This document shows positions 1 to 64,000 of a DNA stretch of 64,000 bases, one piece after another. Origin of the DNA: Acinetobacter larvae (GTDB lineage Bacteria > Pseudomonadota > Gammaproteobacteria > Pseudomonadales > Moraxellaceae); contig NZ_CP016895.1 in NCBI RefSeq assembly GCF_001704115.1, positions 1,302,001 to 1,366,000 of the forward strand. Direction: 5' to 3'. Every line of letters starts with the position of its first letter. Within the stretch, counting starts at the first letter, position 1. Made by a program: the position numbers and the translations under genes. The notes under the pieces were generated by a model. That model saw only the letters and a list, made by a program, of their open reading frames with translations, was not told where the DNA came from and made no database searches.

Positions 1-166
1 TAAGTTGACGTATTTTAAAGACTTTTATTACGATGAAGCAATATCAAGTAAGTTGCCATCATAGCATGTGGTGAGGGGCTAGGTATAACAAAGCGCTGTG
101 CGGTCTGTTTTTTACAACCAAATTGGATTATTTTTAGACATATAGATCATAACTGACCAAAAGCAT

Positions 167-195
167 TTGCCATTTGCTGATTTTATTTATATGAT
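167..195 (+). promoter_or_regulatory. Sigma-70 promoter of tRNA-Ser
   Basis: TTGCCA (167-172) and TATGAT (190-195) are separated by exactly 17 bases, and the tRNA begins 10 bases after the -10 box. Nothing else seen in 1-166. Confidence 0.7.
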
Positions 196-205
196 AGCCG
201 CCATT

Positions 206-295
206 GGAAGCGTGGCAGAGCGGTTTAATGCACCGGTCTTGAAAACCGACGAGGGTTCACGCCCTCCGTGAGTTCGAATCTCACCGCTTCCGCCA
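206..295 (+). tRNA. tRNA-Ser (anticodon TGA)
   Basis: A 90-nt serine tRNA with CCA encoded. The acceptor arms GGAAGCG and CGCTTCC pair. The anticodon loop CTTGAAA gives TGA. The long class II variable arm and the T loop GTTCGAATC are present. The gene borders an accessory island carrying an integrase remnant, but no second copy of its 3' end was found further in, so an attachment role is not shown. Confidence 0.97.
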
Positions 296-306
296 AATTC
301 TGAATC

Positions 307-334
307 AAGCCCTTGTTGTTACAAGGGCTTTTTT
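307..334 (+). terminator. Rho-independent terminator after tRNA-Ser
   Basis: AAGCCCTTG and CAAGGGCTT form a 9-bp stem around a short loop and are followed by a run of T. It ends the tRNA-Ser transcript. Confidence 0.85.
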
Positions 335-411
335 CTTGTTTAGGATTTTGTCCCGTACTCTACTTTTTTATTTTGTGGTTTGAGTTTATTAGACCATGAC
401 TGTCTTACTTA

Positions 412-1389
412 ACCTGAGTTCGACATAAAAAAAGTAGAAAAAAAGCCTTAATGTTTATAACTTATTGGTTCTTAAGACAAAAGTTAAAACACAAGGCTTT
501 TCTATGGATCATATTACCGAATTATTCTGTAAAGTGGATGATTTTTGCAAAATATTTAACGAATCTCTAGAGAAAGCTCTTATTCCTGAGCAAAATAAGC
601 CAGTTCAAAAGTCAGCTTTAAGTTTATCTGAGATCATGACAATTGTTATCTTATTTCACCAATCAGGTTTTAGATTCTTTAAATATTTTTACTGCCACAT
701 GGTCATCCCTTTTTGGAAATCAGCATTTCCTAAGCTGCTGAGCTATAATCGTTTTATTGAAATCATGCCACGTTGTTTACAAGCTTTGAGTAGCTTTTTT
801 CATCAGGTTAAAGGAACTGATACAGGAATTAGTATTATTGATTCAACCAAACTTGTAGTTTGTCATAATCTTAGAATTAAAAGAAACCGCGTATTTAAAG
901 GCTTAGCGAATCGTGGAAAAAGTAGTACTGGGTGGTTCTATGGTTTTAAATTACACATGGTTATCAATAACTTAGGTGAAATTATTAATATTAAAGTAAC
1001 ATCAGGGAATATCCATGATATTGCTGTACTAGAGTCTTTAACCAAAGAATTAAAAGGCATTTTATTAGGAGATAAAGGCTATTTAAGCAAAGCTAAGACA
1101 GAGGCTTTAGCAGCAAGAGGATTAAAAATATTGACTCCATCACGTAAGAATATGAAAAACAAGCCACTCCGAACTGAAGAAGAAAAACAATTGCTTGGCA
1201 GAAGAGGATTAATAGAAACGGTGAATGATCAGTTAAAAAACTTACATCAACTTGACCATTCGCGTCATCGTTCTGTGAATAATTTCATGGTAAATATTAT
1301 GGCTGCTGTAGTGGCTTATTGTTTAAATCCGAATAAGCCAACTTTCAAAAATATGCTGAAAGGTTGAACGTTTTTCATCGAACTCAGGT
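412..1389 (+). mobile_element. Complete IS982-family insertion sequence
   Basis: The element is 978 bp. It is bounded by inverted repeats reading ACCTGAGTTCGA at the left end and TCGAACTCAGGT at the right end. Flanking TACTTA is present at 406-411 and again at 1390-1395, a 6-bp target duplication. A single full-length transposase gene fills it. The intact ends, duplication and reading frame indicate a recent, probably still mobile copy. Confidence 0.92.
504..1367 (+). CDS. IS982-family transposase
   Basis: A DDE transposase of 287 residues that would cut and paste the element around it. The catalytic acids are visible as D in IIDSTKL, D in LLGDKGY and E in RGLIETVNDQ. Length and motif spacing fit the IS982 family. 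A TTG at 465 would add 13 residues, but the ATG at 504 has an AAGG sequence about 9 bases upstream and gives the usual family N-terminus (MDHITELFC), so I chose it. The frame is uninterrupted. Confidence 0.92.
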   Translation: MDHITELFCKVDDFCKIFNESLEKALIPEQNKPVQKSALSLSEIMTIVILFHQSGFRFFKYFYCHMVIPFWKSAFPKLLSYNRFIEIMPRCLQALSSFFHQVKGTDTGISIIDSTKLVVCHNLRIKRNRVFKGLANRGKSSTGWFYGFKLHMVINNLGEIINIKVTSGNIHDIAVLESLTKELKGILLGDKGYLSKAKTEALAARGLKILTPSRKNMKNKPLRTEEEKQLLGRRGLIETVNDQLKNLHQLDHSRHRSVNNFMVNIMAAVVAYCLNPNKPTFKNMLKG

Positions 1390-1431
1390 TACTTATCATT
1401 GCCGGTAACAGCGAATCTGCTGATACGTTTT

Positions 1432-1560
1432 CTTGATCTGCGGTAATTAGAATCAGGGCGGTGCAGTGCAATCATGCTATTGCTTTGGCAGATGTCATTA
1501 TCAAATAGAATGGGTGCGGGGGAATATGAGGTAGTTGTGAAAGCTCTAGAGTGGGGCTTG
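1432..1560 (+). repeat. Diverged copy of the 108-bp island repeat
   Basis: This stretch aligns over most of its length with the two near-identical repeats at 2946-3053 and 4693-4800. Shared islands include TGATCTGC, ATCAGGGC, TATGCT and AATGnGTGC. It lies directly beyond the IS982 copy. No coding function is evident. Confidence 0.5.
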
Positions 1561-1616
1561 GCTTGAGTGATATAAACCCCCAGTCTAGTCACTGAATGTC
1601 CAGAATCTATTGGAGC

Positions 1617-1967
1617 TCAGATTAGATATACCCCAAAGCCTTGTAGTAGTTTTGCCCATAATAAGAAAATAATAACAGTGATTGCACAGCAAGCAACAAG
1701 TGCTACCCAAAAGCCACAGCGATCATATAGCAGAGGGAAAATTAAAAACATTGGTAGTGTGGGTACAACATACCAAAAGGTATACCATGCATGATTGGCG
1801 ATTTTTTCTGAACTCTGTCCTTCTAATTTCATCCAAATAAGAACAAAAACTGTTACAAGAGGAAGTGCTGCAAGTAGTCCACCTAAACGATCACTGCGTT
1901 TTGCAACTTCAGAGATTAGGATCACCATTGCTGCAGTAATAGCATATTTAATAATTACATGGATCAT
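1617..1967 (-). CDS. DUF3147 family inner-membrane protein
   Basis: A 116-residue, strongly hydrophobic protein with about four membrane segments (roughly 2-18, 27-46, 60-82 and 88-110). The N-terminal pattern with AAMVILISEVAKRSDRLGGLLAALPLVT matches DUF3147 proteins; that string is split here by the helix turn after RSDRL. The family's biochemical role is unknown. It stands alone on this strand, between the IS copy and the integrase remnant, and could be an old island border or a resident gene. Confidence 0.75.
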   Translation of the reverse strand: MIHVIIKYAITAAMVILISEVAKRSDRLGGLLAALPLVTVFVLIWMKLEGQSSEKIANHAWYTFWYVVPTLPMFLIFPLLYDRCGFWVALVACCAITVIIFLLWAKLLQGFGVYLI

Positions 1968-1983
1968 TCGACTACCTTGGTGA

Positions 1984-2609
1984 ATCTAATAACTAAATAG
2001 TCATTATTTTAAACTTTTGAAAAAAAATTAACATAAGTCACTGACTTTAATTTACTTATAAATTTGATCTTAAAACATGAATGATTGCAGAAAATGAGTT
2101 TTGTTAACCAGATCAGTAATCTGATCGCTGTGCTTAGATCCACAATTAATGGAATCCAGACCAGCTTAAGGATGTTTGGTGGGGGTCCACACACGACGGG
2201 CTATTTTTGTTAAGCAGTATTGAGCATTTTAGTGATTTCTCTTGCGGTGGGGGATAAGTGTTGATCAATATACTCATGGTTTTATGGTCGGTGATCTTGG
2301 CTAGGATTTCGACGGATATCTGGTCCTGAAATAAAGACTAGGGCTTATTTATAAGATTTAACCATTTGATTTAAAATATATTATTAAGTTTGTTTTGCAC
2401 TAAGATATATGATGTTAATTTAAAAATAACTTAATAATGAAGTGCATTTTTAATGACGGAAAATGCAGGAGAAACTAGTTTTCGACTATATTAGTTTTAG
2501 AAAATATAAGTTCTAACGTTAAATTAAACATGCAATAGAAGCGTCACGTACATTGAGCAGTCTAGACTAGAGTATTTTTATTACATGAAAACTTTTTTAG
2601 GTTAACTTA
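1984..2609. other. Gene-free stretch around an integrase remnant
   Basis: AT-rich DNA between the DUF3147 gene and the CPCC gene. The only interpretable part is the integrase remnant on the minus strand. I see no RNA gene or convincing terminator in the rest. Confidence 0.5.
2210..2330 (-). pseudogene. C-terminal remnant of a tyrosine recombinase (integrase)
   Basis: Read on the minus strand, about 23 codons give VEILAKITDHKTMSILINTY, the pattern around the last catalytic histidine and the tyrosine nucleophile of phage-type integrases. After the tyrosine the frame slips and continues as PTAREITKMLNTA before a TAA stop at 2210-2212. No catalytic core is left upstream. It is a decayed integrase end, which suggests the 1-7.6 kb region arrived as an integrative element next to tRNA-Ser. 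Confidence 0.6.
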
Positions 2610-2867
2610 ATGGTAGACAAATTGGAAACAGATAGATATCCATGCGTATGTTGTGATTGTCTAACTAGGTTTGAGCCGAGCAATGGGGATTACGATATAT
2701 GTCCTGTTTGCTTTTGGGAAGATGATCCTGTGCAGAATGACGATCCTAAGTTTAGCGGTGGAGCAAATATCCCATCTCTCAATCAAGCACGTATTAATTT
2801 TAAAAAATATGGAGCAATAGAACAAAGATTCGTAAAAAATGTTCGAGCACCATATGAGTCTGAATAG
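2610..2867 (+). CDS. CPCC-family cysteine-rich protein
   Basis: An 85-residue protein with paired cysteines in CVCCDCLTRF (near 13-18) and CPVCFWEDD (near 31-34), followed by GGANIPSLNQARINFKKYGA and VRAPYESE. This layout matches the Cys_rich_CPCC family, small putative metal-binding proteins often found beside polymorphic toxin genes. Function is unknown. It lies just upstream of a 108-bp island repeat, so it is probably a cargo module of the island. Confidence 0.8.
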   Translation: MVDKLETDRYPCVCCDCLTRFEPSNGDYDICPVCFWEDDPVQNDDPKFSGGANIPSLNQARINFKKYGAIEQRFVKNVRAPYESE

Positions 2868-2945
2868 CTCCATTTAACATAAGTACTTATGTGATATTCA
2901 TTTGTTAGAAGCTAAATTGGTCATCCAAAAAACAATCTATTCACA

Positions 2946-3053
2946 CCTTGCTCTGATCTGCAAAAGCTAGGATCAGGGCAGGCTAGCGCCGTTATGCTGT
3001 GGGCTTGTGGATACCGTGGCGAAGTATAATGAGTGCAAGGCGAGGCATGGGGC
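2946..3053 (+). repeat. 108-bp direct repeat, copy 1
   Basis: It matches 4693-4800 at 107 of 108 positions (a C/T change in GTGCAAGG). The pair brackets the orphan immunity-like gene and the YciI-like gene. One frame running out of this copy ends in VAKYNECKARHGAL, which is reminiscent of C-terminal tails of phage lysis accessory proteins; that link is only an inference. A GCCCTC/GAGGGC hairpin follows at about 3068-3085. Confidence 0.85.
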
Positions 3054-3132
3054 TTTGATTAAGGCTTGCCCTCGGAGTGAGGGCTAAGAATCTAGCTGAT
3101 ATATAATGATTTGGTTAAACTTAGATAACCAT

Positions 3133-3819
3133 TTATTTTTCAAAAAAATTATCTGGTAACTTGGTTGAAGGTATTAAATCCAACTCAACTAAGGCTAAAG
3201 TGTTTTCTTGTATTTTTTTCTTCATTTCATCTGATTCATCATATATATTTTCATCAAAAATTAGAAGCGTACCTTTATTTACCTCATTATCAATTATGAT
3301 TTTTTTATAAAGATGAGGTATTGCTATATCCTTCAATATTTTAGGTAAATAACAAATAGATGAAACAGGATAGCTGTGCTCAAAAACGCGGATTTCATTA
3401 TTAAAATTATTGGATAAATAAAGGTACCTAACCGAAAAAACCTCTAAAATGACGGAAAAAACTTTTATAAGATCGCTAGGTTGGATTGTTTTATTTAAGC
3501 TAATACTCAAATGTATTAGCTGCAAGGCAATATTAGCATAATAATCGTTATTGATTTGGCCATTCCATAATAAAAGTGGCTTAAATTCATTGTTCTTTTT
3601 AAGCAATTTAAAATATTTGTCAGCACTTTCGCTTGGAAATGGTAAATCTAAGGGGGGCTGTGAGTTTTTGGCATTATTTACATACCAGTTATTAAATACT
3701 GGATTGATAACTTGCAAGCCACGTATTAATTTTTCTAATAGCTGCATCTGCGCATCAAGATCATTTTCTGATCGCGATAAAGCTTTGTAAAAAAGGGAAT
3801 TTAAAAAGAAATTAGGCAT
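3133..3819 (-). CDS. Probable orphan immunity protein, unassigned family
   Basis: A 228-residue soluble protein with no signal peptide or membrane segment. Alternating hydrophobic and acidic stretches and a PVFNNWYVNN motif near residue 40 recall Imm52-like polymorphic-toxin immunity proteins, but I cannot confirm the family. The start at 3819 is preferred over 3831 because AGGA lies just upstream of it inside the longer reading. No toxin gene adjoins it, and it sits between two copies of the 108-bp repeat, as expected for an immunity gene left after toxin loss. Confidence 0.5.
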   Translation of the reverse strand: MPNFFLNSLFYKALSRSENDLDAQMQLLEKLIRGLQVINPVFNNWYVNNAKNSQPPLDLPFPSESADKYFKLLKKNNEFKPLLLWNGQINNDYYANIALQLIHLSISLNKTIQPSDLIKVFSVILEVFSVRYLYLSNNFNNEIRVFEHSYPVSSICYLPKILKDIAIPHLYKKIIIDNEVNKGTLLIFDENIYDESDEMKKKIQENTLALVELDLIPSTKLPDNFFEK

Positions 3820-4260
3820 TTTATTCCTCATATAGGCATGTGAATAGGTTTAATAATTAGACCAACCATATTTTGAAAAATTTTATCAATGAGAAAATTT
3901 AGCAGAGAGTCAACTAGGTGAGGTCCAGCGCCGTGTGCTTGTAGCTACCATCAAAACCATCATTGAATACATTGATATCAATGCAGGCAGTGTGCTTCGC
4001 TGAATATCGAACAGTGGCAGAAGCAGCTGTTGCACGAACTTGAATAATATGTTGATCTCGAACGTACTTGCAGTACTGCAAGACGTTAAATTTCTTTGTC
4101 AGACATAGTGATCAGCATCTATATTTTATATCCAGTCCATGATGGTTTAACTATCATAAACTAGACATTTTTATTGGTGAGGATATAGACACTTTAAATG
4201 GCTTCTAACAACTTGGTTTCGCATAAGGTGTATTATGTTAATTTTAGAAGAAACGAATGA
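3820..4260. other. Gap with an unidentified coding fragment
   Basis: On the plus strand a start-less open frame from about 3899 to 4003 ends in VATIKTIIEYIDINAGSVLR and a TGA. A second short frame follows and ends QWQKQLLHELE. They read like decayed protein tails, but I do not recognise the family. The rest is AT-rich and featureless. Confidence 0.35.
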
Positions 4261-4542
4261 CTAAATAATATCAATCCCATTTAAAAATTTAGATGGTTCA
4301 AACCACATAAAATCATAATCAGCAATATCGTGAATATAAAAAGGATCATTTTTCATAATGTCATGAGCTTCTTGAATAGAAGAACTTAAAACAAGAATTA
4401 CTCCTCCTACTCGATTCTCTCTACGACCTGATGCTAAAAACTTCTTTAAATTGTAATAATGATCTAAAAAAACTATATGATCTTTTAAGAAAATATCGAC
4501 TTTTGCTAATGGTTTTTTATAAGTAAGAGTTACTACTATCAT
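4261..4542 (-). CDS. YciI-like protein
   Basis: A 93-residue protein of the YCII family, small dimeric alpha-beta barrel proteins whose reaction is mostly unknown. Family features are the N-terminal strand MIVVTLTYKKPL, FLKDHIVFLDHYYNLKKFLASG with the conserved aspartate-histidine region, GGVILVLSSS, and the late DPFYIHDIADYDFMWFEP. It is a monocistronic gene between the two 108-bp repeats, with base composition like the rest of the island. Confidence 0.8.
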   Translation of the reverse strand: MIVVTLTYKKPLAKVDIFLKDHIVFLDHYYNLKKFLASGRRENRVGGVILVLSSSIQEAHDIMKNDPFYIHDIADYDFMWFEPSKFLNGIDII

Positions 4543-4922
4543 TTCTAGCCCACTTTTGATCTATAAGTTAAATATTTTACTAAATTTTTTGTCCATTTAG
4601 CATAATGGTGCTTATGCGTAATGAGAGTTTGTCAGGTCAAAATAGAAATGTCCATTTTCTCCAAAGTAAAAATGTCCGTTTTAAAAAAACACCCTTGCTC
4701 TGATCTGCAAAAGCTAGGATCAGGGCAGGCTAGCGCCGTTATGCTGTGGGCTTGTGGATACCGTGGCGAAGTATAATGAGTGTAAGGCGAGGCATGGGGC
4801 GGTGGTAGGGGCGATTGAGTGAGGAGTGTTAGTAGATTAGGTCACTCTAAATTTACACAACAAAATTGGGACTTGTATTTGATTATGCTAAAAATATGAA
4901 AATATTTTAGAAAAGAAGAAAG
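4543..4922. other. Gap with IS-end-like boxes and a 108-bp repeat
   Basis: At about 4640-4685 the box AATGTCC recurs (AAATGTCCATTTTC, then AAATGTCCGTTTT), resembling the spaced terminal repeats of IS21-like elements. No transposase remains. It is followed directly by the second 108-bp repeat and then by the PAAR gene's leader. Confidence 0.4.
4693..4800 (+). repeat. 108-bp direct repeat, copy 2
   Basis: It is nearly identical to 2946-3053 in the same orientation, 1747 bp apart. It ends about 120 bp before the PAAR effector gene. Near-perfect identity implies a recent duplication or gene conversion, and the pair could serve as recombination points for swapping the modules between them. Confidence 0.85.
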
Positions 4923-5945
4923 ATGAAAGGTTTTGCAATTCATAATGCCCCTACGGATCACGGCGGTTTAATCCCATCGACTCAGGTTAGAAGCTCACAG
5001 CAAGGCAATTTATTTGTACGTGCTGGCGATGGCCATTTTTGCCCTAAATGTAAATGCTGGTCTACGGTAATAAAAAATCATGACCTTATTATCTTTGATG
5101 GTAAGGCGGTAGCTTATGCGGGTGACAAGTTAACTTGCGGTGCAACTATTCAGCCGCAGCAATCTCATGTCGTGGGAGATAGTGGAGGGGTGAACTATCG
5201 CTCTGCACCAGTTTTTCAGCCCGCAAGCTCTCAACAAGATCTAAATAATAGTCTCATAGGTAAAGAAAATCAGCCCACTCGTGTCAATAATATTGCTTAT
5301 TACAAGTGGTGGTGGGGAGAACTTGAATCCACAAAGCCCGAAACTTTAGCGCAAGAAAAGCAGACTTTTAGTGAAAACTTTGATGCAATGCATAAGCAAT
5401 ACGCTTATGGTGCTGAAGCCATTATATATGAAATCGACCCTAAAGCATGGGATGTTCAGATAGCGATGGAACAGTTGCCAGAAATGATTCAACGGAGTGT
5501 AGATAAAAATTGGGATCTTGGGAAAGCTTTAGCCAAAATTTCGAAAGGTAAAAGCATTGACGTCGTGTGGGATAACTTAGGGTTTGGTGGTGAATATTTT
5601 AGAACGGTAACCTCAAAAGAATGGCCTCTAGGTAGGCTAGCTGGGATAGCTAAGGGTAAACTAACGAACCTTGGTGTTGATGCTCTTGGTAAACCAAATT
5701 TCCAATTTAAAGGATATGTGGAATTTAAAAAGGATACATATAGCTGGAATGCTGATAATACCAATCCAGTTTACAAAGCTGGAATAAAGATAATGGGCAA
5801 GGGTATAGAAATTGCAACAGGAAAACAGACTGCTTCAGAAGCTTATTGTATTAAATATGATTGCGAGATGCCTACGATTTATGCCCGTAAATTTAATTTT
5901 GATTACCAAAAAGATACTACAAAAACACCATTATTAAGTAGATGA
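4923..5945 (+). CDS. PAAR-domain protein with unassigned C-terminal domain, likely T6SS effector
   Basis: A 340-residue protein. Residues 1-90 form a PAAR-type tip domain: an N-terminal THGG-like turn (TDHGG), a CPKCKC cysteine cluster near 40-45 and AYAGDKLTCGA near 66-76. PAAR proteins cap VgrG spikes of type VI secretion and carry toxin domains. Residues 100-340 are a separate module with WWWGELEST, YGAEAIIYEIDPKAWDV and a cysteine pair in YCIKYDCEMP; I recognise no catalytic family. AAAGAAGAA precedes the ATG. A membrane-anchored gene starts 4 bp downstream, the usual position of a cognate immunity gene. An alternative reading is a non-toxic PAAR adaptor. Confidence 0.75.
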   Translation: MKGFAIHNAPTDHGGLIPSTQVRSSQQGNLFVRAGDGHFCPKCKCWSTVIKNHDLIIFDGKAVAYAGDKLTCGATIQPQQSHVVGDSGGVNYRSAPVFQPASSQQDLNNSLIGKENQPTRVNNIAYYKWWWGELESTKPETLAQEKQTFSENFDAMHKQYAYGAEAIIYEIDPKAWDVQIAMEQLPEMIQRSVDKNWDLGKALAKISKGKSIDVVWDNLGFGGEYFRTVTSKEWPLGRLAGIAKGKLTNLGVDALGKPNFQFKGYVEFKKDTYSWNADNTNPVYKAGIKIMGKGIEIATGKQTASEAYCIKYDCEMPTIYARKFNFDYQKDTTKTPLLSR

Positions 5946-5949
5946 CTAA

Positions 5950-6507
5950 ATGAAAATTAAGAAAAGATATTTTGTTATTATACCATTGGTCGTGTGGTTT
6001 ACCCTCTATATAAAAGATTTACCTCGCACTATAAGAAGCTTTCCTGAGCAATTTTTAGACCTTGGTAGGGATATATCTATAAGAGCACCATTTCGTTTTT
6101 TCAATCTTTATGAAACACTTTCAACTGGTCTTTCTAAGATGGATATGGGGCGGGCGACCTCTAGGTACTGTAAGTTTCTAAGCTTAAGACTTCCGGAGGA
6201 AGAACAATTAGCCAATCTAATAAGTGAGGCAAGTTCCAACTACAAACCTTCTTACCCTAGTCCAGAAACAAAAACAACCGCTTTCACAAAAATTGGTACT
6301 AGCTGCACTTCACAGGCCAAACTTATCCGTTTGGAATATAAGGGAAACGAGGCGCACGCTATGTTTGCTTGCGAGCAAGGAGACTTCGTTCAAGAATTTA
6401 CATACTCGAGTACTGATAGTAAATGTGGTGTAGTGGAGTATAAAAAAGGGTGGGGGGTAAAACCTGGGCGTACATTAGAGTATACAATGAAATTGCAGCT
6501 ATCATAG
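5950..6507 (+). CDS. Membrane-anchored protein, probable immunity to the upstream PAAR effector
   Basis: A 185-residue protein with one N-terminal membrane segment (about 7-22) after KIKKR and a soluble remainder holding four cysteines (in RYCKF, TSCTSQ, FACEQ and SKCGV). Such topology places the domain in the periplasm. The gene follows the PAAR gene by 4 bp, so the two are co-transcribed. Inference: it neutralises that effector, which would then act in the periplasm. No family is recognised. Confidence 0.55.
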   Translation: MKIKKRYFVIIPLVVWFTLYIKDLPRTIRSFPEQFLDLGRDISIRAPFRFFNLYETLSTGLSKMDMGRATSRYCKFLSLRLPEEEQLANLISEASSNYKPSYPSPETKTTAFTKIGTSCTSQAKLIRLEYKGNEAHAMFACEQGDFVQEFTYSSTDSKCGVVEYKKGWGVKPGRTLEYTMKLQLS

Positions 6508-6810
6508 CCTGTGATAAGGTCAACTAAAGAATCGCACAAAGGCGAACCCGGTAATGCTCCCTAAAATCATTGAACTTAAAAGTAGAAAATTGAATACTCT
6601 TGATTTAAGGAGATTTTCTGAAAAACAGAAGTGGTCCAGAAAATTTGAACAACACCTATAAGTGATAAACTGTCTCCTAAATGATGTGGGAAACATCAAA
6701 AATGGAGCATTTCATGACACTTAGACATGTAGTGGTCAATAAAGCTTAGACATATTTTAAGGAGATTGATTGAAAAGCACCCTCTATTTTTCCATTGGAG
6801 CCACCGCTTT
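6508..6810. other. Gap with possible decayed IS sequence
   Basis: AT-rich DNA containing TGGTCCAGAAAATTTGAACA (near 6632) and a short start-like frame near 6685. Both look like parts of a lost insertion sequence, but no transposase motif survives. A TTG at 6766 is in frame with the Sel1 gene but directly abuts AAGGAGA, so it is an unlikely start. Confidence 0.3.
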
Positions 6811-7497
6811 ATGCATTTAGTACCTACTAAAAAAATTATTATTATTTTATCAATTCTGTCCTTATCTGCATGTGGTCAGACATCTAAGTTTGAAGATATT
6901 AAAAACTTAGCAAATCAGGGAGATGCTTTGTCACAAGCGCTTCTAGGTGAAGCTTATGCCAATGGTGAAGGCGTAACTCAAGATTATAAAAAAGCCTTTG
7001 AGTGGTACAGCAAAGCTGCTAAACAAGGAAATGTTGATGCGCAAAATAACCTTGGTGCACTATACGCAAATGGTCATGGGGTAGAGGAAGATGATAAGCA
7101 AGCTTTTCAGTGGTATAGCAAAGCTGCTGAACAAGGAAATGTTCAGGCTCAAAATAACCTTGGTGCAGCTTATGCCAATGGTGAAGGCGTAACTCAAGAT
7201 TATAAAAAAGCCTTTGAGTGGTACAGCAAATCTGCTGAACAAGGAAATGCTGATGCTCAAAAATATCTAGGATTTCTTTATGAAGATGGTAATGGTGTCG
7301 CTCAAGACTATAAAAAAGCTTTTGAGTGGTACAGTAAATCCGCTGAACAAGGAAATGTAGATGCCCAATTTACAGTGGGAATGATGTATCACCGAGGTGA
7401 TGGAATCGCCCAAAATAATGAAATGGCTGAAATATGGCTAAAAAAAGCAGCCGATAATGGACATAAAGATGCTATATCTCTTTTTGAAGATGATTAG
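6811..7497 (+). CDS. Sel1-repeat lipoprotein
   Basis: A 228-residue protein. Residues 1-21 are a lipoprotein signal ending in LSLSAC, with C21 the expected lipidated residue. After it come five to six Sel1-like repeats of 36 residues with the recurring pattern GxxYxNGxGVxQDYKKAFEW and YSKAAEQGN. Sel1 repeats are helical hairpins for protein-protein contact, so this is probably a periplasmic scaffold; its partner is unknown. GGAG lies 10 bases before the ATG at 6811. A 63-bp segment (6952-7014) is repeated exactly at 7168-7230, so two repeats were duplicated recently. Confidence 0.85.
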   Translation: MHLVPTKKIIIILSILSLSACGQTSKFEDIKNLANQGDALSQALLGEAYANGEGVTQDYKKAFEWYSKAAKQGNVDAQNNLGALYANGHGVEEDDKQAFQWYSKAAEQGNVQAQNNLGAAYANGEGVTQDYKKAFEWYSKSAEQGNADAQKYLGFLYEDGNGVAQDYKKAFEWYSKSAEQGNVDAQFTVGMMYHRGDGIAQNNEMAEIWLKKAADNGHKDAISLFEDD

Positions 7498-7561
7498 TAT
7501 TAAGTGTTTTTTAATGCGAATTTTGATTATTTTGAATAACCAAAGCTGACCGATCGACAAT

Positions 7562-7600
7562 AAAAAACAGGCTGTAAGGTTAATTAAAACCTTACAACCT
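7562..7600 (-). terminator. Terminator after cysS and tRNA-Gly
   Basis: TGTAAGGTT and AACCTTACA pair around AATTAA, with outer AGG/CCT pairs. The minus-strand side runs into TTTTTTA. It ends leftward transcription from cysS and tRNA-Gly. Confidence 0.8.
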
Positions 7601-7623
7601 ATTGATTTTACTTACTTTAAATC

Positions 7624-7699
7624 TGGAGCGGGAAAGGAGACTCGAACTCCCGACCCCAACCTTGGCAAGGTTATGCTCTACCAACTGAGCTATTCCCGC
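7624..7699 (-). tRNA. tRNA-Gly (anticodon GCC)
   Basis: A 76-nt tRNA read on the minus strand with acceptor arms GCGGGAA and TTCCCGC, discriminator T and encoded CCA. The anticodon loop CTTGCCAAG gives GCC. The D loop AGCTCAGTTGGTAGAGC and T loop GTTCGAGTC are standard. It lies 65 bp after the cysS stop and shares its terminator. Confidence 0.97.
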
Positions 7700-7764
7700 A
7701 ATATGGATCAGCATTATAGATTGTTTTGCTGAGCTGTCAATGCTTAGCCTATTTAACTGCTGCT

Positions 7765-9183
7765 TTAATCAGCACGACGCCAAATCGTACCTTGACGGGT
7801 ATCTTCTAGGACTATACCTTGTGCGAGTAATTGCTGACGTATTTCGTCAGCGCGAGCAAAGTCTTTGGCTTTTTTGGCATCTTGTCGTTGTTGAATAAAA
7901 TCAGCTATTTCGGCTTCGGATAAGCTGAGTGCTTGCTGACCAATATCAGATTTTAAAAAGTCATCGGCATCATGCTGTAATAGACCAAGAATATCAGTAA
8001 GATATCTTAAGGTTGCATAATACGCTGCAGCCTGTTCAGCATTTTGTTCTTTGACTGCACGGTTAAGCTCTTTGGTGACTTCAAATAGTACGGCGATGGC
8101 TTCAGGGGTATTAAAGTCATCACGCATGGCGACATTAAAACGTTCAATAATGTCCGGGAATGGTGTGGATTGCTGTTGTGTATAGGCTTGTTGGTAAGCT
8201 TTGGCAGCATGATAAAAGCGGCTGAGTGCCGATTTTGCTTCTTTTAAGGCACTGTCCGAGAAATTAACAGGGCTTCTATAGTGTGATGAAATGATAAAGT
8301 AACGGATCACTTCTGGATGGAATTTATCCATGACATCGCGAATGGTGAAGAAATTACCCAGTGATTTTGACATTTTTTCGCCATCAACATTGATAAATCC
8401 AACATGCATCCAATAGTTAACATATTGTTCACCTGTCGCCGCTTCACTTTGAGCGATTTCATTTTCATGATGTGGAAATAATAGATCAGAACCACCGCCA
8501 TGAATGTCAAAATGGTTACCTAAGCAGCAGGTTGACATGGCAGAACACTCGATATGCCAACCAGGACGACCAAGCCCCCAAGGTGATGGCCAAGCAGGTT
8601 CATTTTCTTTGGCATGTTTCCAAAGCACAAAGTCAAAGGGGTGTTGTTTTTCAACTTCGACATCAACACGTTCAGATGCACCCGCTTGCATGTCATCCAG
8701 TTTACGACCGGATAAACGACCGTATTGCTTAAATTTTTCAACTTGAAAATATACATCACCATTGCGAGATGGATAGGCTGTACCTTGATCGACCAGTTGT
8801 CCAATCATATTCTGCATTTGCTCAATATAATGTGTGGCACGTGGTGATTGGTCTGGTGCTAAGCAACCTAAGGCATTGGCATCATCATTCATGGCTTGAA
8901 TAAAACGATCCGTCAATTGCGCAATACTTTCTTGGTTCTCATTGGCACGACGAATGATTTTGTCATCAATATCCGTAATGTTCCGAATGTAACGCACTTT
9001 CCAACCTTGGCTACGCAAGAAACGCACAATAAAGTCAAAAGCAACCATGACACGTGCATGACCAATATGACAATAATCATAAACAGTCATACCGCAGACA
9101 TACATATCTATATGGCCTGGGTTACGCGGAATAAACTCTACTTTCTGACGTTGCTCTGAGTTATATAGAACAAAAGGTTGCAT
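7765..9183 (-). CDS. cysS: Cysteinyl-tRNA synthetase
   Basis: A class I synthetase that activates cysteine and charges tRNA-Cys in the cytosol. The 472-residue length is normal. HIGH is at 39-42 and KMSKS at 270-274. The active-site zinc ligands are C30, C213, H238 and E242. The helical DALR-type tail with [19 protein letters not shown] closes the protein. It is transcribed leftward with tRNA-Gly behind it, and divergently from kdsD across a 190-bp gap. Confidence 0.98.
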
Positions 9184-9375
9184 AGTGAATCACAAGCTGT
9201 CTAACAAGGTGCTTTATCATAACTTAAGCATAATATTTCACAAAGCCCTGCGGGGGAAATTATGCTTTTATTGAAAAATATACATTTATCGAATAAGGAA
9301 ATGCTTCTGCTATGTTAAAATTAACAGCTTCGGTTTATCCTGCTTTAAAAGCTGTTTTAGTAAAGGTTTACGCTC

Positions 9376-10368
9376 TTGAATTCATCGAATTGTCTTGAAC
9401 CCATTGATTTTGAAAAAGTCGCATTAGAAACTTTGGCTTTGGAACGTCATGCAATAGAAATCCTCGCAACACAAATTGATCATCGTTTTCGCCGTGCATG
9501 TGAGATTATTTTGCAATGTAAAGGACGTTTAGTGGTGACAGGCATGGGGAAATCTGGTCATATTGGACGCAAAATGGCCGCAACTTTTGCCTCGACTGGA
9601 ACCCCTTCGTTTTTTATGCATCCGGGCGAGGCTGGTCACGGCGATCTAGGCATGTTGGTACGCGGTGATGTTGTGATTGCCATTTCCAACTCTGGTAAGA
9701 GTGATGAAATCATGATGTTGATGCCACTGATAAAACACTTACAAGTTCCCCTCATTACGATTAGTGGTGATGCTACTGGACCGATGCCACAAAGTGCCGA
9801 TGTTGCGCTCACTTTAGGACCGGTACAAGAGGCATGCCCCTTGGGGTTGGCACCGACTTCAACCACAACTGCTACCTTGGCTTTAGGCGATGCTTTGGCC
9901 GTAGCTTTATTAGATGCGCGTGGTTTTACTGCAGATGATTTTGCACGCTCGCATCCAGCTGGCGCATTAGGAAAACGACTATTACTACACGTCAAACACC
10001 TTATGCATAGCGGTGATGCGTTACCGAAAGTCTATCCAGATACTCCGCTCAATAAAGTACTGTATGAAATTTCAGATAAGCGTTTGGGAATGACGACAAT
10101 CGTTGATCACAATAATAAGCTATTAGGTATCTTTACAGATGGCGATTTGCGCCGTTTAATCGATCGTCAACAAAGCTTTGATGTCAATTTACCTATTTCT
10201 GAAGTGATGATTCGCCAGCCTGCAACGATTTCCAGTGAGGCACGTGCTGTAGAAGCTTTAGAAAAAATGAATGAACGAAAAATTACCCAATTTATTGTGG
10301 TGGATGCTGACAATACCACGATTGGCGTGATTAGCATGCACGATCTGATTCAAGCAGGGGTAAATTAA
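9376..10368 (+). CDS. kdsD: D-arabinose 5-phosphate isomerase
   Basis: It interconverts ribulose 5-phosphate and arabinose 5-phosphate, the first step of Kdo synthesis for lipopolysaccharide. The protein has 330 residues: a SIS domain (about 40-175) with GMGKSGHIGRK and SNSGKSDE, and two CBS domains (about 210-330) with GIFTDGDLRR and GVISMHDL. The start is a TTG; no in-frame ATG precedes the SIS core, and AAGG lies 9 bases upstream. It opens a tight run with kdsC, lptC, lptA and lptB, so Kdo supply and LPS export are expressed together. Confidence 0.95.
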   Translation: MNSSNCLEPIDFEKVALETLALERHAIEILATQIDHRFRRACEIILQCKGRLVVTGMGKSGHIGRKMAATFASTGTPSFFMHPGEAGHGDLGMLVRGDVVIAISNSGKSDEIMMLMPLIKHLQVPLITISGDATGPMPQSADVALTLGPVQEACPLGLAPTSTTTATLALGDALAVALLDARGFTADDFARSHPAGALGKRLLLHVKHLMHSGDALPKVYPDTPLNKVLYEISDKRLGMTTIVDHNNKLLGIFTDGDLRRLIDRQQSFDVNLPISEVMIRQPATISSEARAVEALEKMNERKITQFIVVDADNTTIGVISMHDLIQAGVN

Positions 10369-10370
10369 AC

Positions 10371-10916
10371 ATGGCATCCTACGTATTACTTGAACAAGCA
10401 CGTCATATTGAAGCATTGGTTCTAGATGTCGACGGTATTTTAAGCGATGGTTTTGTGAGTTTTACCAATAGTGGTGATGAAATAAAATCTTTTGATATTC
10501 GAGATGGCTTGGGCATGAAATTGGTGCAACAAGCGGGTTTGAAAGTTATTGTCATTACTGGGCGTAAAAGTCATATTGTTGAAAAACGTATGCAAGATCT
10601 TGGGGTGGATTTACTCTATCAAGGTCGTGAAGATAAAGGGACGGCTTTAACGCAAGCTTGCCAACAACTGGCTTTGGATCCAGAAGATTGTTTGTATATG
10701 GGGGATGATTGGCCAGACCTTTCTGCTTTTGCAATTGCGGGTATGAAAGTGACTGTTCCAAATGGTCATGTTGAAGTTCGCAGACGCGCTGATTTGGTCA
10801 CGCAAGCTATGGGTGGGCGTGGTGCAGTGCGCGAAGTTTGTGATATGTTATTAATGGCTAAAGGCGCTTATCAGCCATTGCTTGAAAAATATGTGGCAGC
10901 ACCACATACATCTTAA
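10371..10916 (+). CDS. kdsC: 3-deoxy-D-manno-octulosonate 8-phosphate phosphatase
   Basis: A HAD-superfamily phosphatase that removes phosphate from Kdo 8-phosphate. The nucleophile and acid are D19 and D21 in LVLDVDGILSDG. Motif II is VITGR, and motif III with the late acid pair is GDDWPD. The 181-residue C0-type protein lacks a cap domain, as usual for tetrameric KdsC. It begins 2 bp after kdsD. Confidence 0.95.
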   Translation: MASYVLLEQARHIEALVLDVDGILSDGFVSFTNSGDEIKSFDIRDGLGMKLVQQAGLKVIVITGRKSHIVEKRMQDLGVDLLYQGREDKGTALTQACQQLALDPEDCLYMGDDWPDLSAFAIAGMKVTVPNGHVEVRRRADLVTQAMGGRGAVREVCDMLLMAKGAYQPLLEKYVAAPHTS

Positions 10917-10942
10917 TTCTTTGCACCTTTGAGCTTGGTTAT

Positions 10943-11485
10943 ATGGATACACGAATACTTTACTTGGCTGCTGTGATCATTGCATCGATCAGTGGAGCAT
11001 ATTATTACTATAGTGGTAAAGGTCAAAAACTGGAAACACAAAATAGCAGTAATATGGTTTATTCTGCGGATGGGCTGGATGTGCTGCAAACCAATGAGCA
11101 AGGTGATTTATATATTCGTGCGGAGATTGAGCATTTAGAGCAAAATCTACAAAATGATACATCGAAGCTAAGAAAAATAGATGCGACGATGTATTTAAAT
11201 AATCAAGTTGATGCAACCTTTAAGGCCAATACCGCTGCTGGGTTTAATCAGAATGAAAAAATTATATTGTCAGGTGATGTCAAAGCTACGAAAGTGTTAC
11301 AAACTGGTCAGATGATTTTTACCACGGATCAGCTCACACTCTTTCCGAAGCAACGTCAGCTGGAAACGCAACAACGAATCAATATTACCTCACCTGGTTC
11401 ACAGTTTGTTAGTCAGGGTTTAAAAGCAGATTTTAATTCTGGTCAATATGATTTCTTCAATATTCGAGGGGAATATGTCCCATAA
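10943..11485 (+). CDS. lptC: LPS export protein LptC
   Basis: A 180-residue bitopic protein: an N-terminal membrane anchor (about 5-23, ILYLAAVIIASISGAYYYYS) followed by a periplasmic beta-jellyroll. LptC takes LPS from LptBFG and hands it to LptA. Repeated beta-strand patterns such as GLDVLQTNEQGDLYIRAE support the fold, and position between kdsC and lptA supports the name. Its last codons overlap the lptA start by 11 bp. Confidence 0.92.
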   Translation: MDTRILYLAAVIIASISGAYYYYSGKGQKLETQNSSNMVYSADGLDVLQTNEQGDLYIRAEIEHLEQNLQNDTSKLRKIDATMYLNNQVDATFKANTAAGFNQNEKIILSGDVKATKVLQTGQMIFTTDQLTLFPKQRQLETQQRINITSPGSQFVSQGLKADFNSGQYDFFNIRGEYVP

Positions 11486-12035
11486 TTTTACAGTGACGCG
11501 TTCATATCATATGCTACGTCAATTTATTTTCTGTGCCGCAACGCTTTGTTCTATGCATAGTTTTGCTTTAGACAGTGATCGGAATCAGCCGATTTCATTG
11601 GTTGCCGACCGTGCAACCTATAATGATAAAACCGGTGTCACCACTTATAGTGGTAACGTTGTGATTCAGCAAGGTACTTTGAAATTACAATCTGCTTCCA
11701 TCGTCGCGCAGTTAAATAAAGATAAGCAAATTAGTGCTGTGACTGCAACGGGGGCGCCTGCTAAATTTCAACAGCAGCAAGAAGGTAAAAAAGGATTAAC
11801 CCGCGGTGAAGCGCAGAAAATTACCTATAATGCTGAATCGGGTATTATCACACTGCTTGGCAATGCTTATATTTACCAAGATGGAGCCAGTTTTCGTGGT
11901 AATACCTTAAAATACAGTATGAATAAAGGTGATATTGAAGCGGCGGGTAGCTCAGGTGGTGGTACAGGCAATAAGCGAATTGAAATTATTATCCCGCCAT
12001 CTGCAACCAAATCCTTTCCGGGAGCCCGTGACTAA
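11475..12035 (+). CDS. lptA: LPS transport periplasmic protein LptA
   Basis: A 186-residue periplasmic bridge protein carrying LPS across the envelope. A signal peptide occupies about residues 1-32 and ends ...CSMHSFA. The mature part has the OstA-type pattern with [19 protein letters not shown] and [23 protein letters not shown] start at 11448 is possible, but GAGGGG just before the ATG at 11475 favours the shorter form. Its TAA overlaps the lptB ATG (TAATG). Confidence 0.93.
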
Positions 12036-12781
12036 TGCAGCAGAATACACCACAAGGACGCAGTTTAACGATTCGTCATTTGGCTAAAAATTATAACAAA
12101 CGATGGGTGGTTAAGGACGTTTCATTCAATATGCAGAGTGGACAAATCGTTGGTTTGCTCGGTCCCAATGGTGCTGGAAAAACCACGAGTTTCTATATGG
12201 TTGTGGGACTGGTTCGCATGGATAAAGGAGAGATTTATCTGGATGAACACGATATCTCAGATTTAGCCATGCATGAACGTGCGCAAAAAGGTATAGGCTA
12301 CTTGCCACAAGAAGCCTCGATTTTTAGAAAACTCAGCATTGCCGATAATATCATGGCTATATTGGAGACGCGTAAAGATCTCAATAAACAGCAACGGCAA
12401 CAACGTTTACATGAGTTATTGGAAGATTTTAAAATCACGCATATTAAAGACTCCTTGGGCATGAGTGTTTCAGGTGGTGAGCGTCGCCGTGCCGAGATTG
12501 CTCGCGCACTTGCGGCAGACCCTAAATTTATGTTGCTTGATGAGCCCTTTGCTGGGGTAGATCCCATTTCTGTTGGGGACATCAAAGACATTATTCGTAC
12601 TTTAAAAGATCGTGGTATTGGGGTACTGATTACCGATCATAATGTGCGCGAAACCTTGGCAATTTGCGAGCATGCTTATATTGTGAGTGAAGGCTCTGTT
12701 ATTGCCGAAGGAACACCCGAAGAGGTGCTCGCCAATGAAATGGTACGCGAAGTTTATCTTGGTGAGGACTTTGTTCCTTAA
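12035..12781 (+). CDS. lptB: LPS export ABC transporter ATPase LptB
   Basis: The cytoplasmic ATPase that powers LPS extraction by LptFG. Walker A is GPNGAGKTT, the Q loop is GYLPQE, the signature is SGGERRR, Walker B is [13 protein letters not shown], and the switch histidine lies in ITDHN. The length of 248 residues is standard. It is the last gene of the run and is followed by a strong terminator. Confidence 0.97.
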
Positions 12782-12810
12782 CTAAACGCAATGTGCCAAT
12801 GCTTCAGCCT

Positions 12811-12840
12811 AAAACCCATTTCGCCATAAGTGGGTTTTTT
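12811..12840 (+). terminator. Terminator of the kds-lpt operon
   Basis: AAAACCCA pairs with TGGGTTTT around TTTCGCCATAAG and is followed by more T. It lies 30 bp after the lptB stop. Confidence 0.85.
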
Positions 12841-12965
12841 ATGGCGAATGTTTTGTTATCTATGCGCTACGTTGGCAATTTTATAACCAAGGTGTGGGAT
12901 TTTAACGACAACAGTCTTGGTGGTATGGCGCTACCGATGCGTATTATAGTGTTTCGGTGATAGAT

Positions 12966-13373
12966 TTAGGGATGCTCTTGGGGGGTAAAGACAATCCGAA
13001 CGTGTGGATTTTGAATATAAAATTGTTCACGCGGTCCATTGGCTTTAAAGCTTGGATGCCAAGCGCGCAATTCTGATTCGGATAACCACTGTAGTTGTAG
13101 CTGTTGATCAATTTGATTGACATTAAATTGCGACAAGGCTTTGATGGTGGCACGACAATTTTCTGATTCACCTGTTCGCAGTAAAGATACTTGTAACTTG
13201 GTAGCCGGACCAAACATGGCATCGTTTTCACGGCATTGTCTGACCTCTACATGATAAGCACCTTGTGGTGATTCTAAATTATAAACCAATCGATTGACGC
13301 TATTGGAATGACAAGCAGATAAAACCACAACACTACTGATTAGAATAAGACAGCGATTTAATGTCATAGGCAT
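12966..13373 (-). CDS. Putative small lipoprotein
   Basis: A 135-residue protein with a lipoprotein signal of about 21 residues (LNRCLILISSVVVLSAC). The mature part carries two further cysteines (RQCREND and ENCRAT) and ends in VRIVFTPQEHP. It has no family I recognise; a role in the envelope is inferred from the signal alone. The ATG at 13367 is an equally good start. It converges on lptB. Confidence 0.6.
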   Translation of the reverse strand: MPMTLNRCLILISSVVVLSACHSNSVNRLVYNLESPQGAYHVEVRQCRENDAMFGPATKLQVSLLRTGESENCRATIKALSQFNVNQIDQQLQLQWLSESELRAWHPSFKANGPREQFYIQNPHVRIVFTPQEHP

Positions 13374-14054
13374 GTTCCATTGCTAAAAGTCACGCGTTAA
13401 AGAAATTACACTACACCCGATATGGATGCCTGTTCCCGATGGATACAAATGAACGATCAATGTATGAATGATCAATGCATGCAGCTCAAGTTGATCAAGC
13501 ATTAGTTCATCATGCTCCAGTTCATCAAGTATAAGTTATAGTATTGAATATCTGATTTTTCTGCAAAAGATTTTAAAGCAATTGTTATTCATTTGGCGCT
13601 GCCCTGTTCTACCTTTGGGACTATTGCAGACTTATCCGTTTGATGGAAGGATGCTAAAAACGGTGTTGCGTGCTATGCATAGGATAAAGATGTGATAAGC
13701 AAGCATGGAAGCAAAATGTACTGAGAAGATAGTCATTGCTCATAGCAAACCCAGCAGCTGATGCTGGATTTAAGCTGGAATTTTGTTCTATAGCATACCT
13801 TAAAGGTATTTATATAAACTTTATGAGTTGTTGTGATCGCTTTGCGAATCTCTATAATAAATTTCATTGCAAGATATAAAACCCTGTTATGTAACCCTGA
13901 TATCTCGTTTTTTGTAGCATTTAACCGAACAGATACAGCCCAGATTGAGCACGCCGATATTGCATCATGCTCGAATTGGGTGATGGAACAGTATCTAATC
14001 AAAGTATGTTGCGATCAGGATCAGCTTATTTTTGGCATTATGAAGGAGATAGCC
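13374..14054. other. Regulatory region upstream of catA
   Basis: It contains imperfect GATCAATG/GTTCATCA-type repeats around 13450-13540, a CCAGCA/TGCTGG hairpin near 13751-13767, the CatM site, and a 245-bp leader. An open frame in phase with catA runs through from 13833, but the family N-terminus begins at 14055. Confidence 0.5.
13795..13809. promoter_or_regulatory. CatM/BenM binding site for catA
   Basis: ATACCTTAAAGGTAT is a perfect ATAC-N7-GTAT dyad, the known recognition sequence of the Acinetobacter LysR regulators BenM and CatM. It lies 245 bp before the catA ATG. The same motif occurs once in front of catM. The regulators respond to cis,cis-muconate. Confidence 0.75.
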
Positions 14055-14990
14055 ATGAATGTAAAAATTTTCGATACAGAGGAAGTGCAAAATTTTCTAC
14101 GTCTAGCTAGCGGTTTAGAACAAGAGGGCGGTAACCCTCGCGTCAAGCAAATCACACATCGTATTCTTTCTGATCTTTTTAAAACCATTGAAGATTTTGA
14201 TATTACTTCCGATGAATATTGGACAGCTGTTGCCTACATCAACCAATTGGGCACCAGCCAAGAAGCTGCTTTGCTATCTCCAGGTTTGGGCATTGATCGT
14301 TTTCTCGATATGCGTATGGATGCACAAGATGCGGCATTGGGAGTGGAAATTGGTACACCGCGCACAATTGAAGGTCCATTGTATGTGGCTGGCGCACCGG
14401 TTGAACATGGCTTTGCACGTTTAGATGATGGCAGTGATCCAGATGGTCATCCTCTGATGATGCATGGTGTGATCTATGATTCAGAAGGTCAACCTTTGGC
14501 TGGTGCACAAGTAGAAGTCTGGCATGCCAATACCAAAGGCTTTTATTCACACTTTGACCCGACAGGTGAACAAACACCTTTCAATATGCGTCGCACCATT
14601 ATTACCGATGAAAATGGTGGTTATCGTTTCCAAAGTATTGTACCCAAAGGCTATGGTTGTCCGCCTGAAGGACCTACACAGCAATTTTTAAATCAATTGG
14701 GGCGCCATGGTAACCGTCCAGCACATATCCACTTTTTCATCACAGCAGAGGGGCATCGTAAACTCACCACACAGTTAAATATGGCGGATGATCCCTATGT
14801 TTATGATGATTTTGCCTACGCAACCCGTGAAGGTTTAGTGGTCCCAGTGGTTGAGCATACCGATGAAGCCGTGATCAAAGCCAATGGTTTAACTGAAGCA
14901 TTTGGTGAAATGGAATTTGATTTTAAACTGAGTAAATTGGTCGATGGTGTAGACAATCAAGTGGTGGAGCGTCCACGTCTGCAAGCTTAA
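14055..14990 (+). CDS. catA: Catechol 1,2-dioxygenase
   Basis: A non-haem iron(III) dioxygenase that opens catechol between the hydroxyls to give cis,cis-muconate. The protein has 311 residues. The four iron ligands fall at Y164, Y200, H224 and H226, identical in number to the Acinetobacter ADP1 enzyme. The N-terminal helical linker forms the dimer and lipid tunnel. AAGGAG lies 8 bases before the ATG. It is separated from the rest of the pathway by the dynamin-like pair, and the CatM site upstream ties it to the same regulator. Confidence 0.98.
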   Translation: MNVKIFDTEEVQNFLRLASGLEQEGGNPRVKQITHRILSDLFKTIEDFDITSDEYWTAVAYINQLGTSQEAALLSPGLGIDRFLDMRMDAQDAALGVEIGTPRTIEGPLYVAGAPVEHGFARLDDGSDPDGHPLMMHGVIYDSEGQPLAGAQVEVWHANTKGFYSHFDPTGEQTPFNMRRTIITDENGGYRFQSIVPKGYGCPPEGPTQQFLNQLGRHGNRPAHIHFFITAEGHRKLTTQLNMADDPYVYDDFAYATREGLVVPVVEHTDEAVIKANGLTEAFGEMEFDFKLSKLVDGVDNQVVERPRLQA

Positions 14991-15002
14991 TCTGATCAAA
15001 CA

Positions 15003-16325
15003 ATGACTATAAATCTTGCTGGTTATCTCCAGCTCGATTTATATGCAAGGAATGCTGAGAATAAAGTTATGGATATTCAAGTGCTTGATCAAGCAGTACA
15101 AAAAATACAGGATGTTTTGCCTGAACGCGTTATCGATTTAACCCGCTTAAAAGTCTTATGTAGTGCCGTACCCGCGACCATTACAGTAATTGGCAAATAT
15201 AACCACGGTAAAAGTCGCTTACTCAATGAGCTGATTGGGCATGATATTTTTGCTGTGGCAGATCGACGCGAAACGGTCAATTTGGCAGAGCATATTCAGC
15301 AACAAGCACGTTGGTTGGATGCACCAGGATTGGATGCTGATGTGGTGGGGCAAGATGATCGTTATGCGCAAGATGCATTATGGTGTCAGGCTGATATCCG
15401 CTTATTTGTTCATTCGCTCAAAGAGGGCGAGTTGGATGCGGCAGAGCAGCCATTATTGCAGCAGCTACAACAGGATGATGCACAAAGCCAACGTCAAACA
15501 TTATTGGTGCTGACGCAAATTGATCAAGTTGCTGATAGCGCCGTCTATGAGCAGATCTGCCAGTCTATTGGTGCCCAAGCACCAAGCTTAAAACAGTTCC
15601 CTGTTTCTGCGACACGTCACCGCCAAGGGCTACAAAGTGCTAAAGCTTTGTTGCAGCAAAAAAGTGGTATAGCGGCATTACAACAAGCATTGCATGTCGC
15701 TTTGGCTGCTGTTCCTCAAGCTCGCCAGCATGAAAAAGCGATGCTGTGTCGTGTACTCCAGCAAAGTTTAACAGCACAGCAACACGTGCTGGTGCTGCAG
15801 CAACAACAGTTGCAGCAATTACAGCAACAACAACGTTGTGATTTTGACCGTGACTTAGCAGGTGTATTGCACAAAGTCACGGAGGATTTGCAAGAGACTA
15901 TTCGTGCACGCTCAGATGATGATGCTTTAATAGCAGATTCATTTGAAAATATGTTCAAAATGACGGCAGGGAAACAAGAACGTGCACGTATTCAAGTGGC
16001 TTATTCTAAGGCATGTTTAGAGATCAATAGTGTATTGATCCAGCATGGTGTGGTCAGTTTGCCGGTGCAGCAACGTAGTCATGTGCGCAGTATTGATACC
16101 ATTATGATTGCAGTCTTGGGTGTATCGGTGAAATTCCGTCAGGATCTACAGCGAATTTTTTGTGAAACCGCTGGGCGTGAAAGACTTAGTCGTGATTTTG
16201 CACATTATTTTGAACTCTCTGATGCGCGCCAAGCGTTGGCATCACAACTAAAGAATCTGCAAAGTCAAATTGATCAGCAACAACATGCCTTGGATGCGTT
16301 GCAATGCTTGGAGGCGATAGCATGA
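15003..16325 (+). CDS. Dynamin-like GTPase, first of a pair
   Basis: A 440-residue GTPase. The P-loop is GKYNHGKSRL near 64-73, G3 is DAPGLD near 105-110, and G4 is TQID near 173-176. A long glutamine-rich coiled coil follows (about 245-285). The G2 threonine lies in RETVNL. The order of G domain then helical stalk fits the bacterial dynamin/LeoA-type group, though it is shorter than most. An ATG at 15069 is an alternative start. It begins 12 bp after catA and overlaps the second GTPase by 4 bp (ATGA). Substrate or membrane is unknown. Confidence 0.75.
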   Translation: MTINLAGYLQLDLYARNAENKVMDIQVLDQAVQKIQDVLPERVIDLTRLKVLCSAVPATITVIGKYNHGKSRLLNELIGHDIFAVADRRETVNLAEHIQQQARWLDAPGLDADVVGQDDRYAQDALWCQADIRLFVHSLKEGELDAAEQPLLQQLQQDDAQSQRQTLLVLTQIDQVADSAVYEQICQSIGAQAPSLKQFPVSATRHRQGLQSAKALLQQKSGIAALQQALHVALAAVPQARQHEKAMLCRVLQQSLTAQQHVLVLQQQQLQQLQQQQRCDFDRDLAGVLHKVTEDLQETIRARSDDDALIADSFENMFKMTAGKQERARIQVAYSKACLEINSVLIQHGVVSLPVQQRSHVRSIDTIMIAVLGVSVKFRQDLQRIFCETAGRERLSRDFAHYFELSDARQALASQLKNLQSQIDQQQHALDALQCLEAIA

Positions 16326-17875
16326 ATACTTCAGTTCAAGATTTTATCCAGCAGTGCCATGATAAACCAGATCATTCATTAGATGTTTCGGCATTGCTCA
16401 GCCAGATGCGGACATGGCGTGATGTGCTGGCACAGCGCATTGACCAGCAAGGTTTTGTTGCCCATGGTTTACAACAACACAGCCCGTTGCAACAACAGTT
16501 CACTGCGCTATCAAGTCAGTTGCGCCGTCAAAGGGCGACGTGGGAGCAGCAATGGACGGCATTGGCGCCAGCACAAGAATTAGCGCAACGCTTTGAAGAT
16601 AAAGTCATGTTTTTGGTGTTTGGTAAATTTAATGCGGGTAAAAGTTCACTCTGCAATGCATTGGCAGAGTGTTTTCGTTTAGCAGAGCAAAAAGTCACAT
16701 ATTTGTATCTGCACAACGGTCAGATTATTGAGAGCCAAGCGGGCTTCAAAGAAGGGGCGACAGAAACCACCGCACGTTTACAAGGTGTTTGTTTGGGGGA
16801 GCAGGTTATTTTATTAGATACCCCCGGCTTACATTCGGTAACGGCTGAAAATGCTGCCTTGACGCAACTTTTTATGGACAGTGCAGATGGCGTTTTGTGG
16901 CTCAGCAGTTCATCTTCACCAGGGCAAGTACAAGAATTGGAGGCGTTGGCGCAAGAGCTAGGGCGTTATAAACCCGTATTACCAGTGATTACCCGAAGTG
17001 ATCAGATTGAAGAAGATGAAATTGATGGCGCAATTCATACGGTACTTTGCAATAAAAGTCCGACACAACGTGCGCTGCAACAACAGGATGTTGAACAACG
17101 TAGCAAACAGAAATTAGCCGCCATGGGCGTAGATGTGCAGTTACTACGTCCTGCAGTTTCTATATCAGCGCAAATGTTGAGACAAGAAGGTTTTAGCCCA
17201 CAAGCGATGTTATCTTCTGGGCTGAGCCAACTCTTTGCGGCATTATTGCGCTTGGTGATCCCAGCGCAAGCCTATAAGCAACGTAAAGCGGCTGAAATTT
17301 TTTTACATTATTTGCAGGAAAAAGTTTTACAGCCCATATGCGAGATTGGCACAACTGCGCTGCAGCAATTGACACAGCAACATTTAGCCATGCAGCGTGC
17401 CTTACCAAGCCAACAAGCACAAGTTATTTTACAGGCATGGCGCCGTGTAGTGCCGCAATTACCGACCTTATTACAACAACATGCCTATACACAAGATCTC
17501 GATGCCGTATATAGCACCGTGAGTGAATGGGCAAATCAGGCTTTAAATGAACAGCTTGCTGTGCAACTGGTGGATTATCAATTTCAACCACTGCATGCGA
17601 TCAATTGGTCGTTGCCGGATCATATCGGTTATGTGCGTATTCCCGCGCTTACTGCTGAGGATCAACCTACTTATGCGTATGACCGTTTGCATGCCGAGTT
17701 GGTTGGACATTTACAACATAAACTACAGCAACAGATTGCACCAGTATTTGAACACTGCGCAGCATCACTTGATACGGTTGCTCGGCAACTGACAGATTTT
17801 GAGCGTTGTTTAGCTGAGGCTGCGCAGGAGTTAAAACACATAGCAGAGCAGATGCGTATGCGCCAAGCTGCATAA
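16322..17875 (+). CDS. Dynamin-like GTPase, second of a pair
   Basis: A 517-residue partner of the upstream GTPase. The P-loop is GKFNAGKSSL (about 98-107), G3 is DTPGLHS, and G4 is TRSD. The G2 region has GATETTARL. The C-terminal half is helical and glutamine-rich. Bacterial dynamins often work as adjacent unequal pairs that remodel membranes, and the ATGA overlap implies coupled translation and a hetero-oligomer. No membrane-spanning paddle is obvious. The start at 16322 was chosen because of the overlap. Confidence 0.75.
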   Translation: MNTSVQDFIQQCHDKPDHSLDVSALLSQMRTWRDVLAQRIDQQGFVAHGLQQHSPLQQQFTALSSQLRRQRATWEQQWTALAPAQELAQRFEDKVMFLVFGKFNAGKSSLCNALAECFRLAEQKVTYLYLHNGQIIESQAGFKEGATETTARLQGVCLGEQVILLDTPGLHSVTAENAALTQLFMDSADGVLWLSSSSSPGQVQELEALAQELGRYKPVLPVITRSDQIEEDEIDGAIHTVLCNKSPTQRALQQQDVEQRSKQKLAAMGVDVQLLRPAVSISAQMLRQEGFSPQAMLSSGLSQLFAALLRLVIPAQAYKQRKAAEIFLHYLQEKVLQPICEIGTTALQQLTQQHLAMQRALPSQQAQVILQAWRRVVPQLPTLLQQHAYTQDLDAVYSTVSEWANQALNEQLAVQLVDYQFQPLHAINWSLPDHIGYVRIPALTAEDQPTYAYDRLHAELVGHLQHKLQQQIAPVFEHCAASLDTVARQLTDFERCLAEAAQELKHIAEQMRMRQAA

Positions 17876-17920
17876 TCAAGCGTCCCATAAGTTTGGGATC
17901 TCTCTGAAACGAACACGCTT

Positions 17921-17947
17921 TGCGCCATGTCTTGGCGCATTTTTTTT
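17921..17947 (+). terminator. Terminator after the dynamin-like pair
   Basis: TGCGCCA pairs with TTGGCGCA across a short loop and is followed by eight T. It ends the catA-side transcript. Confidence 0.85.
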
Positions 17948-18025
17948 GATCTGCTTGAACACGACCCAGCCCAAAATAGATATTTTAGCCTTCAATATAA
18001 CAGCGCTTTGGACATGCTATGGCAT

Positions 18026-18140
18026 TGGGCTGAATATGTTTGGGCTGAATATATTTGGGTAGGAGATCGCTTTGAGCAGGATATAGCTTTGGGTAGGATA
18101 TATAGCTTTGGGCAGGATATAGTTTTGGGCGAAATGATAT
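18026..18140. repeat. Degenerate tandem repeat, TTTGGGCAGGATATA-like
   Basis: About seven imperfect units share TTTGGG or TTGGGC followed by TGAATAT or AGGATATA. The unit length drifts between 13 and 21 bases. It lies in the gap between converging operons, with no coding constraint visible. Confidence 0.6.
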
Positions 18141-18292
18141 TGCCCGTGCTACTGCTGATATTCTCATATTTAAGCTGAGTTTGTAGCGCTTTAGGGCGGT
18201 AGGGGCTGCATAGCAAAGAGGGCGTTTCGCTAGGATTTGCCATATGGGCAAGATGGCAAATCCATTGCTTATTTTTCGCGTTAATTACACGC

Positions 18293-19072
18293 TCAAGCCT
18301 TGAGAAAATCTGCTACGGCGTGGTTAAAGGCTTGGGCTTGCTCAATATTGGAAATATGTGATGCAGCAAGAATACAGCGCTGGCTCTGGGGAATAGCGGC
18401 TTGCATGGCATCGGCATCTGCCACAGTGGTGATGGGGTCATATTGTCCTGCAATGATCAAGACCGGTGTGGTGATTTGTTGAATCTGCTGGCGTAGGTCT
18501 GCGGCAGCCAAAGCCTCACAACAACTGGCATAGCCCTCGGCACTACCAGCGGCAAGTTGCGCTGCCAAGTCTTGAACAGATGTGGGATGTTGCGCAATAA
18601 ATGCTGGCCTAAACCAACGTGACGCTGCCGTAGCAGCTATTGCTGCTAAACCATCGCGACGCACTGCTGTGGCACGTTCTAACCAGGCCTGAGTTTGCCC
18701 GACTTTGGCGGCACTATTGCAAATGATGACACGATCAAAACGTGTTGGGGCATCAATGGCGAGCCATTGTCCAATTAGCCCACCCATAGAAATTCCACAA
18801 AAATGTGCACGTTGAATGCCCAAATGATCAAGTAGTGCAATGACGTCTTGTCCTAACTGTGCCAATTGATAAGGACCCGTTGGTGCAGAAGATTGTCCAT
18901 GCCCACGGTTGTCATAGCAAATGACATAGTAATTGTGTTGAAAAAAATCAATCTGCGCTTGCCACATGCTCAGCGCTGTGCCCAAAGAGTTCGAAAATAC
19001 CAAGGCGGGTTTGTTTGGATCACCAAAAACTTGATAGTGAATTTCGGCTTGGTCAGATCTAAAGTGTGCCAT
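18293..19072 (-). CDS. catD: 3-oxoadipate enol-lactonase
   Basis: An alpha/beta hydrolase of 259 residues that opens 3-oxoadipate enol-lactone to 3-oxoadipate. The nucleophile is serine in GISMGG, the acid lies in GQYDPIT, and the histidine is in AASHIS. AGGAATGCT precedes the ATG. It is the last gene of the cat cluster, 178 bp after catF. In Acinetobacter this copy is catD; the closely similar pcaD acts in the protocatechuate branch, so the name rests on context. Confidence 0.92.
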   Translation of the reverse strand: MAHFRSDQAEIHYQVFGDPNKPALVFSNSLGTALSMWQAQIDFFQHNYYVICYDNRGHGQSSAPTGPYQLAQLGQDVIALLDHLGIQRAHFCGISMGGLIGQWLAIDAPTRFDRVIICNSAAKVGQTQAWLERATAVRRDGLAAIAATAASRWFRPAFIAQHPTSVQDLAAQLAAGSAEGYASCCEALAAADLRQQIQQITTPVLIIAGQYDPITTVADADAMQAAIPQSQRCILAASHISNIEQAQAFNHAVADFLKA

Positions 19073-19250
19073 AGCATTCCTCTTATGCAGCTGTCTATAT
19101 AACAGGCTGTGATGTTGTCTATTATTTGTTGGTTCAACTGATCTATTGGTTTAAGTTGTTTGAGGCTTAAAGCAATGAAATGTTTATACTGATTTGATCG
19201 TTAAACCAATGAATCGTTAAAGCGATTTGCTGATGAAAGCGATGCAATGC

Positions 19251-20459
19251 CTAAACCCGTTCGATGATCATAGCAATACCTTGCCCAACTCCAATACACA
19301 TGGCGCACAAGGCATAACGTCCATGTATGACTTCCAATTGGTTTAAGGCGGTAGCGACCAAACGTGCTCCAGAAGCCCCGAGTGGATGACCGATGGCAAT
19401 GGCGCCACCATTCGGGTTGACGCGATCGCAATCGTCGGGTAAACCCAGCGCCCGTGTACAGGCTAAGGCTTGTGCAGCAAAAGCTTCATTCAGCTCAATC
19501 ACATCTATATCATCAAGGTTTAAGCCCGTTTGCTGGAGTAGTTTCTGTATGGCGGGTGCCGGGGCAAAGCCCATAATCCGCGGTTCAATGCCAACACACG
19601 TTGCGGCAATAATTTTGCCGCGTGGTTTGAAGGCATATTGTTGAACAGCTTGCTCCGAGGCAATCAGCACTGCTGCTGCACCGTCATTGATGCCAGAAGC
19701 ATTGCCCGCAGTGACGCTGCCATCGGCATGCACCACTGCCTTGAGTTTGCTTAAGCTGGCGATGTTGGTGTTGGCACGTGGATGCTCATCTTGTGCAAAA
19801 AGTATAGGCGCTGTCTTGGCTTGCGCTACTTCTACTGCAATGATTTCTTTCTCAAAAAAACCAGCTGCTTGCGCGGCTGCAGTACGTTGTTGGCTGCGCA
19901 AGGCGAATAGATCCTGATCGGCACGTGAAATATTAAATTGTTGTGCCACGTTTTCCGCCGTTTGCGGCATGCTGTCGACGCCATACAATGCTTCGAGCTT
20001 GGGGTTGATAAAACGCCAGCCCATGGTGGTGTCTTCGAGTTGTTGTTGCCGAGCCAAAGCCTGTTGGGCTTTTGCCATTACATAGGGCGCACGGCTCATG
20101 CTTTCTACACCGCCAGCAATGATTAAGTTGGCTTCACCTGCTTTGATGGCACGTGCGGCAATGGCAATGGCATCGAGTGCCGAGCCACAAAGGCGGTTAA
20201 TGGTAGTCGCTGGAACTTGGTAGGGCAGTTCTGCCAAAAGTGCCGACATGCGTGCTACATTGCGGTTATCTTCACCCGCTTGGTTGGCACAGCCATAAAT
20301 GACATCATCGACATTTTGCCAGTCGACTGCTGGCTGACGTGCCATAAGGGCTTTAATGGGCAAAGCCCCCAGATCGTCGGCACGTAAACTGGCCAAAGCA
20401 CCGCCGTAGCGTCCAAAAGGGGTGCGAATGGCATCAATAATATAGGCATTTTTCATCAT
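19251..20459 (-). CDS. catF: 3-oxoadipyl-CoA thiolase
   Basis: It cleaves 3-oxoadipyl-CoA to succinyl-CoA and acetyl-CoA, the last step of the pathway. The protein has 402 residues. The nucleophilic cysteine lies in NRLCGSALDA near 91, the second active-site region is NEAFAAQALA, the histidine is in GGAIAIGHPLGASG, and the base cysteine is in CAMCIGVGQG. Two adjacent ATG codons can start it. A 123-bp gap with short repeats separates it from catJ. Confidence 0.95.
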   Translation of the reverse strand: MMKNAYIIDAIRTPFGRYGGALASLRADDLGALPIKALMARQPAVDWQNVDDVIYGCANQAGEDNRNVARMSALLAELPYQVPATTINRLCGSALDAIAIAARAIKAGEANLIIAGGVESMSRAPYVMAKAQQALARQQQLEDTTMGWRFINPKLEALYGVDSMPQTAENVAQQFNISRADQDLFALRSQQRTAAAQAAGFFEKEIIAVEVAQAKTAPILFAQDEHPRANTNIASLSKLKAVVHADGSVTAGNASGINDGAAAVLIASEQAVQQYAFKPRGKIIAATCVGIEPRIMGFAPAPAIQKLLQQTGLNLDDIDVIELNEAFAAQALACTRALGLPDDCDRVNPNGGAIAIGHPLGASGARLVATALNQLEVIHGRYALCAMCIGVGQGIAMIIERV

Positions 20460-20582
20460 GAAAATTACTCTTTAAAGCGATTGTGGGTCTGCTGCTTGTT
20501 GTGTGCTGCGTGCTCAGCTTGCTACGCGTCCATGCCATCCAATGGCATCAAATACTATCCAATGACATCCGATCCAATCGGA

Positions 20583-21227
20583 TTAAGTCGCATCCAGCAA
20601 CGCAGCGCCAGTTAGGCTTTGTAGTTCTGCAAAACTTAGACCATCAACTTTGCGGATGACTTTTAGCCCTTCGGGGCAGACATCGATGACGCAAAGATCG
20701 GTATAAATACGGTCGACACAGCGCAATCCCGTGGCGGGATAGCTCAATTCCGCAACAATTTTGGCTTCTCCCGTTTTGGTGACATGGTCTGTGGTCACAA
20801 AGACTTTTTTGGCACCGACCGCCAAGTCCATTGCACCACCGACTGCGGGTATAGCATCAGCTGCACCAGTATGCCAGTTGGCTAAGTCACCATTGGCAGC
20901 AACCTGAAATGCGCCCAAAACACAAATATCCAGATGCCCACCGCGCATCATGGCAAAAGAATCGCCGTGATGAAAATAACATCCTCCAGTGAGTAGGGTG
21001 ACATATTCCTTGCCGGCATTAATCAGTTCGGGGTCTTCTTCACCTGCGGCAGGCGGAGGGCCAAATGCCAGCAAGCCATTTTCTGAATGTAAAAACACGT
21101 CTTTGTCGGCAGATAAATAGTGGGCAACTTTGGTGGGTAAGCCAATGCCAAGATTGACATAAGCCCCATCAGGAATGTCTTGTGCTACAGCTTCAGCAAT
21201 TTGATCACGGCTAAGTTTTTGATACAT
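20583..21227 (-). CDS. catJ: 3-oxoadipate CoA-transferase, beta subunit
   Basis: With CatI it moves CoA from succinyl-CoA to 3-oxoadipate. The 214-residue protein has the glycine-rich NLGIGLPTKVA and the catalytic glutamate in SENGLLAFGP. AGGAGATCGAA precedes the ATG. It lies 17 bp after catI. Confidence 0.95.
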   Translation of the reverse strand: MYQKLSRDQIAEAVAQDIPDGAYVNLGIGLPTKVAHYLSADKDVFLHSENGLLAFGPPPAAGEEDPELINAGKEYVTLLTGGCYFHHGDSFAMMRGGHLDICVLGAFQVAANGDLANWHTGAADAIPAVGGAMDLAVGAKKVFVTTDHVTKTGEAKIVAELSYPATGLRCVDRIYTDLCVIDVCPEGLKVIRKVDGLSFAELQSLTGAALLDAT

Positions 21228-21244
21228 TTCGATCTCCTGATCCC

Positions 21245-21916
21245 TTATTGTGCTGGATGAAGCGCAACCACATGCTGTACAAAAATGCCGGGGGTAATAA
21301 TATGTTCTGGGTCTAGCTCCCCCAGTGCCACGACTTGTTGTACTTGGGCAATGCTACAATCAGCAGCCATGGCCATAATAGGCGCAAAGTTCCGTGCTGC
21401 TTTACGGTAAACCAGATTGCCCCAACGATCGCCTTGGTGGGCTTTGATTAAGGCAAAATCAGCACGGATGGGCTCTTCAAGCACATAGTCTTTGCCTTGA
21501 TAATGAAGTGTTTCTTTGCCTTCGGCCAATAAGGTACCAAAACCAGTGGGCGTATAGATGGGACCAAGCCCCATGCCAGCCGCTTGAATACGACAGGCTA
21601 AATTGCCTTGTGGAACCAGCTCAAGTTCAATTTTCCCAGCACGATACAATTCATCAAAAATATAGGAGTCGGACTGGCGAGGAAAAGAGCAAATAATTTT
21701 ACGTACCGCACCGGTTTTTAGCAGTTTTGCTAGTCCATAATCAGCATTGCCAGCATTGTTATTGACAATGACCAAATCGCGCACACCCAATTCAATTAAA
21801 CCATCAATCAGCTCTGCCGGTTGACCTGCTGTGCCAAAACCAGCAATCATAATGGTTGAACCGCTTGGGATTTTTGCTAACACGTCCATCATGGACAGCG
21901 CACTTTTATCAATCAT
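21245..21916 (-). CDS. catI: 3-oxoadipate CoA-transferase, alpha subunit
   Basis: The partner of CatJ. It has 223 residues with GSTIMIAGFGTAGQPAELI at the CoA site and NNNAGNADYGLAKLL. The ATG at 21916 follows AGAGG by 8 bases; a GTG three codons earlier is possible but less likely. A 129-bp gap lies between it and catC. Confidence 0.95.
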   Translation of the reverse strand: MIDKSALSMMDVLAKIPSGSTIMIAGFGTAGQPAELIDGLIELGVRDLVIVNNNAGNADYGLAKLLKTGAVRKIICSFPRQSDSYIFDELYRAGKIELELVPQGNLACRIQAAGMGLGPIYTPTGFGTLLAEGKETLHYQGKDYVLEEPIRADFALIKAHQGDRWGNLVYRKAARNFAPIMAMAADCSIAQVQQVVALGELDPEHIITPGIFVQHVVALHPAQ

Positions 21917-22054
21917 GCCGTACACCTCTTAATCTGTATGCCTATGGCTTAGGTCGGTCTGCTGAATAATGTTCTGAATGTTCTACTAATGCTCATGTTG
22001 ATGCTGGCGCTGCTGAGCTGCTGCACGCCACTTAACGACAACAGCCTACAGGCA

Positions 22055-22345
22055 TTAACGGTCATCCTCACGAATCGAAGAAGGGTGGCGGTTGAGTGGC
22101 ATCACCGTAATATCCATATAGGGATAAAGTGGTAAACCTTGTAAAAGGTTATGCAGTTCTTCATTGCTGTCGACATCAAAGATACTGATATTTGAATATT
22201 GCCCAGTGATCCGCCAGATATGACGCCATTTGCCTTGGCGTTGTAGGTCTTGTGAATAGGCTTTCTCTACCGCTTTAATCTGATTGGCTTGTTCGACGGG
22301 CATGTCAGTGGGCAGGTGAACATCCATACGGACTTGAAATAACAT
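22055..22345 (-). CDS. catC: Muconolactone isomerase
   Basis: A 96-residue ferredoxin-fold enzyme that turns muconolactone into 3-oxoadipate enol-lactone and assembles as a decamer. Family marks are MLFQVRMDVHLP, the catalytic glutamate in EKAYSQ, WRHIWRITG and LHNLLQGLPLYPYM. It starts 15 bp after catB. Confidence 0.97.
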   Translation of the reverse strand: MLFQVRMDVHLPTDMPVEQANQIKAVEKAYSQDLQRQGKWRHIWRITGQYSNISIFDVDSNEELHNLLQGLPLYPYMDITVMPLNRHPSSIREDDR

Positions 22346-22360
22346 AATAAATTCCTTGTA

Positions 22361-23476
22361 TTAGTGGCGACGGAATTGGTCAATTTTGTTTTCATCCAAG
22401 CGAATACCTAAACCCGGGCTGCGTGGAATGTGCAATTCAAAATCACGGTATTGCAATGGGGTTGTTAAAATCTGTTCGGTTAATAGCAGCGGACCAAATA
22501 ATTCTGTGGCATAGGCCAGTTGTCCAAAGGTGGCAAAAGCATGGGCTGCGGCAATGGTGCCGACAGGACCTTCTAACATGGTACCCCCATATAAATCGAT
22601 GCCAGCCAAACGGGCAATTTTGCCCACCTCACAGGCTGCACTTAAACCACCAGACTGGGCAACTTTGACGGCAAAAACGGATGCAGCATTACGTTTGGCC
22701 AGTTGATAAGCACTGTGTGGTCCTGTTAATGCTTCATCCGCCATAATGGCGATGTCAAATTTACGTGTGAGTCGTTGCATGGCGTCAATATTTTCTATTG
22801 CACATGGCTGCTCGATCAGGTCAATGCCACCATCTTGCAACATCTTGATGCCTTTGATGGCTTCTAGTTCACTCCAAGCACGATTGACATCTACACGAAT
22901 GGATATGTCTTTGCCCAAAGCCTGTTTGATTGCCAAGACGTGCTCGACATCGGCTTCGACGCTGCGTGAACCAATTTTTAGTTTGAAAATATTGTGGCGC
23001 TTGGCGGCAATCATCTGTTGCGCTTCGGCAATATCTTTGTCGGTATCCCCTGATGCCAAAACCCAAAGCACAGGAATACTGTCTCTAAGACGTCCGCCGA
23101 GAAGCTCACTGAGTGGCAGCGCTAAGCGTTGTGCTTGGATGTCAAGCAATGCCGTTTCAATGGCGCATTTGGCAAAGCGATTGCCATTGATATGTTTTTG
23201 CAGCACTTGCATGCTTTGCGCGACATTTAAATCACGCAAACTGTTGAGCAAAGGGGCAAAATAGCGGCTAATATTGGTCTTGATACTCTCTGGGCTTTCT
23301 TCTGCATAGCCCAAGCCACCGATGGTGGTGGCTTCACCCCAACCCACCAGCCCATCATGTGTGCTCATCTTGACCAAAACCAAGGTCTGCGTTTGCATGG
23401 TCGCGACTGCCATCTTATGTGGTCGGATGGTCGGGATCTCGACAAGTAATGTTTCTATCGACTTATACATCTGCAT
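22361..23476 (-). CDS. catB: Muconate cycloisomerase
   Basis: An enolase-superfamily enzyme of 371 residues that lactonises cis,cis-muconate. The catalytic lysine pair is in FKLKIGS. Metal ligands are the aspartate in RVDVNRAW, the glutamate in IEQPC and the aspartate in MADEAL; the second base lies in FAVKVAQSGG. It opens catBCIJFD and is divergent from catM across 95 bp. The ATG at 23470 is an alternative start. Confidence 0.97.
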   Translation of the reverse strand: MQMYKSIETLLVEIPTIRPHKMAVATMQTQTLVLVKMSTHDGLVGWGEATTIGGLGYAEESPESIKTNISRYFAPLLNSLRDLNVAQSMQVLQKHINGNRFAKCAIETALLDIQAQRLALPLSELLGGRLRDSIPVLWVLASGDTDKDIAEAQQMIAAKRHNIFKLKIGSRSVEADVEHVLAIKQALGKDISIRVDVNRAWSELEAIKGIKMLQDGGIDLIEQPCAIENIDAMQRLTRKFDIAIMADEALTGPHSAYQLAKRNAASVFAVKVAQSGGLSAACEVGKIARLAGIDLYGGTMLEGPVGTIAAAHAFATFGQLAYATELFGPLLLTEQILTTPLQYRDFELHIPRSPGLGIRLDENKIDQFRRH

Positions 23477-23552
23477 ATTTCTTTGGTATGAACTATTTGT
23501 ATACCCTAAGTTAATGTAATATCTTTCACTAGAGTTGAACTGGTATTTTTAG

Positions 23553-23567
23553 ATACTTAAAAGGTAT
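23553..23567. promoter_or_regulatory. CatM/BenM binding site between catB and catM
   Basis: ATACTTAAAAGGTAT is a perfect ATAC-N7-GTAT dyad ending 4 bp before the catM ATG, so bound protein would cover its ribosome-binding region and could repress catM. Further half sites (GGTAT at 23485-23489 and ATACC at 23501-23505) sit on the catB side and may be activation sites. Confidence 0.75.
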
Positions 23568-23571
23568 ATAA

Positions 23572-24489
<918 letters not shown>

Positions 24490-24523
24490 GCCCATAAAAC
24501 TTATCCAAAATCCCAAAATCCAT

Positions 24524-24569
24524 AAAAAAACCGCGATAAACGCCGATCTGGATCGGGCGCTTATCGCGG
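24524..24569 (-). terminator. Terminator of the fecIR-TonB-receptor unit
   Basis: CCGCGATAA (24531-24539) and TTATCGCGG (24561-24569) pair perfectly, with GATC/GATC further inside. On the minus strand the hairpin is followed by seven T. It may also slow transcription from catM. Confidence 0.8.
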
Positions 24570-24609
24570 CGGCTGATGCTGGGAGAGATAAGCCTATATG
24601 CTTATATTT

Positions 24610-24657
24610 CTTGTTTTCTTGTTTTCTTGTTTTCTTGTTTTCTTGTTTTCTTGTTTT
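24610..24657 (+). repeat. Tandem repeat (CTTGTTTT)x6
   Basis: Six exact copies of an 8-base unit lie between the receptor stop codon and its terminator. Perfect identity suggests slippage, so copy number probably varies between strains. Confidence 0.95.
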
Positions 24658-24700
24658 AAGTGAATTGCATGACTTTTGTTTGGAGTTCATGCTGATGGAT

Positions 24701-27445
24701 TTACCATTTGTACTGAACCGAAGCACGAATGGTACGCCCTGGTGACGCAATCCATATTTTAGACTGCGGATTTAAATAATAACGGTCGGTTAAATTGTCA
24801 ACGGCCAAATTAGTCGTCCAATGTTGATTGATTTTATAGTCCATATATAAATCGACAAAGCTCAGTGAGGGCGCACCATTAAATAAAGCACGTTGTCCAG
24901 AGTTTGCAGTCATACTTAAGCCATTACCTGATTTACCTTGCCAACGTATGCGGATCCCAGCATCTAACTTACGGTCCAGTAACCGGGTCCCCAAGATTAA
25001 GTTCACCATTTGTTTGGGTTGCACTTGTTGCTGATAATAAGAATAGCTAAAGTCGGTATCGCATGGTGTCGACGGTTTTAAATAGGGATCACTTTCCCCC
25101 ATGGAAGCATCACAGATTTTGGTTTTGGCATAGTGCACATTTAAACCTGTATAAAAGGTGTCCATATCATAATTGAGCTGAAGCTCATAGCCTTTGATCT
25201 GATGTAAATCAAGGTTAAACCATGACAGCATGGCGTTACCATAGCTGCCATCTTCGGCATCGGCATAGATCCGGTTGATATAATTACGTGTTTTGTTGTT
25301 GTAATAAGAGAGTTTATAACTCAGCTGATCATGTTCGTTCAACAGGTTGTTGAACTGACCCTTGATGCCCACCTCAAAAGCTTTGGTGCTTTCGGGTTTT
25401 AGACCAGTCATACGTGCATTGGTTCCTTCAGCACCGGTATTTTCTGTAATGCTGGGCGCACGTTTACCAATAGAATAGCGTGAATAAGCGCTTAAGCTCG
25501 GTATAAACTGATAATCAGCAACGAAAACCGGTGAAAATAAGCGATAACTTTGTTGATGCATCCCTAATGATTTGCTGACGACCTGACCATTCTCACGTAC
25601 GTTTTCGTATTTATCACTGGCATCATCGGTGGTCTGACTGCGGTTAAACCGGAAGCCGCCTTGTAGGGTGAGTTTATCTAATGGATGAATGATCAGGTTG
25701 GCCGTGCTGCTGATATCTTCCCATTCGGCATTGATCAAGGAATTCTTCAGACTTTGGGTATCGACTTGGCTATTTTCTAGCTCAGGTAAGAGACTGGCAT
25801 TTATCTTGGCATTTTCATAAGCAGCCCCGAGTTCTAATTGAACATCGCCTAAATAGGGCACATCATGCCAAGTCGAGATGTTGTTGAGATTAAAACCATT
25901 GCGCTGTTCTTTTTTACGGTTGTAGTTTTGCTCGACATAGAGTGACATGGCAAAGTTGGTATATGCCTCAACGGTATTACGCATAAGCCAGACGTTGCTG
26001 CTTAGATTAAGCAATGGATTATCCGCTGGATTATAACGATAACTTAAATTGGCACTGTGCATATCCGATTCAGATTGAGGAAACTCGATAAAGCCTCGGG
26101 AGCCTGCTTTTTCTTTGTCGCAAATATCAATCCCTCCCCAAAGCGATGGACAATCCCAACCGTAGCGAGAGCCCATGATTTGACCATTTTTCTGTAATTG
26201 ATGGCGATAGGTCAGTTCAATATCTTGTTCAGATGAAATTTTATATTTTGATTTGAGTAAGATCGATTCTTGCTCTAAAGAGGTATTGGGTTGTTCTTTG
26301 CCTGGATCAATAAATTTATTGGTGGGTAAAACTTTGCCATTAAACTCGGTGACGTAGTCATATTTGGCGACGCCTTTTTTACCGGTAAAATAGTTACCGC
26401 GGTTATTTTGGCTATACGCAGCTAATAGATCCCATTGTGTATCGCTATAGGCCAAGGCGAATAGACCATTCCAGCCTTTAAACTGACTTTGCTTACGCGC
26501 TTGTGGCATGGTGGCATAATGATCATAGGTATATTGGTCATAAGAACTATAGGTGGGATAGTTGCTACTATGTGGTGCAATCGAGTTATTTTGGGTGCCC
26601 AATTTAATGGTGCCACCAAACTTTTTACCTTCTAATAAAATATCTTCAACTTGCAATGTTTGTGCTACCACTTCACCTGCGTTGGCATTTGAAGAAGAAG
26701 GATTAAGGCTATAGCCTTTTTGTACGCGAATAGAAGAAATCAAATTGGGATCGATATAGGTTCTATTTTGCCCGCCCGCATAGCCATGGTATTCGAAGGT
26801 TTGTTGTTTGACCCCATCAATGCTGACCGCAACGCGATTATGCATTTGTAACCCCCGTATATTGACTTCCAGTGTTCCGCCATTATTACCATCTGAGCTT
26901 TCTACGCCAGGCACACCTTTGAGTAAATCTGCGGGGCTACTGCCGCCAAACCGATTCATATCTTGTTTGGAAATATAGGAAATAGATGCTGGGCTTTGAT
27001 AGGGGTTAGCTTGCGCATACAGCTCAATGGGCTGTAGTTGAACAATATTATTGTGCGCTTGCTGATCTGGGAGAGCTGTGTCGGTGTTTTTTTTGACCAA
27101 CACATAGCCTTTACCCGATGCTTTTACACGATAGGGCGTGTTGTGCAGTAGCTCGGCAAACCCTTGTTCTAGTGTATATTGTCCCGACAAGCCTGCGCTG
27201 GGAGCATCGAGTAACTGATCTGCATTCATCGCGATATTCACACCCGCTTGTAAAGCAAAAGCACTCAGTGCTTGGCGTAATGTGGTGGGCTGAATTTGAT
27301 AATGTTGCGCTGAATGGGACACAGCAGCAGGGGGATTGGCATACAATGCACTGCTCGCAAGACAGAGTTGTATGGCCAACACCAAAGGTTTCAGTGCTGT
27401 CCGTTGTGTGAAATATTGCCTTTTTGAATGTTGATCCGCCTGCAT
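24701..27445 (-). CDS. TonB-dependent receptor with signalling (STN) domain
   Basis: An outer-membrane transporter of 914 residues. A signal peptide ends near SSALYA (about 35). An STN domain at about 46-118 talks to FecR. The plug is at about 140-265 with FGGSSPADLLKGVPGV and NIRGLQMHNRVAVSIDGVKQ (two separate strands), and the 22-strand barrel ends in an aromatic residue (...QYKW). Plug features resemble haem/haemoglobin/transferrin-type receptors, but no haem-binding FRAP/NPNL box was found, so the ligand is open. It is the last gene after fecI and fecR. Confidence 0.88.
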   Translation of the reverse strand: MQADQHSKRQYFTQRTALKPLVLAIQLCLASSALYANPPAAVSHSAQHYQIQPTTLRQALSAFALQAGVNIAMNADQLLDAPSAGLSGQYTLEQGFAELLHNTPYRVKASGKGYVLVKKNTDTALPDQQAHNNIVQLQPIELYAQANPYQSPASISYISKQDMNRFGGSSPADLLKGVPGVESSDGNNGGTLEVNIRGLQMHNRVAVSIDGVKQQTFEYHGYAGGQNRTYIDPNLISSIRVQKGYSLNPSSSNANAGEVVAQTLQVEDILLEGKKFGGTIKLGTQNNSIAPHSSNYPTYSSYDQYTYDHYATMPQARKQSQFKGWNGLFALAYSDTQWDLLAAYSQNNRGNYFTGKKGVAKYDYVTEFNGKVLPTNKFIDPGKEQPNTSLEQESILLKSKYKISSEQDIELTYRHQLQKNGQIMGSRYGWDCPSLWGGIDICDKEKAGSRGFIEFPQSESDMHSANLSYRYNPADNPLLNLSSNVWLMRNTVEAYTNFAMSLYVEQNYNRKKEQRNGFNLNNISTWHDVPYLGDVQLELGAAYENAKINASLLPELENSQVDTQSLKNSLINAEWEDISSTANLIIHPLDKLTLQGGFRFNRSQTTDDASDKYENVRENGQVVSKSLGMHQQSYRLFSPVFVADYQFIPSLSAYSRYSIGKRAPSITENTGAEGTNARMTGLKPESTKAFEVGIKGQFNNLLNEHDQLSYKLSYYNNKTRNYINRIYADAEDGSYGNAMLSWFNLDLHQIKGYELQLNYDMDTFYTGLNVHYAKTKICDASMGESDPYLKPSTPCDTDFSYSYYQQQVQPKQMVNLILGTRLLDRKLDAGIRIRWQGKSGNGLSMTANSGQRALFNGAPSLSFVDLYMDYKINQHWTTNLAVDNLTDRYYLNPQSKIWIASPGRTIRASVQYKW

Positions 27446-27656
27446 ACCGCATCCTCAAATATAATGGGTCTCTTACACTATGTATGACGAAGCTCTGCGT
27501 AAATCACGACATGATTTTGCGCAATTTTTTTAATTTTTTTATAAAATATTGTTTATATTATTGAAAATAAACATTATTTTTTAGATGTTTAATGTTTGGG
27601 GCATTGTCTCTGCATTGTTCGTAGCTGCTTGCTGGAGTACCCGATGACGGCATTGC

Positions 27657-28733
27657 TTATTTTTTAATGCTATGAACATAACGAATATAGGGCAAGGGTT
27701 GTCTAATCTGGATCGGGAGACTGTCTTGCAATAAAGTATAAGCCTGTTGTGGATCATCTAGGGGTAAAATGGCGGTTACATGCAAGCCATGCAGATCGGC
27801 AGCGCGATAATAAATCTTATCTTGCTGATAACTTTGCAGAATATCCAGTACTTGCGAGAGCGGCATTTGATCGACAATGAGACGATGCTGTTGCCATGCC
27901 TGTTGATACAAAGCAGGGCTGATAGCCTGTATGGCGTGTATGCCATTGCCATCAATCATCACCTGTTGACCCGCTTGAATGATTTGAGTTTGTCCTGTTT
28001 GCTTACTGTGTACGACAACTTTAGATTCCAACATGGTCAAGATACTTTGTTCGGCACTATGCTGTACCATAAAACGTGTGCCCAATGCTTGTATGTCTGC
28101 ATATGTGGTGCTCACGGTAAATGGGCGCTGCGGATCTTTGGCAACATCGACCATAATATTGCCGCTGAGTAGCTCAATGCGCCGTTGTGTTGGGTCAAAA
28201 TGAATATTATAGGCACTTTCCCCACTGATCTTGATGTGACTTTGATCAAGCAATTGTTGCTCAGACCATTGTTGATAATGACTACGTTGATCGGCGAGCC
28301 AGTAATTGACTGGTAAAAATTGCCAACTGAACAGTACTGTCAAGATACCCAATATACAGAACATGGACAGTGCAGAGCGATAAGAAAATTTCTTTTCCAA
28401 TTGCTGCTGTTCCTGAATAGCATGTTCTACGATCTCACTCTGTGCAAAATGACTGTCAGTTGATTCAGCGACTGCGCTTGGAATGTGCGGCGTAGGGTAT
28501 TGTGTCTGTTGCAATTGCTGTAAGTGTTCGAGTTGATCAATCATCACCTGCATACTACGGATGGCTTGGGCATGGCTGGGATCGGCATCTTGCCAGCGTA
28601 GAAATGCGGCATATTGTTCTGCATCACAGTCGTCACTGCTGATCTCCACCAACCAGGCAGCAGCCTGTTCGATCACCTCATCTGCAATAGCATGGGGCGA
28701 TTCGGTTGCGGTCGTTGGGATGGATGGCGTCAT
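27657..28733 (-). CDS. FecR-family anti-sigma/signal transducer
   Basis: A 358-residue inner-membrane regulator. An N-terminal DUF4880-type domain (about 18-65, with AAWLVEISSDDCDAEQYAAF) binds the sigma factor. One membrane segment lies near 140-160. The periplasmic FecR domain (about 170-270) contains SGNIMVDVAKDPQRPFTVST and ALGTRFMV, and an STN-like end follows. It relays receptor occupancy to the sigma factor 10 bp upstream. Confidence 0.9.
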   Translation of the reverse strand: MTPSIPTTATESPHAIADEVIEQAAAWLVEISSDDCDAEQYAAFLRWQDADPSHAQAIRSMQVMIDQLEHLQQLQQTQYPTPHIPSAVAESTDSHFAQSEIVEHAIQEQQQLEKKFSYRSALSMFCILGILTVLFSWQFLPVNYWLADQRSHYQQWSEQQLLDQSHIKISGESAYNIHFDPTQRRIELLSGNIMVDVAKDPQRPFTVSTTYADIQALGTRFMVQHSAEQSILTMLESKVVVHSKQTGQTQIIQAGQQVMIDGNGIHAIQAISPALYQQAWQQHRLIVDQMPLSQVLDILQSYQQDKIYYRAADLHGLHVTAILPLDDPQQAYTLLQDSLPIQIRQPLPYIRYVHSIKK

Positions 28734-28743
28734 GCTATGAAGA

Positions 28744-29256
28744 CTATCCAGCTTGGCGAATTTGATAGCAATAGACCAAGGCTTTCGTCAAATCGCGTTG
28801 TACGGTTTTGACAGATAGCTGTAACTGTGCAGCGATCTCAATTTGAGAAATACCGTCGAGATAATGCCATAACAAGATTTTTCGTGGACGTTCTTCTAAA
28901 CGACTTAGGGTAAGTGCCAATTGATCGAGGAGTTCAATCACACTCAACAATTGTTCCGGAGAGGGATAAAATTGTTCATCAGCCCATTGGCTTGCATAGT
29001 GCAGGTAGTTTTGTTCTATTTTTTCACGGCGTGCTTGATCGACAATAATATGCTTGGCGGTAGTACATAAAAAAGCACGTGGTTCTTTGAGTTTAAATAA
29101 TTCTTTAGATTTTAAGATTCGAACAAAAGTATCTTGTAAAACATCTTCAGCCCGATCAGTTGAACTGAGCTTATTGCGTAGCCATTGATAGAGCCAAAAA
29201 TGGTGCTGTTGATATAAATCACCGACCAATGCGGTCAAATCTGCGGGGATAACCAT
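28744..29256 (-). CDS. FecI-like ECF sigma factor
   Basis: A 170-residue extracytoplasmic-function sigma factor. Region 2 (about 20-85) has DRAEDVLQDTFVRI, and region 4 (about 110-165) has LSRLEERPRKILLWHYLDG and a helix-turn-helix. It would direct polymerase to the receptor promoter when FecR signals. A Fur-type box is 48 bp upstream, so iron starvation is probably the first switch. Confidence 0.92.
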   Translation of the reverse strand: MVIPADLTALVGDLYQQHHFWLYQWLRNKLSSTDRAEDVLQDTFVRILKSKELFKLKEPRAFLCTTAKHIIVDQARREKIEQNYLHYASQWADEQFYPSPEQLLSVIELLDQLALTLSRLEERPRKILLWHYLDGISQIEIAAQLQLSVKTVQRDLTKALVYCYQIRQAG

Positions 29257-29303
29257 GAGGCTGCTATAGGGGAGATGATCAAAAGAATTTGGCTATTTTA
29301 TTG

Positions 29304-29322
29304 TGAATAAGAATTATTATCA
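29304..29322 (-). promoter_or_regulatory. Fur-box-like sequence before fecI
   Basis: TGAATAAGAATTATTATCA resembles the 19-bp Fur consensus, with the GAATAAGAATTATTAT core arranged as A/T-rich hexamers. It lies 48 bp before the sigma-factor ATG, where a promoter is expected. Confidence 0.6.
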
Positions 29323-29382
29323 AGTGTGTTGTTTAGATAATCTATCAGATCGCTTCAGGAGGCTTAAGGATTATGTTTAGCA

Positions 29383-29444
29383 GTCATTTTAATTCAAGCC
29401 AGACTGTAGCAAAAGATACTCGAAGCTTTGAGAATTAAAATGAC
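29383..29444. repeat. Perfect 13-bp inverted repeat
   Basis: GTCATTTTAATTC (29383-29395) and GAATTAAAATGAC (29432-29444) are exact inverse complements around a 36-base spacer. They lie between the ECF transporter operon and fecI. It could be a transcript-ending hairpin or the ends of a tiny inserted element; it has no T tract. Confidence 0.8.
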
Positions 29445-29512
29445 CCGATATGCAGTGAATATCGTAAATAGCTCACAGCTTATTGATCTTAAGCCGGGCT
29501 AAATTCTTTGGA

Positions 29513-30949
29513 TTAGACAGTTTGTCCGGTGGCTAAAAACGCAAATATTTGCTGTTCATGACCCGCCACGGTCATAAGCTCAGCACCTTGAGGGGTCAAT
29601 AAAATTGCCCGATGACAAGCCGCTAAAATAAACTCATAGTCATGGCTAATCATGAGAATCGTAGCATGCTGCGCTTTTTCATGTAGTATCGCTTTGATGC
29701 GTAGCATACGACCATAATCTAAGCCCGAGCTCGGTTCATCTAGAACAATAAATGGGCTGTTCGACATACAGGCAGCACCTATACAAATACGTTGTTTTTC
29801 TCCTCCCGAACGCATTTGCGGCAATTTGGTGCGCATTTCCCATAAATCGAGTTGTTGCAGTAAATATTTAGCATATTCACGCGCTGCCGCTGTTGTGCTA
29901 CCCAGTAAAAATTCCTTTTCAATGGTATCAAAAAACAGTTGTGCATCACTGTCTTGCATAACATAGTAGCTGTTCATCAGACGTTGTTTCGCGGTTTCAC
30001 CAGTACCCAATTTGCCTGTTTTGACGGGCAGTAATCCGGACAGTTGTTTGGCAAATGTGCTTTTACCAATGCCATTTTTCCCTAAAATAGCCACTACTTC
30101 ACCCTGTTGTAGCTGTAAATTGAGCTGTGGGAGTAGAACTTTCTGAGTATTTTGCAGATTAAAATTTTCACAGAGTACAATCTCTTGACTGTTTTTCGGC
30201 TGTTGTTGGGCAAGGTAATGCTGATAGTGCAAGGGGCGCAAACCCAAGGCCTGAGTATCCAGTGTGGCGAGCTCGTGGCGGTGATATTGTTGGCAGATTT
30301 TACCGTCTTGCATCACGATTAAACGGTCAATATAGTCTTTGAGAAAAAATAAGCGATGTTCAGACACCACAATACTTTTGCCACGTTGTTTGAGTTGTTG
30401 TAGACAGTGCCCAAGCTCAATTGCTGATTTTAAATCTAAGTTAGCGCTAGGTTCATCTAAAATAATCAAGGGATTGTCATAGACCAGACTGGAGGCTAAG
30501 GCAACTTTTTGTTTTTCACCCGAGGACAAGTGACTCACTTTTTGTGCCAATAAATGTTCAATCTTGAGCGCTGCACATGCAGCATGCACCCGTTGTTTAA
30601 GCTGTGCGGGTGGCATCGCAAAATTTTCACCAATTAAGGCAATTTCATCTTCAACACGATCACAGAGAAATTGTGATTTGGGGTTTTGAAAAACATTGCC
30701 GATCAGTTTGCCTAAGCCACCGACAGGATAATCCGCAATGGCTTTACCCAATAAGCTGATTTCACCGCTTAAATGCCCTTGATAATATTTGGGAATCAAG
30801 CCGTTCATAATCTTGGTGAGTGTGGTTTTACCACATCCAGAGGGACCAGTAATCAGCACCAATTCGCCTGCTTGAATATGCAAGTCGAGATCTTTAATCA
30901 CATGTCGTCCATCTTCATAATGGAAATTGACCCGATTTAAACGTAGCAT
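29513..30949 (-). CDS. ECF transporter ATPase, two fused ABC domains
   Basis: A 478-residue energy-coupling-factor ATPase holding both nucleotide-binding domains in one chain. Domain 1 (about 1-230) has Walker A GPSGCGKTT, signature LSSGEKQK and Walker B LIILDEPSANLD. Domain 2 (about 245-478) has GKNGIGKST, RSGGEKQR and FIVLDEPSSGLD. The ATG overlaps the end of the T-component gene by 13 bp. ECF transporters are common in Firmicutes and unusual in Acinetobacter. Confidence 0.9.
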   Translation of the reverse strand: MLRLNRVNFHYEDGRHVIKDLDLHIQAGELVLITGPSGCGKTTLTKIMNGLIPKYYQGHLSGEISLLGKAIADYPVGGLGKLIGNVFQNPKSQFLCDRVEDEIALIGENFAMPPAQLKQRVHAACAALKIEHLLAQKVSHLSSGEKQKVALASSLVYDNPLIILDEPSANLDLKSAIELGHCLQQLKQRGKSIVVSEHRLFFLKDYIDRLIVMQDGKICQQYHRHELATLDTQALGLRPLHYQHYLAQQQPKNSQEIVLCENFNLQNTQKVLLPQLNLQLQQGEVVAILGKNGIGKSTFAKQLSGLLPVKTGKLGTGETAKQRLMNSYYVMQDSDAQLFFDTIEKEFLLGSTTAAAREYAKYLLQQLDLWEMRTKLPQMRSGGEKQRICIGAACMSNSPFIVLDEPSSGLDYGRMLRIKAILHEKAQHATILMISHDYEFILAACHRAILLTPQGAELMTVAGHEQQIFAFLATGQTV

Positions 30950-31611
30950 AATCCACCTATAAAAATTGTAAGGAATATAGCCAATACCGCATAGTCTAAA
31001 AGACCAAAATGCAGTTGGTGATAACTGCTTCGTTCCCCAGCGTATTCAATTCCTTTACTGCTAATCGATTCAGCAATTTCACCTGCGGTATTGAGTGATT
31101 TATGGATCAGTGGAATGACAAGATATTGAAAACTATTGAGTGGGTGTAAAAGACCAATCTGTAATTTTCGAATGCGGATGGCATCTTTAATATTATGGAT
31201 TGACTCTTTTAAATCTGGAAAATAACGCATAGCAATCAGTAGCGGAATAATGACCTGCATAGGCAGTTTTAATTTTCGCAGTGCTGCAATAATTTGCCCA
31301 GTGGCATAGCTTTTCATCAGATCAGATAACAGTAAAATTAATATCATGCGATGTGATAAAAAAATAAAAATGGCAAAGAATTTAATCGCAGCAGAATGGG
31401 CATAATGTTGTAACAGATAGAGCAGTGCGTAGCTCAGTAGAAAATAGCAACTAAAAAATATAATACGTTTGCCGCCAGCACAGATATAGAGCAGGCTGGT
31501 GGCAGTGAGTAAGCTATAGAAAATATTCTGACTGACGCTGGCTAAAGCCAGCCCAGCAATCAGCATCAATAAAAAGATCAAGCGTGGATCAAATTTTAAG
31601 ACCATGTCCAA
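30937..31611 (-). CDS. ECF transporter transmembrane (T) component
   Basis: A 224-residue membrane protein with about five helices (9-24, 32-47, 52-70, 80-98 and 205-222). The cytoplasmic coupling helices with IAALRKLKLPMQVIIPLLIA and a second DAIRIRKLQ stretch are typical of EcfT (CbiQ family) and contact the ATPases. It lies 9 bp after the S component. Confidence 0.88.
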   Translation of the reverse strand: MDMVLKFDPRLIFLLMLIAGLALASVSQNIFYSLLTATSLLYICAGGKRIIFFSCYFLLSYALLYLLQHYAHSAAIKFFAIFIFLSHRMILILLLSDLMKSYATGQIIAALRKLKLPMQVIIPLLIAMRYFPDLKESIHNIKDAIRIRKLQIGLLHPLNSFQYLVIPLIHKSLNTAGEIAESISSKGIEYAGERSSYHQLHFGLLDYAVLAIFLTIFIGGLCYV

Positions 31612-31620
31612 TATACCTGA

Positions 31621-32226
31621 TTAGTGTAATTGGCTAAGTTTGTGCTGTTCGGTAAAATATTTTTGGTAGAGTAAGACCCCAAGTAATGCACCTACAAAGG
31701 CGAAAGCGGCAGTAAAGCTTACCACTTTGCTAATAAAACCAATACTGGAATAATTCAATACCAATTGCTGCGCTTGTGCTTCATTAAAAATGTCTGAGAA
31801 TTGCGCCATAATGCCAGATTGACCTAGCACCCAAACAAAGAAACCTGGGTGTAAAGCGAAAATCGCGCCGTAAACGGTATAGGCAAAAACGATGCGCGGA
31901 TACGAACGATAGCCTTGGCGCATTAATAAAATTTCAGCAATCAAGGCAGCAGGCATAATCACCATACTGATTTGCCATGCCCCAATCAGGCTATATAAAA
32001 TCGAAAACACTGCGCCAAAAATAATAAAACAACCTGCTTTACTGACTTTTTTAAGCATGACCACAAAAATCACACCGCTTAACAAGAGTGATGGACCGAC
32101 ATGGGCATAAATACCGATGTCACCCAGTAAGGGGGTAATAAATGAAGCGGCGAGGGTGTTGCATAAAAAAGCCAAACTGGACAAGACACCAATGATGGAG
32201 AGGTCTTTAATATTGATTTTATTCAT
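31621..32226 (-). CDS. ECF transporter substrate-binding (S) component, MptD type
   Basis: A 201-residue protein with about six membrane helices. Family features of the MptD/Trep_Strep S components include KDLSIIGVLSSLAF near the start, GDIGIYAHVGPSLLLSGVIF and IMPAALIAEILL. S components fix substrate specificity; the ligand of this family is not established. Being upstream of a FecIR/TonB receptor unit and downstream of a Fur-like box hints at an iron complex. Confidence 0.85.
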   Translation of the reverse strand: MNKINIKDLSIIGVLSSLAFLCNTLAASFITPLLGDIGIYAHVGPSLLLSGVIFVVMLKKVSKAGCFIIFGAVFSILYSLIGAWQISMVIMPAALIAEILLMRQGYRSYPRIVFAYTVYGAIFALHPGFFVWVLGQSGIMAQFSDIFNEAQAQQLVLNYSSIGFISKVVSFTAAFAFVGALLGVLLYQKYFTEQHKLSQLH

Positions 32227-32684
32227 AGAGATACCATTTTAATCAAGCAATTTAAGCAGAAAGCTACGCCAAACCGATTAGCGTTGTGATCAGTTGCAAG
32301 CATTGAATAGATGCGTGTTTTAGAAGAAATTTGCGATCCCAACGTCAGCATGTCGTGCTGTGTGAACGCTGGAATATCGTGCGTATAGGGAGTATGCGCA
32401 CCGTTGGCATGCAAGATAGCATACGCAAAAGCCCAGTCCATGAATTGCTAAATCCTGTCATTAGATTGCTAAATAAGTACAATTATCATTTGCAATTAGC
32501 ATGCTGGGATCGTGAAAAGATAAAGTAGATGACCGTGTGGGCTCAAATCGAGCCATAGCATCTCGCAATACAACATCAAGATCACTGTGGTGACGAAGAA
32601 TATTCCTGCAAGTAGTTGCTAGCGTATCACCGCAGTGGCTGAGCCGATGTACTGCGTATTGACGAGATGCTGGTTGATCGGATT
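32227..32684. other. Leader of the ECF transporter operon and spacer to nimT
   Basis: It holds a Fur-box-like site and a 72-codon minus-strand frame (32223-32441) that overlaps the S-component start but lacks protein-like composition. I recognise no riboswitch. Confidence 0.5.
32475..32493 (-). promoter_or_regulatory. Fur-box-like sequence before the ECF transporter operon
   Basis: Read on the minus strand, GCAAATGATAATTGTACTT matches the 19-bp Fur consensus at 12 positions, including an unbroken AATGATAAT. It lies about 250 bp before the S-component start, so either the leader is long or the match is chance. Confidence 0.4.
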
Positions 32685-33866
32685 TTAGTCCGTCATCTGG
32701 CGATTACGACCTACCCATAAACCAATGATGCCAATCAGCACAGCCAGTAGGGTGCAGAGGATGAGTACGACATGCCAGCCCGCAAAAACATCATGTAGTG
32801 CGCCAAATAGCATTGGTCCAACAGCAGCCAGTAAATAACCGATACATTGAGACATGCCCGATAAAGCCGCAGCTTGCTGTGCGTTGTGGGTACGTAAACC
32901 AATAAAAGCCAAGCCTAAAATAATCCCAGCGCCAGTGCCTATGCCAAAGAAAATAGACCATAACAAGGCAAATTGTGGCGCTAACCATAAACCGAGTAGT
33001 GCAATGGCAGAACATGCCGCCACCGTTACGGCTGGAATACGTTGGTCATGTAGACGGTGTAAAATTGGTGCAATGATTAAACCGGGTAGCGCTGTTGCCA
33101 GTTGCATGATGCCGTGCAAAGAGCCTGCCTCAGTGGCAGATAAACCTGCATCGGCCAGAATACTGGGTAACCAACCGACGATCACATAATAAATAGTTGA
33201 GTTTAAACCTAAAAATAAGGTCACTTGCCAGGCCAATGCTGAGCGCCAGATACTATTTTGTGTGGACATTTGCGTGTTGTGGCTGTCGATCGCTTGTGCA
33301 GATTTAAGCTGGGTACTCCACACCAATAGGGTGCTGATGGGGAGCAGCAACAATGCCAATAATGCCCATTGCCAACCAAAGTGTTGTGCCAAGGGTATGG
33401 CCGTGGCTGAGCCCAATGCCGCTGCAATGCCCATGGTTAAAGCATATGCACCAGTAAGCGCGGCAACTTTATTGGGGAAATCACGCTTTACCACACTGGG
33501 GAGTAGCACATTGCCTGCTGCAATGCCCATGCCTAAAACCCATGTGCCCAAAAATAGGCTCCAGACATGACCCACTGAGCGCAGCAAAATGCCGATTGCA
33601 ATGGTCAATACAGCAATAAACAAAGCTTTTTCTAAACCAAATTTACGCGCAAATAAGGCACTGACGGGTGAAAGCAAAGCAAAAGCCAGTAGCGGCAAGG
33701 TGGTCAGTGCACCCGTTGCTACGGTGCTCAGTGCAAAGTCAGTTTGGATTAAGGGGAGTAAAGGCGGAAGCCCTGTAAATGGTGCACGTAAGTTGGTGGC
33801 AATCAATAAAATACCAATAAAGATCAGCAATTGACGACGGCTGGATCCTGTCTGTGAATGATTCAT
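32685..33866 (-). CDS. nimT: CynX/NimT-family MFS transporter
   Basis: A 393-residue major-facilitator protein with twelve predicted helices. The start region QLLIFIGILLIATNLRAPFT and the loop ARKFGLEKAL are typical of the CynX/NimT branch, which includes the E. coli 2-nitroimidazole and cyanate transporters. The ATG at 33866 follows GGGACC by 5 bases; an upstream extension of 25 residues is not convincing. It is divergent from an AraC regulator, the same arrangement as nimT/nimR. The substrate is inferred only. Confidence 0.75.
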   Translation of the reverse strand: MNHSQTGSSRRQLLIFIGILLIATNLRAPFTGLPPLLPLIQTDFALSTVATGALTTLPLLAFALLSPVSALFARKFGLEKALFIAVLTIAIGILLRSVGHVWSLFLGTWVLGMGIAAGNVLLPSVVKRDFPNKVAALTGAYALTMGIAAALGSATAIPLAQHFGWQWALLALLLLPISTLLVWSTQLKSAQAIDSHNTQMSTQNSIWRSALAWQVTLFLGLNSTIYYVIVGWLPSILADAGLSATEAGSLHGIMQLATALPGLIIAPILHRLHDQRIPAVTVAACSAIALLGLWLAPQFALLWSIFFGIGTGAGIILGLAFIGLRTHNAQQAAALSGMSQCIGYLLAAVGPMLFGALHDVFAGWHVVLILCTLLAVLIGIIGLWVGRNRQMTD

Positions 33867-33960
33867 ATAAGGTCCCATAAACAATATTTGGATTTGGTTT
33901 ATATTGTATTTTTCCAGTACAGTTATTAATATAGAAAACATATCAATAAATCGCTAAATT

Positions 33961-34758
33961 ATGACAAAACGCTTGGCTTTAAATCTGTCGATCAACAGTT
34001 TTGATCCAGATGATTATCCGCAACCTGCGGTGGCTTTACGCTTAGAAGTGGCTGACAATCATGTTGAGCAACCACTACATCGCCACCGTAAGGGACAACT
34101 GATTTTGGCAATGCATGGTGGGGTAACCTGTGAAGTATCCCAAGCCATGTGGATGGTGCCACCACATCATGCGGTGTGGATTCCAAGTGGTATGTTGCAC
34201 AGCAACCGCGCTACGGATAACGCTCAAATTTACTTTTTATTTATCGAACCCGATGTGATTGAGATGCCTGAGCAATGTTGTACTTTGGCGATGAATCCCT
34301 TGGTCTGTGCCATGATTGAGTATTTGGCACAGCAAGACCCGGACTATGATTTAGAGAGTGCTACGGGGCGTTTGGTGATGGTGTTATTGGAGCAGTTGCC
34401 AAGCAAACCCATTGCTCAGTTACATTTGCCTATATCCAGTCATGCAAAGATTGGATATATCGCAGCGCGTTTAATTGCAGACCCATCGGATCGTACCACT
34501 TTGGCAGACTGGGCGAGTCAATTGGCGATGAGCGAACGTACCTTGGCAAGATTGATACATCAAGAAACTGGGCTTACTTTTGGTCGTTGGCGCCAGCAAT
34601 TGCATTTGATTATTGCCTTACGGCAATTAAGCAATGGATTATCTGTACAACATGTCGCGGGTAATTTGGGCTATGACTCAGTGACAGCGTTTATTACCAT
34701 GTTTAAAAAAGCGCTAGGGCAGTCACCCACCCAATATTTTGCCGCCTTGCAGAAATAA
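33961..34758 (+). CDS. nimR: AraC-family regulator of the adjacent transporter
   Basis: A 265-residue regulator: a cupin sensor domain at about 30-110 (EQPLHRHRKGQLILAMHGGV and PSGMLHSN) and an AraC double helix-turn-helix at about 165-262 (MSERTLARLIHQETGLTFGRW, split by a turn, then LGYDSVTAFITMFKKALGQSP). It is like NimR (YeaM). Ninety-four bases separate it from the divergent transporter, which it probably represses. Confidence 0.8.
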   Translation: MTKRLALNLSINSFDPDDYPQPAVALRLEVADNHVEQPLHRHRKGQLILAMHGGVTCEVSQAMWMVPPHHAVWIPSGMLHSNRATDNAQIYFLFIEPDVIEMPEQCCTLAMNPLVCAMIEYLAQQDPDYDLESATGRLVMVLLEQLPSKPIAQLHLPISSHAKIGYIAARLIADPSDRTTLADWASQLAMSERTLARLIHQETGLTFGRWRQQLHLIIALRQLSNGLSVQHVAGNLGYDSVTAFITMFKKALGQSPTQYFAALQK

Positions 34759-34951
34759 CAGTAGACATTACAAAAGATCGCTATAGCAGTTGAATGGTCG
34801 CTATTTAATGTTAAATCCCTGTAGAATAAAAACATATAGATGTGAAATTAAATGTGAAATGGGGTTGAGCGCAAATTTGCCCAAATGCAAAGCGCACGGT
34901 CTCAATATTTAAGCACCCCATTTGCTTGTTTTATCTTTAGAGGAAGGCTTT

Positions 34952-35479
34952 ATGTCATTACATGATTTATTGCATAAATTTCAAGTTTCTGAAAAAGTCG
35001 AAGCAGAAACCAAGGATTATGTTTTTAACCACACCATGATTCGTGTCAAAGATCTACAACAATCCATTCAGTTTTATGCCAATGTTTTAGGCTTTATTCC
35101 AGTATATGAACAGGTCTTCGAAGACGCTGCTTTTACAATTGTATATATGGTACGCCGTGCATTGACGGAGATTCCAGTGGATGATGCTGCGCGTAAAGAA
35201 TGGGTGCTTGGGCAATCTGGGGTACTCGAACTTACCTATAATCATGGTACTGAACAAGATCCCGCTTTTCATTATCACAATGGCAATAGCGACCCTCGTG
35301 GCTTTGGACACTTATGTATTTCAGTGCCTGATGTGGTGAAAGAATGCCAACGTTTTGAACGCCTTGGTGTAACTTTCCAAAAGAAACTTGCTGAAGGGCG
35401 TATGAATTACATTGCATTTATTAAAGATCCGGATGATTATTGGATTGAGATTTTGCAGCCTACACCTTTGTCAGCCTAG
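34952..35479 (+). CDS. gloA: Lactoylglutathione lyase (glyoxalase I)
   Basis: It converts the methylglyoxal-glutathione adduct to S-lactoylglutathione. The 175-residue protein has the metal ligands of the family: histidine in FNHTMIRV, glutamate in VLELTYNHG, histidine in GFGHLCISV and glutamate in DYWIEILQ. The ATG at 34952 follows AGGAAGG. It is a monocistronic gene ending at a strong terminator. Confidence 0.96.
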   Translation: MSLHDLLHKFQVSEKVEAETKDYVFNHTMIRVKDLQQSIQFYANVLGFIPVYEQVFEDAAFTIVYMVRRALTEIPVDDAARKEWVLGQSGVLELTYNHGTEQDPAFHYHNGNSDPRGFGHLCISVPDVVKECQRFERLGVTFQKKLAEGRMNYIAFIKDPDDYWIEILQPTPLSA

Positions 35480-35496
35480 ATGTACCGATGATCTGT

Positions 35497-35532
35497 AACC
35501 GACTCTATCACATCGATAGGGTCGGTTTTTTT
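35497..35532 (+). terminator. Terminator after gloA
   Basis: AACCGACTCTATC and GATAGGGTCGGTT pair around ACATC and are followed by TTTTT. Confidence 0.9.
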
Positions 35533-35641
35533 ATGAATAACATGTGCCTTATGCATAGCATTGCATCTTGATCGCATCGTTATGATTTATTTTAGGTAAT
35601 TAACAATCTAAAAGTAAGTGTATCATGCCAAATGCTGGCAC

Positions 35642-35670
35642 AAAAAAAAAGATAGAGGGTAACCTCTATC
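35642..35670 (-). terminator. Terminator of the cyo operon
   Basis: GATAGAGG and CCTCTATC pair around GTAA. The minus-strand exit carries nine T. It lies 68 bp after the cyoE stop. Confidence 0.9.
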
Positions 35671-35738
35671 TTTGATCTGTATCAGAACATAGGGTTTAAC
35701 AGCTAATGTTCTGTACCATATTGCTTATAAAGCATTGC

Positions 35739-36617
35739 TTAGAAAATGGGTAGGTTGGGGGCAGGTGAGATATAACTAATGCCAAAACTCATACTGAGCG
35801 CAGTAATTAAAATCACAGAATAAAGAAAATAGCGTTTCGCCCATAATTGTTCATTTTCAGCTTTAAAGCCCAGCAAGGATAGGTAAATCCAATAGGCGCA
35901 TAGAGCATTAAAGGTGATTAAAAACAAAATATTGGTATAGCCAAAACAATATAATCCATTCAAGACCAGCGTAAACAGTACCACATAAATTAAGCATTCA
36001 ATCTTGGTGCGTAAAACTGTACGTGCCACAGGTAAAATGGGAATGCCAGCGTTTTTGTAGTCTTCAAAACGATAGATTGCAATCGCCCAAGAATGTGGCA
36101 TTTGCCATAAGGCATAAGCCAAGAATACCAGGAGCGCTGCGATATCGAATTGATGGGCAACAGCGGTATAACCAATTACCGGAGGGCTTGCGCCTGAGAT
36201 ACTGCCAATCAGGGTTTGATGAATCGTGCTACGTTTACTCCACATACTGTACAGTACCACATAGACGATATAACCCAGTGCGGCAAAAGCAAAGGCATAA
36301 GCGTTGACCAAAAACCACAAAATGCCAAAACCAACTAAACCTAAAACAAAGGCGTAAATCAAAGCAATCAAGGGTGTAATGGTTTTTTTAACCAGAGCAC
36401 GGTTTTGAGTGCGTTGCATTTTACTGTCAATGTCTTGGTCGATGACATTATTGACGACACAACCTGAGGCAACAACTAATGTTGTACCGAGCAGGGTGTA
36501 GAGAAGTAAAAGGAATTCTACAGCGCCTTGGGCGGCTAAAAAGAAGCCGCCCAAGGTGGTAACGAAGTTACCGAACAGAATTCCTGGTTTGGTCAGGAAT
36601 AAATACTTTTTTAACAT
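35739..36617 (-). CDS. cyoE: Protohaem IX farnesyltransferase
   Basis: It makes haem O for the bo3 oxidase by farnesylating protohaem in the inner membrane. The 292-residue protein has about nine helices. The prenyl-diphosphate motif is NNVIDQDIDSKMQRTQNRAL, and a second loop is YRFEDYKNAGIPIL. It is the last gene of cyoABCDE. Confidence 0.96.
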   Translation of the reverse strand: MLKKYLFLTKPGILFGNFVTTLGGFFLAAQGAVEFLLLLYTLLGTTLVVASGCVVNNVIDQDIDSKMQRTQNRALVKKTITPLIALIYAFVLGLVGFGILWFLVNAYAFAFAALGYIVYVVLYSMWSKRSTIHQTLIGSISGASPPVIGYTAVAHQFDIAALLVFLAYALWQMPHSWAIAIYRFEDYKNAGIPILPVARTVLRTKIECLIYVVLFTLVLNGLYCFGYTNILFLITFNALCAYWIYLSLLGFKAENEQLWAKRYFLYSVILITALSMSFGISYISPAPNLPIF

Positions 36618-36626
36618 GACAACCGT

Positions 36627-36956
36627 TTAGATCATCATATTAGAGTGCAAGTAATTCATAATCCACACCGAACCGATTAGCAGGACTGCGACCGTTAAAA
36701 TGGTGTAGATAAAAGCAATCACGTTCCAACGTTGCTCTGAAGAGGAGTTCATATGCAAGAAGTAGACTAACTGCACAAGAACCTGAGCAACAGCCGTAAT
36801 GGTAATAGCTGCAACAATCGCACCACGACTAAATGAATCATTATTCATGACCATATAGAACGGTACCACCGTAAGTAATACCGACAGGATAAACCCAATC
36901 GTATATTGCTTGGTATTGCCGTGCGAAGCACCCGCAGCATTATGCTCGTGACTCAT
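36627..36956 (-). CDS. cyoD: Cytochrome bo3 oxidase subunit IV
   Basis: A 109-residue membrane protein with three helices, the small assembly-stabilising subunit. The ATG at 36956 overlaps the cyoC stop (TAATG), which decides the start over a longer frame inside cyoC. The family stretch VQLVYFLHMNSSSEQRWN is present. Confidence 0.94.
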   Translation of the reverse strand: MSHEHNAAGASHGNTKQYTIGFILSVLLTVVPFYMVMNNDSFSRGAIVAAITITAVAQVLVQLVYFLHMNSSSEQRWNVIAFIYTILTVAVLLIGSVWIMNYLHSNMMI

Positions 36957-37570
36957 TAGAGAACTCCCATTAAGTAAACGACGCTGAATACACAGATCCA
37001 AACGATGTCAAGGAAGTGCCAGAACAAGCTTAAACATGCAAGACGACGTGTAGTGGTAGTATTCAAACCATTATTTTTGATTTGAATCATCAATACGATC
37101 ATCCACACTAAACCTGAAGTGACGTGGATACCATGCGTACCAACAAGTGTAAAGAATGCTGACAAGAATGCGCTTGTTGTTGGACCATGACCTTCGTGAA
37201 CTAAGTGAGAGAACTCATATAGTTCCATTCCGATAAATGCGGCACCAAATAACCAAGTAATTGCTAACCAAGTGAGTACTTGGCCAACGTTTTTCTTGTA
37301 AGAAGCCAGTACTGCAAAACCAAAGGTTACTGAAGAAATCAGTAGGGCAAAGGTTTCAGTCAATACAAAGCCAAGTGAATCACCGAATAGCTCTTTAGCA
37401 CTTGGTGTTCCAAGAGGAATATGGCTGCTTAACACAGCGTACGCGATGAAGAGTGTACCGAATATAATCAAGTCACTCATCAAGTAAGTCCAGAAACCAA
37501 AGATCGTGATGTCAGAGTCATCGTGATGATGTTCTGCATGATCCTGGTTGTGATGAAGTACGTCAGCCAT
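36956..37570 (-). CDS. cyoC: Cytochrome bo3 oxidase subunit III
   Basis: A 204-residue subunit with five helices. It has [18 protein letters not shown] near the start and the conserved [11 protein letters not shown] and [11 protein letters not shown] stretches. It lies 4 bp after cyoB. Confidence 0.97.
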
Positions 37571-37574
37571 TTAC

Positions 37575-39557
37575 TTAGTCCTTCTTCAAGTGTTTATCAA
37601 GCATTGCAAAATGCTCATTTTCGATACGCTCAACTTCAGCAGCAGGTACGTAGTAATCCACTTTTTTAGTGAACGAACTTGCAATAAAGCTGGCAATCGT
37701 TGCAATGAAGGTTGCAATGACGAGCCACCAGATGTGCCAGATCAAACCGAAACACATAATAGTGATCAAGATTGAAATACCAAAACCAGCAACACGGTTG
37801 GTTGGCATATGTACATCTTCATACTTTTCTGGGCGAACGTAGGCAGTACCTTCTTGCTTCTCGATCCAGAAACGGTCAATACCTTCACCTTTTGGAAGAT
37901 AAGCGAAGTTATAGAACGGTGCAGGAGAAGAGGTTGACCATTCTAAAGTACGGCCACCCCATGGATCGCCGGTATAGTCCATGTTGTCTTTGCGTTGTAA
38001 GAAACCCACAACAACTTGCATAACAAAACATGCAATACCGATGGCGATGAGTACCGCACCGACCAATGCAATGGCTAAGTATGGATCCCAGTCTGGGTTG
38101 TCATAGGTGTTTAGACGACGCGTCATACCCATGAAACCAAGGATATACAGTGGCATGAATGCGAAGTAGAAACCAATGAACCAGAACCAGAACGCTGCTT
38201 TACCCCATGCTTCGTTGAGTTTCCAACCAAACATTTTGGGCCAGTAGTAAATCAAACCAGCGAAAACAGCAAACACCACACCACCAATGATGACGTTATG
38301 GAAGTGAGCGATCAAGAATAATGAGTTGTGAACCAAGAAGTCAGCGGGTGGCACAGCCATCAGTACGCCTGTCATACCACCAATACCAAAGGTCACCAGG
38401 AAGCCCAGTGTCCAAAGCATCGGGGAGGTGTAGCTGATACGACCTTTGTACATGGTAAATAACCATGAGAAGATTTTCACACCCGTTGGGATTGCGATGA
38501 CCATCGTCATTAAGCCGAAGAAGGCGTTAACGTTGGCACCAGCACCCATGGTAAAGAAGTGATGCACCCATACTACGAAAGACAACACAGTAATGGCAAC
38601 GGTTGCATAAACCATTGATTTATAGCCAAACAGTGCTTTGCGGCTGAATGTTGCTGTGATTTCTGAGTATAGACCAAATGCTGGTAATACCAAGATATAA
38701 ACTTCAGGGTGACCCCAAGTCCAAATCAAGTTCACATACAGCATTGGACTACCGCCAAGCTCATTGGTGAAGAAGTGGAAATCGAAGTAACGGTCTAAAG
38801 TTAACATCGCAATAGTAGCTGTTAACACAGGGAATGCTGCAATGATTAACACGACAGTACAAAGTACAGTCCAAGTGAAAATCGGCATATCCATCAATTT
38901 CATGCCAGGAGTACGCATCTTGATGATGGTCACGAAGAAGTTAACACCTGTCAGCAAGGTCCCTAAACCGGAAGCCTGTACCGACCAGATATAGTAGTCA
39001 ACCCCGACGCCTGGTGAATATTGAATACCAGAAAGCGGTGGATAAGCCATCCAACCTGTTGCTGCAAATTCACCCAATGCCAAAGACAGCATCACTAAAC
39101 CAGCAGAACCTGCAAACAACCAAAAACTTAAAGAGTTAAGTAAAGGGAAGGCAACGTCACGTGCACCAATTTGTAGTGGCACAACAATGTTCATCATACC
39201 GACAACGAGACCCATGGCCACGAAGAAGATCATGATGACGCCATGCGCGGTAAAAATTTGGTCATAGTGTTCTGGGTGTAAATAACCTTCACCGCCACCT
39301 TTGGCAAGGAACAATTGAAGGCGCATCATGATGGCATCAGCAAAACCACGCAACAGCATGATCAGTGATACGAAGATATACATGATACCAATTTTTTTAT
39401 GGTCTACAGAGGTAAACCATTCATTCCACAAGTAGCCCCACTTTTTAAAGTAGGTGACACCTGCGAATACTGCAATGGCACCAAGTACCATAAACAAGAT
39501 GGTTACCTGCACGATCGGATCGTGCGGTATCGCATCCCAACCTAGCTTTCCAAACAT
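37575..39557 (-). CDS. cyoB: Cytochrome bo3 oxidase subunit I
   Basis: The catalytic subunit: it binds haem b, haem o3 and CuB, oxidises ubiquinol and pumps protons. The protein has 660 residues. Marks are the histidine in [12 protein letters not shown], the CuB histidine and cross-linked tyrosine in [12 protein letters not shown], the double histidine in [10 protein letters not shown], and the haem pair in [12 protein letters not shown]. Confidence 0.98.
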
Positions 39558-39560
39558 GTC

Positions 39561-40613
39561 TTATTCCTCTACAGAAGCAGTCGCATGTTTAACATCTTCA
39601 TGAGTCGCAGCTACATCATGGTCTGCACCATGGTAATTACTCATGTATTTGTTAATCACTGATTCGAACAATTTAGGTTCAACTGAAGAATAATAAGTCA
39701 CAGGATGTGGCTTAGTTGGATAAGTTCCTTCAGCTGCAATCTTCGCTGCATGCTCATGTTGAGCTTCAGTAGATGCGTGGATTTTTGCCGATTCAATTTG
39801 TTGTTTTGAATGGATACCATCACGCAATGATGCAAATTCAGTTTGATCTAAAAGACCTTTCTGAATAGCTGCTGAATTAACAGAAGTACCGTTGTTCGCT
39901 TTAATCGCTGCAACCCAGTCTTTAAATTCAGTTTCAGTTACGCTGTACGCTTTGAAACGCATTTGCGAGAAACCATAACCGCTATAGTTTGATGAGAAAC
40001 CGCGGAATTCACCTGTATTGTCTGCAAGCAAATTAAGATGGGTCTGCATGCCCGCCATAGCGTAAATTTGACCAGCCAACTGTGGAATGAAGAACGAGTT
40101 CATCGTGAAGTTAGAGGTTAAACGTAAGCTAACAGGAGTTTTCTCTGGGAAGCGCATTTCATTTACTGTGGCAATTTCTTGATCTGGATAGATGAATATC
40201 CATTTATATGCTTCAGCAATGACTTGAATATTAACTGGCGCTTGATTGGTTGCAGACTCTACAGGACGATATGGATCATATCGATGTGAGCCCCACACAG
40301 TTAAGGCAGCTAAAATAGCGATAATGATGATTGGTACGCCCCAAACAACAACTTCAATTTTTGTTGAATGTGCCCAAGTCGGTTTATAGTCTGCAGCTTT
40401 ATTTGACGCGCGATATTTCCAGCCAAATCCAATGGCCATGAGAATCGATGGAATCACCACCAATAACATGAGACCGATCGCTGTGAGCATAAGGTTACTT
40501 TGACCTTGCGCTACAGGACCTTTGGAATTGAGTAGAACGATATCACCACCACACCCGGTTAAGAGTACGGCAAGCGTTGATAAAGACAATACAGACAAAA
40601 TTGTTTGTCTCAT
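39561..40613 (-). CDS. cyoA: Cytochrome bo3 oxidase subunit II
   Basis: A 350-residue lipoprotein subunit. The signal ends in LAVLLTGC, two membrane helices follow (about 40-60 and 85-105), then a periplasmic cupredoxin fold without the CuA cysteines, as in quinol oxidases (FTMNSFFIPQLAGQIYAMAG). The tail is histidine- and alanine-rich. GAGG lies 8 bases before the ATG; a 47-residue extension upstream is not plausible ahead of the lipoprotein signal. It opens the operon. Confidence 0.96.
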   Translation of the reverse strand: MRQTILSVLSLSTLAVLLTGCGGDIVLLNSKGPVAQGQSNLMLTAIGLMLLVVIPSILMAIGFGWKYRASNKAADYKPTWAHSTKIEVVVWGVPIIIIAILAALTVWGSHRYDPYRPVESATNQAPVNIQVIAEAYKWIFIYPDQEIATVNEMRFPEKTPVSLRLTSNFTMNSFFIPQLAGQIYAMAGMQTHLNLLADNTGEFRGFSSNYSGYGFSQMRFKAYSVTETEFKDWVAAIKANNGTSVNSAAIQKGLLDQTEFASLRDGIHSKQQIESAKIHASTEAQHEHAAKIAAEGTYPTKPHPVTYYSSVEPKLFESVINKYMSNYHGADHDVAATHEDVKHATASVEE

Positions 40614-40865
40614 TTTACAACCTCGGTGAAGAGTCCCATTCCCTAAAATATATGGGATAGCGATTGTAGTGTCGGTGCTTTTACAGCTATAAATAAAAAT
40701 TAAACTGCAAAAAATGGACACAGCTACGTTGTAAGGCATTATGCCTGATATCATTCAACTTAGCTATATGTAATGGCTGTTTATATATTTGTAATAAAAC
40801 CAATTTTTTCGCTCGGGATTACTTTTTTTTGCTTTTTATTTATTTTTAAATCAACTAAATATAGT

Positions 40866-40886
40866 AAAAAAGGGTGCGATGCACCC
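40866..40886 (-). terminator. Terminator after the RDD gene
   Basis: GGGTGC and GCACCC pair around GAT, and the minus-strand exit is TTTTTTA. Confidence 0.8.
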
Positions 40887-40905
40887 CTAAATTTTAACGC
40901 CTGAT

Positions 40906-41691
40906 TTACTGTTTTATGACCTTGGTTTTTGCCAATTTATCGTGCAATGTTTGCTTCTTTTCAGTAAAGATAAACAATGAGTCTATGATAAAGACAAAAG
41001 GCGTGAGGATATAACTTAAGATCATAAAGACCACACTACGCAATAAGAAAATACGGGTCAGATTGACAGGCCCACCACTCTGAGCATCTACAATTTTAAT
41101 CTTTAAGGCTTTTTTTCCGATTGATTGCCCTGATTTGGCTAAAAGGAACGCTTGGATCAGTAGCATAATAATGATGTATGCAAACATGGCAAACCAAGCT
41201 TGTTCAGGGAAGAGGCTATAAACACTCTGACGAAATTCTGTCGCTTGAACTGCCGTTGTGATATGAGGAATCTGCTCTTGTAATTTTTCAAGTTGTTGGG
41301 CTTGTTCTGCATTTAAGAAGAAAGCCGGTAGAGAAAAAGCTGGTATCCATAACAAAAGGTCAATCAGTTTGGCAGCGAAACGTGCGCCAACGGATGCCAG
41401 TACTTGTGCTTTACTTTGTTGTGTTACTGCACTGCCAAGCTGCTGGTTATTTGTTGCTGTCGTAGACGAATGAGTCTGTGTTGTTTTGCTCGGTGGAGCG
41501 ACCAAAAATTCGGGTGCTGGTTGATACACAAGTTTGCCTTGCGTTAATTCACCTAAAGCTTTCCATTCCTTCATACCCTGATGCCAAGCCAAATCTGTCA
41601 ATAAGATCTGTTGATTCGCGAGCATTTGATTGATTTGTTCGAGGCTATATGGACCAGCTTGTTGATTATTGCGTGCCAAGTAAATTTGCAT
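40906..41691 (-). CDS. GYF_2 and RDD domain membrane protein
   Basis: A 261-residue protein. Residues 1-55 form a GYF_2-type domain (GPYSLEQINQMLANQQI and WHQGMKEWKALGEL). A proline/threonine linker follows, then an RDD membrane domain (about 105-260) with ARFAAKLIDLLLW carrying the conserved R and D, GQSIGKKALKIKIVD, and four helices. RDD proteins have been linked to transport and sodium handling; the role here is unknown. The start at 41691 was chosen because upstream in-frame codons run through the ppsA terminator. Confidence 0.85.
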   Translation of the reverse strand: MQIYLARNNQQAGPYSLEQINQMLANQQILLTDLAWHQGMKEWKALGELTQGKLVYQPAPEFLVAPPSKTTQTHSSTTATNNQQLGSAVTQQSKAQVLASVGARFAAKLIDLLLWIPAFSLPAFFLNAEQAQQLEKLQEQIPHITTAVQATEFRQSVYSLFPEQAWFAMFAYIIIMLLIQAFLLAKSGQSIGKKALKIKIVDAQSGGPVNLTRIFLLRSVVFMILSYILTPFVFIIDSLFIFTEKKQTLHDKLAKTKVIKQ

Positions 41692-41714
41692 AAAACTAAA
41701 ATCTCGAATATTGA

Positions 41715-41741
41715 AATAAAAAGACCCCATTCCTGGGGTCT
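41715..41741 (-). terminator. Terminator after ppsA
   Basis: AGACCCC and GGGGTCT pair around ATTCCT. The minus-strand exit is TTTTTATTT. It lies 17 bp after the ppsA stop. Confidence 0.85.
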
Positions 41742-41757
41742 CTTTTAACATGTTTTG

Positions 41758-44136
41758 TTAAAGTTGTTTAGTCTTTTCTTCAGCTAAGAAGAACCAAGTA
41801 TCTAAAACAGAGTCTGGATTCAGAGAAACAGATTCAATACCTTGTTCCATTAACCAACGAGCAAGATCTGGATGGTCAGATGGTCCTTGACCACAAATAC
41901 CAACATATTTACCCGCTTTACGACATGCATGAATTGCCATAGAGAGCAAGGCTTTTACTGCTGCATCACGCTCATCAAATAGATGAGAAACAATGCCAGA
42001 GTCACGGTCTAAGCCAAGGGTTAATTGGGTTAAGTCGTTTGAACCGATAGAGAAACCATCGAAGTGTTCAAGGAATTGTTCAGCCAATAATGCATTGGTT
42101 GGCAATTCACACATCATGATCACTTTTAGACCATTTTCACCGCGTTTCAGACCATTTAAGCCTAATAGTTCGATGACACGTTTGGCTTCAGCAACGGTAC
42201 GTACAAATGGAATCATGATTTGGATGTTGGTGAGACCCATTTCATCACGTACTTTCTTCAAAGCACGACATTCTAGTTCGAAGCAGTCACGGAAGTTGTC
42301 GGATACATAGCGACTCGCACCACGGAAACCGAGCATTGGGTTTTCTTCTTCTGGCTCGTATAACTTACCGCCAATGAGGTTGGCATATTCGTTTGATTTG
42401 AAATCAGACATACGCACAATGACGGGCTTGTCTGCAAATGCAGCAGCAAGTGTTGAGATACCTTCAACCAATTTCTCAACATAAAATTCGATTGGAGAAG
42501 AGTAACCAGCAGTACGTGCCAATACAGCAGCACGTGTTTCGCGAGGTAAGCTATCGATGTTTAAGAGTGCTTTAGGATGTACACCAATCATACGGTTGAT
42601 GATGAATTCTAGACGCGCAAGACCAATCCCTTCATTTGGAATTTGTGCAAAGTCAAAAGCACGGTCTGGGTTACCGACGTTCATCATAATTTTGAACGGA
42701 AGTTTCGGCATAGATTCAATTGAGTTGCGCTGTACTTCAAAGTCCAAAGCACCTTCATAAATAAAGCCTGTATCACCTTCGGCACAAGAAACAGTAACTT
42801 CCTGACCATCCGTGAGCACTTCAGTGGCATTACCACAGCCAACAATGGCTGGCACACCGAGTTCACGTGCGATGATTGCTGCGTGACAAGTACGACCACC
42901 ACGGTTGGTGACGATGGCAGCAGCACGTTTCATGACTGGTTCCCAATCAGGATCGGTCATATCAGAAACAAGAACATCGCCTGGTTGAACTTTGTCCATT
43001 TCTTTGATAGAAGTGACAATGCGGACTTTACCTGAGCCAATACGTTGCCCGATTGAACGACCTTCACAGATCACGCTGCCTTTTTGTTTCAACAGATAGC
43101 GTTCCATGGTACCAACATTTTCACGGCTTTTAACCGTTTCTGGACGTGCTTGTACGATGTAGATTTGACCATCATCACCGTCTTTTGCCCATTCGATATC
43201 CATTGGCGCTTGGTAGTGTTCTTCAATGATCAAAGCTTGTTTCGCAAGATTTTCAAGCTCTTGGTCATTTAAAGCAAATTGTAGACGATCGGCTTTTTCT
43301 ACATCGACCACAACAACAGATTTACCCGCAACGGCTTCATCACCATAAATCATTTTTTGGTGCTTAGAACCGAGGTTGCGACGTAAAATGGCATGTTTAC
43401 CATTACGGAGCAAAGGCTTAGAAATATAGAATTCGTCAGGGTTGACGGCACCTTGTACCACCATTTCACCCAAACCATAAGATGCGGTAATAAAGACTGC
43501 TTCACGGAAACCCGATTCGGTGTCCAAAGTGAACATCACGCCTGCTGCACCCGTTTCAGAACGAACCATACGTTGTACACCGGCAGAGAGGGCAACAATG
43601 TCATGATCAAAATTTTGGTGCACACGGTAAGCGATAGCGCGGTCATTATATAAAGAAGCAAAGACTTCTTTGATGGCAATCAAAACATTGTCGATGCCAC
43701 GAATATTTAGGAACGTTTCTTGTTGTCCTGCAAAAGATGCGTCTGGTAAATCTTCTGCAGTTGCAGATGAACGTACTGCGACAGCAATGTCAGGATTTCC
43801 TTTTGACAATTCTGCAAATGCAGCACGAACTTCTTTTTCAAGTTCAGCGGTAAGTGGGGTTTCTACAATCCATTGACGAATTTTAGCACCAGTCTCGGCG
43901 AGTGCATTGACGTCGTCTACGTCCAATTGATTTAATTCTGCTTGAATTTTGGTGTTTAAGCCGCTTTGTTCTAGGAACTCACGGTATGCAGAAGCTGTTG
44001 TTGCAAACCCACCCGGAACTGATACACCAGCATTTGATAAATGACTGATCATTTCCCCGAGTGAAGAGTTCTTCCCACCCACGATCTCAACGTCGTGTTT
44101 CCCTAGTTTTTCCAGACCGATTACGCGCGCTTCCAA
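41758..44136 (-). CDS. ppsA: Phosphoenolpyruvate synthase
   Basis: It makes PEP from pyruvate and ATP, needed for growth on acids such as the end products of the catechol pathway. The protein has 792 residues: an ATP-grasp domain (about 15-340), the phosphohistidine swivel domain with [14 protein letters not shown], and a TIM barrel with GFRGASRY and the cysteine in [13 protein letters not shown]. It is divergent from its regulator gene ppsR. Confidence 0.97.
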
Positions 44137-44290
44137 AGTTGTTACTCCACTTTTGCAGTATTAATCAATATCTTGGCATGAAATTATAACAGAAAACTTA
44201 GTATTTTATGTTTACTAAGCGACAGCCATGTAAGATCAGTTTACTATAAAGACAATATAGTGCTAAGACAAATATTTAAGGAGTATTTTA

Positions 44291-45127
44291 ATGCCAGAAA
44301 GTAAACAAATAAAGCGTAGTGTGTTTTTTATCTCTGATGGCACTGCAATTACTGCTGAAACATTGGGTCATTCGCTCTTAGCACAGTTTCCGAATGTAGA
44401 TTTCGACATCCATATTATCCCGTATATTACCACAGAAGAAGCTGCGATGACGGTGGTTGCCGACATAAATCGTTGTGCAGATAAAGATGGGCAAATGCCA
44501 TTGGTATTTGATACTTTGGTTGATCCATATGTGCGCGATATTATTAATACTGCACATGCTGTCAATTTAGATGTTTTTGAAGGGCTTATTTCTAAACTTT
44601 CCGATGTACTGGGCACGCAACCAACCACCTTAGTTGGGCAAACCCATGCAGTCACTGATTCCGAATATTATAAAGCGCGGATTGATGCGGTACATTTTGC
44701 ACTGGATAATGATGATGGTGCTAGAACACGACATTATGATAAGGCCGATATTATTTTAATAGGGGTTTCTCGTTCTGGTAAAACCCCAACATCGATTTAT
44801 TTATCTTTGCAGTTTGGTATTCGCGTGGCAAATTATCCATTAACTGAAGAAGATTTAGACGATAACCGTCTTCCGGCAGTATTGAGACCACATAAAAATA
44901 AATTATTTGGTTTAATGATTGATGCAGAGCGTTTGGTTGCTATTCGTAGTGAACGTAAAGCCAATAGTCGCTATGCTAGTTTTAGTCAATGTCAAATGGA
45001 ACTACGCGCAGTTGAAGGTATTTATATCTCAGAAGGGATTAAATATCTCAATGTTTCTGAAATGTCGATTGAAGAAATTTCTACCCGTATTTTACAGTTG
45101 ACTGGATTAAAACGTCGTATTGGTTAA
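44291..45127 (+). CDS. ppsR: PEP synthase regulatory kinase/pyrophosphorylase
   Basis: A bifunctional enzyme (DUF299) that phosphorylates PpsA with ADP to switch it off and removes the phosphate with inorganic phosphate. The 278-residue protein has FFISDGTAITAETLGHSLL near the start and the P-loop GVSRSGKTPTS near 156-166. AAGGAG lies 10 bases before the ATG. It sits back to back with ppsA across 154 bp. Confidence 0.95.
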   Translation: MPESKQIKRSVFFISDGTAITAETLGHSLLAQFPNVDFDIHIIPYITTEEAAMTVVADINRCADKDGQMPLVFDTLVDPYVRDIINTAHAVNLDVFEGLISKLSDVLGTQPTTLVGQTHAVTDSEYYKARIDAVHFALDNDDGARTRHYDKADIILIGVSRSGKTPTSIYLSLQFGIRVANYPLTEEDLDDNRLPAVLRPHKNKLFGLMIDAERLVAIRSERKANSRYASFSQCQMELRAVEGIYISEGIKYLNVSEMSIEEISTRILQLTGLKRRIG

Positions 45128-45280
45128 AACACTACGCTTTGTTGCCTCATGAGTATAGCGTTTTTACATTTTAACTTTTATATATTATTTATATGATCCA
45201 GCAATACTCATTTGCAACGGGCAGTGTTTGTCATTTAGTGTAAATCTCAAATTTTATGGGCTAAAGATTAAAGTAACGTT

Positions 45281-46096
45281 ATGAAAAATTGGCAATGCGT
45301 ATGCCGCGGTTTTCGTGTGTTATGCAGTTCTAGTGTGTTATGTGGTGTATTATATGGTCATGCACTCTATGCAGAAACAGTAAAAACACTTGAGCAGAAA
45401 ATTATCTCGCAATATTACCAAGACGATTTTCAAGGTGGACGTTTTGAAGCCGATCAATATAATCGACAGATTGCCGATGGCATAAAGAAAATCATATCTC
45501 AGCAACCAAACAGCAGTTTTCGTTATGATTTTAAAGCTCTAAGACAAAAAAATATGCTGCGGCTGTTTTATAGTCCAGATCATAAATTAAAAATTTATAA
45601 TCTGGATACCTCTTCGGGCGGCAGCATGCGCTTTTTTGAAAATATGATCCAATATAAAGTTGCTGACAAAGTACAACAACAAAAACTCGCCAATATCGCG
45701 TTATTACGTCGCGTTGGACAAACGCGGCTCGGCGAACAGGTTGTGTATTTACTGGTCGATAGTGCGATTCACAGCAGTTGTGAAGGTGATAGCACTTTGC
45801 GAGCCTATACTTTAGGTGAGCATGGTTTAACTGAGGCGAAAGTTTTTAAAACCCAACAGCAAACCTTGAGTAAAATCGCTGTGCCATATAACTGTAAGGC
45901 TTTTCGTCCACAAGATTCATTTTATCAAGATTATTCTAAAATTTATCAAGAGATGATTCGTTTTTCTGCCGATACACAGTTTATTGATATCCGAATACTA
46001 GATAAAAACTTGGTTCCGCAAGATCAATATTTCCGTTATCAAAAACAGGGCGATATTTTTCAATATCGTGGTATTGTACCGAGCACAACCCGATAA
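45281..46096 (+). CDS. Exported protein of unknown function
   Basis: A 271-residue protein with a signal peptide of about 30 residues ending HALYA. The mature part is soluble, with one cysteine pair (HSSCEGD and YNCKAF) likely to form a disulfide. No family is recognised. Position between ppsR and the azl genes gives no hint of function. Confidence 0.7.
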   Translation: MKNWQCVCRGFRVLCSSSVLCGVLYGHALYAETVKTLEQKIISQYYQDDFQGGRFEADQYNRQIADGIKKIISQQPNSSFRYDFKALRQKNMLRLFYSPDHKLKIYNLDTSSGGSMRFFENMIQYKVADKVQQQKLANIALLRRVGQTRLGEQVVYLLVDSAIHSSCEGDSTLRAYTLGEHGLTEAKVFKTQQQTLSKIAVPYNCKAFRPQDSFYQDYSKIYQEMIRFSADTQFIDIRILDKNLVPQDQYFRYQKQGDIFQYRGIVPSTTR

Positions 46097-46097
46097 G

Positions 46098-46442
46098 TTA
46101 AAACCACGGCAAATAAGTATAGACCAAACCATAACTGAGTGCCGCGGTGAGGGTAGAAAATACAATTTTCTTCGATTTAAAATACAAGGCACTCAGTACT
46201 ATAAAACCAATAATTGTCGCTACGGTTTTATGCGGGTTTTCAATAATCGGTGGTAAGGCTGCTACAACCAACATGGCACTAATGGCGGCAATGCCGATAC
46301 TACCGAGGGCAACCTTAATCCAGATAGCACCGCGTTTATTTTGGCGCTGTTGCGTTTTCTCGATGACATAAAGCGGACCAAAACGTGATAAAAAATTGGC
46401 GATCCCGACTATAATCCCAATTAAAATAATTTGTAAACTCAT
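46098..46442 (-). CDS. azlD: AzlD-family branched-chain amino acid exporter subunit
   Basis: A 114-residue membrane protein with about four helices, the small partner of AzlC. It has ANFLSRFGPLYVIE near the start and WIKVALGSIGIAAISAMLVV. Its ATG overlaps the azlC stop (ATGA). Confidence 0.85.
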   Translation of the reverse strand: MSLQIILIGIIVGIANFLSRFGPLYVIEKTQQRQNKRGAIWIKVALGSIGIAAISAMLVVAALPPIIENPHKTVATIIGFIVLSALYFKSKKIVFSTLTAALSYGLVYTYLPWF

Positions 46443-47194
46443 GCGTGGTCACTCTCTATATCTTTTTGCTTGAGTACATAGTGTTTAAATAAACCTGCCA
46501 AAATACCCGACAATATACCCAAGAAAATCGCCGCAGATAAACTAATGCTATAACAAGCAACAGTTGCAACACTGAGCGCAGTCATCACCACTAAGAAGTG
46601 TTTCTTTTCAAAAGCGGCCAATAAAAAACTTAAGAACAAGGCAGGTAAAAGAAAGTCTAAAGCGGCTTGGATAAAATCGGGTAGGCGTGAAACTTGGTCA
46701 GCAAATAATGCGCCAAAGAGTGAGCCCATACTCCATGACAGCCAGCTGCTTAAGCTTAAGCCCATCATCCATTGTTCTGACCATTGCTGACGACGCTGAG
46801 AAAGCTGGATCATGCCACTGGCAAAAACTTCATCGGTTAAACCCCAAGCCCAAATTGCTGTTTTTTTCAGTTGCAATTTGTTTGGAATCAGCTGGTGTAA
46901 AGCTGGACCATAGAGTAAATGCCGAATATCCAAAGCGATAACAGTAATTGCTGTCATCCAAATTGAGGTGCCACTGCCCAATAAGGCCACCACCAGAAAC
47001 TGGCTAGCACCAGCATACATGGTGCAAGATAAAAAGAGAGCCTCCCATGCACTAAAGCCAAACTGTGTTGCTGAGACGCCAAAGGCAAAAGAAACGGGAA
47101 GATAGGTAAAAATAATCACCTGACTGTCTTTAACCCCTTGCCAGAAATTGGCAGGTGTTATGGGATGTGTTACGTGCTGCTGTGATTCAGACAC
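46439..47194 (-). CDS. azlC: AzlC-family branched-chain amino acid exporter
   Basis: A 251-residue membrane protein of the AzlC/LIV-E family, which exports branched-chain amino acids. Marks are LPVSFAFGVSATQFGFSAWE, TMYAGASQFLVVALL and ALDIRHLLYGPAL. It works with the overlapping azlD. No Lrp-type gene adjoins it here. Confidence 0.9.
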   Translation of the reverse strand: MSESQQHVTHPITPANFWQGVKDSQVIIFTYLPVSFAFGVSATQFGFSAWEALFLSCTMYAGASQFLVVALLGSGTSIWMTAITVIALDIRHLLYGPALHQLIPNKLQLKKTAIWAWGLTDEVFASGMIQLSQRRQQWSEQWMMGLSLSSWLSWSMGSLFGALFADQVSRLPDFIQAALDFLLPALFLSFLLAAFEKKHFLVVMTALSVATVACYSISLSAAIFLGILSGILAGLFKHYVLKQKDIESDHA

Positions 47195-47319
47195 AAGTCA
47201 CCTGATGATTCAACAGAAAAAGCAATCAAGTCGCTGATGATTGCGGATGAGGAAGAGCCCGAAAGGGGCGGATTTTAGTTGAGAATTATAACTGAATTGA
47301 ATAGCATAGTGCATCATTG

Positions 47320-47808
47320 ATGTCTAAGATGCGGTTGATTATGTTTATGCAAACATTGGCAAAGTTGAGTCTGGGATTGGGATGTGTACTGTTGCTACTT
47401 ACAGGCTGTACACCAGATCAACAAGAACCAGCCAATAAAGTTGAGATTAAAGCTGCACCCAAACTGACAAATGACGCCACCAGCTATGCGCATGCTGCAT
47501 GGGAATTAATGAATCATCTTGACCCTATTGTTTATGCAGGGCAGACAGAAGAGATTGTCCAACAAGTTCGTCCTGAGTTACGTAAACTCAGTACAGATTG
47601 GCGTATTCATGTAAAAATGACTGATTCTGTGACTGAAGGGAAATACGCGCTGTGCCGCAAAGCTTTAACCAGTCTAGATGTATGGGCACGTAATGTGATT
47701 GAACAAGACTCGCAACAGCCAAACAAGCAAAGCGATTATGAACGAGATAAAAAGCAATGCCAACAAGCCTTAGCCGTACCCGAGCTGGGGAATACCTCAC
47801 CGACTTAA
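47320..47808 (+). CDS. Putative small lipoprotein
   Basis: A protein of about 162 residues with a lipoprotein signal ending LLLLTGC. The mature part has YAHAAWELMNHLDPIVYAGQ and two cysteines further on (ALCRKAL and KQCQQAL). No family is recognised. Several ATG codons (47320, 47329, 47341, 47347) could start it and no clear ribosome site decides. Confidence 0.6.
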   Translation: MSKMRLIMFMQTLAKLSLGLGCVLLLLTGCTPDQQEPANKVEIKAAPKLTNDATSYAHAAWELMNHLDPIVYAGQTEEIVQQVRPELRKLSTDWRIHVKMTDSVTEGKYALCRKALTSLDVWARNVIEQDSQQPNKQSDYERDKKQCQQALAVPELGNTSPT

Positions 47809-47964
47809 TATCGTTTTAGGATTGACTTTGCAGTATCTCTCATCGTAGAGATCATGCTGTATGTGCTTGGCCTGACAGGTCTTGGCTACTGATCTGGGAC
47901 GCTGCGCAGTGGTATTATCTCTGTTATCGATATTGCTATCCTGTATCATTCCACAACTTAAAGC

Positions 47965-48339
47965 TTAGGGATGTGGCTTTGTGCTGTGCGCTATGGGCAA
48001 TCGGGATATTGTGCTGTGTCGATTGTCAGTGGTATGGTCTTGCGGTGGTTCATTTGATATCTGCTGCGTCGTAATAACATCGCGATGTTGCCGTTGGGCG
48101 AAAATAGTCGGGTTGTTGCTATTGAGGCGGTTTGTGGGTGAGGGATAAACGCCTTTGTTTACTGATCGTGCTGTAGGGTGTTGTGGGGTGGCTTGTACGC
48201 AAGCGCCTATTTTTCCAGCTTTACTGGGAATATTTAAGTAGGTCAGCCCTTGTGGGCAAGTGGCATGACTCCAGTGCAAGGTGCTTAGCATAACAAGTAC
48301 GCCGCTATAAACCAGCACTATAACGAGATGTGTATTCAT
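47965..48339 (-). CDS. Possible small exported protein
   Basis: A 124-residue frame with a hydrophobic start (about 5-22) and HATCPQGLTYLN after it, then a polar tail rich in N, Q, T and P without predicted fold. A plausible secreted protein, but the tail may be non-coding in origin. No family is recognised. Confidence 0.35.
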   Translation of the reverse strand: MNTHLVIVLVYSGVLVMLSTLHWSHATCPQGLTYLNIPSKAGKIGACVQATPQHPTARSVNKGVYPSPTNRLNSNNPTIFAQRQHRDVITTQQISNEPPQDHTTDNRHSTISRLPIAHSTKPHP

Positions 48340-48437
48340 TGATCGCCAACTCTTTTAAAATTTGCTTTTGAAATTTAAGTTTTTGATTTGGAACGCTTTC
48401 AATTCAGTCTATTAATTTTTATAGTTCAAGCTATACG

Positions 48438-48504
48438 ATTAAAGCCATACAATTAAAGCCATACAATTAAAGCCATACAATTAAAGTCATGCGGTTAAAG
48501 CCAG
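48438..48504 (+). repeat. Tandem repeat of a 14-bp unit
   Basis: The unit ATTAAAGCCATACA is present three times exactly, then decays (ATTAAAGTCATGCG, GTTAAAGCCAG). Its period is not a multiple of three. Confidence 0.9.
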
Positions 48505-48734
48505 ATGCTAGGCAAAGTATCATCAGGACTGCGCAATCAGCAGCATCATTCAAATCTAAAGCTTATGGTTGTAATTGCCCAGCTGGCTTTTGTTGTGTTC
48601 ACTTAGCTAAATATGCAGTTGTGTGCATGTATGATCTCATGACTGAGGCTAAGATTAAGACTAAGGTTAAGATATTGTTGTGCTTTATTTTTAGATGAAT
48701 TCTTAGATGAATGGTTAGATGATTTTGTCTGTGT

Positions 48735-48764
48735 AAAAAATTGACCGCTACATTGAGCGGTCAA
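48735..48764 (-). terminator. Terminator after ychF
   Basis: TTGACCGCT and AGCGGTCAA pair around ACATTG. The minus-strand exit is TTTTTTACAC. Confidence 0.85.
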
Positions 48765-48864
48765 TTGGATGGACAAAGGTTTATGTGCTGACAGTATAGT
48801 GATCAATCAGGCGACATAAGCTTTGCTTCTAGAGCTTAACCCTAAAACATTCGCGCTTAAAACC

Positions 48865-49956
48865 TTAGACATTAAAGCGGAAGTGCAAGACGTCACCATC
48901 TTGAACAACGTAGGTTTTGCCTTCAAGACGCCATTTACCAGCCTCTTTTGCACCCGCTTCACCATTGAATTGAATGAAATCATCATAAGCAATACATTCA
49001 GCGCGAATAAAACCTTTTTCAAAATCAGTATGAATCACACCAGCGGCTTGCGGTGCAGTTGCACCAACTTTTACGGTCCAGGCACGAACTTCTTGTACAC
49101 CCGCAGTAAAGTAGGTCTGTAAACCCAGTAGTTTATAGCCAGCACGAATCACGATATTGAGCCCCGGTTCTTGCATCCCCATGGCTTCAAGGAATTCAGC
49201 GCGCTCATCATCTTCCAATAATGAGATCTCAGCTTCAATCTGGTTGCACAGTGGGACAACAATAGCATTTTCAGATTCAGCCAAGGCTTTAACCGCATCG
49301 AGATGTGGGTTGTTTTCAAAACCATCTTCAGCAACGTTGGCAATATACATGGTGGGTTTTAACGTCAGTAAGCCATAACCACGAATGAGTTTACGTTCAT
49401 CATCAGAAAGCTCTGCGGCACGCGCAGGTTTACCTTCGTCTAGGAGCGGTAAAATCTTTTCTAACGCTGCTTTGGTCGCTAGCGCTTCTTTATCGCCGCC
49501 TTTGGCACTTTTGCTGAGGCGCGTTAAAGATTTATTGACGGTTTCTAAGTCAGAAAGTGCCAATTCTGTATTAATGGTTGCGATATCATCCAGTGGGTCA
49601 ATTTTTCCATTGACGTGAATGACATTTTCATCTTCAAAGCAACGGACAACATGGGCAATTGCGTCAGTTTCACGGATATTGGCCAAGAATTGGTTACCCA
49701 ATCCTTCACCTTTAGAGGCACCGGCAACCAAGCCAGCAATATCCACAAATTCCATGGTGGTTGGCAAAATGCGTTGCGGTTTTACAATTGTTGCAAGCTT
49801 ATCTAAACGCGCATCCGGCACAGGAACAATCCCGGTATTGGGCTCAATCGTACAAAATGGAAAGTTTTCTGCTGCAATGGCAGCTTTGGTTAATGCATTG
49901 AAAAGGGTGGATTTACCTACATTGGGTAAACCAACAATGCCACAATTAAAACCCAT
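48865..49956 (-). CDS. ychF: Ribosome-associated ATPase YchF
   Basis: An Obg-family P-loop protein of 363 residues that prefers ATP and acts in ribosome-linked stress responses. The P-loop is [10 protein letters not shown]3 is DIAGLV, and the usual NKxD is replaced by NVAE, the known basis of ATP preference. A TGS domain closes it ([20 protein letters not shown]). The ATG at 49956 gives the family start MGFNCGIVG; a GTG four codons earlier is less likely. Confidence 0.96.
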
Positions 49957-50078
49957 GAACAGACTCACAAAGCATAGACATAAATTGCCGGTGATTTTAC
50001 ATCAAAGCCGAGCTGAGGGGAAATCATAAATCTGCCTGCCTCTTGGTCGCGAGTCGATGCAGGCAGAGTTGTTTCAGA

Positions 50079-50738
50079 TTAGAGTCGTTTTTTATCAAGT
50101 TGTAGGGCGAAATGATCGCCAAGTTTTTGGATAAGCATCACTAAGGCCACCAACACAACAATCACGGCCAGCATGACCACCATATCAAAACGTTGAAAAC
50201 CATAACGATAGGCAATATCACCTAAACCACCCGCACCAATGGCACCAGCAACAGCAGAAGAATTAATCATGGTAATCAAGGTAACGGTATAACCCGCGAC
50301 AATGGCTGATAATGACTCTGGCAAGAGCACATGACGAATGATCTGTTGACGACTACAGCCCATTGCTTGTGCTGCTTCAATTAAACCAGCATCGACATCA
50401 CGTAAACTGACTTCAGCAATTCGGGCAAAAAAAGGAATTGCAGCAAAACTGAGTGGCACGATGGCTGCCCAGACACCATAGCTACTTCCGACCAAAAGCC
50501 GAGTGAGTGGAATTAAAGCCACCATCAGGATTAGAAAAGGGATGGAGCGGGTAATATTTACAATAGCTGCCAAAACTGCATTAAGTTTAGGCTTAGGGTA
50601 AATCCCCTGTTGATCGGTAATGACCAAGATCACAGCCAAGGGTAAGCCAATCAGTAAGGTAAAAATAGCAGAGATACCGACCATAATAACGGTATCAATA
50701 CCGCCACTGATCAATAAAGGCCAAACATAATCATACAT
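50079..50738 (-). CDS. metI: MetI-type ABC transporter permease
   Basis: A 219-residue inner-membrane permease with five helices and the EAA loop (LIEAAQAMGCSRQQIIRHVLLP) that docks on MetN. Its start overlaps the metN end by 8 bp. In this operon the transporter probably imports a sulfur compound, methionine or a related sulfonate/sulfone, rather than serving general methionine uptake. Confidence 0.9.
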   Translation of the reverse strand: MYDYVWPLLISGGIDTVIMVGISAIFTLLIGLPLAVILVITDQQGIYPKPKLNAVLAAIVNITRSIPFLILMVALIPLTRLLVGSSYGVWAAIVPLSFAAIPFFARIAEVSLRDVDAGLIEAAQAMGCSRQQIIRHVLLPESLSAIVAGYTVTLITMINSSAVAGAIGAGGLGDIAYRYGFQRFDMVVMLAVIVVLVALVMLIQKLGDHFALQLDKKRL

Positions 50739-51807
50739 AACCTAAGATCTCCACTTGAATAGCAAAGGGATTTAAACGCTTTTGTAATGCTTCAAGCTCT
50801 AGGGCGGTGTCTTCAACCGCAAGGATTAAATAGCCTAAGCTATGCTGCTGAACGGGATCGACATGGCTTTGGTATAAATGTACCGGTTGATCGAATACAG
50901 CAAAGAGTTCTTTTAAGTTTGGTGTCTGTGCTAGACGATGCGCATAATTCAGTTGAAGCACGGTATGATGCTGTGCTGCGCTTGGAGAGTGGTGTAGTGC
51001 AATATCGTGATGCTGATATTGCTGTTGTAAAAATTCTCGTGTTGTGGGGTGTTGAGGCTGTGCAAAAACATTGAGTACAGCACCAGACTCAATAATTTGC
51101 CCTTGCTCTAGGACCACGACATCATCACATAAATCACGGATGACCTGCATTTCATGGGTGATCAAGACGATCGTAATGCCGAGCTTTTGGTTGATCGATT
51201 TGAGCAAGCTCAAGATGGCAGCGGTACTTTCAGGATCTAATGCCGATGTGGCTTCATCACACAGGAGTAAATCGGGTTGGTTCACCAATGCACGGGCAAT
51301 ACCGACGCGTTGTTTTTGCCCGCCCGAAAGTTGTGACGGGTAGTAGTCTGCTTTATCAGCTAGACCGACCAAGTGTAGTAGCTCACGCACTCGTGATTCA
51401 ATCACATCCGCGGGGGTTTGTTTAATCACTAAGGGTAAGGCGACATTTTGCCAAATGGTTTTGGCGGACAGTAAATTAAAATGCTGGAAAATCATGCCGA
51501 TTTTCTTGCGTAACTGATTTAAGTCATGTTGTGACAGCTGCTGAATAGCTTGCTGTTGTAACAAAATACTCCCTGAGTCAAAGGCTTCGAGCCCATTGAG
51601 GGTGCGCAGTAAAGAAGATTTACCTGCGCCGCTTTTACCGATAATGCCTAAAATTTTGCCACTTTGAATATCTAGATTGATATCTTTCAGTGCGTGTAGC
51701 GCTTGACCATTGACCGAATAATATTTATTTAAATGGCGAATCTGTATATGTGGTTGTGTACGTGCTTGCGGAAAATCGATTCCTTGTCCAAAACTAACCA
51801 TAGCCAA
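50731..51807 (-). CDS. metN: MetN-type ABC transporter ATPase
   Basis: A 358-residue ATPase. Walker A is GKSGAGKSS, the signature LSGGQKQR and Walker B LLLCDEATSALD. The C-terminal region (about 265-358) is the NIL/ACT-type domain, the methionine-sensing part in classical MetN, though this copy is divergent. It lies 15 bp after the metQ-like gene. Confidence 0.92.
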   Translation of the reverse strand: MAMVSFGQGIDFPQARTQPHIQIRHLNKYYSVNGQALHALKDINLDIQSGKILGIIGKSGAGKSSLLRTLNGLEAFDSGSILLQQQAIQQLSQHDLNQLRKKIGMIFQHFNLLSAKTIWQNVALPLVIKQTPADVIESRVRELLHLVGLADKADYYPSQLSGGQKQRVGIARALVNQPDLLLCDEATSALDPESTAAILSLLKSINQKLGITIVLITHEMQVIRDLCDDVVVLEQGQIIESGAVLNVFAQPQHPTTREFLQQQYQHHDIALHHSPSAAQHHTVLQLNYAHRLAQTPNLKELFAVFDQPVHLYQSHVDPVQQHSLGYLILAVEDTALELEALQKRLNPFAIQVEILGYV

Positions 51808-51822
51808 TCTCCTATAGAGCGA

Positions 51823-52683
51823 TTAGATCGCTTTCTGCGCTGGAAGTTTCCAGGCAGGGAACCATAATTTAGCGCCAAACTCTTGATCTAAGGCTGTTTT
51901 GACTTCGGGTGAGTTCTGATAAATCTCTACGAATTTAGCCAGACGATCATCTTGGTCGACATAGTCATCGCGCACCACAAATAAAATGGCATATAAAGCG
52001 CTTTTATTATCATCTAAAAGTAGCGCATCGTTGGGATCAGCTGTTTTGGCCAAACGTAAATAATGTGGGTAGCCAAAGGCAAGGTCTGCATCATCCAATG
52101 CACGTGCCGTTTGTGGTCCTTCGACTTCAATAAATTTCAGTTGTTTCGGATTGCTGGCAATTTGCTGTAAATTGGATAAATGATTACCGGGTTGCTGTAA
52201 GGTGATCAGCTGTGCTTGTTGTAGTAATAACAAGGCACGACCTTGGTTTACCGGATCATTGGGAATGACCACGCGGGCTTGCGTCGGGAGTTCTGCCAGA
52301 GATTTATATTTCTTTGAATATAAACCGACATGTGATGCGGCACCTACGGCAAAAGGCTTTAATTTATAATCACTTTTTTGAATTGCATTGTTGAGGAAGG
52401 GCTGATGTTGGAAAAAATTGGCATCAATATCGCCATTATTTAATGCGATATTAGGCGTATTCCAGTCTGAAAATTCAATGAGTTCAACGTTTAAACCTTG
52501 CTTCTTGGCTTCATTGACAGCAACTTGTAGTGAGCTGGCAAAGGAGGGGCTAATGGCAATTTTTAAAGGTTGTTGTTGTCCACGACTGTTGTTCCAAACC
52601 ACGGCTGCGATAACCAGCGCAACAAGTCCTAAACCGATCAACCAATTACGCCGTGTATGTTGTGTATTCTGTGTTTTACTCAT
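51823..52683 (-). CDS. MetQ-family substrate-binding protein
   Basis: A 286-residue NlpA/MetQ-type binding protein. It has an N-terminal membrane anchor (about 14-29) after TRRN but no lipobox cysteine, unusual for MetQ. The family body includes GDIDANFFQHQPFLN and VVIPNDPVNQGRALLLLQ. It pairs with metN and metI downstream. The ligand is probably an organosulfur compound, by operon context. Confidence 0.88.
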   Translation of the reverse strand: MSKTQNTQHTRRNWLIGLGLVALVIAAVVWNNSRGQQQPLKIAISPSFASSLQVAVNEAKKQGLNVELIEFSDWNTPNIALNNGDIDANFFQHQPFLNNAIQKSDYKLKPFAVGAASHVGLYSKKYKSLAELPTQARVVIPNDPVNQGRALLLLQQAQLITLQQPGNHLSNLQQIASNPKQLKFIEVEGPQTARALDDADLAFGYPHYLRLAKTADPNDALLLDDNKSALYAILFVVRDDYVDQDDRLAKFVEIYQNSPEVKTALDQEFGAKLWFPAWKLPAQKAI

Positions 52684-52730
52684 AAAAATCTTCTTTTAAA
52701 TCGATAAATCAATTGCTGCTCGCACTATTT

Positions 52731-52808
52731 CTTGCTGTCATGACATGCAGTACTTAGGTTTTTGCTGTCATAGCAAGTGTTTTACTGTCATGACATACAG
52801 CACTTAGG
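52731..52808. repeat. Two CTGTCATGACAT-containing repeats after the monooxygenase gene
   Basis: CTGTCATGACATGCAG and CTGTCATGACATACAG, each followed by nACTTAGG, occur about 50 bp apart, with a partial third (CTGTCATAGCA) between. Each holds the palindrome TGTCATGACA. They lie between the monooxygenase and metQ and overlap the monooxygenase stop, so they may form mRNA hairpins or bind a regulator. Confidence 0.6.
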
Positions 52809-54252
52809 CACGTTTTTGTTGCTGATCATTTACTTGGGCGCTGGGCTGACATCGGTACTGATCTGCTGGATGCGTTGGATGTAAATGATCGCCTTGCGCA
52901 AACAGTTTTTGTCTGAGGCTACCGTCTTGATACGCAGTTTTATAGCGCCCGCGTTGTTGTAATTCGGGAATCACCCATTGCACAAAATCTAAATGCGACT
53001 CTGGGCTGACTGTGCGGGTTAGGTTAAAACCATCAATGCCCGTTTGATCAAATAAATCAATCAATTGTTCTGCAACTTCTGCACCACTACCGATAATGAC
53101 GGGATAACGACCGCCCAACGGATGTTGTGCTTTTAAGTCGGCAAGGGTGATATCTTGTTGTTTAAATTTTTGATTGACCGAGACAATGCTATTGGTGTTG
53201 CGATAGGGAATCACATCATCCTCGGCAAATTGCGATAAATCGAGACCAATAGACCCAGAAAAATGCGCTAAGCCAGCTTCTGGGCTCGCATATTGCTGAT
53301 ATTCGATGAACTTATCACGAGCAAGGGAAGAACTTTCAGCACTGACCACAGTACAGCCTAGGAAAATCTTAATGGCATCCACTGGCCGACCTTGTTGAAC
53401 AGTCAATTCACGAATTTTTTGCACTTGTTTCTGAATGTGCTCAATTTTGTCGCCGCCAATAAAAATACATTCTGCATGGCGCGTGGCAAAGGCAAGCCCG
53501 CGCGGTGAAGCACCCGCTTGGAATAATACGGGTGTTCTTTGCTTAGACGGTGCAACTTGGAACACGCCTTGGCTTTGATAAAATGGTCCTTGGTGTTGGA
53601 TATAATGCACTTTATCTGGGTCAGCAAAACGCCGTGCCTGTTTGTCAATCTGTAAGGCATCATCTTCCCAAGAACCTTCCCAAAAACGGTAGCAGAGTGT
53701 GAGAAAATCTTCTGCTTGATCATAACGTTGGTCATGTGCCTGTAGTCGATCTTGTCCAACTAGCTTTTGGGCACTATCTAAATAACCGGTCACAATATTC
53801 CACGCCAAACGCCCTTCAGTTAAATGATCTAAAGTGGCGAAACGCCGTGCAAACTGATAGGGCAGTTCATAGCTTAAATTGACTGTTACCCCAAAAGATA
53901 AATGTTGCGTCACCGCTGCCATCGCAGAAATCACTGGAGCTGGATCATGGCTCGGTAATTGCACCGACTCGCGTAGCGTCAGATCAATATTATTGGCATA
54001 AACATCATAAGCACCAGTAATATCTGCCAAAAATAAACCGTCAAATAAACCTTTTTCTAAGATTTGAGCCAATTCAGTCCAGTAACTCAACTGATTAAAG
54101 CGATGAGATTGATCGCGCGGATGTGTCCAGAGACCGTGATTGATATGTCCAACACAGTTCATATCAAAGGCATTCAATGCAATGTGTTTGGCTTGTGCTG
54201 TGGTCTGAGTTTCAGCCTCAGTCTGTGTATGAGGGGTGTGTGTTGTGGTCAT
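52804..54252 (-). CDS. NtaA/SnaA/DszA-family flavin-dependent monooxygenase
   Basis: A 482-residue luciferase-like monooxygenase using reduced flavin supplied by a separate reductase. Family marks are NAFDMNCVGHINHGLW, SHDPAPVISAMAAVT, EGRLAWNIVTGYLDSA and LFQAGASPRGLAFA. Members split C-S or C-N bonds in sulfones and chelators. Its start overlaps the upstream sfnB-like stop (TAATG). By context it oxidises an organosulfur compound; the substrate cannot be read from sequence. Confidence 0.9.
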   Translation of the reverse strand: MTTTHTPHTQTEAETQTTAQAKHIALNAFDMNCVGHINHGLWTHPRDQSHRFNQLSYWTELAQILEKGLFDGLFLADITGAYDVYANNIDLTLRESVQLPSHDPAPVISAMAAVTQHLSFGVTVNLSYELPYQFARRFATLDHLTEGRLAWNIVTGYLDSAQKLVGQDRLQAHDQRYDQAEDFLTLCYRFWEGSWEDDALQIDKQARRFADPDKVHYIQHQGPFYQSQGVFQVAPSKQRTPVLFQAGASPRGLAFATRHAECIFIGGDKIEHIQKQVQKIRELTVQQGRPVDAIKIFLGCTVVSAESSSLARDKFIEYQQYASPEAGLAHFSGSIGLDLSQFAEDDVIPYRNTNSIVSVNQKFKQQDITLADLKAQHPLGGRYPVIIGSGAEVAEQLIDLFDQTGIDGFNLTRTVSPESHLDFVQWVIPELQQRGRYKTAYQDGSLRQKLFAQGDHLHPTHPADQYRCQPSAQVNDQQQKRA

Positions 54253-55532
54253 TACAATGTCCCTCTTCTTGGCGGAAGTACACCGTTGAGTTCATATTGG
54301 GCAATGAAATAGTATTTCCAACGCACTGGGTCATGTAAGGTATGTACCCGCGCATTACGCCAATAACGGTCTAGGTTGTCATTGCGCTGACTGCCACGGC
54401 TTCCCGCGAGCTCAATCAGTTTTGATGCTGTTTTGAGTGCAGTCTCGGTGCTATGGGCACGGACTTTGGCTACGGCAATTGAGGCTTCTGCAACATGCTG
54501 TTCATCAATATTATTTTTCGCAGCATCAATCACGGCACCAGCCTGTGCAAGCAGTAGCTCACTGGCACGAACATCGGCAGCGATACGACCGAGCTCATAT
54601 AGGGTCAAAGGATCTTGATGGGCAAAATCGACTTGTGCATCTATCCAAGGGCGAGCCGCTCGAACACGGACTAAGGTTTCTTCAAATGCTGCTCTGGCAA
54701 TACCCACTTCAATCGCAGCATGCATCAGCTGCGCAATTGGACCTACTAAACTTGGCGTGCTAAAAGCTAGATCAAATGGAATAAGCTCATCTTGCTCAAT
54801 CAATACCTGATTAAGACGAACAGTACCGCTACCGGTGGTTCTTTGTCCAAAGCCAGTCCAGTTATCGATACGCTCTAAGCCAGTACTGTCTGCGTTGACA
54901 AAGGCGAGATATTCATTTTGCTGATCATCTTGTACCAATGTCGGAATACGATGTGCAAATAGATTTCCTGTGCAATAAAATTTTTCACCTTGAATCACAT
55001 AACGATCATTGTGTGATTGCTCTGGGAATTCAGGACGAATGCGCGTGGTTTTGATACTGGCATTGGCCGTTTTAAATTCAGCTAGAGCATTACCCAAACG
55101 TTTACCCGCCAAAATTTCTGCATAGAATTTCTGTTTTTGTTGCTCAGTACCAGTATGTCTTAATACTTCAAGCGCATAGAAGTGATTTTGTGGTATTTGA
55201 CCAATTGAGCCATCGGCTGCACTGAGCTCGGCAATCACACGAGCCAGTGTGACATTGGACACTTCTGCACCACCATATTGTTTGGGAACGGTAATCGCCA
55301 ATAACCCAGATTGACTGAGTTGCTCGATTTCCTCAAAAGGCAATTGTCGATTTAAATCGCGTTGGCTGGCATGTTGGGCAAACTGTTGACGAAATTGTTT
55401 GACCAATGCCAAAGCTTCTTGGTCTGATTGAATAATATGTGCTGTCGTATTATTTTGCTTAACCGAGCTCGTTACATGTTGGATGCTATTGTCTAAGGTT
55501 TTAGTATCTAAGGTTTTTGCATAAGTAGTCAT
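54252..55532 (-). CDS. SfnB-family acyl-CoA-dehydrogenase-like flavoprotein, copy 1
   Basis: A 426-residue flavoprotein of the SfnB/DszC branch, which lacks acyl-CoA chemistry and supports oxidation of sulfur compounds. It has ITVPKQYGGAEVSNVTLARV, FGQRTTGSGTVRLNQV and a C-terminal ARVHTLHDPVRWKYY. AAGGAATATCTC precedes the ATG at 55532. It is a paralogue of the next gene upstream. Confidence 0.9.
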   Translation of the reverse strand: MTTYAKTLDTKTLDNSIQHVTSSVKQNNTTAHIIQSDQEALALVKQFRQQFAQHASQRDLNRQLPFEEIEQLSQSGLLAITVPKQYGGAEVSNVTLARVIAELSAADGSIGQIPQNHFYALEVLRHTGTEQQKQKFYAEILAGKRLGNALAEFKTANASIKTTRIRPEFPEQSHNDRYVIQGEKFYCTGNLFAHRIPTLVQDDQQNEYLAFVNADSTGLERIDNWTGFGQRTTGSGTVRLNQVLIEQDELIPFDLAFSTPSLVGPIAQLMHAAIEVGIARAAFEETLVRVRAARPWIDAQVDFAHQDPLTLYELGRIAADVRASELLLAQAGAVIDAAKNNIDEQHVAEASIAVAKVRAHSTETALKTASKLIELAGSRGSQRNDNLDRYWRNARVHTLHDPVRWKYYFIAQYELNGVLPPRRGTL

Positions 55533-55543
55533 GAGATATTCCT

Positions 55544-56749
55544 TTAAATCCAAGCGTGACGAGCATTTTGTTGACCGTTAAGGTAATAATTGCCGATGGC
55601 GTGAAGCTTCCAACGAATTGGATCATGTAATGTGTGTACACGTGCATTGCGCCAGTGCTGGTCGAGATTGTGTTCAGCCAAACTAGAGCGGCTTCCCCCA
55701 AGTTCTAATAGTTTTTCTGAAATCATTAAGGCTGCATCATTGGCATAGACTTTGGCGAGTGCCACGATGATGGAAGCTTGTTTTGCTTGCTCTTCAGTGA
55801 CTTTGTCGATGCCATCTAGTTCATCTAAATAACGTGCTGCATCTTGCAAAAGGAGATTAGCTGCCTCTAATAACACAGAGAGCTTTCCAACCTCTTGTAA
55901 ATTATAGTGTTCTTGACTAGCTTTTTCGACCTTGGCATCAGCAATAGGACGTGCTTTCGCAATGACCGCTAAGGTATCAGCATAAGCTGCTTCGGCAATC
56001 CCCACATCAATAGCGACCTGTAAAAGTTGAGAGAATGCACCACGGTATTGATGCACTTCACCGAGTGCTTTTTCATCAAAAATAAACTCTGCTGCAACAG
56101 CTACACGACTGAGATTGACGCTGCCGCTGGCTGTGGTGCGTTGTCCAAAACCATTCCAATCATTTAAAATTGAGACGCCGTCTGCTTTGGCATCAATAAT
56201 GCAAAGTACAACATGACCATCAGGATGTAAGGCGCGAATAGCCAGCCAATCCGCAAAAGATGCACCCGTGGAATAAAATTTTTGTCCAGTGAGATAATAC
56301 TGACCTTCAATATTTTCTAGATAGGTGCTAATACTACGGACGTCTGGGCTATAGCGTTCTGGACCACCATTTGCCAAACGTTTACCCGCTAAAATCCCGG
56401 CATAAATTTTTTGTTTCTGTTCTGGCGAGGCAATCTGTTCAATAGAACTCAGCAGTCCAAACTGATTTTGTGGAATTTGCCCCACACTGGCATCTGCTTT
56501 TGCAATGATTTTAAAAATTTTTGCTAAGCTCTGATTCGATACAAATGCACCGCCATATTGTTTGGGAATGCGAATTGCACCAAGCCCTTTTAGACTCCAT
56601 TGCCGCATGATATCAAAGGGTAAAATTCCATTTTGATCGCGTTGTTTACGCTCAAGCAATGCTAAGTCTGCAATTTGATAGGCTGCATTCAGTGCTTGTT
56701 GATCATTTTCAATAATGTTTGCCACAGGCGCAGTATTGGAAGTTGTCAT
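55544..56749 (-). CDS. SfnB-family acyl-CoA-dehydrogenase-like flavoprotein, copy 2
   Basis: A 401-residue paralogue of the downstream gene, sharing IRIPKQYGGAFVSNQSLAKI, FGQRTTASGSVNLSRV and RVHTLHDPIRWKLH. It is the first gene of the six-gene sulfur operon, 11 bp before copy 1. AGGAATCGCC precedes the ATG. Two unequal copies suggest either a hetero-oligomer or different substrates. Confidence 0.9.
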   Translation of the reverse strand: MTTSNTAPVANIIENDQQALNAAYQIADLALLERKQRDQNGILPFDIMRQWSLKGLGAIRIPKQYGGAFVSNQSLAKIFKIIAKADASVGQIPQNQFGLLSSIEQIASPEQKQKIYAGILAGKRLANGGPERYSPDVRSISTYLENIEGQYYLTGQKFYSTGASFADWLAIRALHPDGHVVLCIIDAKADGVSILNDWNGFGQRTTASGSVNLSRVAVAAEFIFDEKALGEVHQYRGAFSQLLQVAIDVGIAEAAYADTLAVIAKARPIADAKVEKASQEHYNLQEVGKLSVLLEAANLLLQDAARYLDELDGIDKVTEEQAKQASIIVALAKVYANDAALMISEKLLELGGSRSSLAEHNLDQHWRNARVHTLHDPIRWKLHAIGNYYLNGQQNARHAWI

Positions 56750-57293
56750 GGCGATTCCTTTTTATCAATACCGCCACGCTACGCAATTGTGTTGTAAAAA
56801 TTAAACGAAGTATTGTGATGTACTTATGATAAATTTATTTTATGAATTTTTGGAAGAAGGTATTTATTTAAATAGATAAATTAAGATATTGTTTATAAAG
56901 AGTATATTTTTATTTTCTGCTAAATTTTACAGGTATGAAAGCTGATTTATGCTTTTTCCTGATATTGAATCAATAAACCCTTATAACAGGATTGCTTTGA
57001 TTTTCTGCAAATTCGCTTCATTCGCCAAAATAAATACCGAGCATGGTGTTCAAAGATCGCTGGTCGATAAAATTAATTTGCAAGGTGCTGGCTCAGATTT
57101 AATATTTTTGACTGATCATTTTAACTATTTGTACTGTTTGCTTGTCATGATAGGATAACTGCTTTGTTACGACGCTTGTTTCTATACGCTGTAATGGGCT
57201 TGATACTGAAATTTTAAATAGAAAATTAGACCGAAAACTTTTTGGTTTCGGATCGTTCAATTAAATATTATCTGTTCTGATATTGGAGTTTAT
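56750..57293. other. Gap between the sulfur operon and gst
   Basis: AT-rich. It holds the presumed promoter of the sulfur operon. A CCGAAA/TTTCGG hairpin at 57231-57251 lies 42 bp before gst. A short plus-strand frame (56949-57158) has no protein-like features. Confidence 0.5.
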
Positions 57294-58058
57294 ATGCGTA
57301 TTCTTTACCAGTTTCCTCTCTCACATTTTTGTGAAAAAGCTCGCTGGTTACTAGATTTTAAACAATTGGAATATGTTGCGCATAATCTTGTTCCTGGCGT
57401 GCATCGTGCCTTTGCTCAGCTTAAAACAAGACAAAATAGCTTGCCGATTCTAAAAGACCAACAGCAGTGGATTGCAGACTCAAGCATGATTGCGTTGTAT
57501 TTAGATGAAAAGTATCCAGAACATTCATTTTTACGTGCACAACAAGACTTACGAGACCAAGCGCTGGAAACCAATCAATTAGCCAATGAACTTGGCGTAC
57601 ATGTTCGACGTTGGAGTCTATCACAAGCTTTGGCGATGAATGATAGTGCCTTGGAGGTGATGATTGGTGAAAGCGGTTATTTACGTCAGTTTGAAAAATA
57701 TAGCAAACCCATTTTAAAAACTATGATGTCACGCAGTTATCAACTGTCCCCGCAAGACGCTGCCGCGTCCAAGGCACAGATGCAAAGCATCATTGAGCAG
57801 TTAAATCAACAACTGGTGGAAAATCATGGTCGTTATTTGGTTTCTGAGCGCTTAGGATTGGCAGATATTGCCGTGTGTTCAATGTTGGCGCCTATTTTAG
57901 AAATTGAAACAACCCCTTGGGAACGAGATAGCCAAGTGCAGCAAAGCGATGAGTTCAATGAGTATAAACAACAGCTTTTAGCATTGCCCTTAGGACAATA
58001 TGTACAACGTATTTATATGACTGAACGGCGTGCCCGTGTAGATTGGCGTGGCGTTTAA
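57294..58058 (+). CDS. Glutathione S-transferase family protein
   Basis: A 254-residue protein: thioredoxin-fold N-terminal domain (about 1-80) with YQFPLSHFCEKARWLLDFK as the glutathione-site helix and the SLPIL and ADSSMIALYLDE pattern, then a helical domain with GRYLVSERLGLADIAVCSML. The substrate is unknown. It is a single gene reading away from the sulfur operon. Confidence 0.88.
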   Translation: MRILYQFPLSHFCEKARWLLDFKQLEYVAHNLVPGVHRAFAQLKTRQNSLPILKDQQQWIADSSMIALYLDEKYPEHSFLRAQQDLRDQALETNQLANELGVHVRRWSLSQALAMNDSALEVMIGESGYLRQFEKYSKPILKTMMSRSYQLSPQDAAASKAQMQSIIEQLNQQLVENHGRYLVSERLGLADIAVCSMLAPILEIETTPWERDSQVQQSDEFNEYKQQLLALPLGQYVQRIYMTERRARVDWRGV

Positions 58059-58392
58059 AGGTTAGTGCTTTATTGCGACGTTTTGAGCTGATATTTTAGT
58101 CGTGATATATCTTTTAAATATCTTTTAATATGTCTTTAGAGTGCAACAGACCTATAGCATTTATTCGCGCTATAACAAAATATTTTGGCGCTATAGGCGG
58201 CATGGCACAGCATAAAGCATGAGTGATATTTTTAATCATTGATTGCAAATGATGAGATAAAATTTATAAATTGCTCACAGCTGACAGTATTTCCCATATA
58301 AAACATTTTAAGTGATAAATATTTGCAGATCAGGGCGTTTTCTTTGTTTTTTAGAGAAAGAATTCGTCTCGGTTTTGATTAAAGTAGTGTTC

Positions 58393-58568
58393 AGGGTGAT
58401 AAGGGGATTGAAGCGAGTTTAATCAGTCTTTTTGGGAGAAGGGCGCTGATTAACCCACAAGGTCTCAATTCAACTAAGAACGCTATAAATCACAAGTTTA
58501 TAGGCACAGGCGCGATACTTACCGGTATAGCGTTGTTATAGTAAGCAACAATGTTTTCCCCAAACCCT
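58393..58568 (+). ncRNA. Structured element, copy 1 (candidate RNA)
   Basis: The ends pair: AGGGT...GGGGA at the left with TCCCC...ACCCT at the right. An inner stem TTAATCAG/CTGATTAA encloses a loop with GGGAGAAGG, and a second arm is CTATA/TATAG. This copy also has AACGCTATA/TATAGCGTT. About 80 bases around ACCCACAAGGTCTC are identical to copy 2. RNA nature is inferred, as no transcript data are available. Confidence 0.5.
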
Positions 58569-58968
58569 CAAAATTTTGAGTTAGTTCACAACAAAAAATA
58601 ATAGCAACTTTAGAATAATCTCTGCAAATAGAACTATATCACTCAAGTCACATAACTCGCTCCAACTACCGCAGCACAAAAAATTCAATTTTGCGCATCA
58701 ATTCCTTGCTTGATTCCCATGCTATATACAATCATTTGATCGATATAGCGGTAAATGTTCCTAGTATCGGCGCATGCAAACATGTAGCTTGATTGCGCAA
58801 TATAACGCGTAAATCTAGATAAATCTGCAATGATTTAAATGATAATAGCTCTTGAGTGATAAAATAATGTATAAAATATTGCTTAAATGAAAAAATATTT
58901 CAAAATAACGTCAAATTCTATAATAATAAGAGAATTATTTTACATACTGCCTTGTTAAATTAGTGCTC

Positions 58969-59134
58969 AGGGTGATAGGGGAATTGAAGCGAGTTTAATC
59001 AGTCTTTTTGGGAGAAGGGCGCTGATTAACCCACAAGGTCTCAATTCAACTAAGAACGCTATAGACTACAAGTTTATAGGCATAGGCGCGATGTTATCAA
59101 CAGCACGTTGTTATAGTCATTTCCCCATAACCCT
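58969..59134 (+). ncRNA. Structured element, copy 2 (candidate RNA)
   Basis: The same architecture as copy 1: AGGGT...GGGGAA pairs with TTCCCC...ACCCT, the inner stem is TTAATCAG/CTGATTAA, and the arm is CTATA/TATAG. The 3' half is nearly identical to copy 3 and the 5' half to copy 1, a mosaic suggesting gene conversion. It starts 576 bp after copy 1. Confidence 0.5.
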
Positions 59135-59508
59135 AAAAAATTTACTATTAATGACAATTTCCAAAGCATAAATATCCAGCTTCTATTCTAGAATAAAATC
59201 GTTCATCTTCTGGCTGCTTCAAATCTTATTCTGTTCTCGCCAAGTGTTGTGCATCAGGCACTGTAAAATTTTGCCAAGCGCTAAGCGAAATAAAATCAAA
59301 AACACTTCAAGTTTTTTATTTTCATCATGATGTAACGTAAAATCATGCAGTAATTTACATATAATCAATAAATCTATTTGGTAATAGCTGTTCTATGTGA
59401 ATAATTTTTCATTATTTGCGCAAATTCTGGGAAATTATATTTTTAATTGTCTAAATAATTGGTTTTAAGGGAAAACATTTAAAGCGATTGTAGTTAAAGT
59501 AATGGCTA

Positions 59509-59673
59509 AGGGTGATCAGGGGAAATTGAAGCGAGTAAGGTCTGTCTTTTGGGAGAAGGTTCAGATTAACCCACAAGGTCTCAATTCAACTAAGAACGCT
59601 ATAGACCACAAGTTTATAGGCACAGGCGCGATGTTATCAACAGCACGTTGTTATAGTTATTTCCCCATACCCT
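59509..59673 (+). ncRNA. Structured element, copy 3 (candidate RNA)
   Basis: The ends AGGGT...GGGGAAA and TTTCCCC...CCCT pair best in this copy. The inner stem has changed on both sides to GTCTG/CAGAT, keeping pairing where copies 1 and 2 have ATCAG/CTGAT. It starts 540 bp after copy 2 and 382 bp before the Lrp-type gene. Confidence 0.5.
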
Positions 59674-59890
59674 CAAAATATACTGATTTACGCAGATTTA
59701 AATCAATAAAGATGCCATATCATCTGAGCATTGCTATGAAATGGATAGCGACTAGATTTAGGAATATTGATTCAACATTATTTGCACGACCATTACACTG
59801 CATTGAGATGCAAATAGATGTTAAAAATGATGACAGCAAGCAGACGAGCAGCCTACAATAACCTTCTGTACATCAGACCAGGGATTAACA

Positions 59891-60361
59891 ATGCAGTTAG
59901 ATCGTTTTGATAAACAAATTTTAGAGATATTAAGTCACGAAGATATTAACCTCAATGAGTTGTCAGAACGTATTAATCTTTCTGTAAGTTCTGTGCATCG
60001 CCGCATTAAACATTTATTAGAAAATAATATTATTAGCGCATTAAAGCGAGAAATTAACTATCAAAAATTAGGCTTTAGTCTGCATATTATTTTACAGGTA
60101 TCTCTGAGTAAACATGATAGCGATACCTTTGCCAAGTTCTTAGAAGAGCTGGAAAGCATTCCTGAAGTGATTAATGCTTTTCTGGTCACAGGGCAATCGG
60201 CGGACTTTTTGGTCGAAGTCGTGGCAAAAGATATGGAAAATTACAGTGATTTCCTGCTGAAGCGTATGGGGAAAATTGAGCATGTCGTGGCATTGCATTC
60301 TAGTTTTGTGATCAAAGAATATAATGTATTTAACTGCGGTGCTATGCTCAGCCGAGTATGA
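59891..60361 (+). CDS. Lrp/AsnC-family regulator
   Basis: A 156-residue regulator: a helix-turn-helix at about 1-60 (LDRFDKQILEILSHEDINLNELSERI read as two helices, then SVSSVHRRIKHLLENNII) and a RAM ligand-binding domain at about 68-145 (VINAFLVTGQSADFLVEVV). The target is unknown; no amino acid catabolic gene adjoins it. It stands between the three-element array and the vgrG island. Confidence 0.93.
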   Translation: MQLDRFDKQILEILSHEDINLNELSERINLSVSSVHRRIKHLLENNIISALKREINYQKLGFSLHIILQVSLSKHDSDTFAKFLEELESIPEVINAFLVTGQSADFLVEVVAKDMENYSDFLLKRMGKIEHVVALHSSFVIKEYNVFNCGAMLSRV

Positions 60362-60597
60362 TGGATTTCTATTTTATGCTATGAGTTAAATAACCATATA
60401 AAACAATAGTTTACTTTCTTTTATTATATCTTAATATTGATTTAAATAAGCAAAATACTAACAACATGATAAGAGCCAGATATGAGCTAACTTTAAAATA
60501 AAAAGTTTTTAGTACTTATTGTTAAAAAAATTGAAAGTGTTTCGTATATAAAGCATACTTTTCAATAAAATTACGCCATTTTTTATTATATAAATTC

Positions 60598-63222
60598 ATG
60601 CTAAACAATATCCAAAATATACTCGCCGACTTAGGATTGAGCGCACAGAAGCGCGCCATACACGCGCAGTTTTCCAATTCATCGCTCAATGAAAAAGTAT
60701 TCTTACAACGTATTGAGGGGGAGCATGGTCTCAATCGGGGATTCACTGCTGAGCTGATCTGTTTATCTTTAGATGCCACGATTGCGCTCAAAGAATTTAT
60801 CGGTTGTCAGCTTGCAGTAGATCAAGTGACTGATCGAGGGGAATTATTTCGTAGTACAGGCATTATTAGTGCAGCCAGTCAGGGACAAAGTGATGGGGCT
60901 TTGACGGTCTATAAATTGACCCTACAAGATGCCACGACGCTATGGCATAAACGTCGTAATAGCCGTGTATTTATGAATAAAAGCGTGGTCGATGTAATCC
61001 AAGCGCTATTTAAAGAATGGCAGCAAAAAAGCCCACTCTTTGCCGCCAGTTTAAAATTAGATTTAAGCGGTTTAAGCAAAGACTACGATATTCGACCTTT
61101 TATTATGCAGGCCAATGAAACCGATTATGACTTTTTGACGCGCTTAATGCGTGCTGAAGGCATTAATTGGTTAATTGATGAAGCACAGCTAATCGTAGCC
61201 AATTCTTCTGAATCGATTCAAGCACAAAAACTTCGCTTGATCGATAGCAATGATCAGTATCAAGCACTCAATAGACGCTCAATACGTTTTCATCGCAGTG
61301 ACGCCACTGAGCAATTTGACAGTATTACCCGTTTTGTCGCGCAGCGTAGCTTACAGCCGACAGCGGTTTATCTTAATCGTTGGCAAGCCGATGCCTTGGA
61401 TGTCGATGACGGTGCAGGTTCGGTGCTGACCACACAGTAACATTCTAGCCAACAAGACAGTGCCAGTTTGGGGCTAGAAGATGCATGGGCTATCAGCCCC
61501 GCTTGGATGCAAGACCTAAAAGGCGAAGATGGCGCAACCCCGTCGGGCAATCGTCAAGTAGAAGATCTCAATAAAAATATCAGCGCCTATCACAATGCGC
61601 AGGCGAAACAATTTATTGCACAGTCGACAGTACGTGATGCACAAGTTGGCTATTGGTTTAGCTTTGAAGAGCATCCAGAAATAGACAGCCACAGTGGTGC
61701 AGACAAAGAATTCCTGATTATTGCCAAGTCTTTTTATAATCAAAATAACCTGCCCAAAGACCTCAATGCTCAAGTCCAAGCCTTAGTCAGCAAAAGCCAA
61801 TGGCAACAGTCTACACCGTCGGATGAACGTCAAGCCAATAGCTTGACTTTACAGCGTCGCAATATTGCAATTGTGCCCGAATACAATCCCTTACAGCATC
61901 GTCCAGCAGCCTACCCACAGCGTGCGCGCGTGGTTGGACCAGCAGGTGAGAGCATTCATGTAGATGAATGGGGGCGGATCAAAGTACGTTTCTTATTTAC
62001 CCGAAGCGAAGATCATAGCCACGATGGTGGTGCCGGCAGCAATGACAATGACAGCGATTCCGCTTGGGTGGATGTACTGACACCTTGGGCGGGTGAAGGT
62101 TATGGTGCACGGTTCTTACCGCGGATTGGCGAGATTGTGGCGATCGACTTTTTTGATGGCAATGTTGATCGACCTTTCGTATTAGGTCGGATTCACGAAG
62201 CACAGCGTAGCCCAACCCAGTTTGACACAATGGGTCAACTGCCGGATACCCGACGTTTAAGTGGTATACGCTCCAATGAAGTGGGCGGCAGAGGCTATGG
62301 GCAATTACGCTTTGACGATACCGCAGGGCAAATTAGTACCCAGTTGCAAAGTAGTCATGGCGCCAGTCAGCTCAATTTGGGAAATTTAAGTCATCCCAAA
62401 TCTGCCGAAGCAAGTGACGGGCGTGGTGAAGGCTTTGAGTTAAGGAGTGATTTATCTGGTGCAATTCGCAGTAAAGGTTTATATCTATCTACTTTTATTC
62501 AATCCGAAGCGCAAAGTAGTCAGCTCGAAAATAGCGAAGTAATACAGCAGATTTCAGAAAGTCTGGAGGGGATGAAAGCTTTATCAGAATATGCGCTGAA
62601 GCAAAAAGCAGATCCTGCAGATATGTTGCAGCGCATCGAAAGTTATATGCAGAAAATAGAGTCGCAATGGAAGGATTTAAAAGCCATGCAAGATGCAGTG
62701 ATGTTATTGGCTGCACCAGAAAGTATTGCGCTTGCCTCTGGAAAAGATATTCATCTTAATGCTTTGGACGGTATTACCATGGCGAGTGGTCAGTCGATCA
62801 ATATGAGTAGTGACGAGAATTTTGTTTTAAATGCCAAGAAAAAAGCCAGTTTTTTTGTAGGACAGGAGGATTTAAAAGTCTATACCGCAAAGGGAAAAAT
62901 GGATGTACAAGTTCAAGATAATGCTTTGAATATGATGGCTCGTGCGGACATAAAAATCAGTTCTGCTGATGGAAAAGTAGAGATTAATAGCCCGACTGAG
63001 ATTGTATTGCGCGCCAAGGATAGTGCTATACGTATTGATGGTAATGGCGTGACAGTGATTACACCACGTTTATTTACCGCGAAGGCTGGTCAACATATTT
63101 TTACTGGAGCTGCAACTGAGTCTGCTATTTTGCCAATATTCCCCAATAATATCTGCTGGGAATGTTTAGCACGTCGTTCGGCACAACGTGGTGCTTTCGT
63201 TAATAAAGGGGATGGTCAGTAA
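60598..63222 (+). pseudogene. vgrG: vgrG, T6SS spike protein, interrupted by one in-frame TAA
   Basis: The frame encodes 874 codons of a VgrG spike: a gp27-like part (about 1-280, with LQRIEGEHGLNRGFTAELIC split at EHG), then a gp5-like OB domain (GPAGESIHVDEWGRIKVRF), and a C-terminal DUF2345 beta-helix (IALASGKDIHLNALDGI to GQHIFTGA). Codon 281 (61438-61440) is TAA where CAA or CAG would fit (TTQ*HSSQQ). The reading frame is otherwise perfect on both sides, so the change is recent, read through, or a sequence error. A TTG at 61468 could restart translation. A chaperone gene follows with a TAATG overlap. Confidence 0.85.
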
Positions 63223-63989
63223 TGGGGAAGATTCATCCTGCTCTAAGGGTTCTATTTAAGACCTATGAGCATTATCCTCTTGAAGATTTGGGTTTAAATA
63301 TTTTTGCTTTAGCTGATGCTGCACAAGATGCCACGTTTCTTAAAGCAAAAGCGCTTTCAAAGTTGCCTAGCCAATGTTTATTGCTAGAGGCTGTTGGAGA
63401 CAAAGCACGTGAGGTATCGCCTCATTTACTACAACTACCCGTCGACTTTGAAAAAAAAGAATGGCAATGGGTGGCAAAACATGTCGCAGGGACCAGTCAT
63501 ATGACCCTTATTGTGACATCATTAAGTTTCAAGCAATTATTTAATCATTTACGACAGTTTTTAGACGTTAAATTAGAGGGCGGTTTAGAATTATTTCTAG
63601 CATTTTGGGATCCTGTCGTTCTTGCGTCATTATTAGGACATGAAGAAGATCATAGTTTATATGTCAAAGGTCCTATTTTTAGTGAACAACAAAAGTATGA
63701 TCTATTAGCACCGATTCAAAGCTGGTGGTATTGGAACCGAATAGGTGAGATACAAGCAATTTTTGGTCTAGATGAAAAGAGAGAGCTGATTGAAGAGGTA
63801 ACACAACCATTAATATTTACAGTTGAACAAGAGCTAAATATGGTTGAAGCTACTTTACCAGATCATCTTATTTATTATTTAAAATTAAATAATGCTTATT
63901 TAATCGACAATCTGAGTGATTTACAACGATATGATTTAGTTGTTGAAAATATTATTGAAGCGCGGCAACTTGGTTTAAATGGCACATGA
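63222..63989 (+). CDS. DUF4123-type T6SS adaptor/chaperone
   Basis: A 255-residue protein with the DUF4123 pattern: ADAAQDATFL near the start, PHLLQLPVD, GTSHMTLIVTSLSFKQLFNHL and LFLAFWDPVVLASLL. DUF4123 proteins load a specific effector onto the VgrG encoded next door. Its ATG overlaps the vgrG stop, and its own stop overlaps the next ATG (ATGA), so a translationally coupled effector gene is expected beyond the window. Confidence 0.85.
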   Translation: MGKIHPALRVLFKTYEHYPLEDLGLNIFALADAAQDATFLKAKALSKLPSQCLLLEAVGDKAREVSPHLLQLPVDFEKKEWQWVAKHVAGTSHMTLIVTSLSFKQLFNHLRQFLDVKLEGGLELFLAFWDPVVLASLLGHEEDHSLYVKGPIFSEQQKYDLLAPIQSWWYWNRIGEIQAIFGLDEKRELIEEVTQPLIFTVEQELNMVEATLPDHLIYYLKLNNAYLIDNLSDLQRYDLVVENIIEARQLGLNGT

Positions 63990-64000
63990 GACTTGCTCAA
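63986..64000 (+). CDS. Start of the next T6SS island gene (cut by window end)
   Basis: ATG at 63986 overlaps the TGA of the DUF4123 gene and opens MRLAQ before the window ends. By position it is the likely effector gene loaded by that adaptor. Nothing more can be read. Confidence 0.5.

Follow-up and report, generated by a model that had tools for sequence, protein, structure and literature searches.

What does an ECF transporter whose family is known mainly from Gram-positive bacteria import when it is kept behind an outer membrane, and does it work with the receptor encoded next to it? Acinetobacter larvae raises this question with a transporter of the MptD family that lies beside a FecI/FecR-type surface-signalling unit. 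Heme uptake in Gram-negative bacteria is usually described as a relay from a soluble binding protein in the periplasm to an ABC permease, and a streptococcal heme ECF transporter, SiaFGH, is known. In Staphylococcus lugdunensis, LhaS binds heme and LhaSTA imports it (PMC7299338). Here, we analyse a window of 64,000 nt (A. larvae GCF_001704115.1, NZ_CP016895.1, 1,302,001-1,366,000, forward strand), to which all coordinates refer.

Organization of the locus

All six genes that the original prediction had named are present on the minus strand in the order given there, S, T and fused double ATPase followed by fecI, fecR and the receptor gene (Table 1). Its range, 29304-32493, spans S-T-A and the two Fur-like sites but leaves out the fec unit.

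Table 1 Features of the A. larvae locus, in window coordinates
Feature	Position	Strand	Evidence
TonB-dependent receptor, heme-receptor family	24701-27445	-	STN, plug, barrel
fecR-type regulator, 358 aa	27657-28733	-	FecR + DUF4880
fecI-type ECF sigma factor, 170 aa	28744-29256	-	Sigma70_r2 + r4_2
Promoter-like TTGATA-17-TAAAAT, overlapping the Fur-like site of fecI	29295-29323	-	10/12
Fur-like palindrome before fecI	29306-29324	.	15/19 to AATGATAATNATTATCATT
13-bp perfect inverted repeat between A and fecI	arms 29383-29395 + 29432-29444	.	
A component, fused double ATPase, 478 aa, overlaps end of T	29513-30949	-	two ABC domains
T component, CbiQ/EcfT type, 224 aa, TTG start	30937-31611	-	CbiQ
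S component, MptD/Trep_Strep family, 201 aa	31621-32226	-	Pfam + NCBIfam
72-codon open frame between Fur-like site and S, stop overlaps S start (ATGA)	32223-32441	-	
Fur-like palindrome before S-T-A	32472-32490	.	15/19 to AATGATAATNATTATCATT

The S component exceeds the cut-offs of Trep_Strep in Pfam (PF09605, 90.2 bits, cut-off 28.7) and of MptD in NCBIfam (TIGR02185, 81.9 bits, cut-off 76.45), and no other models of the two collections match it. The T component matches CbiQ (45.9 bits, Pfam cut-off 25) and has the EcfT chains 4hzu, 4huq and 5d3m as solved relatives; with the cobalt-specific model TIGR02454 it stays at 19.5 bits, below the cut-off of 111.8. Walker A and Walker B motifs are each present twice, alongside the two ABC domains of the A component. 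S is encoded together with a T component and a pair of ATPase domains, which makes the system an ECF transporter. The FecI/FecR signalling set is complete and comprises the ECF sigma factor, the FecR protein and a receptor with STN domain; the best NCBIfam match of the fecI product is FecI with 135.7 bits, under the cut-off of 260. No counterpart of the 72-codon frame upstream of S was seen in three Acinetobacter relatives.

Most named ECF transporters import a vitamin or a metal, and cobalamin, cobalt or zinc would fit the CbiQ match of the T component and the weak similarity of the receptor to a B12-receptor model (38 bits, cut-off 599.7). Against such a cargo stand the exclusive MptD/Trep_Strep matches of S and the Zur-type palindrome, which precedes znuA in three S-T-A carriers (in the fourth the contig is cut) but was not found before S-T-A. 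We consider this explanation very improbable. Control of S-T-A by Zur was dropped, since the Zur-like match of one relative (17/23) is unmatched in the others and is without the core before znuA.

Fur-like and promoter-like sites

Fur-like sequences had been predicted before both units. Two models were used, the E. coli 19-mer GATAATGATAATCATTATC and a 7-1-7 palindrome, AATGATAATNATTATCATT, which was adopted after the 19-mer had failed for S. With the 19-mer, the fecI site matches at 14/19 (p 0.026), above chance, and the site before S at 12/19 (p 0.54), no better than chance. The prediction is borne out with the palindrome: just three positions in the 64-kb window reach 15/19, and two of them are the sites before S and fecI. 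In three relatives, the best site before S matches at 15 (shuffle p 0.01), 14 (p 0.12) and 15 (p 0.01) of 19 positions. As controls, nine other fecI promoters gave 14-17 of 19, staphylococcal lhaS 17 and two siderophore-type cluster genes 15 and 16; one heme-oxygenase gene gave merely 12. The promoter-like sequence at the fecI site is the best minus-strand match in 24500-32800, in a scan that was overall no richer than shuffles (16 matches vs a shuffle mean of 21.4).

Distribution and linkage

The transporter is as rare in the group as originally stated. It is present in 4/175 Acinetobacter genomes, and the only positive among 398 genomes of a phylum sample (E 1e-6) is A. larvae itself. At the level of the order, 15/390 genomes match S at E 1e-3, just A. 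larvae over the cut-off; the other 14 matches, with 20-23 bits, were dropped; 12 lay within open frames at least 280 residues long. Among 898 scored candidates from a database of 5.8 billion proteins, the close relatives of S form 10 clusters including that of A. larvae, two of which are named (Acinetobacter rudis and Salmonella enterica). A profile search recovered the same 10, and none occurred in the viral contigs or plasmids searched. The 120 matches listed, of 832 in a further profile search, showed gut Firmicutes-like as well as enterococcal S proteins but nothing on function.

Conserved linkage in relatives, the check named with the original prediction, was not borne out: neither fecI nor fecR nor a receptor gene lies beside S-T-A in any of the three other Acinetobacter carriers. 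In the four genomes S-T-A occupies at least three distinct chromosomal sites, with flanking genes shared by G081 and G082. Among up to five candidates scored per genome, no close relative of the receptor turned up in the genus. Two modules of separate inheritance seem to have been combined locally here, and they may nevertheless act together. The absent linkage, the different sites of S-T-A and the separate promoter-like and Fur-like site of fecI also suit an accidental neighbourhood in which S-T-A imports its own nutrient and the fec unit works for a different importer of the inner membrane. However, both units carry Fur-like sites of equal rank that are rare in the window, and LhaS, the sole checked relative with a tested cargo, takes heme; accidental neighbourhood is, in our view, improbable. 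Of the two-membrane route for an iron complex or similar nutrient proposed originally, the iron part gains from the Fur-like sites and from an MptD family that includes an iron-complex importer, but the pairing is not conserved in the genus.

The receptor and heme oxygenases

The best solved relative of the receptor is HasR (148 bits). With the TonB-hemin family (TIGR01785, cut-off 316.85) it scores 284.7 bits; two receptor relatives linked to heme oxygenase are likewise below the cut-off (272 and 289.5 bits), and the HasR-like protein of A. larvae (L076) is above it with 552.9 bits. In the clade of the receptor (94/99), three of nine companions adjoin heme oxygenase genes. This adjacency is unclustered on the receptor tree (365/500 shuffles as low), and three heme-oxygenase-adjacent receptors, including the true HasR type, fall outside the clade.

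Receptors of the HasR type ligate heme by two histidines, one in the plug and one in the FRAP loop. The FRAP-NPNL loop of the receptor is without a histidine, in contrast to that of the HasR-like protein from the same genome, and plug His220 is displaced by two columns in the alignment. Judged by these positions, the receptor lacks the ligand pair of the HasR type.

Heme oxygenase is encoded in 4/4 S-T-A carriers vs 55/175 genomes of the genus, a coincidence with a chance of ~0.009 if kinship is ignored. A. larvae has two heme oxygenases, neither of which adjoins the receptor at this locus. In another carrier, G075, a heme oxygenase gene adjoins genes read as fecI-fecR-receptor. G075 has no FecCD-type permease over the cut-off, only a single weak match in the znu cluster. 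The A. larvae genome has six FecCD-type matches, including one from the znu cluster, and its FecCD-type importers could do the same work as S-T-A.

HasR-type receptors and hemO clusters of Acinetobacter (PMC8560813, PMC10483418) likewise combine a TonB receptor of the heme family with control of FecI/FecR type. The A. larvae receptor resembles those of hemO clusters in that heme oxygenase adjoins some of its closest relatives, but differs in the missing adjoining heme oxygenase, in its HasR ligands, of which one is missing and one displaced, and in the ECF transporter next door. In the passages considered, no inner-membrane permease is assigned to the hemO cluster (PMC8560813), and the role of the hemT cluster is described as unconfirmed (PMC10483418).

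Relatives of the transporter

The staphylococcal isd locus L118, read in the published order isdJ-lhaA/T/S-isdB, matches lhaSTA, and its S component belongs to the MptD family (123 bits, cut-off 76.45). Matches to Trep_Strep and to the heme-binding NEAT domain both occur in 6/84 Staphylococcus genomes and are at most 3 kb apart in four of the six, one of which (G1103) has a fragmented S gene. LhaSTA and the A. larvae S-T-A have in common the family of S, the set of three genes for S, T and fused double A without two extra ABC proteins, and the Fur box before S, with the reservation that the A. larvae site fails with the E. coli 19-mer. They differ in that S. lugdunensis, being Gram-positive, has no outer membrane, in the branch of the ATPase, and in histidines of S: the LhaS clade has a GHP histidine, absent from the Acinetobacter S sequences, instead of their His42 and His126. 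These two histidines are invariant in 13 aligned Acinetobacter-type sequences and are predicted from the run of hydrophobic stretches to be on the periplasmic side. As far as sequences can tell, A. larvae has the stand-alone S-T-A with a Fur box that marks the LhaSTA type, but, by its ATPase, not a common clade with LhaSTA.

For the ATPases, a grouping of the Acinetobacter proteins with LhaA is rejected (p-AU 0.0015, in a test run after the tree had been seen). For S, grouping with the LhaS clade gave p 0.24 in the topology test; with its very long Acinetobacter branch, the S tree could not be sorted by substrate.

Other members of the family point to a different iron complex. MptD-family transporters occur in clusters read as yersiniabactin-like NRPS clusters, one staphylococcal (L122) and one on a Salmonella plasmid (L055, NRPS domains shown by Pfam). 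EqbHIJ of Streptococcus equi, a putative ABC transporter encoded with the equibactin genes, is required for siderophore-dependent iron import (PMC3672683) and would likewise import an iron complex. EqbH probably belongs to the MptD family. The Acinetobacter ATPase sits weakly with members of siderophore arrangement (84/84 with E. faecalis, 74/69 when Subdoligranulum is added). The A. larvae transporter and receptor might thus import a ferric siderophore made by others, for example of the phenolate-thiazoline type, and not heme. However, all ten siderophore-arrangement loci read, five staphylococcal and five on plasmids, have two fused ABC proteins, and none of the four Acinetobacter loci does; EqbK/EqbL (YbtP/Q-like), which accompany EqbHIJ in its NRPS cluster, are missing as well. 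The ten other staphylococcal loci, also without the pair, form one clade that includes LhaSTA (91/82 for A, 86/93 for S). Moreover, the receptor is of the heme family and far from the siderophore-type receptor of the genome, L081 (18.7% identity). We regard a siderophore as an unlikely cargo, though one to be kept in mind.

A proposed model of iron-complex import

Our best reading of the locus is import of an iron complex, with heme favoured but unproven; genes, families, Fur-like sites and the heme oxygenase genes of the carriers are observed, and cargo, direction and cooperation of the two modules are what we infer. We propose two adjacent, iron-controlled modules that probably handle the same kind of cargo, most likely a heme-type iron complex, with import similar to that by LhaSTA, and give this a probability of roughly 45%. 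The proposal is based on a family tested as importer of an iron complex (LhaSTA) and an S-T-A without the fused ABC pair, on the HasR-related receptor with clade companions beside heme oxygenase, on the heme oxygenase in every carrier and the lack of a FecCD-type permease over the cut-off in G075, and on the Fur-like sites before both units and the invariant His42/His126. Against heme we count the linkage unique to A. larvae, the ATPase apart from LhaA, the absent GHP histidine, the missing HasR ligand, the missed TonB-hemin cut-off, the unclustered heme-oxygenase adjacency and the presence of FecCD-type importers.

According to this model, the heme-family receptor would take the iron complex over the outer membrane, the likeliest cargo being heme or heme set free from a hemoprotein, and would induce its own gene via the STN domain, FecR and FecI. 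The membrane-embedded S component would bind the cargo in the periplasm without a soluble binding protein, and T and the double ATPase would drive it into the cytoplasm, as LhaSTA does with heme in S. lugdunensis. Iron could then be freed by one of the two heme oxygenases.

It is tempting to go further and to assume a complete Gram-negative two-membrane heme route, in which the FecI/FecR-controlled receptor hands heme directly to the ECF S component without a periplasmic binding protein and S-T-A is a portable heme permease able to serve hemO-type clusters; this extended version is rather doubtful. An ECF importer of iron complexes acting after a TonB receptor was not described in the titles and abstract openings of the literature matches listed, a scope with most of the subscription literature outside it. 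If the proposal is true, such a transporter would give iron complexes a new path across the periplasm and be a testable candidate for the permease step of the hemO cluster.

Locus layout and Fur-like sites

In the A. larvae locus, known parts are newly combined: a rare but real ECF transporter, whose family includes a proven heme importer, stands alongside a heme-family signalling receptor, and both have Fur-like sites. A single contig of 3.74 Mb makes up the genome; the window covers positions 1302001-1366000 of it. As originally predicted, the S component, T component and fused double ATPase (A) are followed on the same strand by fecI-fecR-receptor; all six genes are present in this order, with S, T and A tightly spaced. 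The six-gene stretch is flanked by a CynX-type transporter together with an AraC-type regulator and, at its opposite end, by a CatM-type LysR regulator; these neighbours look unrelated to it.

Features of the ECF-receptor locus (window positions)
Feature	Position	Strand	Remarks
S component	31621-32226	minus	above cut-offs of Pfam Trep_Strep and NCBIfam MptD
T component	30937-31611	minus	above Pfam CbiQ cut-off
A, fused double ATPase	29513-30949	minus	two ABC domains with Walker motifs
fecI	28744-29256	minus	256 bp beyond A
fecR	27657-28733	minus	between fecI and receptor
TonB-dependent receptor	24701-27445	minus	with STN domain
72-codon open frame	32223-32441	minus	several histidines; between Fur-like site and S; end overlaps S start (ATGA)
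Inverted repeat	29383-29444		perfect, 13 bp, arms 36 nt apart; between A and fecI

The Fur-like sequences predicted before both units were recovered, for S with one of two models. The E. coli 19-mer scored 14/19 before fecI (p 0.026, above chance) and 12/19 before S (p 0.54, no better than chance). With a 7-1-7 palindrome, adopted after this failure, each site reached 15/19, a score found at only one further position in the whole window and nowhere exceeded. Because the palindrome was picked after the first model had failed for S, the putative Fur sites preceding S-T-A and fecI are support, not proof. The same palindrome scored 15, 14 and 15 of 19 before S in the three other Acinetobacter genomes that carry S-T-A (shuffle p 0.01, 0.12 and 0.01), at differing distances from S, 14-17 of 19 in nine other fecI promoters (one, at the HasR-like receptor locus L076 of A. 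larvae, with p 0.125), 17/19 at staphylococcal lhaS, which is described as carrying a Fur box (PMC7299338), and just 12/19 at one heme-oxygenase gene. The site before fecI overlaps promoter-like sequence. The three other carriers have no counterpart of the 72-codon frame, and their best Fur-like site is nearer S. The inverted repeat is without a run of T; a terminator, an attenuator or the end of an element are candidates.

Rarity and linkage

The transporter proved as rare in this group as had been proposed: Trep_Strep was found in 4/175 genomes of the genus, in 3/199 of the family sample (one a 67-codon piece), over the cut-off in 1/390 of the order sample (15 at E 1e-3) and in 1/398 of the phylum sample at E 1e-6. 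The other carriers (G075, G081, G082) retain the S-T-A order, though at different sites from that in A. larvae, and their S is 63-65% identical to that of A. larvae. G081 and G082 have flanking genes in common, so that there are at least three S-T-A sites in four genomes. Conserved linkage to the receptor did not hold, since in none of the three (stretches of about 20 kb) is fecI, fecR or a receptor alongside. At a threshold of E 1e-30 the receptor has matches in 48/175 genus genomes, A. larvae included, with no close relative among the up to five candidates scored per genome (29-32% identity over full length, up to 41% in pieces). With no fec genes at S-T-A in the other carriers and no close receptor relative, the pairing is a feature of the A. 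larvae genome among the genomes examined. That S-T-A and the receptor unit are neighbours by chance is our third-ranked reading; direct pairing of an ECF transporter with a receptor behind an outer membrane would be new if shown.

A close relative of S (64%), filed under Salmonella enterica serovar Poona (17.6 kb contig), reflects either contamination or transfer. G277, from a different genus of the same family, retains just the N-terminal part of a Trep_Strep S gene (locus L010, 8836-9030). This part comes after two fused ABC proteins, and a TonB receptor is encoded nearby on the opposite strand; the rest of the S gene is missing, and apparent transposase remnants lie behind the retained part.

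Cargo of the transporter family

Staphylococcus, chosen through one of its loci, had Trep_Strep over the cut-off in 30/84 genomes and NEAT heme-binding matches in 14/84. Both occur together in six, with S within 3 kb of NEAT genes in four (G1059, G1081, G1103, where S is in pieces, and G1104) and elsewhere in G1048 and G1097. The G1081 locus reads isdG, srtB, a conventional importer, isdK-/isdC-like, isdJ-like, A-T-S, isdB-like; by this reading its A-T-S would occupy the published position of lhaSTA, between isdJ and isdB (PMC7299338), and its S belongs to the MptD family (123 bits). LhaS is reported to bind heme, and LhaSTA to supply cells with heme iron; the MptD/Trep_Strep family is not named in that source under the terms looked for (PMC7299338).

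A second S-T-A of G1081 (L122) sits in an apparent NRPS cluster, those of E. faecalis, Corynebacterium and Subdoligranulum have two fused ABC proteins next to them, and one lies in a yersiniabactin-like locus on a Salmonella plasmid. The latter, conjugative IncFIB plasmid L055 (12001-13308 and 8515-11714) of S. enterica subsp. salamae (CP053317), has an apparent yersiniabactin-like NRPS cluster in which an MptD-type S-T-A accompanies two fused ABC proteins; its S gene looks broken, as a stop codon interrupts the frame at about 140 codons. S. equi eqbHIJ is reported to import equibactin iron (PMC3672683), and we infer that it belongs to the same family. From LhaSTA, the NRPS and yersiniabactin-like loci and eqbHIJ, the members of the MptD/Trep_Strep family are probably importers of iron complexes, with two or more different cargoes among them. 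For A. larvae, a foreign siderophore ranks next after heme as cargo.

In gene arrangement the four Acinetobacter loci are of the stand-alone S-T-A type, like LhaSTA. Among 15 staphylococcal loci, ten are stand-alone (including L120, whose contig stops just past S) and group in a single clade that contains LhaSTA, the only one with a tested cargo; five have the fused ABC pair, which is present in 5/5 plasmid loci. In descent, however, the Acinetobacter loci differ from LhaSTA: their A proteins make up a clade of their own, placed with weak support close to those of E. faecalis and Subdoligranulum. A common clade with the stand-alone staphylococcal ATPases was rejected (p 0.0015); the corresponding test for S gave p 0.24. 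The GHP histidine common to the LhaS clade is absent from the Acinetobacter S proteins, in which His42 and His126 are invariant instead; judged from hydrophobic stretches, both would lie on the periplasmic half.

Receptor and heme oxygenase

The best solved relative of the receptor is HasR (148 bits) and its best NCBIfam model TonB-hemin, with a score below cut-off. A 15-receptor tree places it together with nine other receptors in one clade (94/99); of these nine, three lie in fecI-fecR-heme oxygenase-DUF454 clusters. Three more neighbours of heme oxygenase fall outside this clade, and adjacency was not clustered on the tree (365/500 shuffles as low). The receptor of L076, which adjoins heme oxygenase, has both histidines, whereas in the receptor studied here the plug-loop histidine is displaced by two columns and the FRAP-NPNL loop is without one. 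Among its heme-oxygenase-linked clade relatives, L063 and L080 lack histidines in both stretches and L059 has one plug-loop histidine in a different column. Given the affinity to HasR and TonB-hemin and the displaced or missing histidines, we place the receptor in the heme family, with heme as a candidate ligand.

Heme oxygenase is present in 4/4 carriers versus 55/175 genus genomes (chance about 0.009, kinship ignored). In G075 it adjoins an apparent fecI-fecR-receptor, and no FecCD permease was over the cut-off, one weak match lying in a znu cluster; the permease search covered the FecCD type. A. larvae, unlike G075, has FecCD-type importers. Altogether, heme is the most likely cargo, with a probability of somewhat under one half.

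The A. larvae genome has two heme oxygenases and several heme-family receptor genes behind fecI/fecR-like genes (L064, L065, L076 and the window); two of its seven receptor matches at E 1e-30 are second pieces of the same gene.
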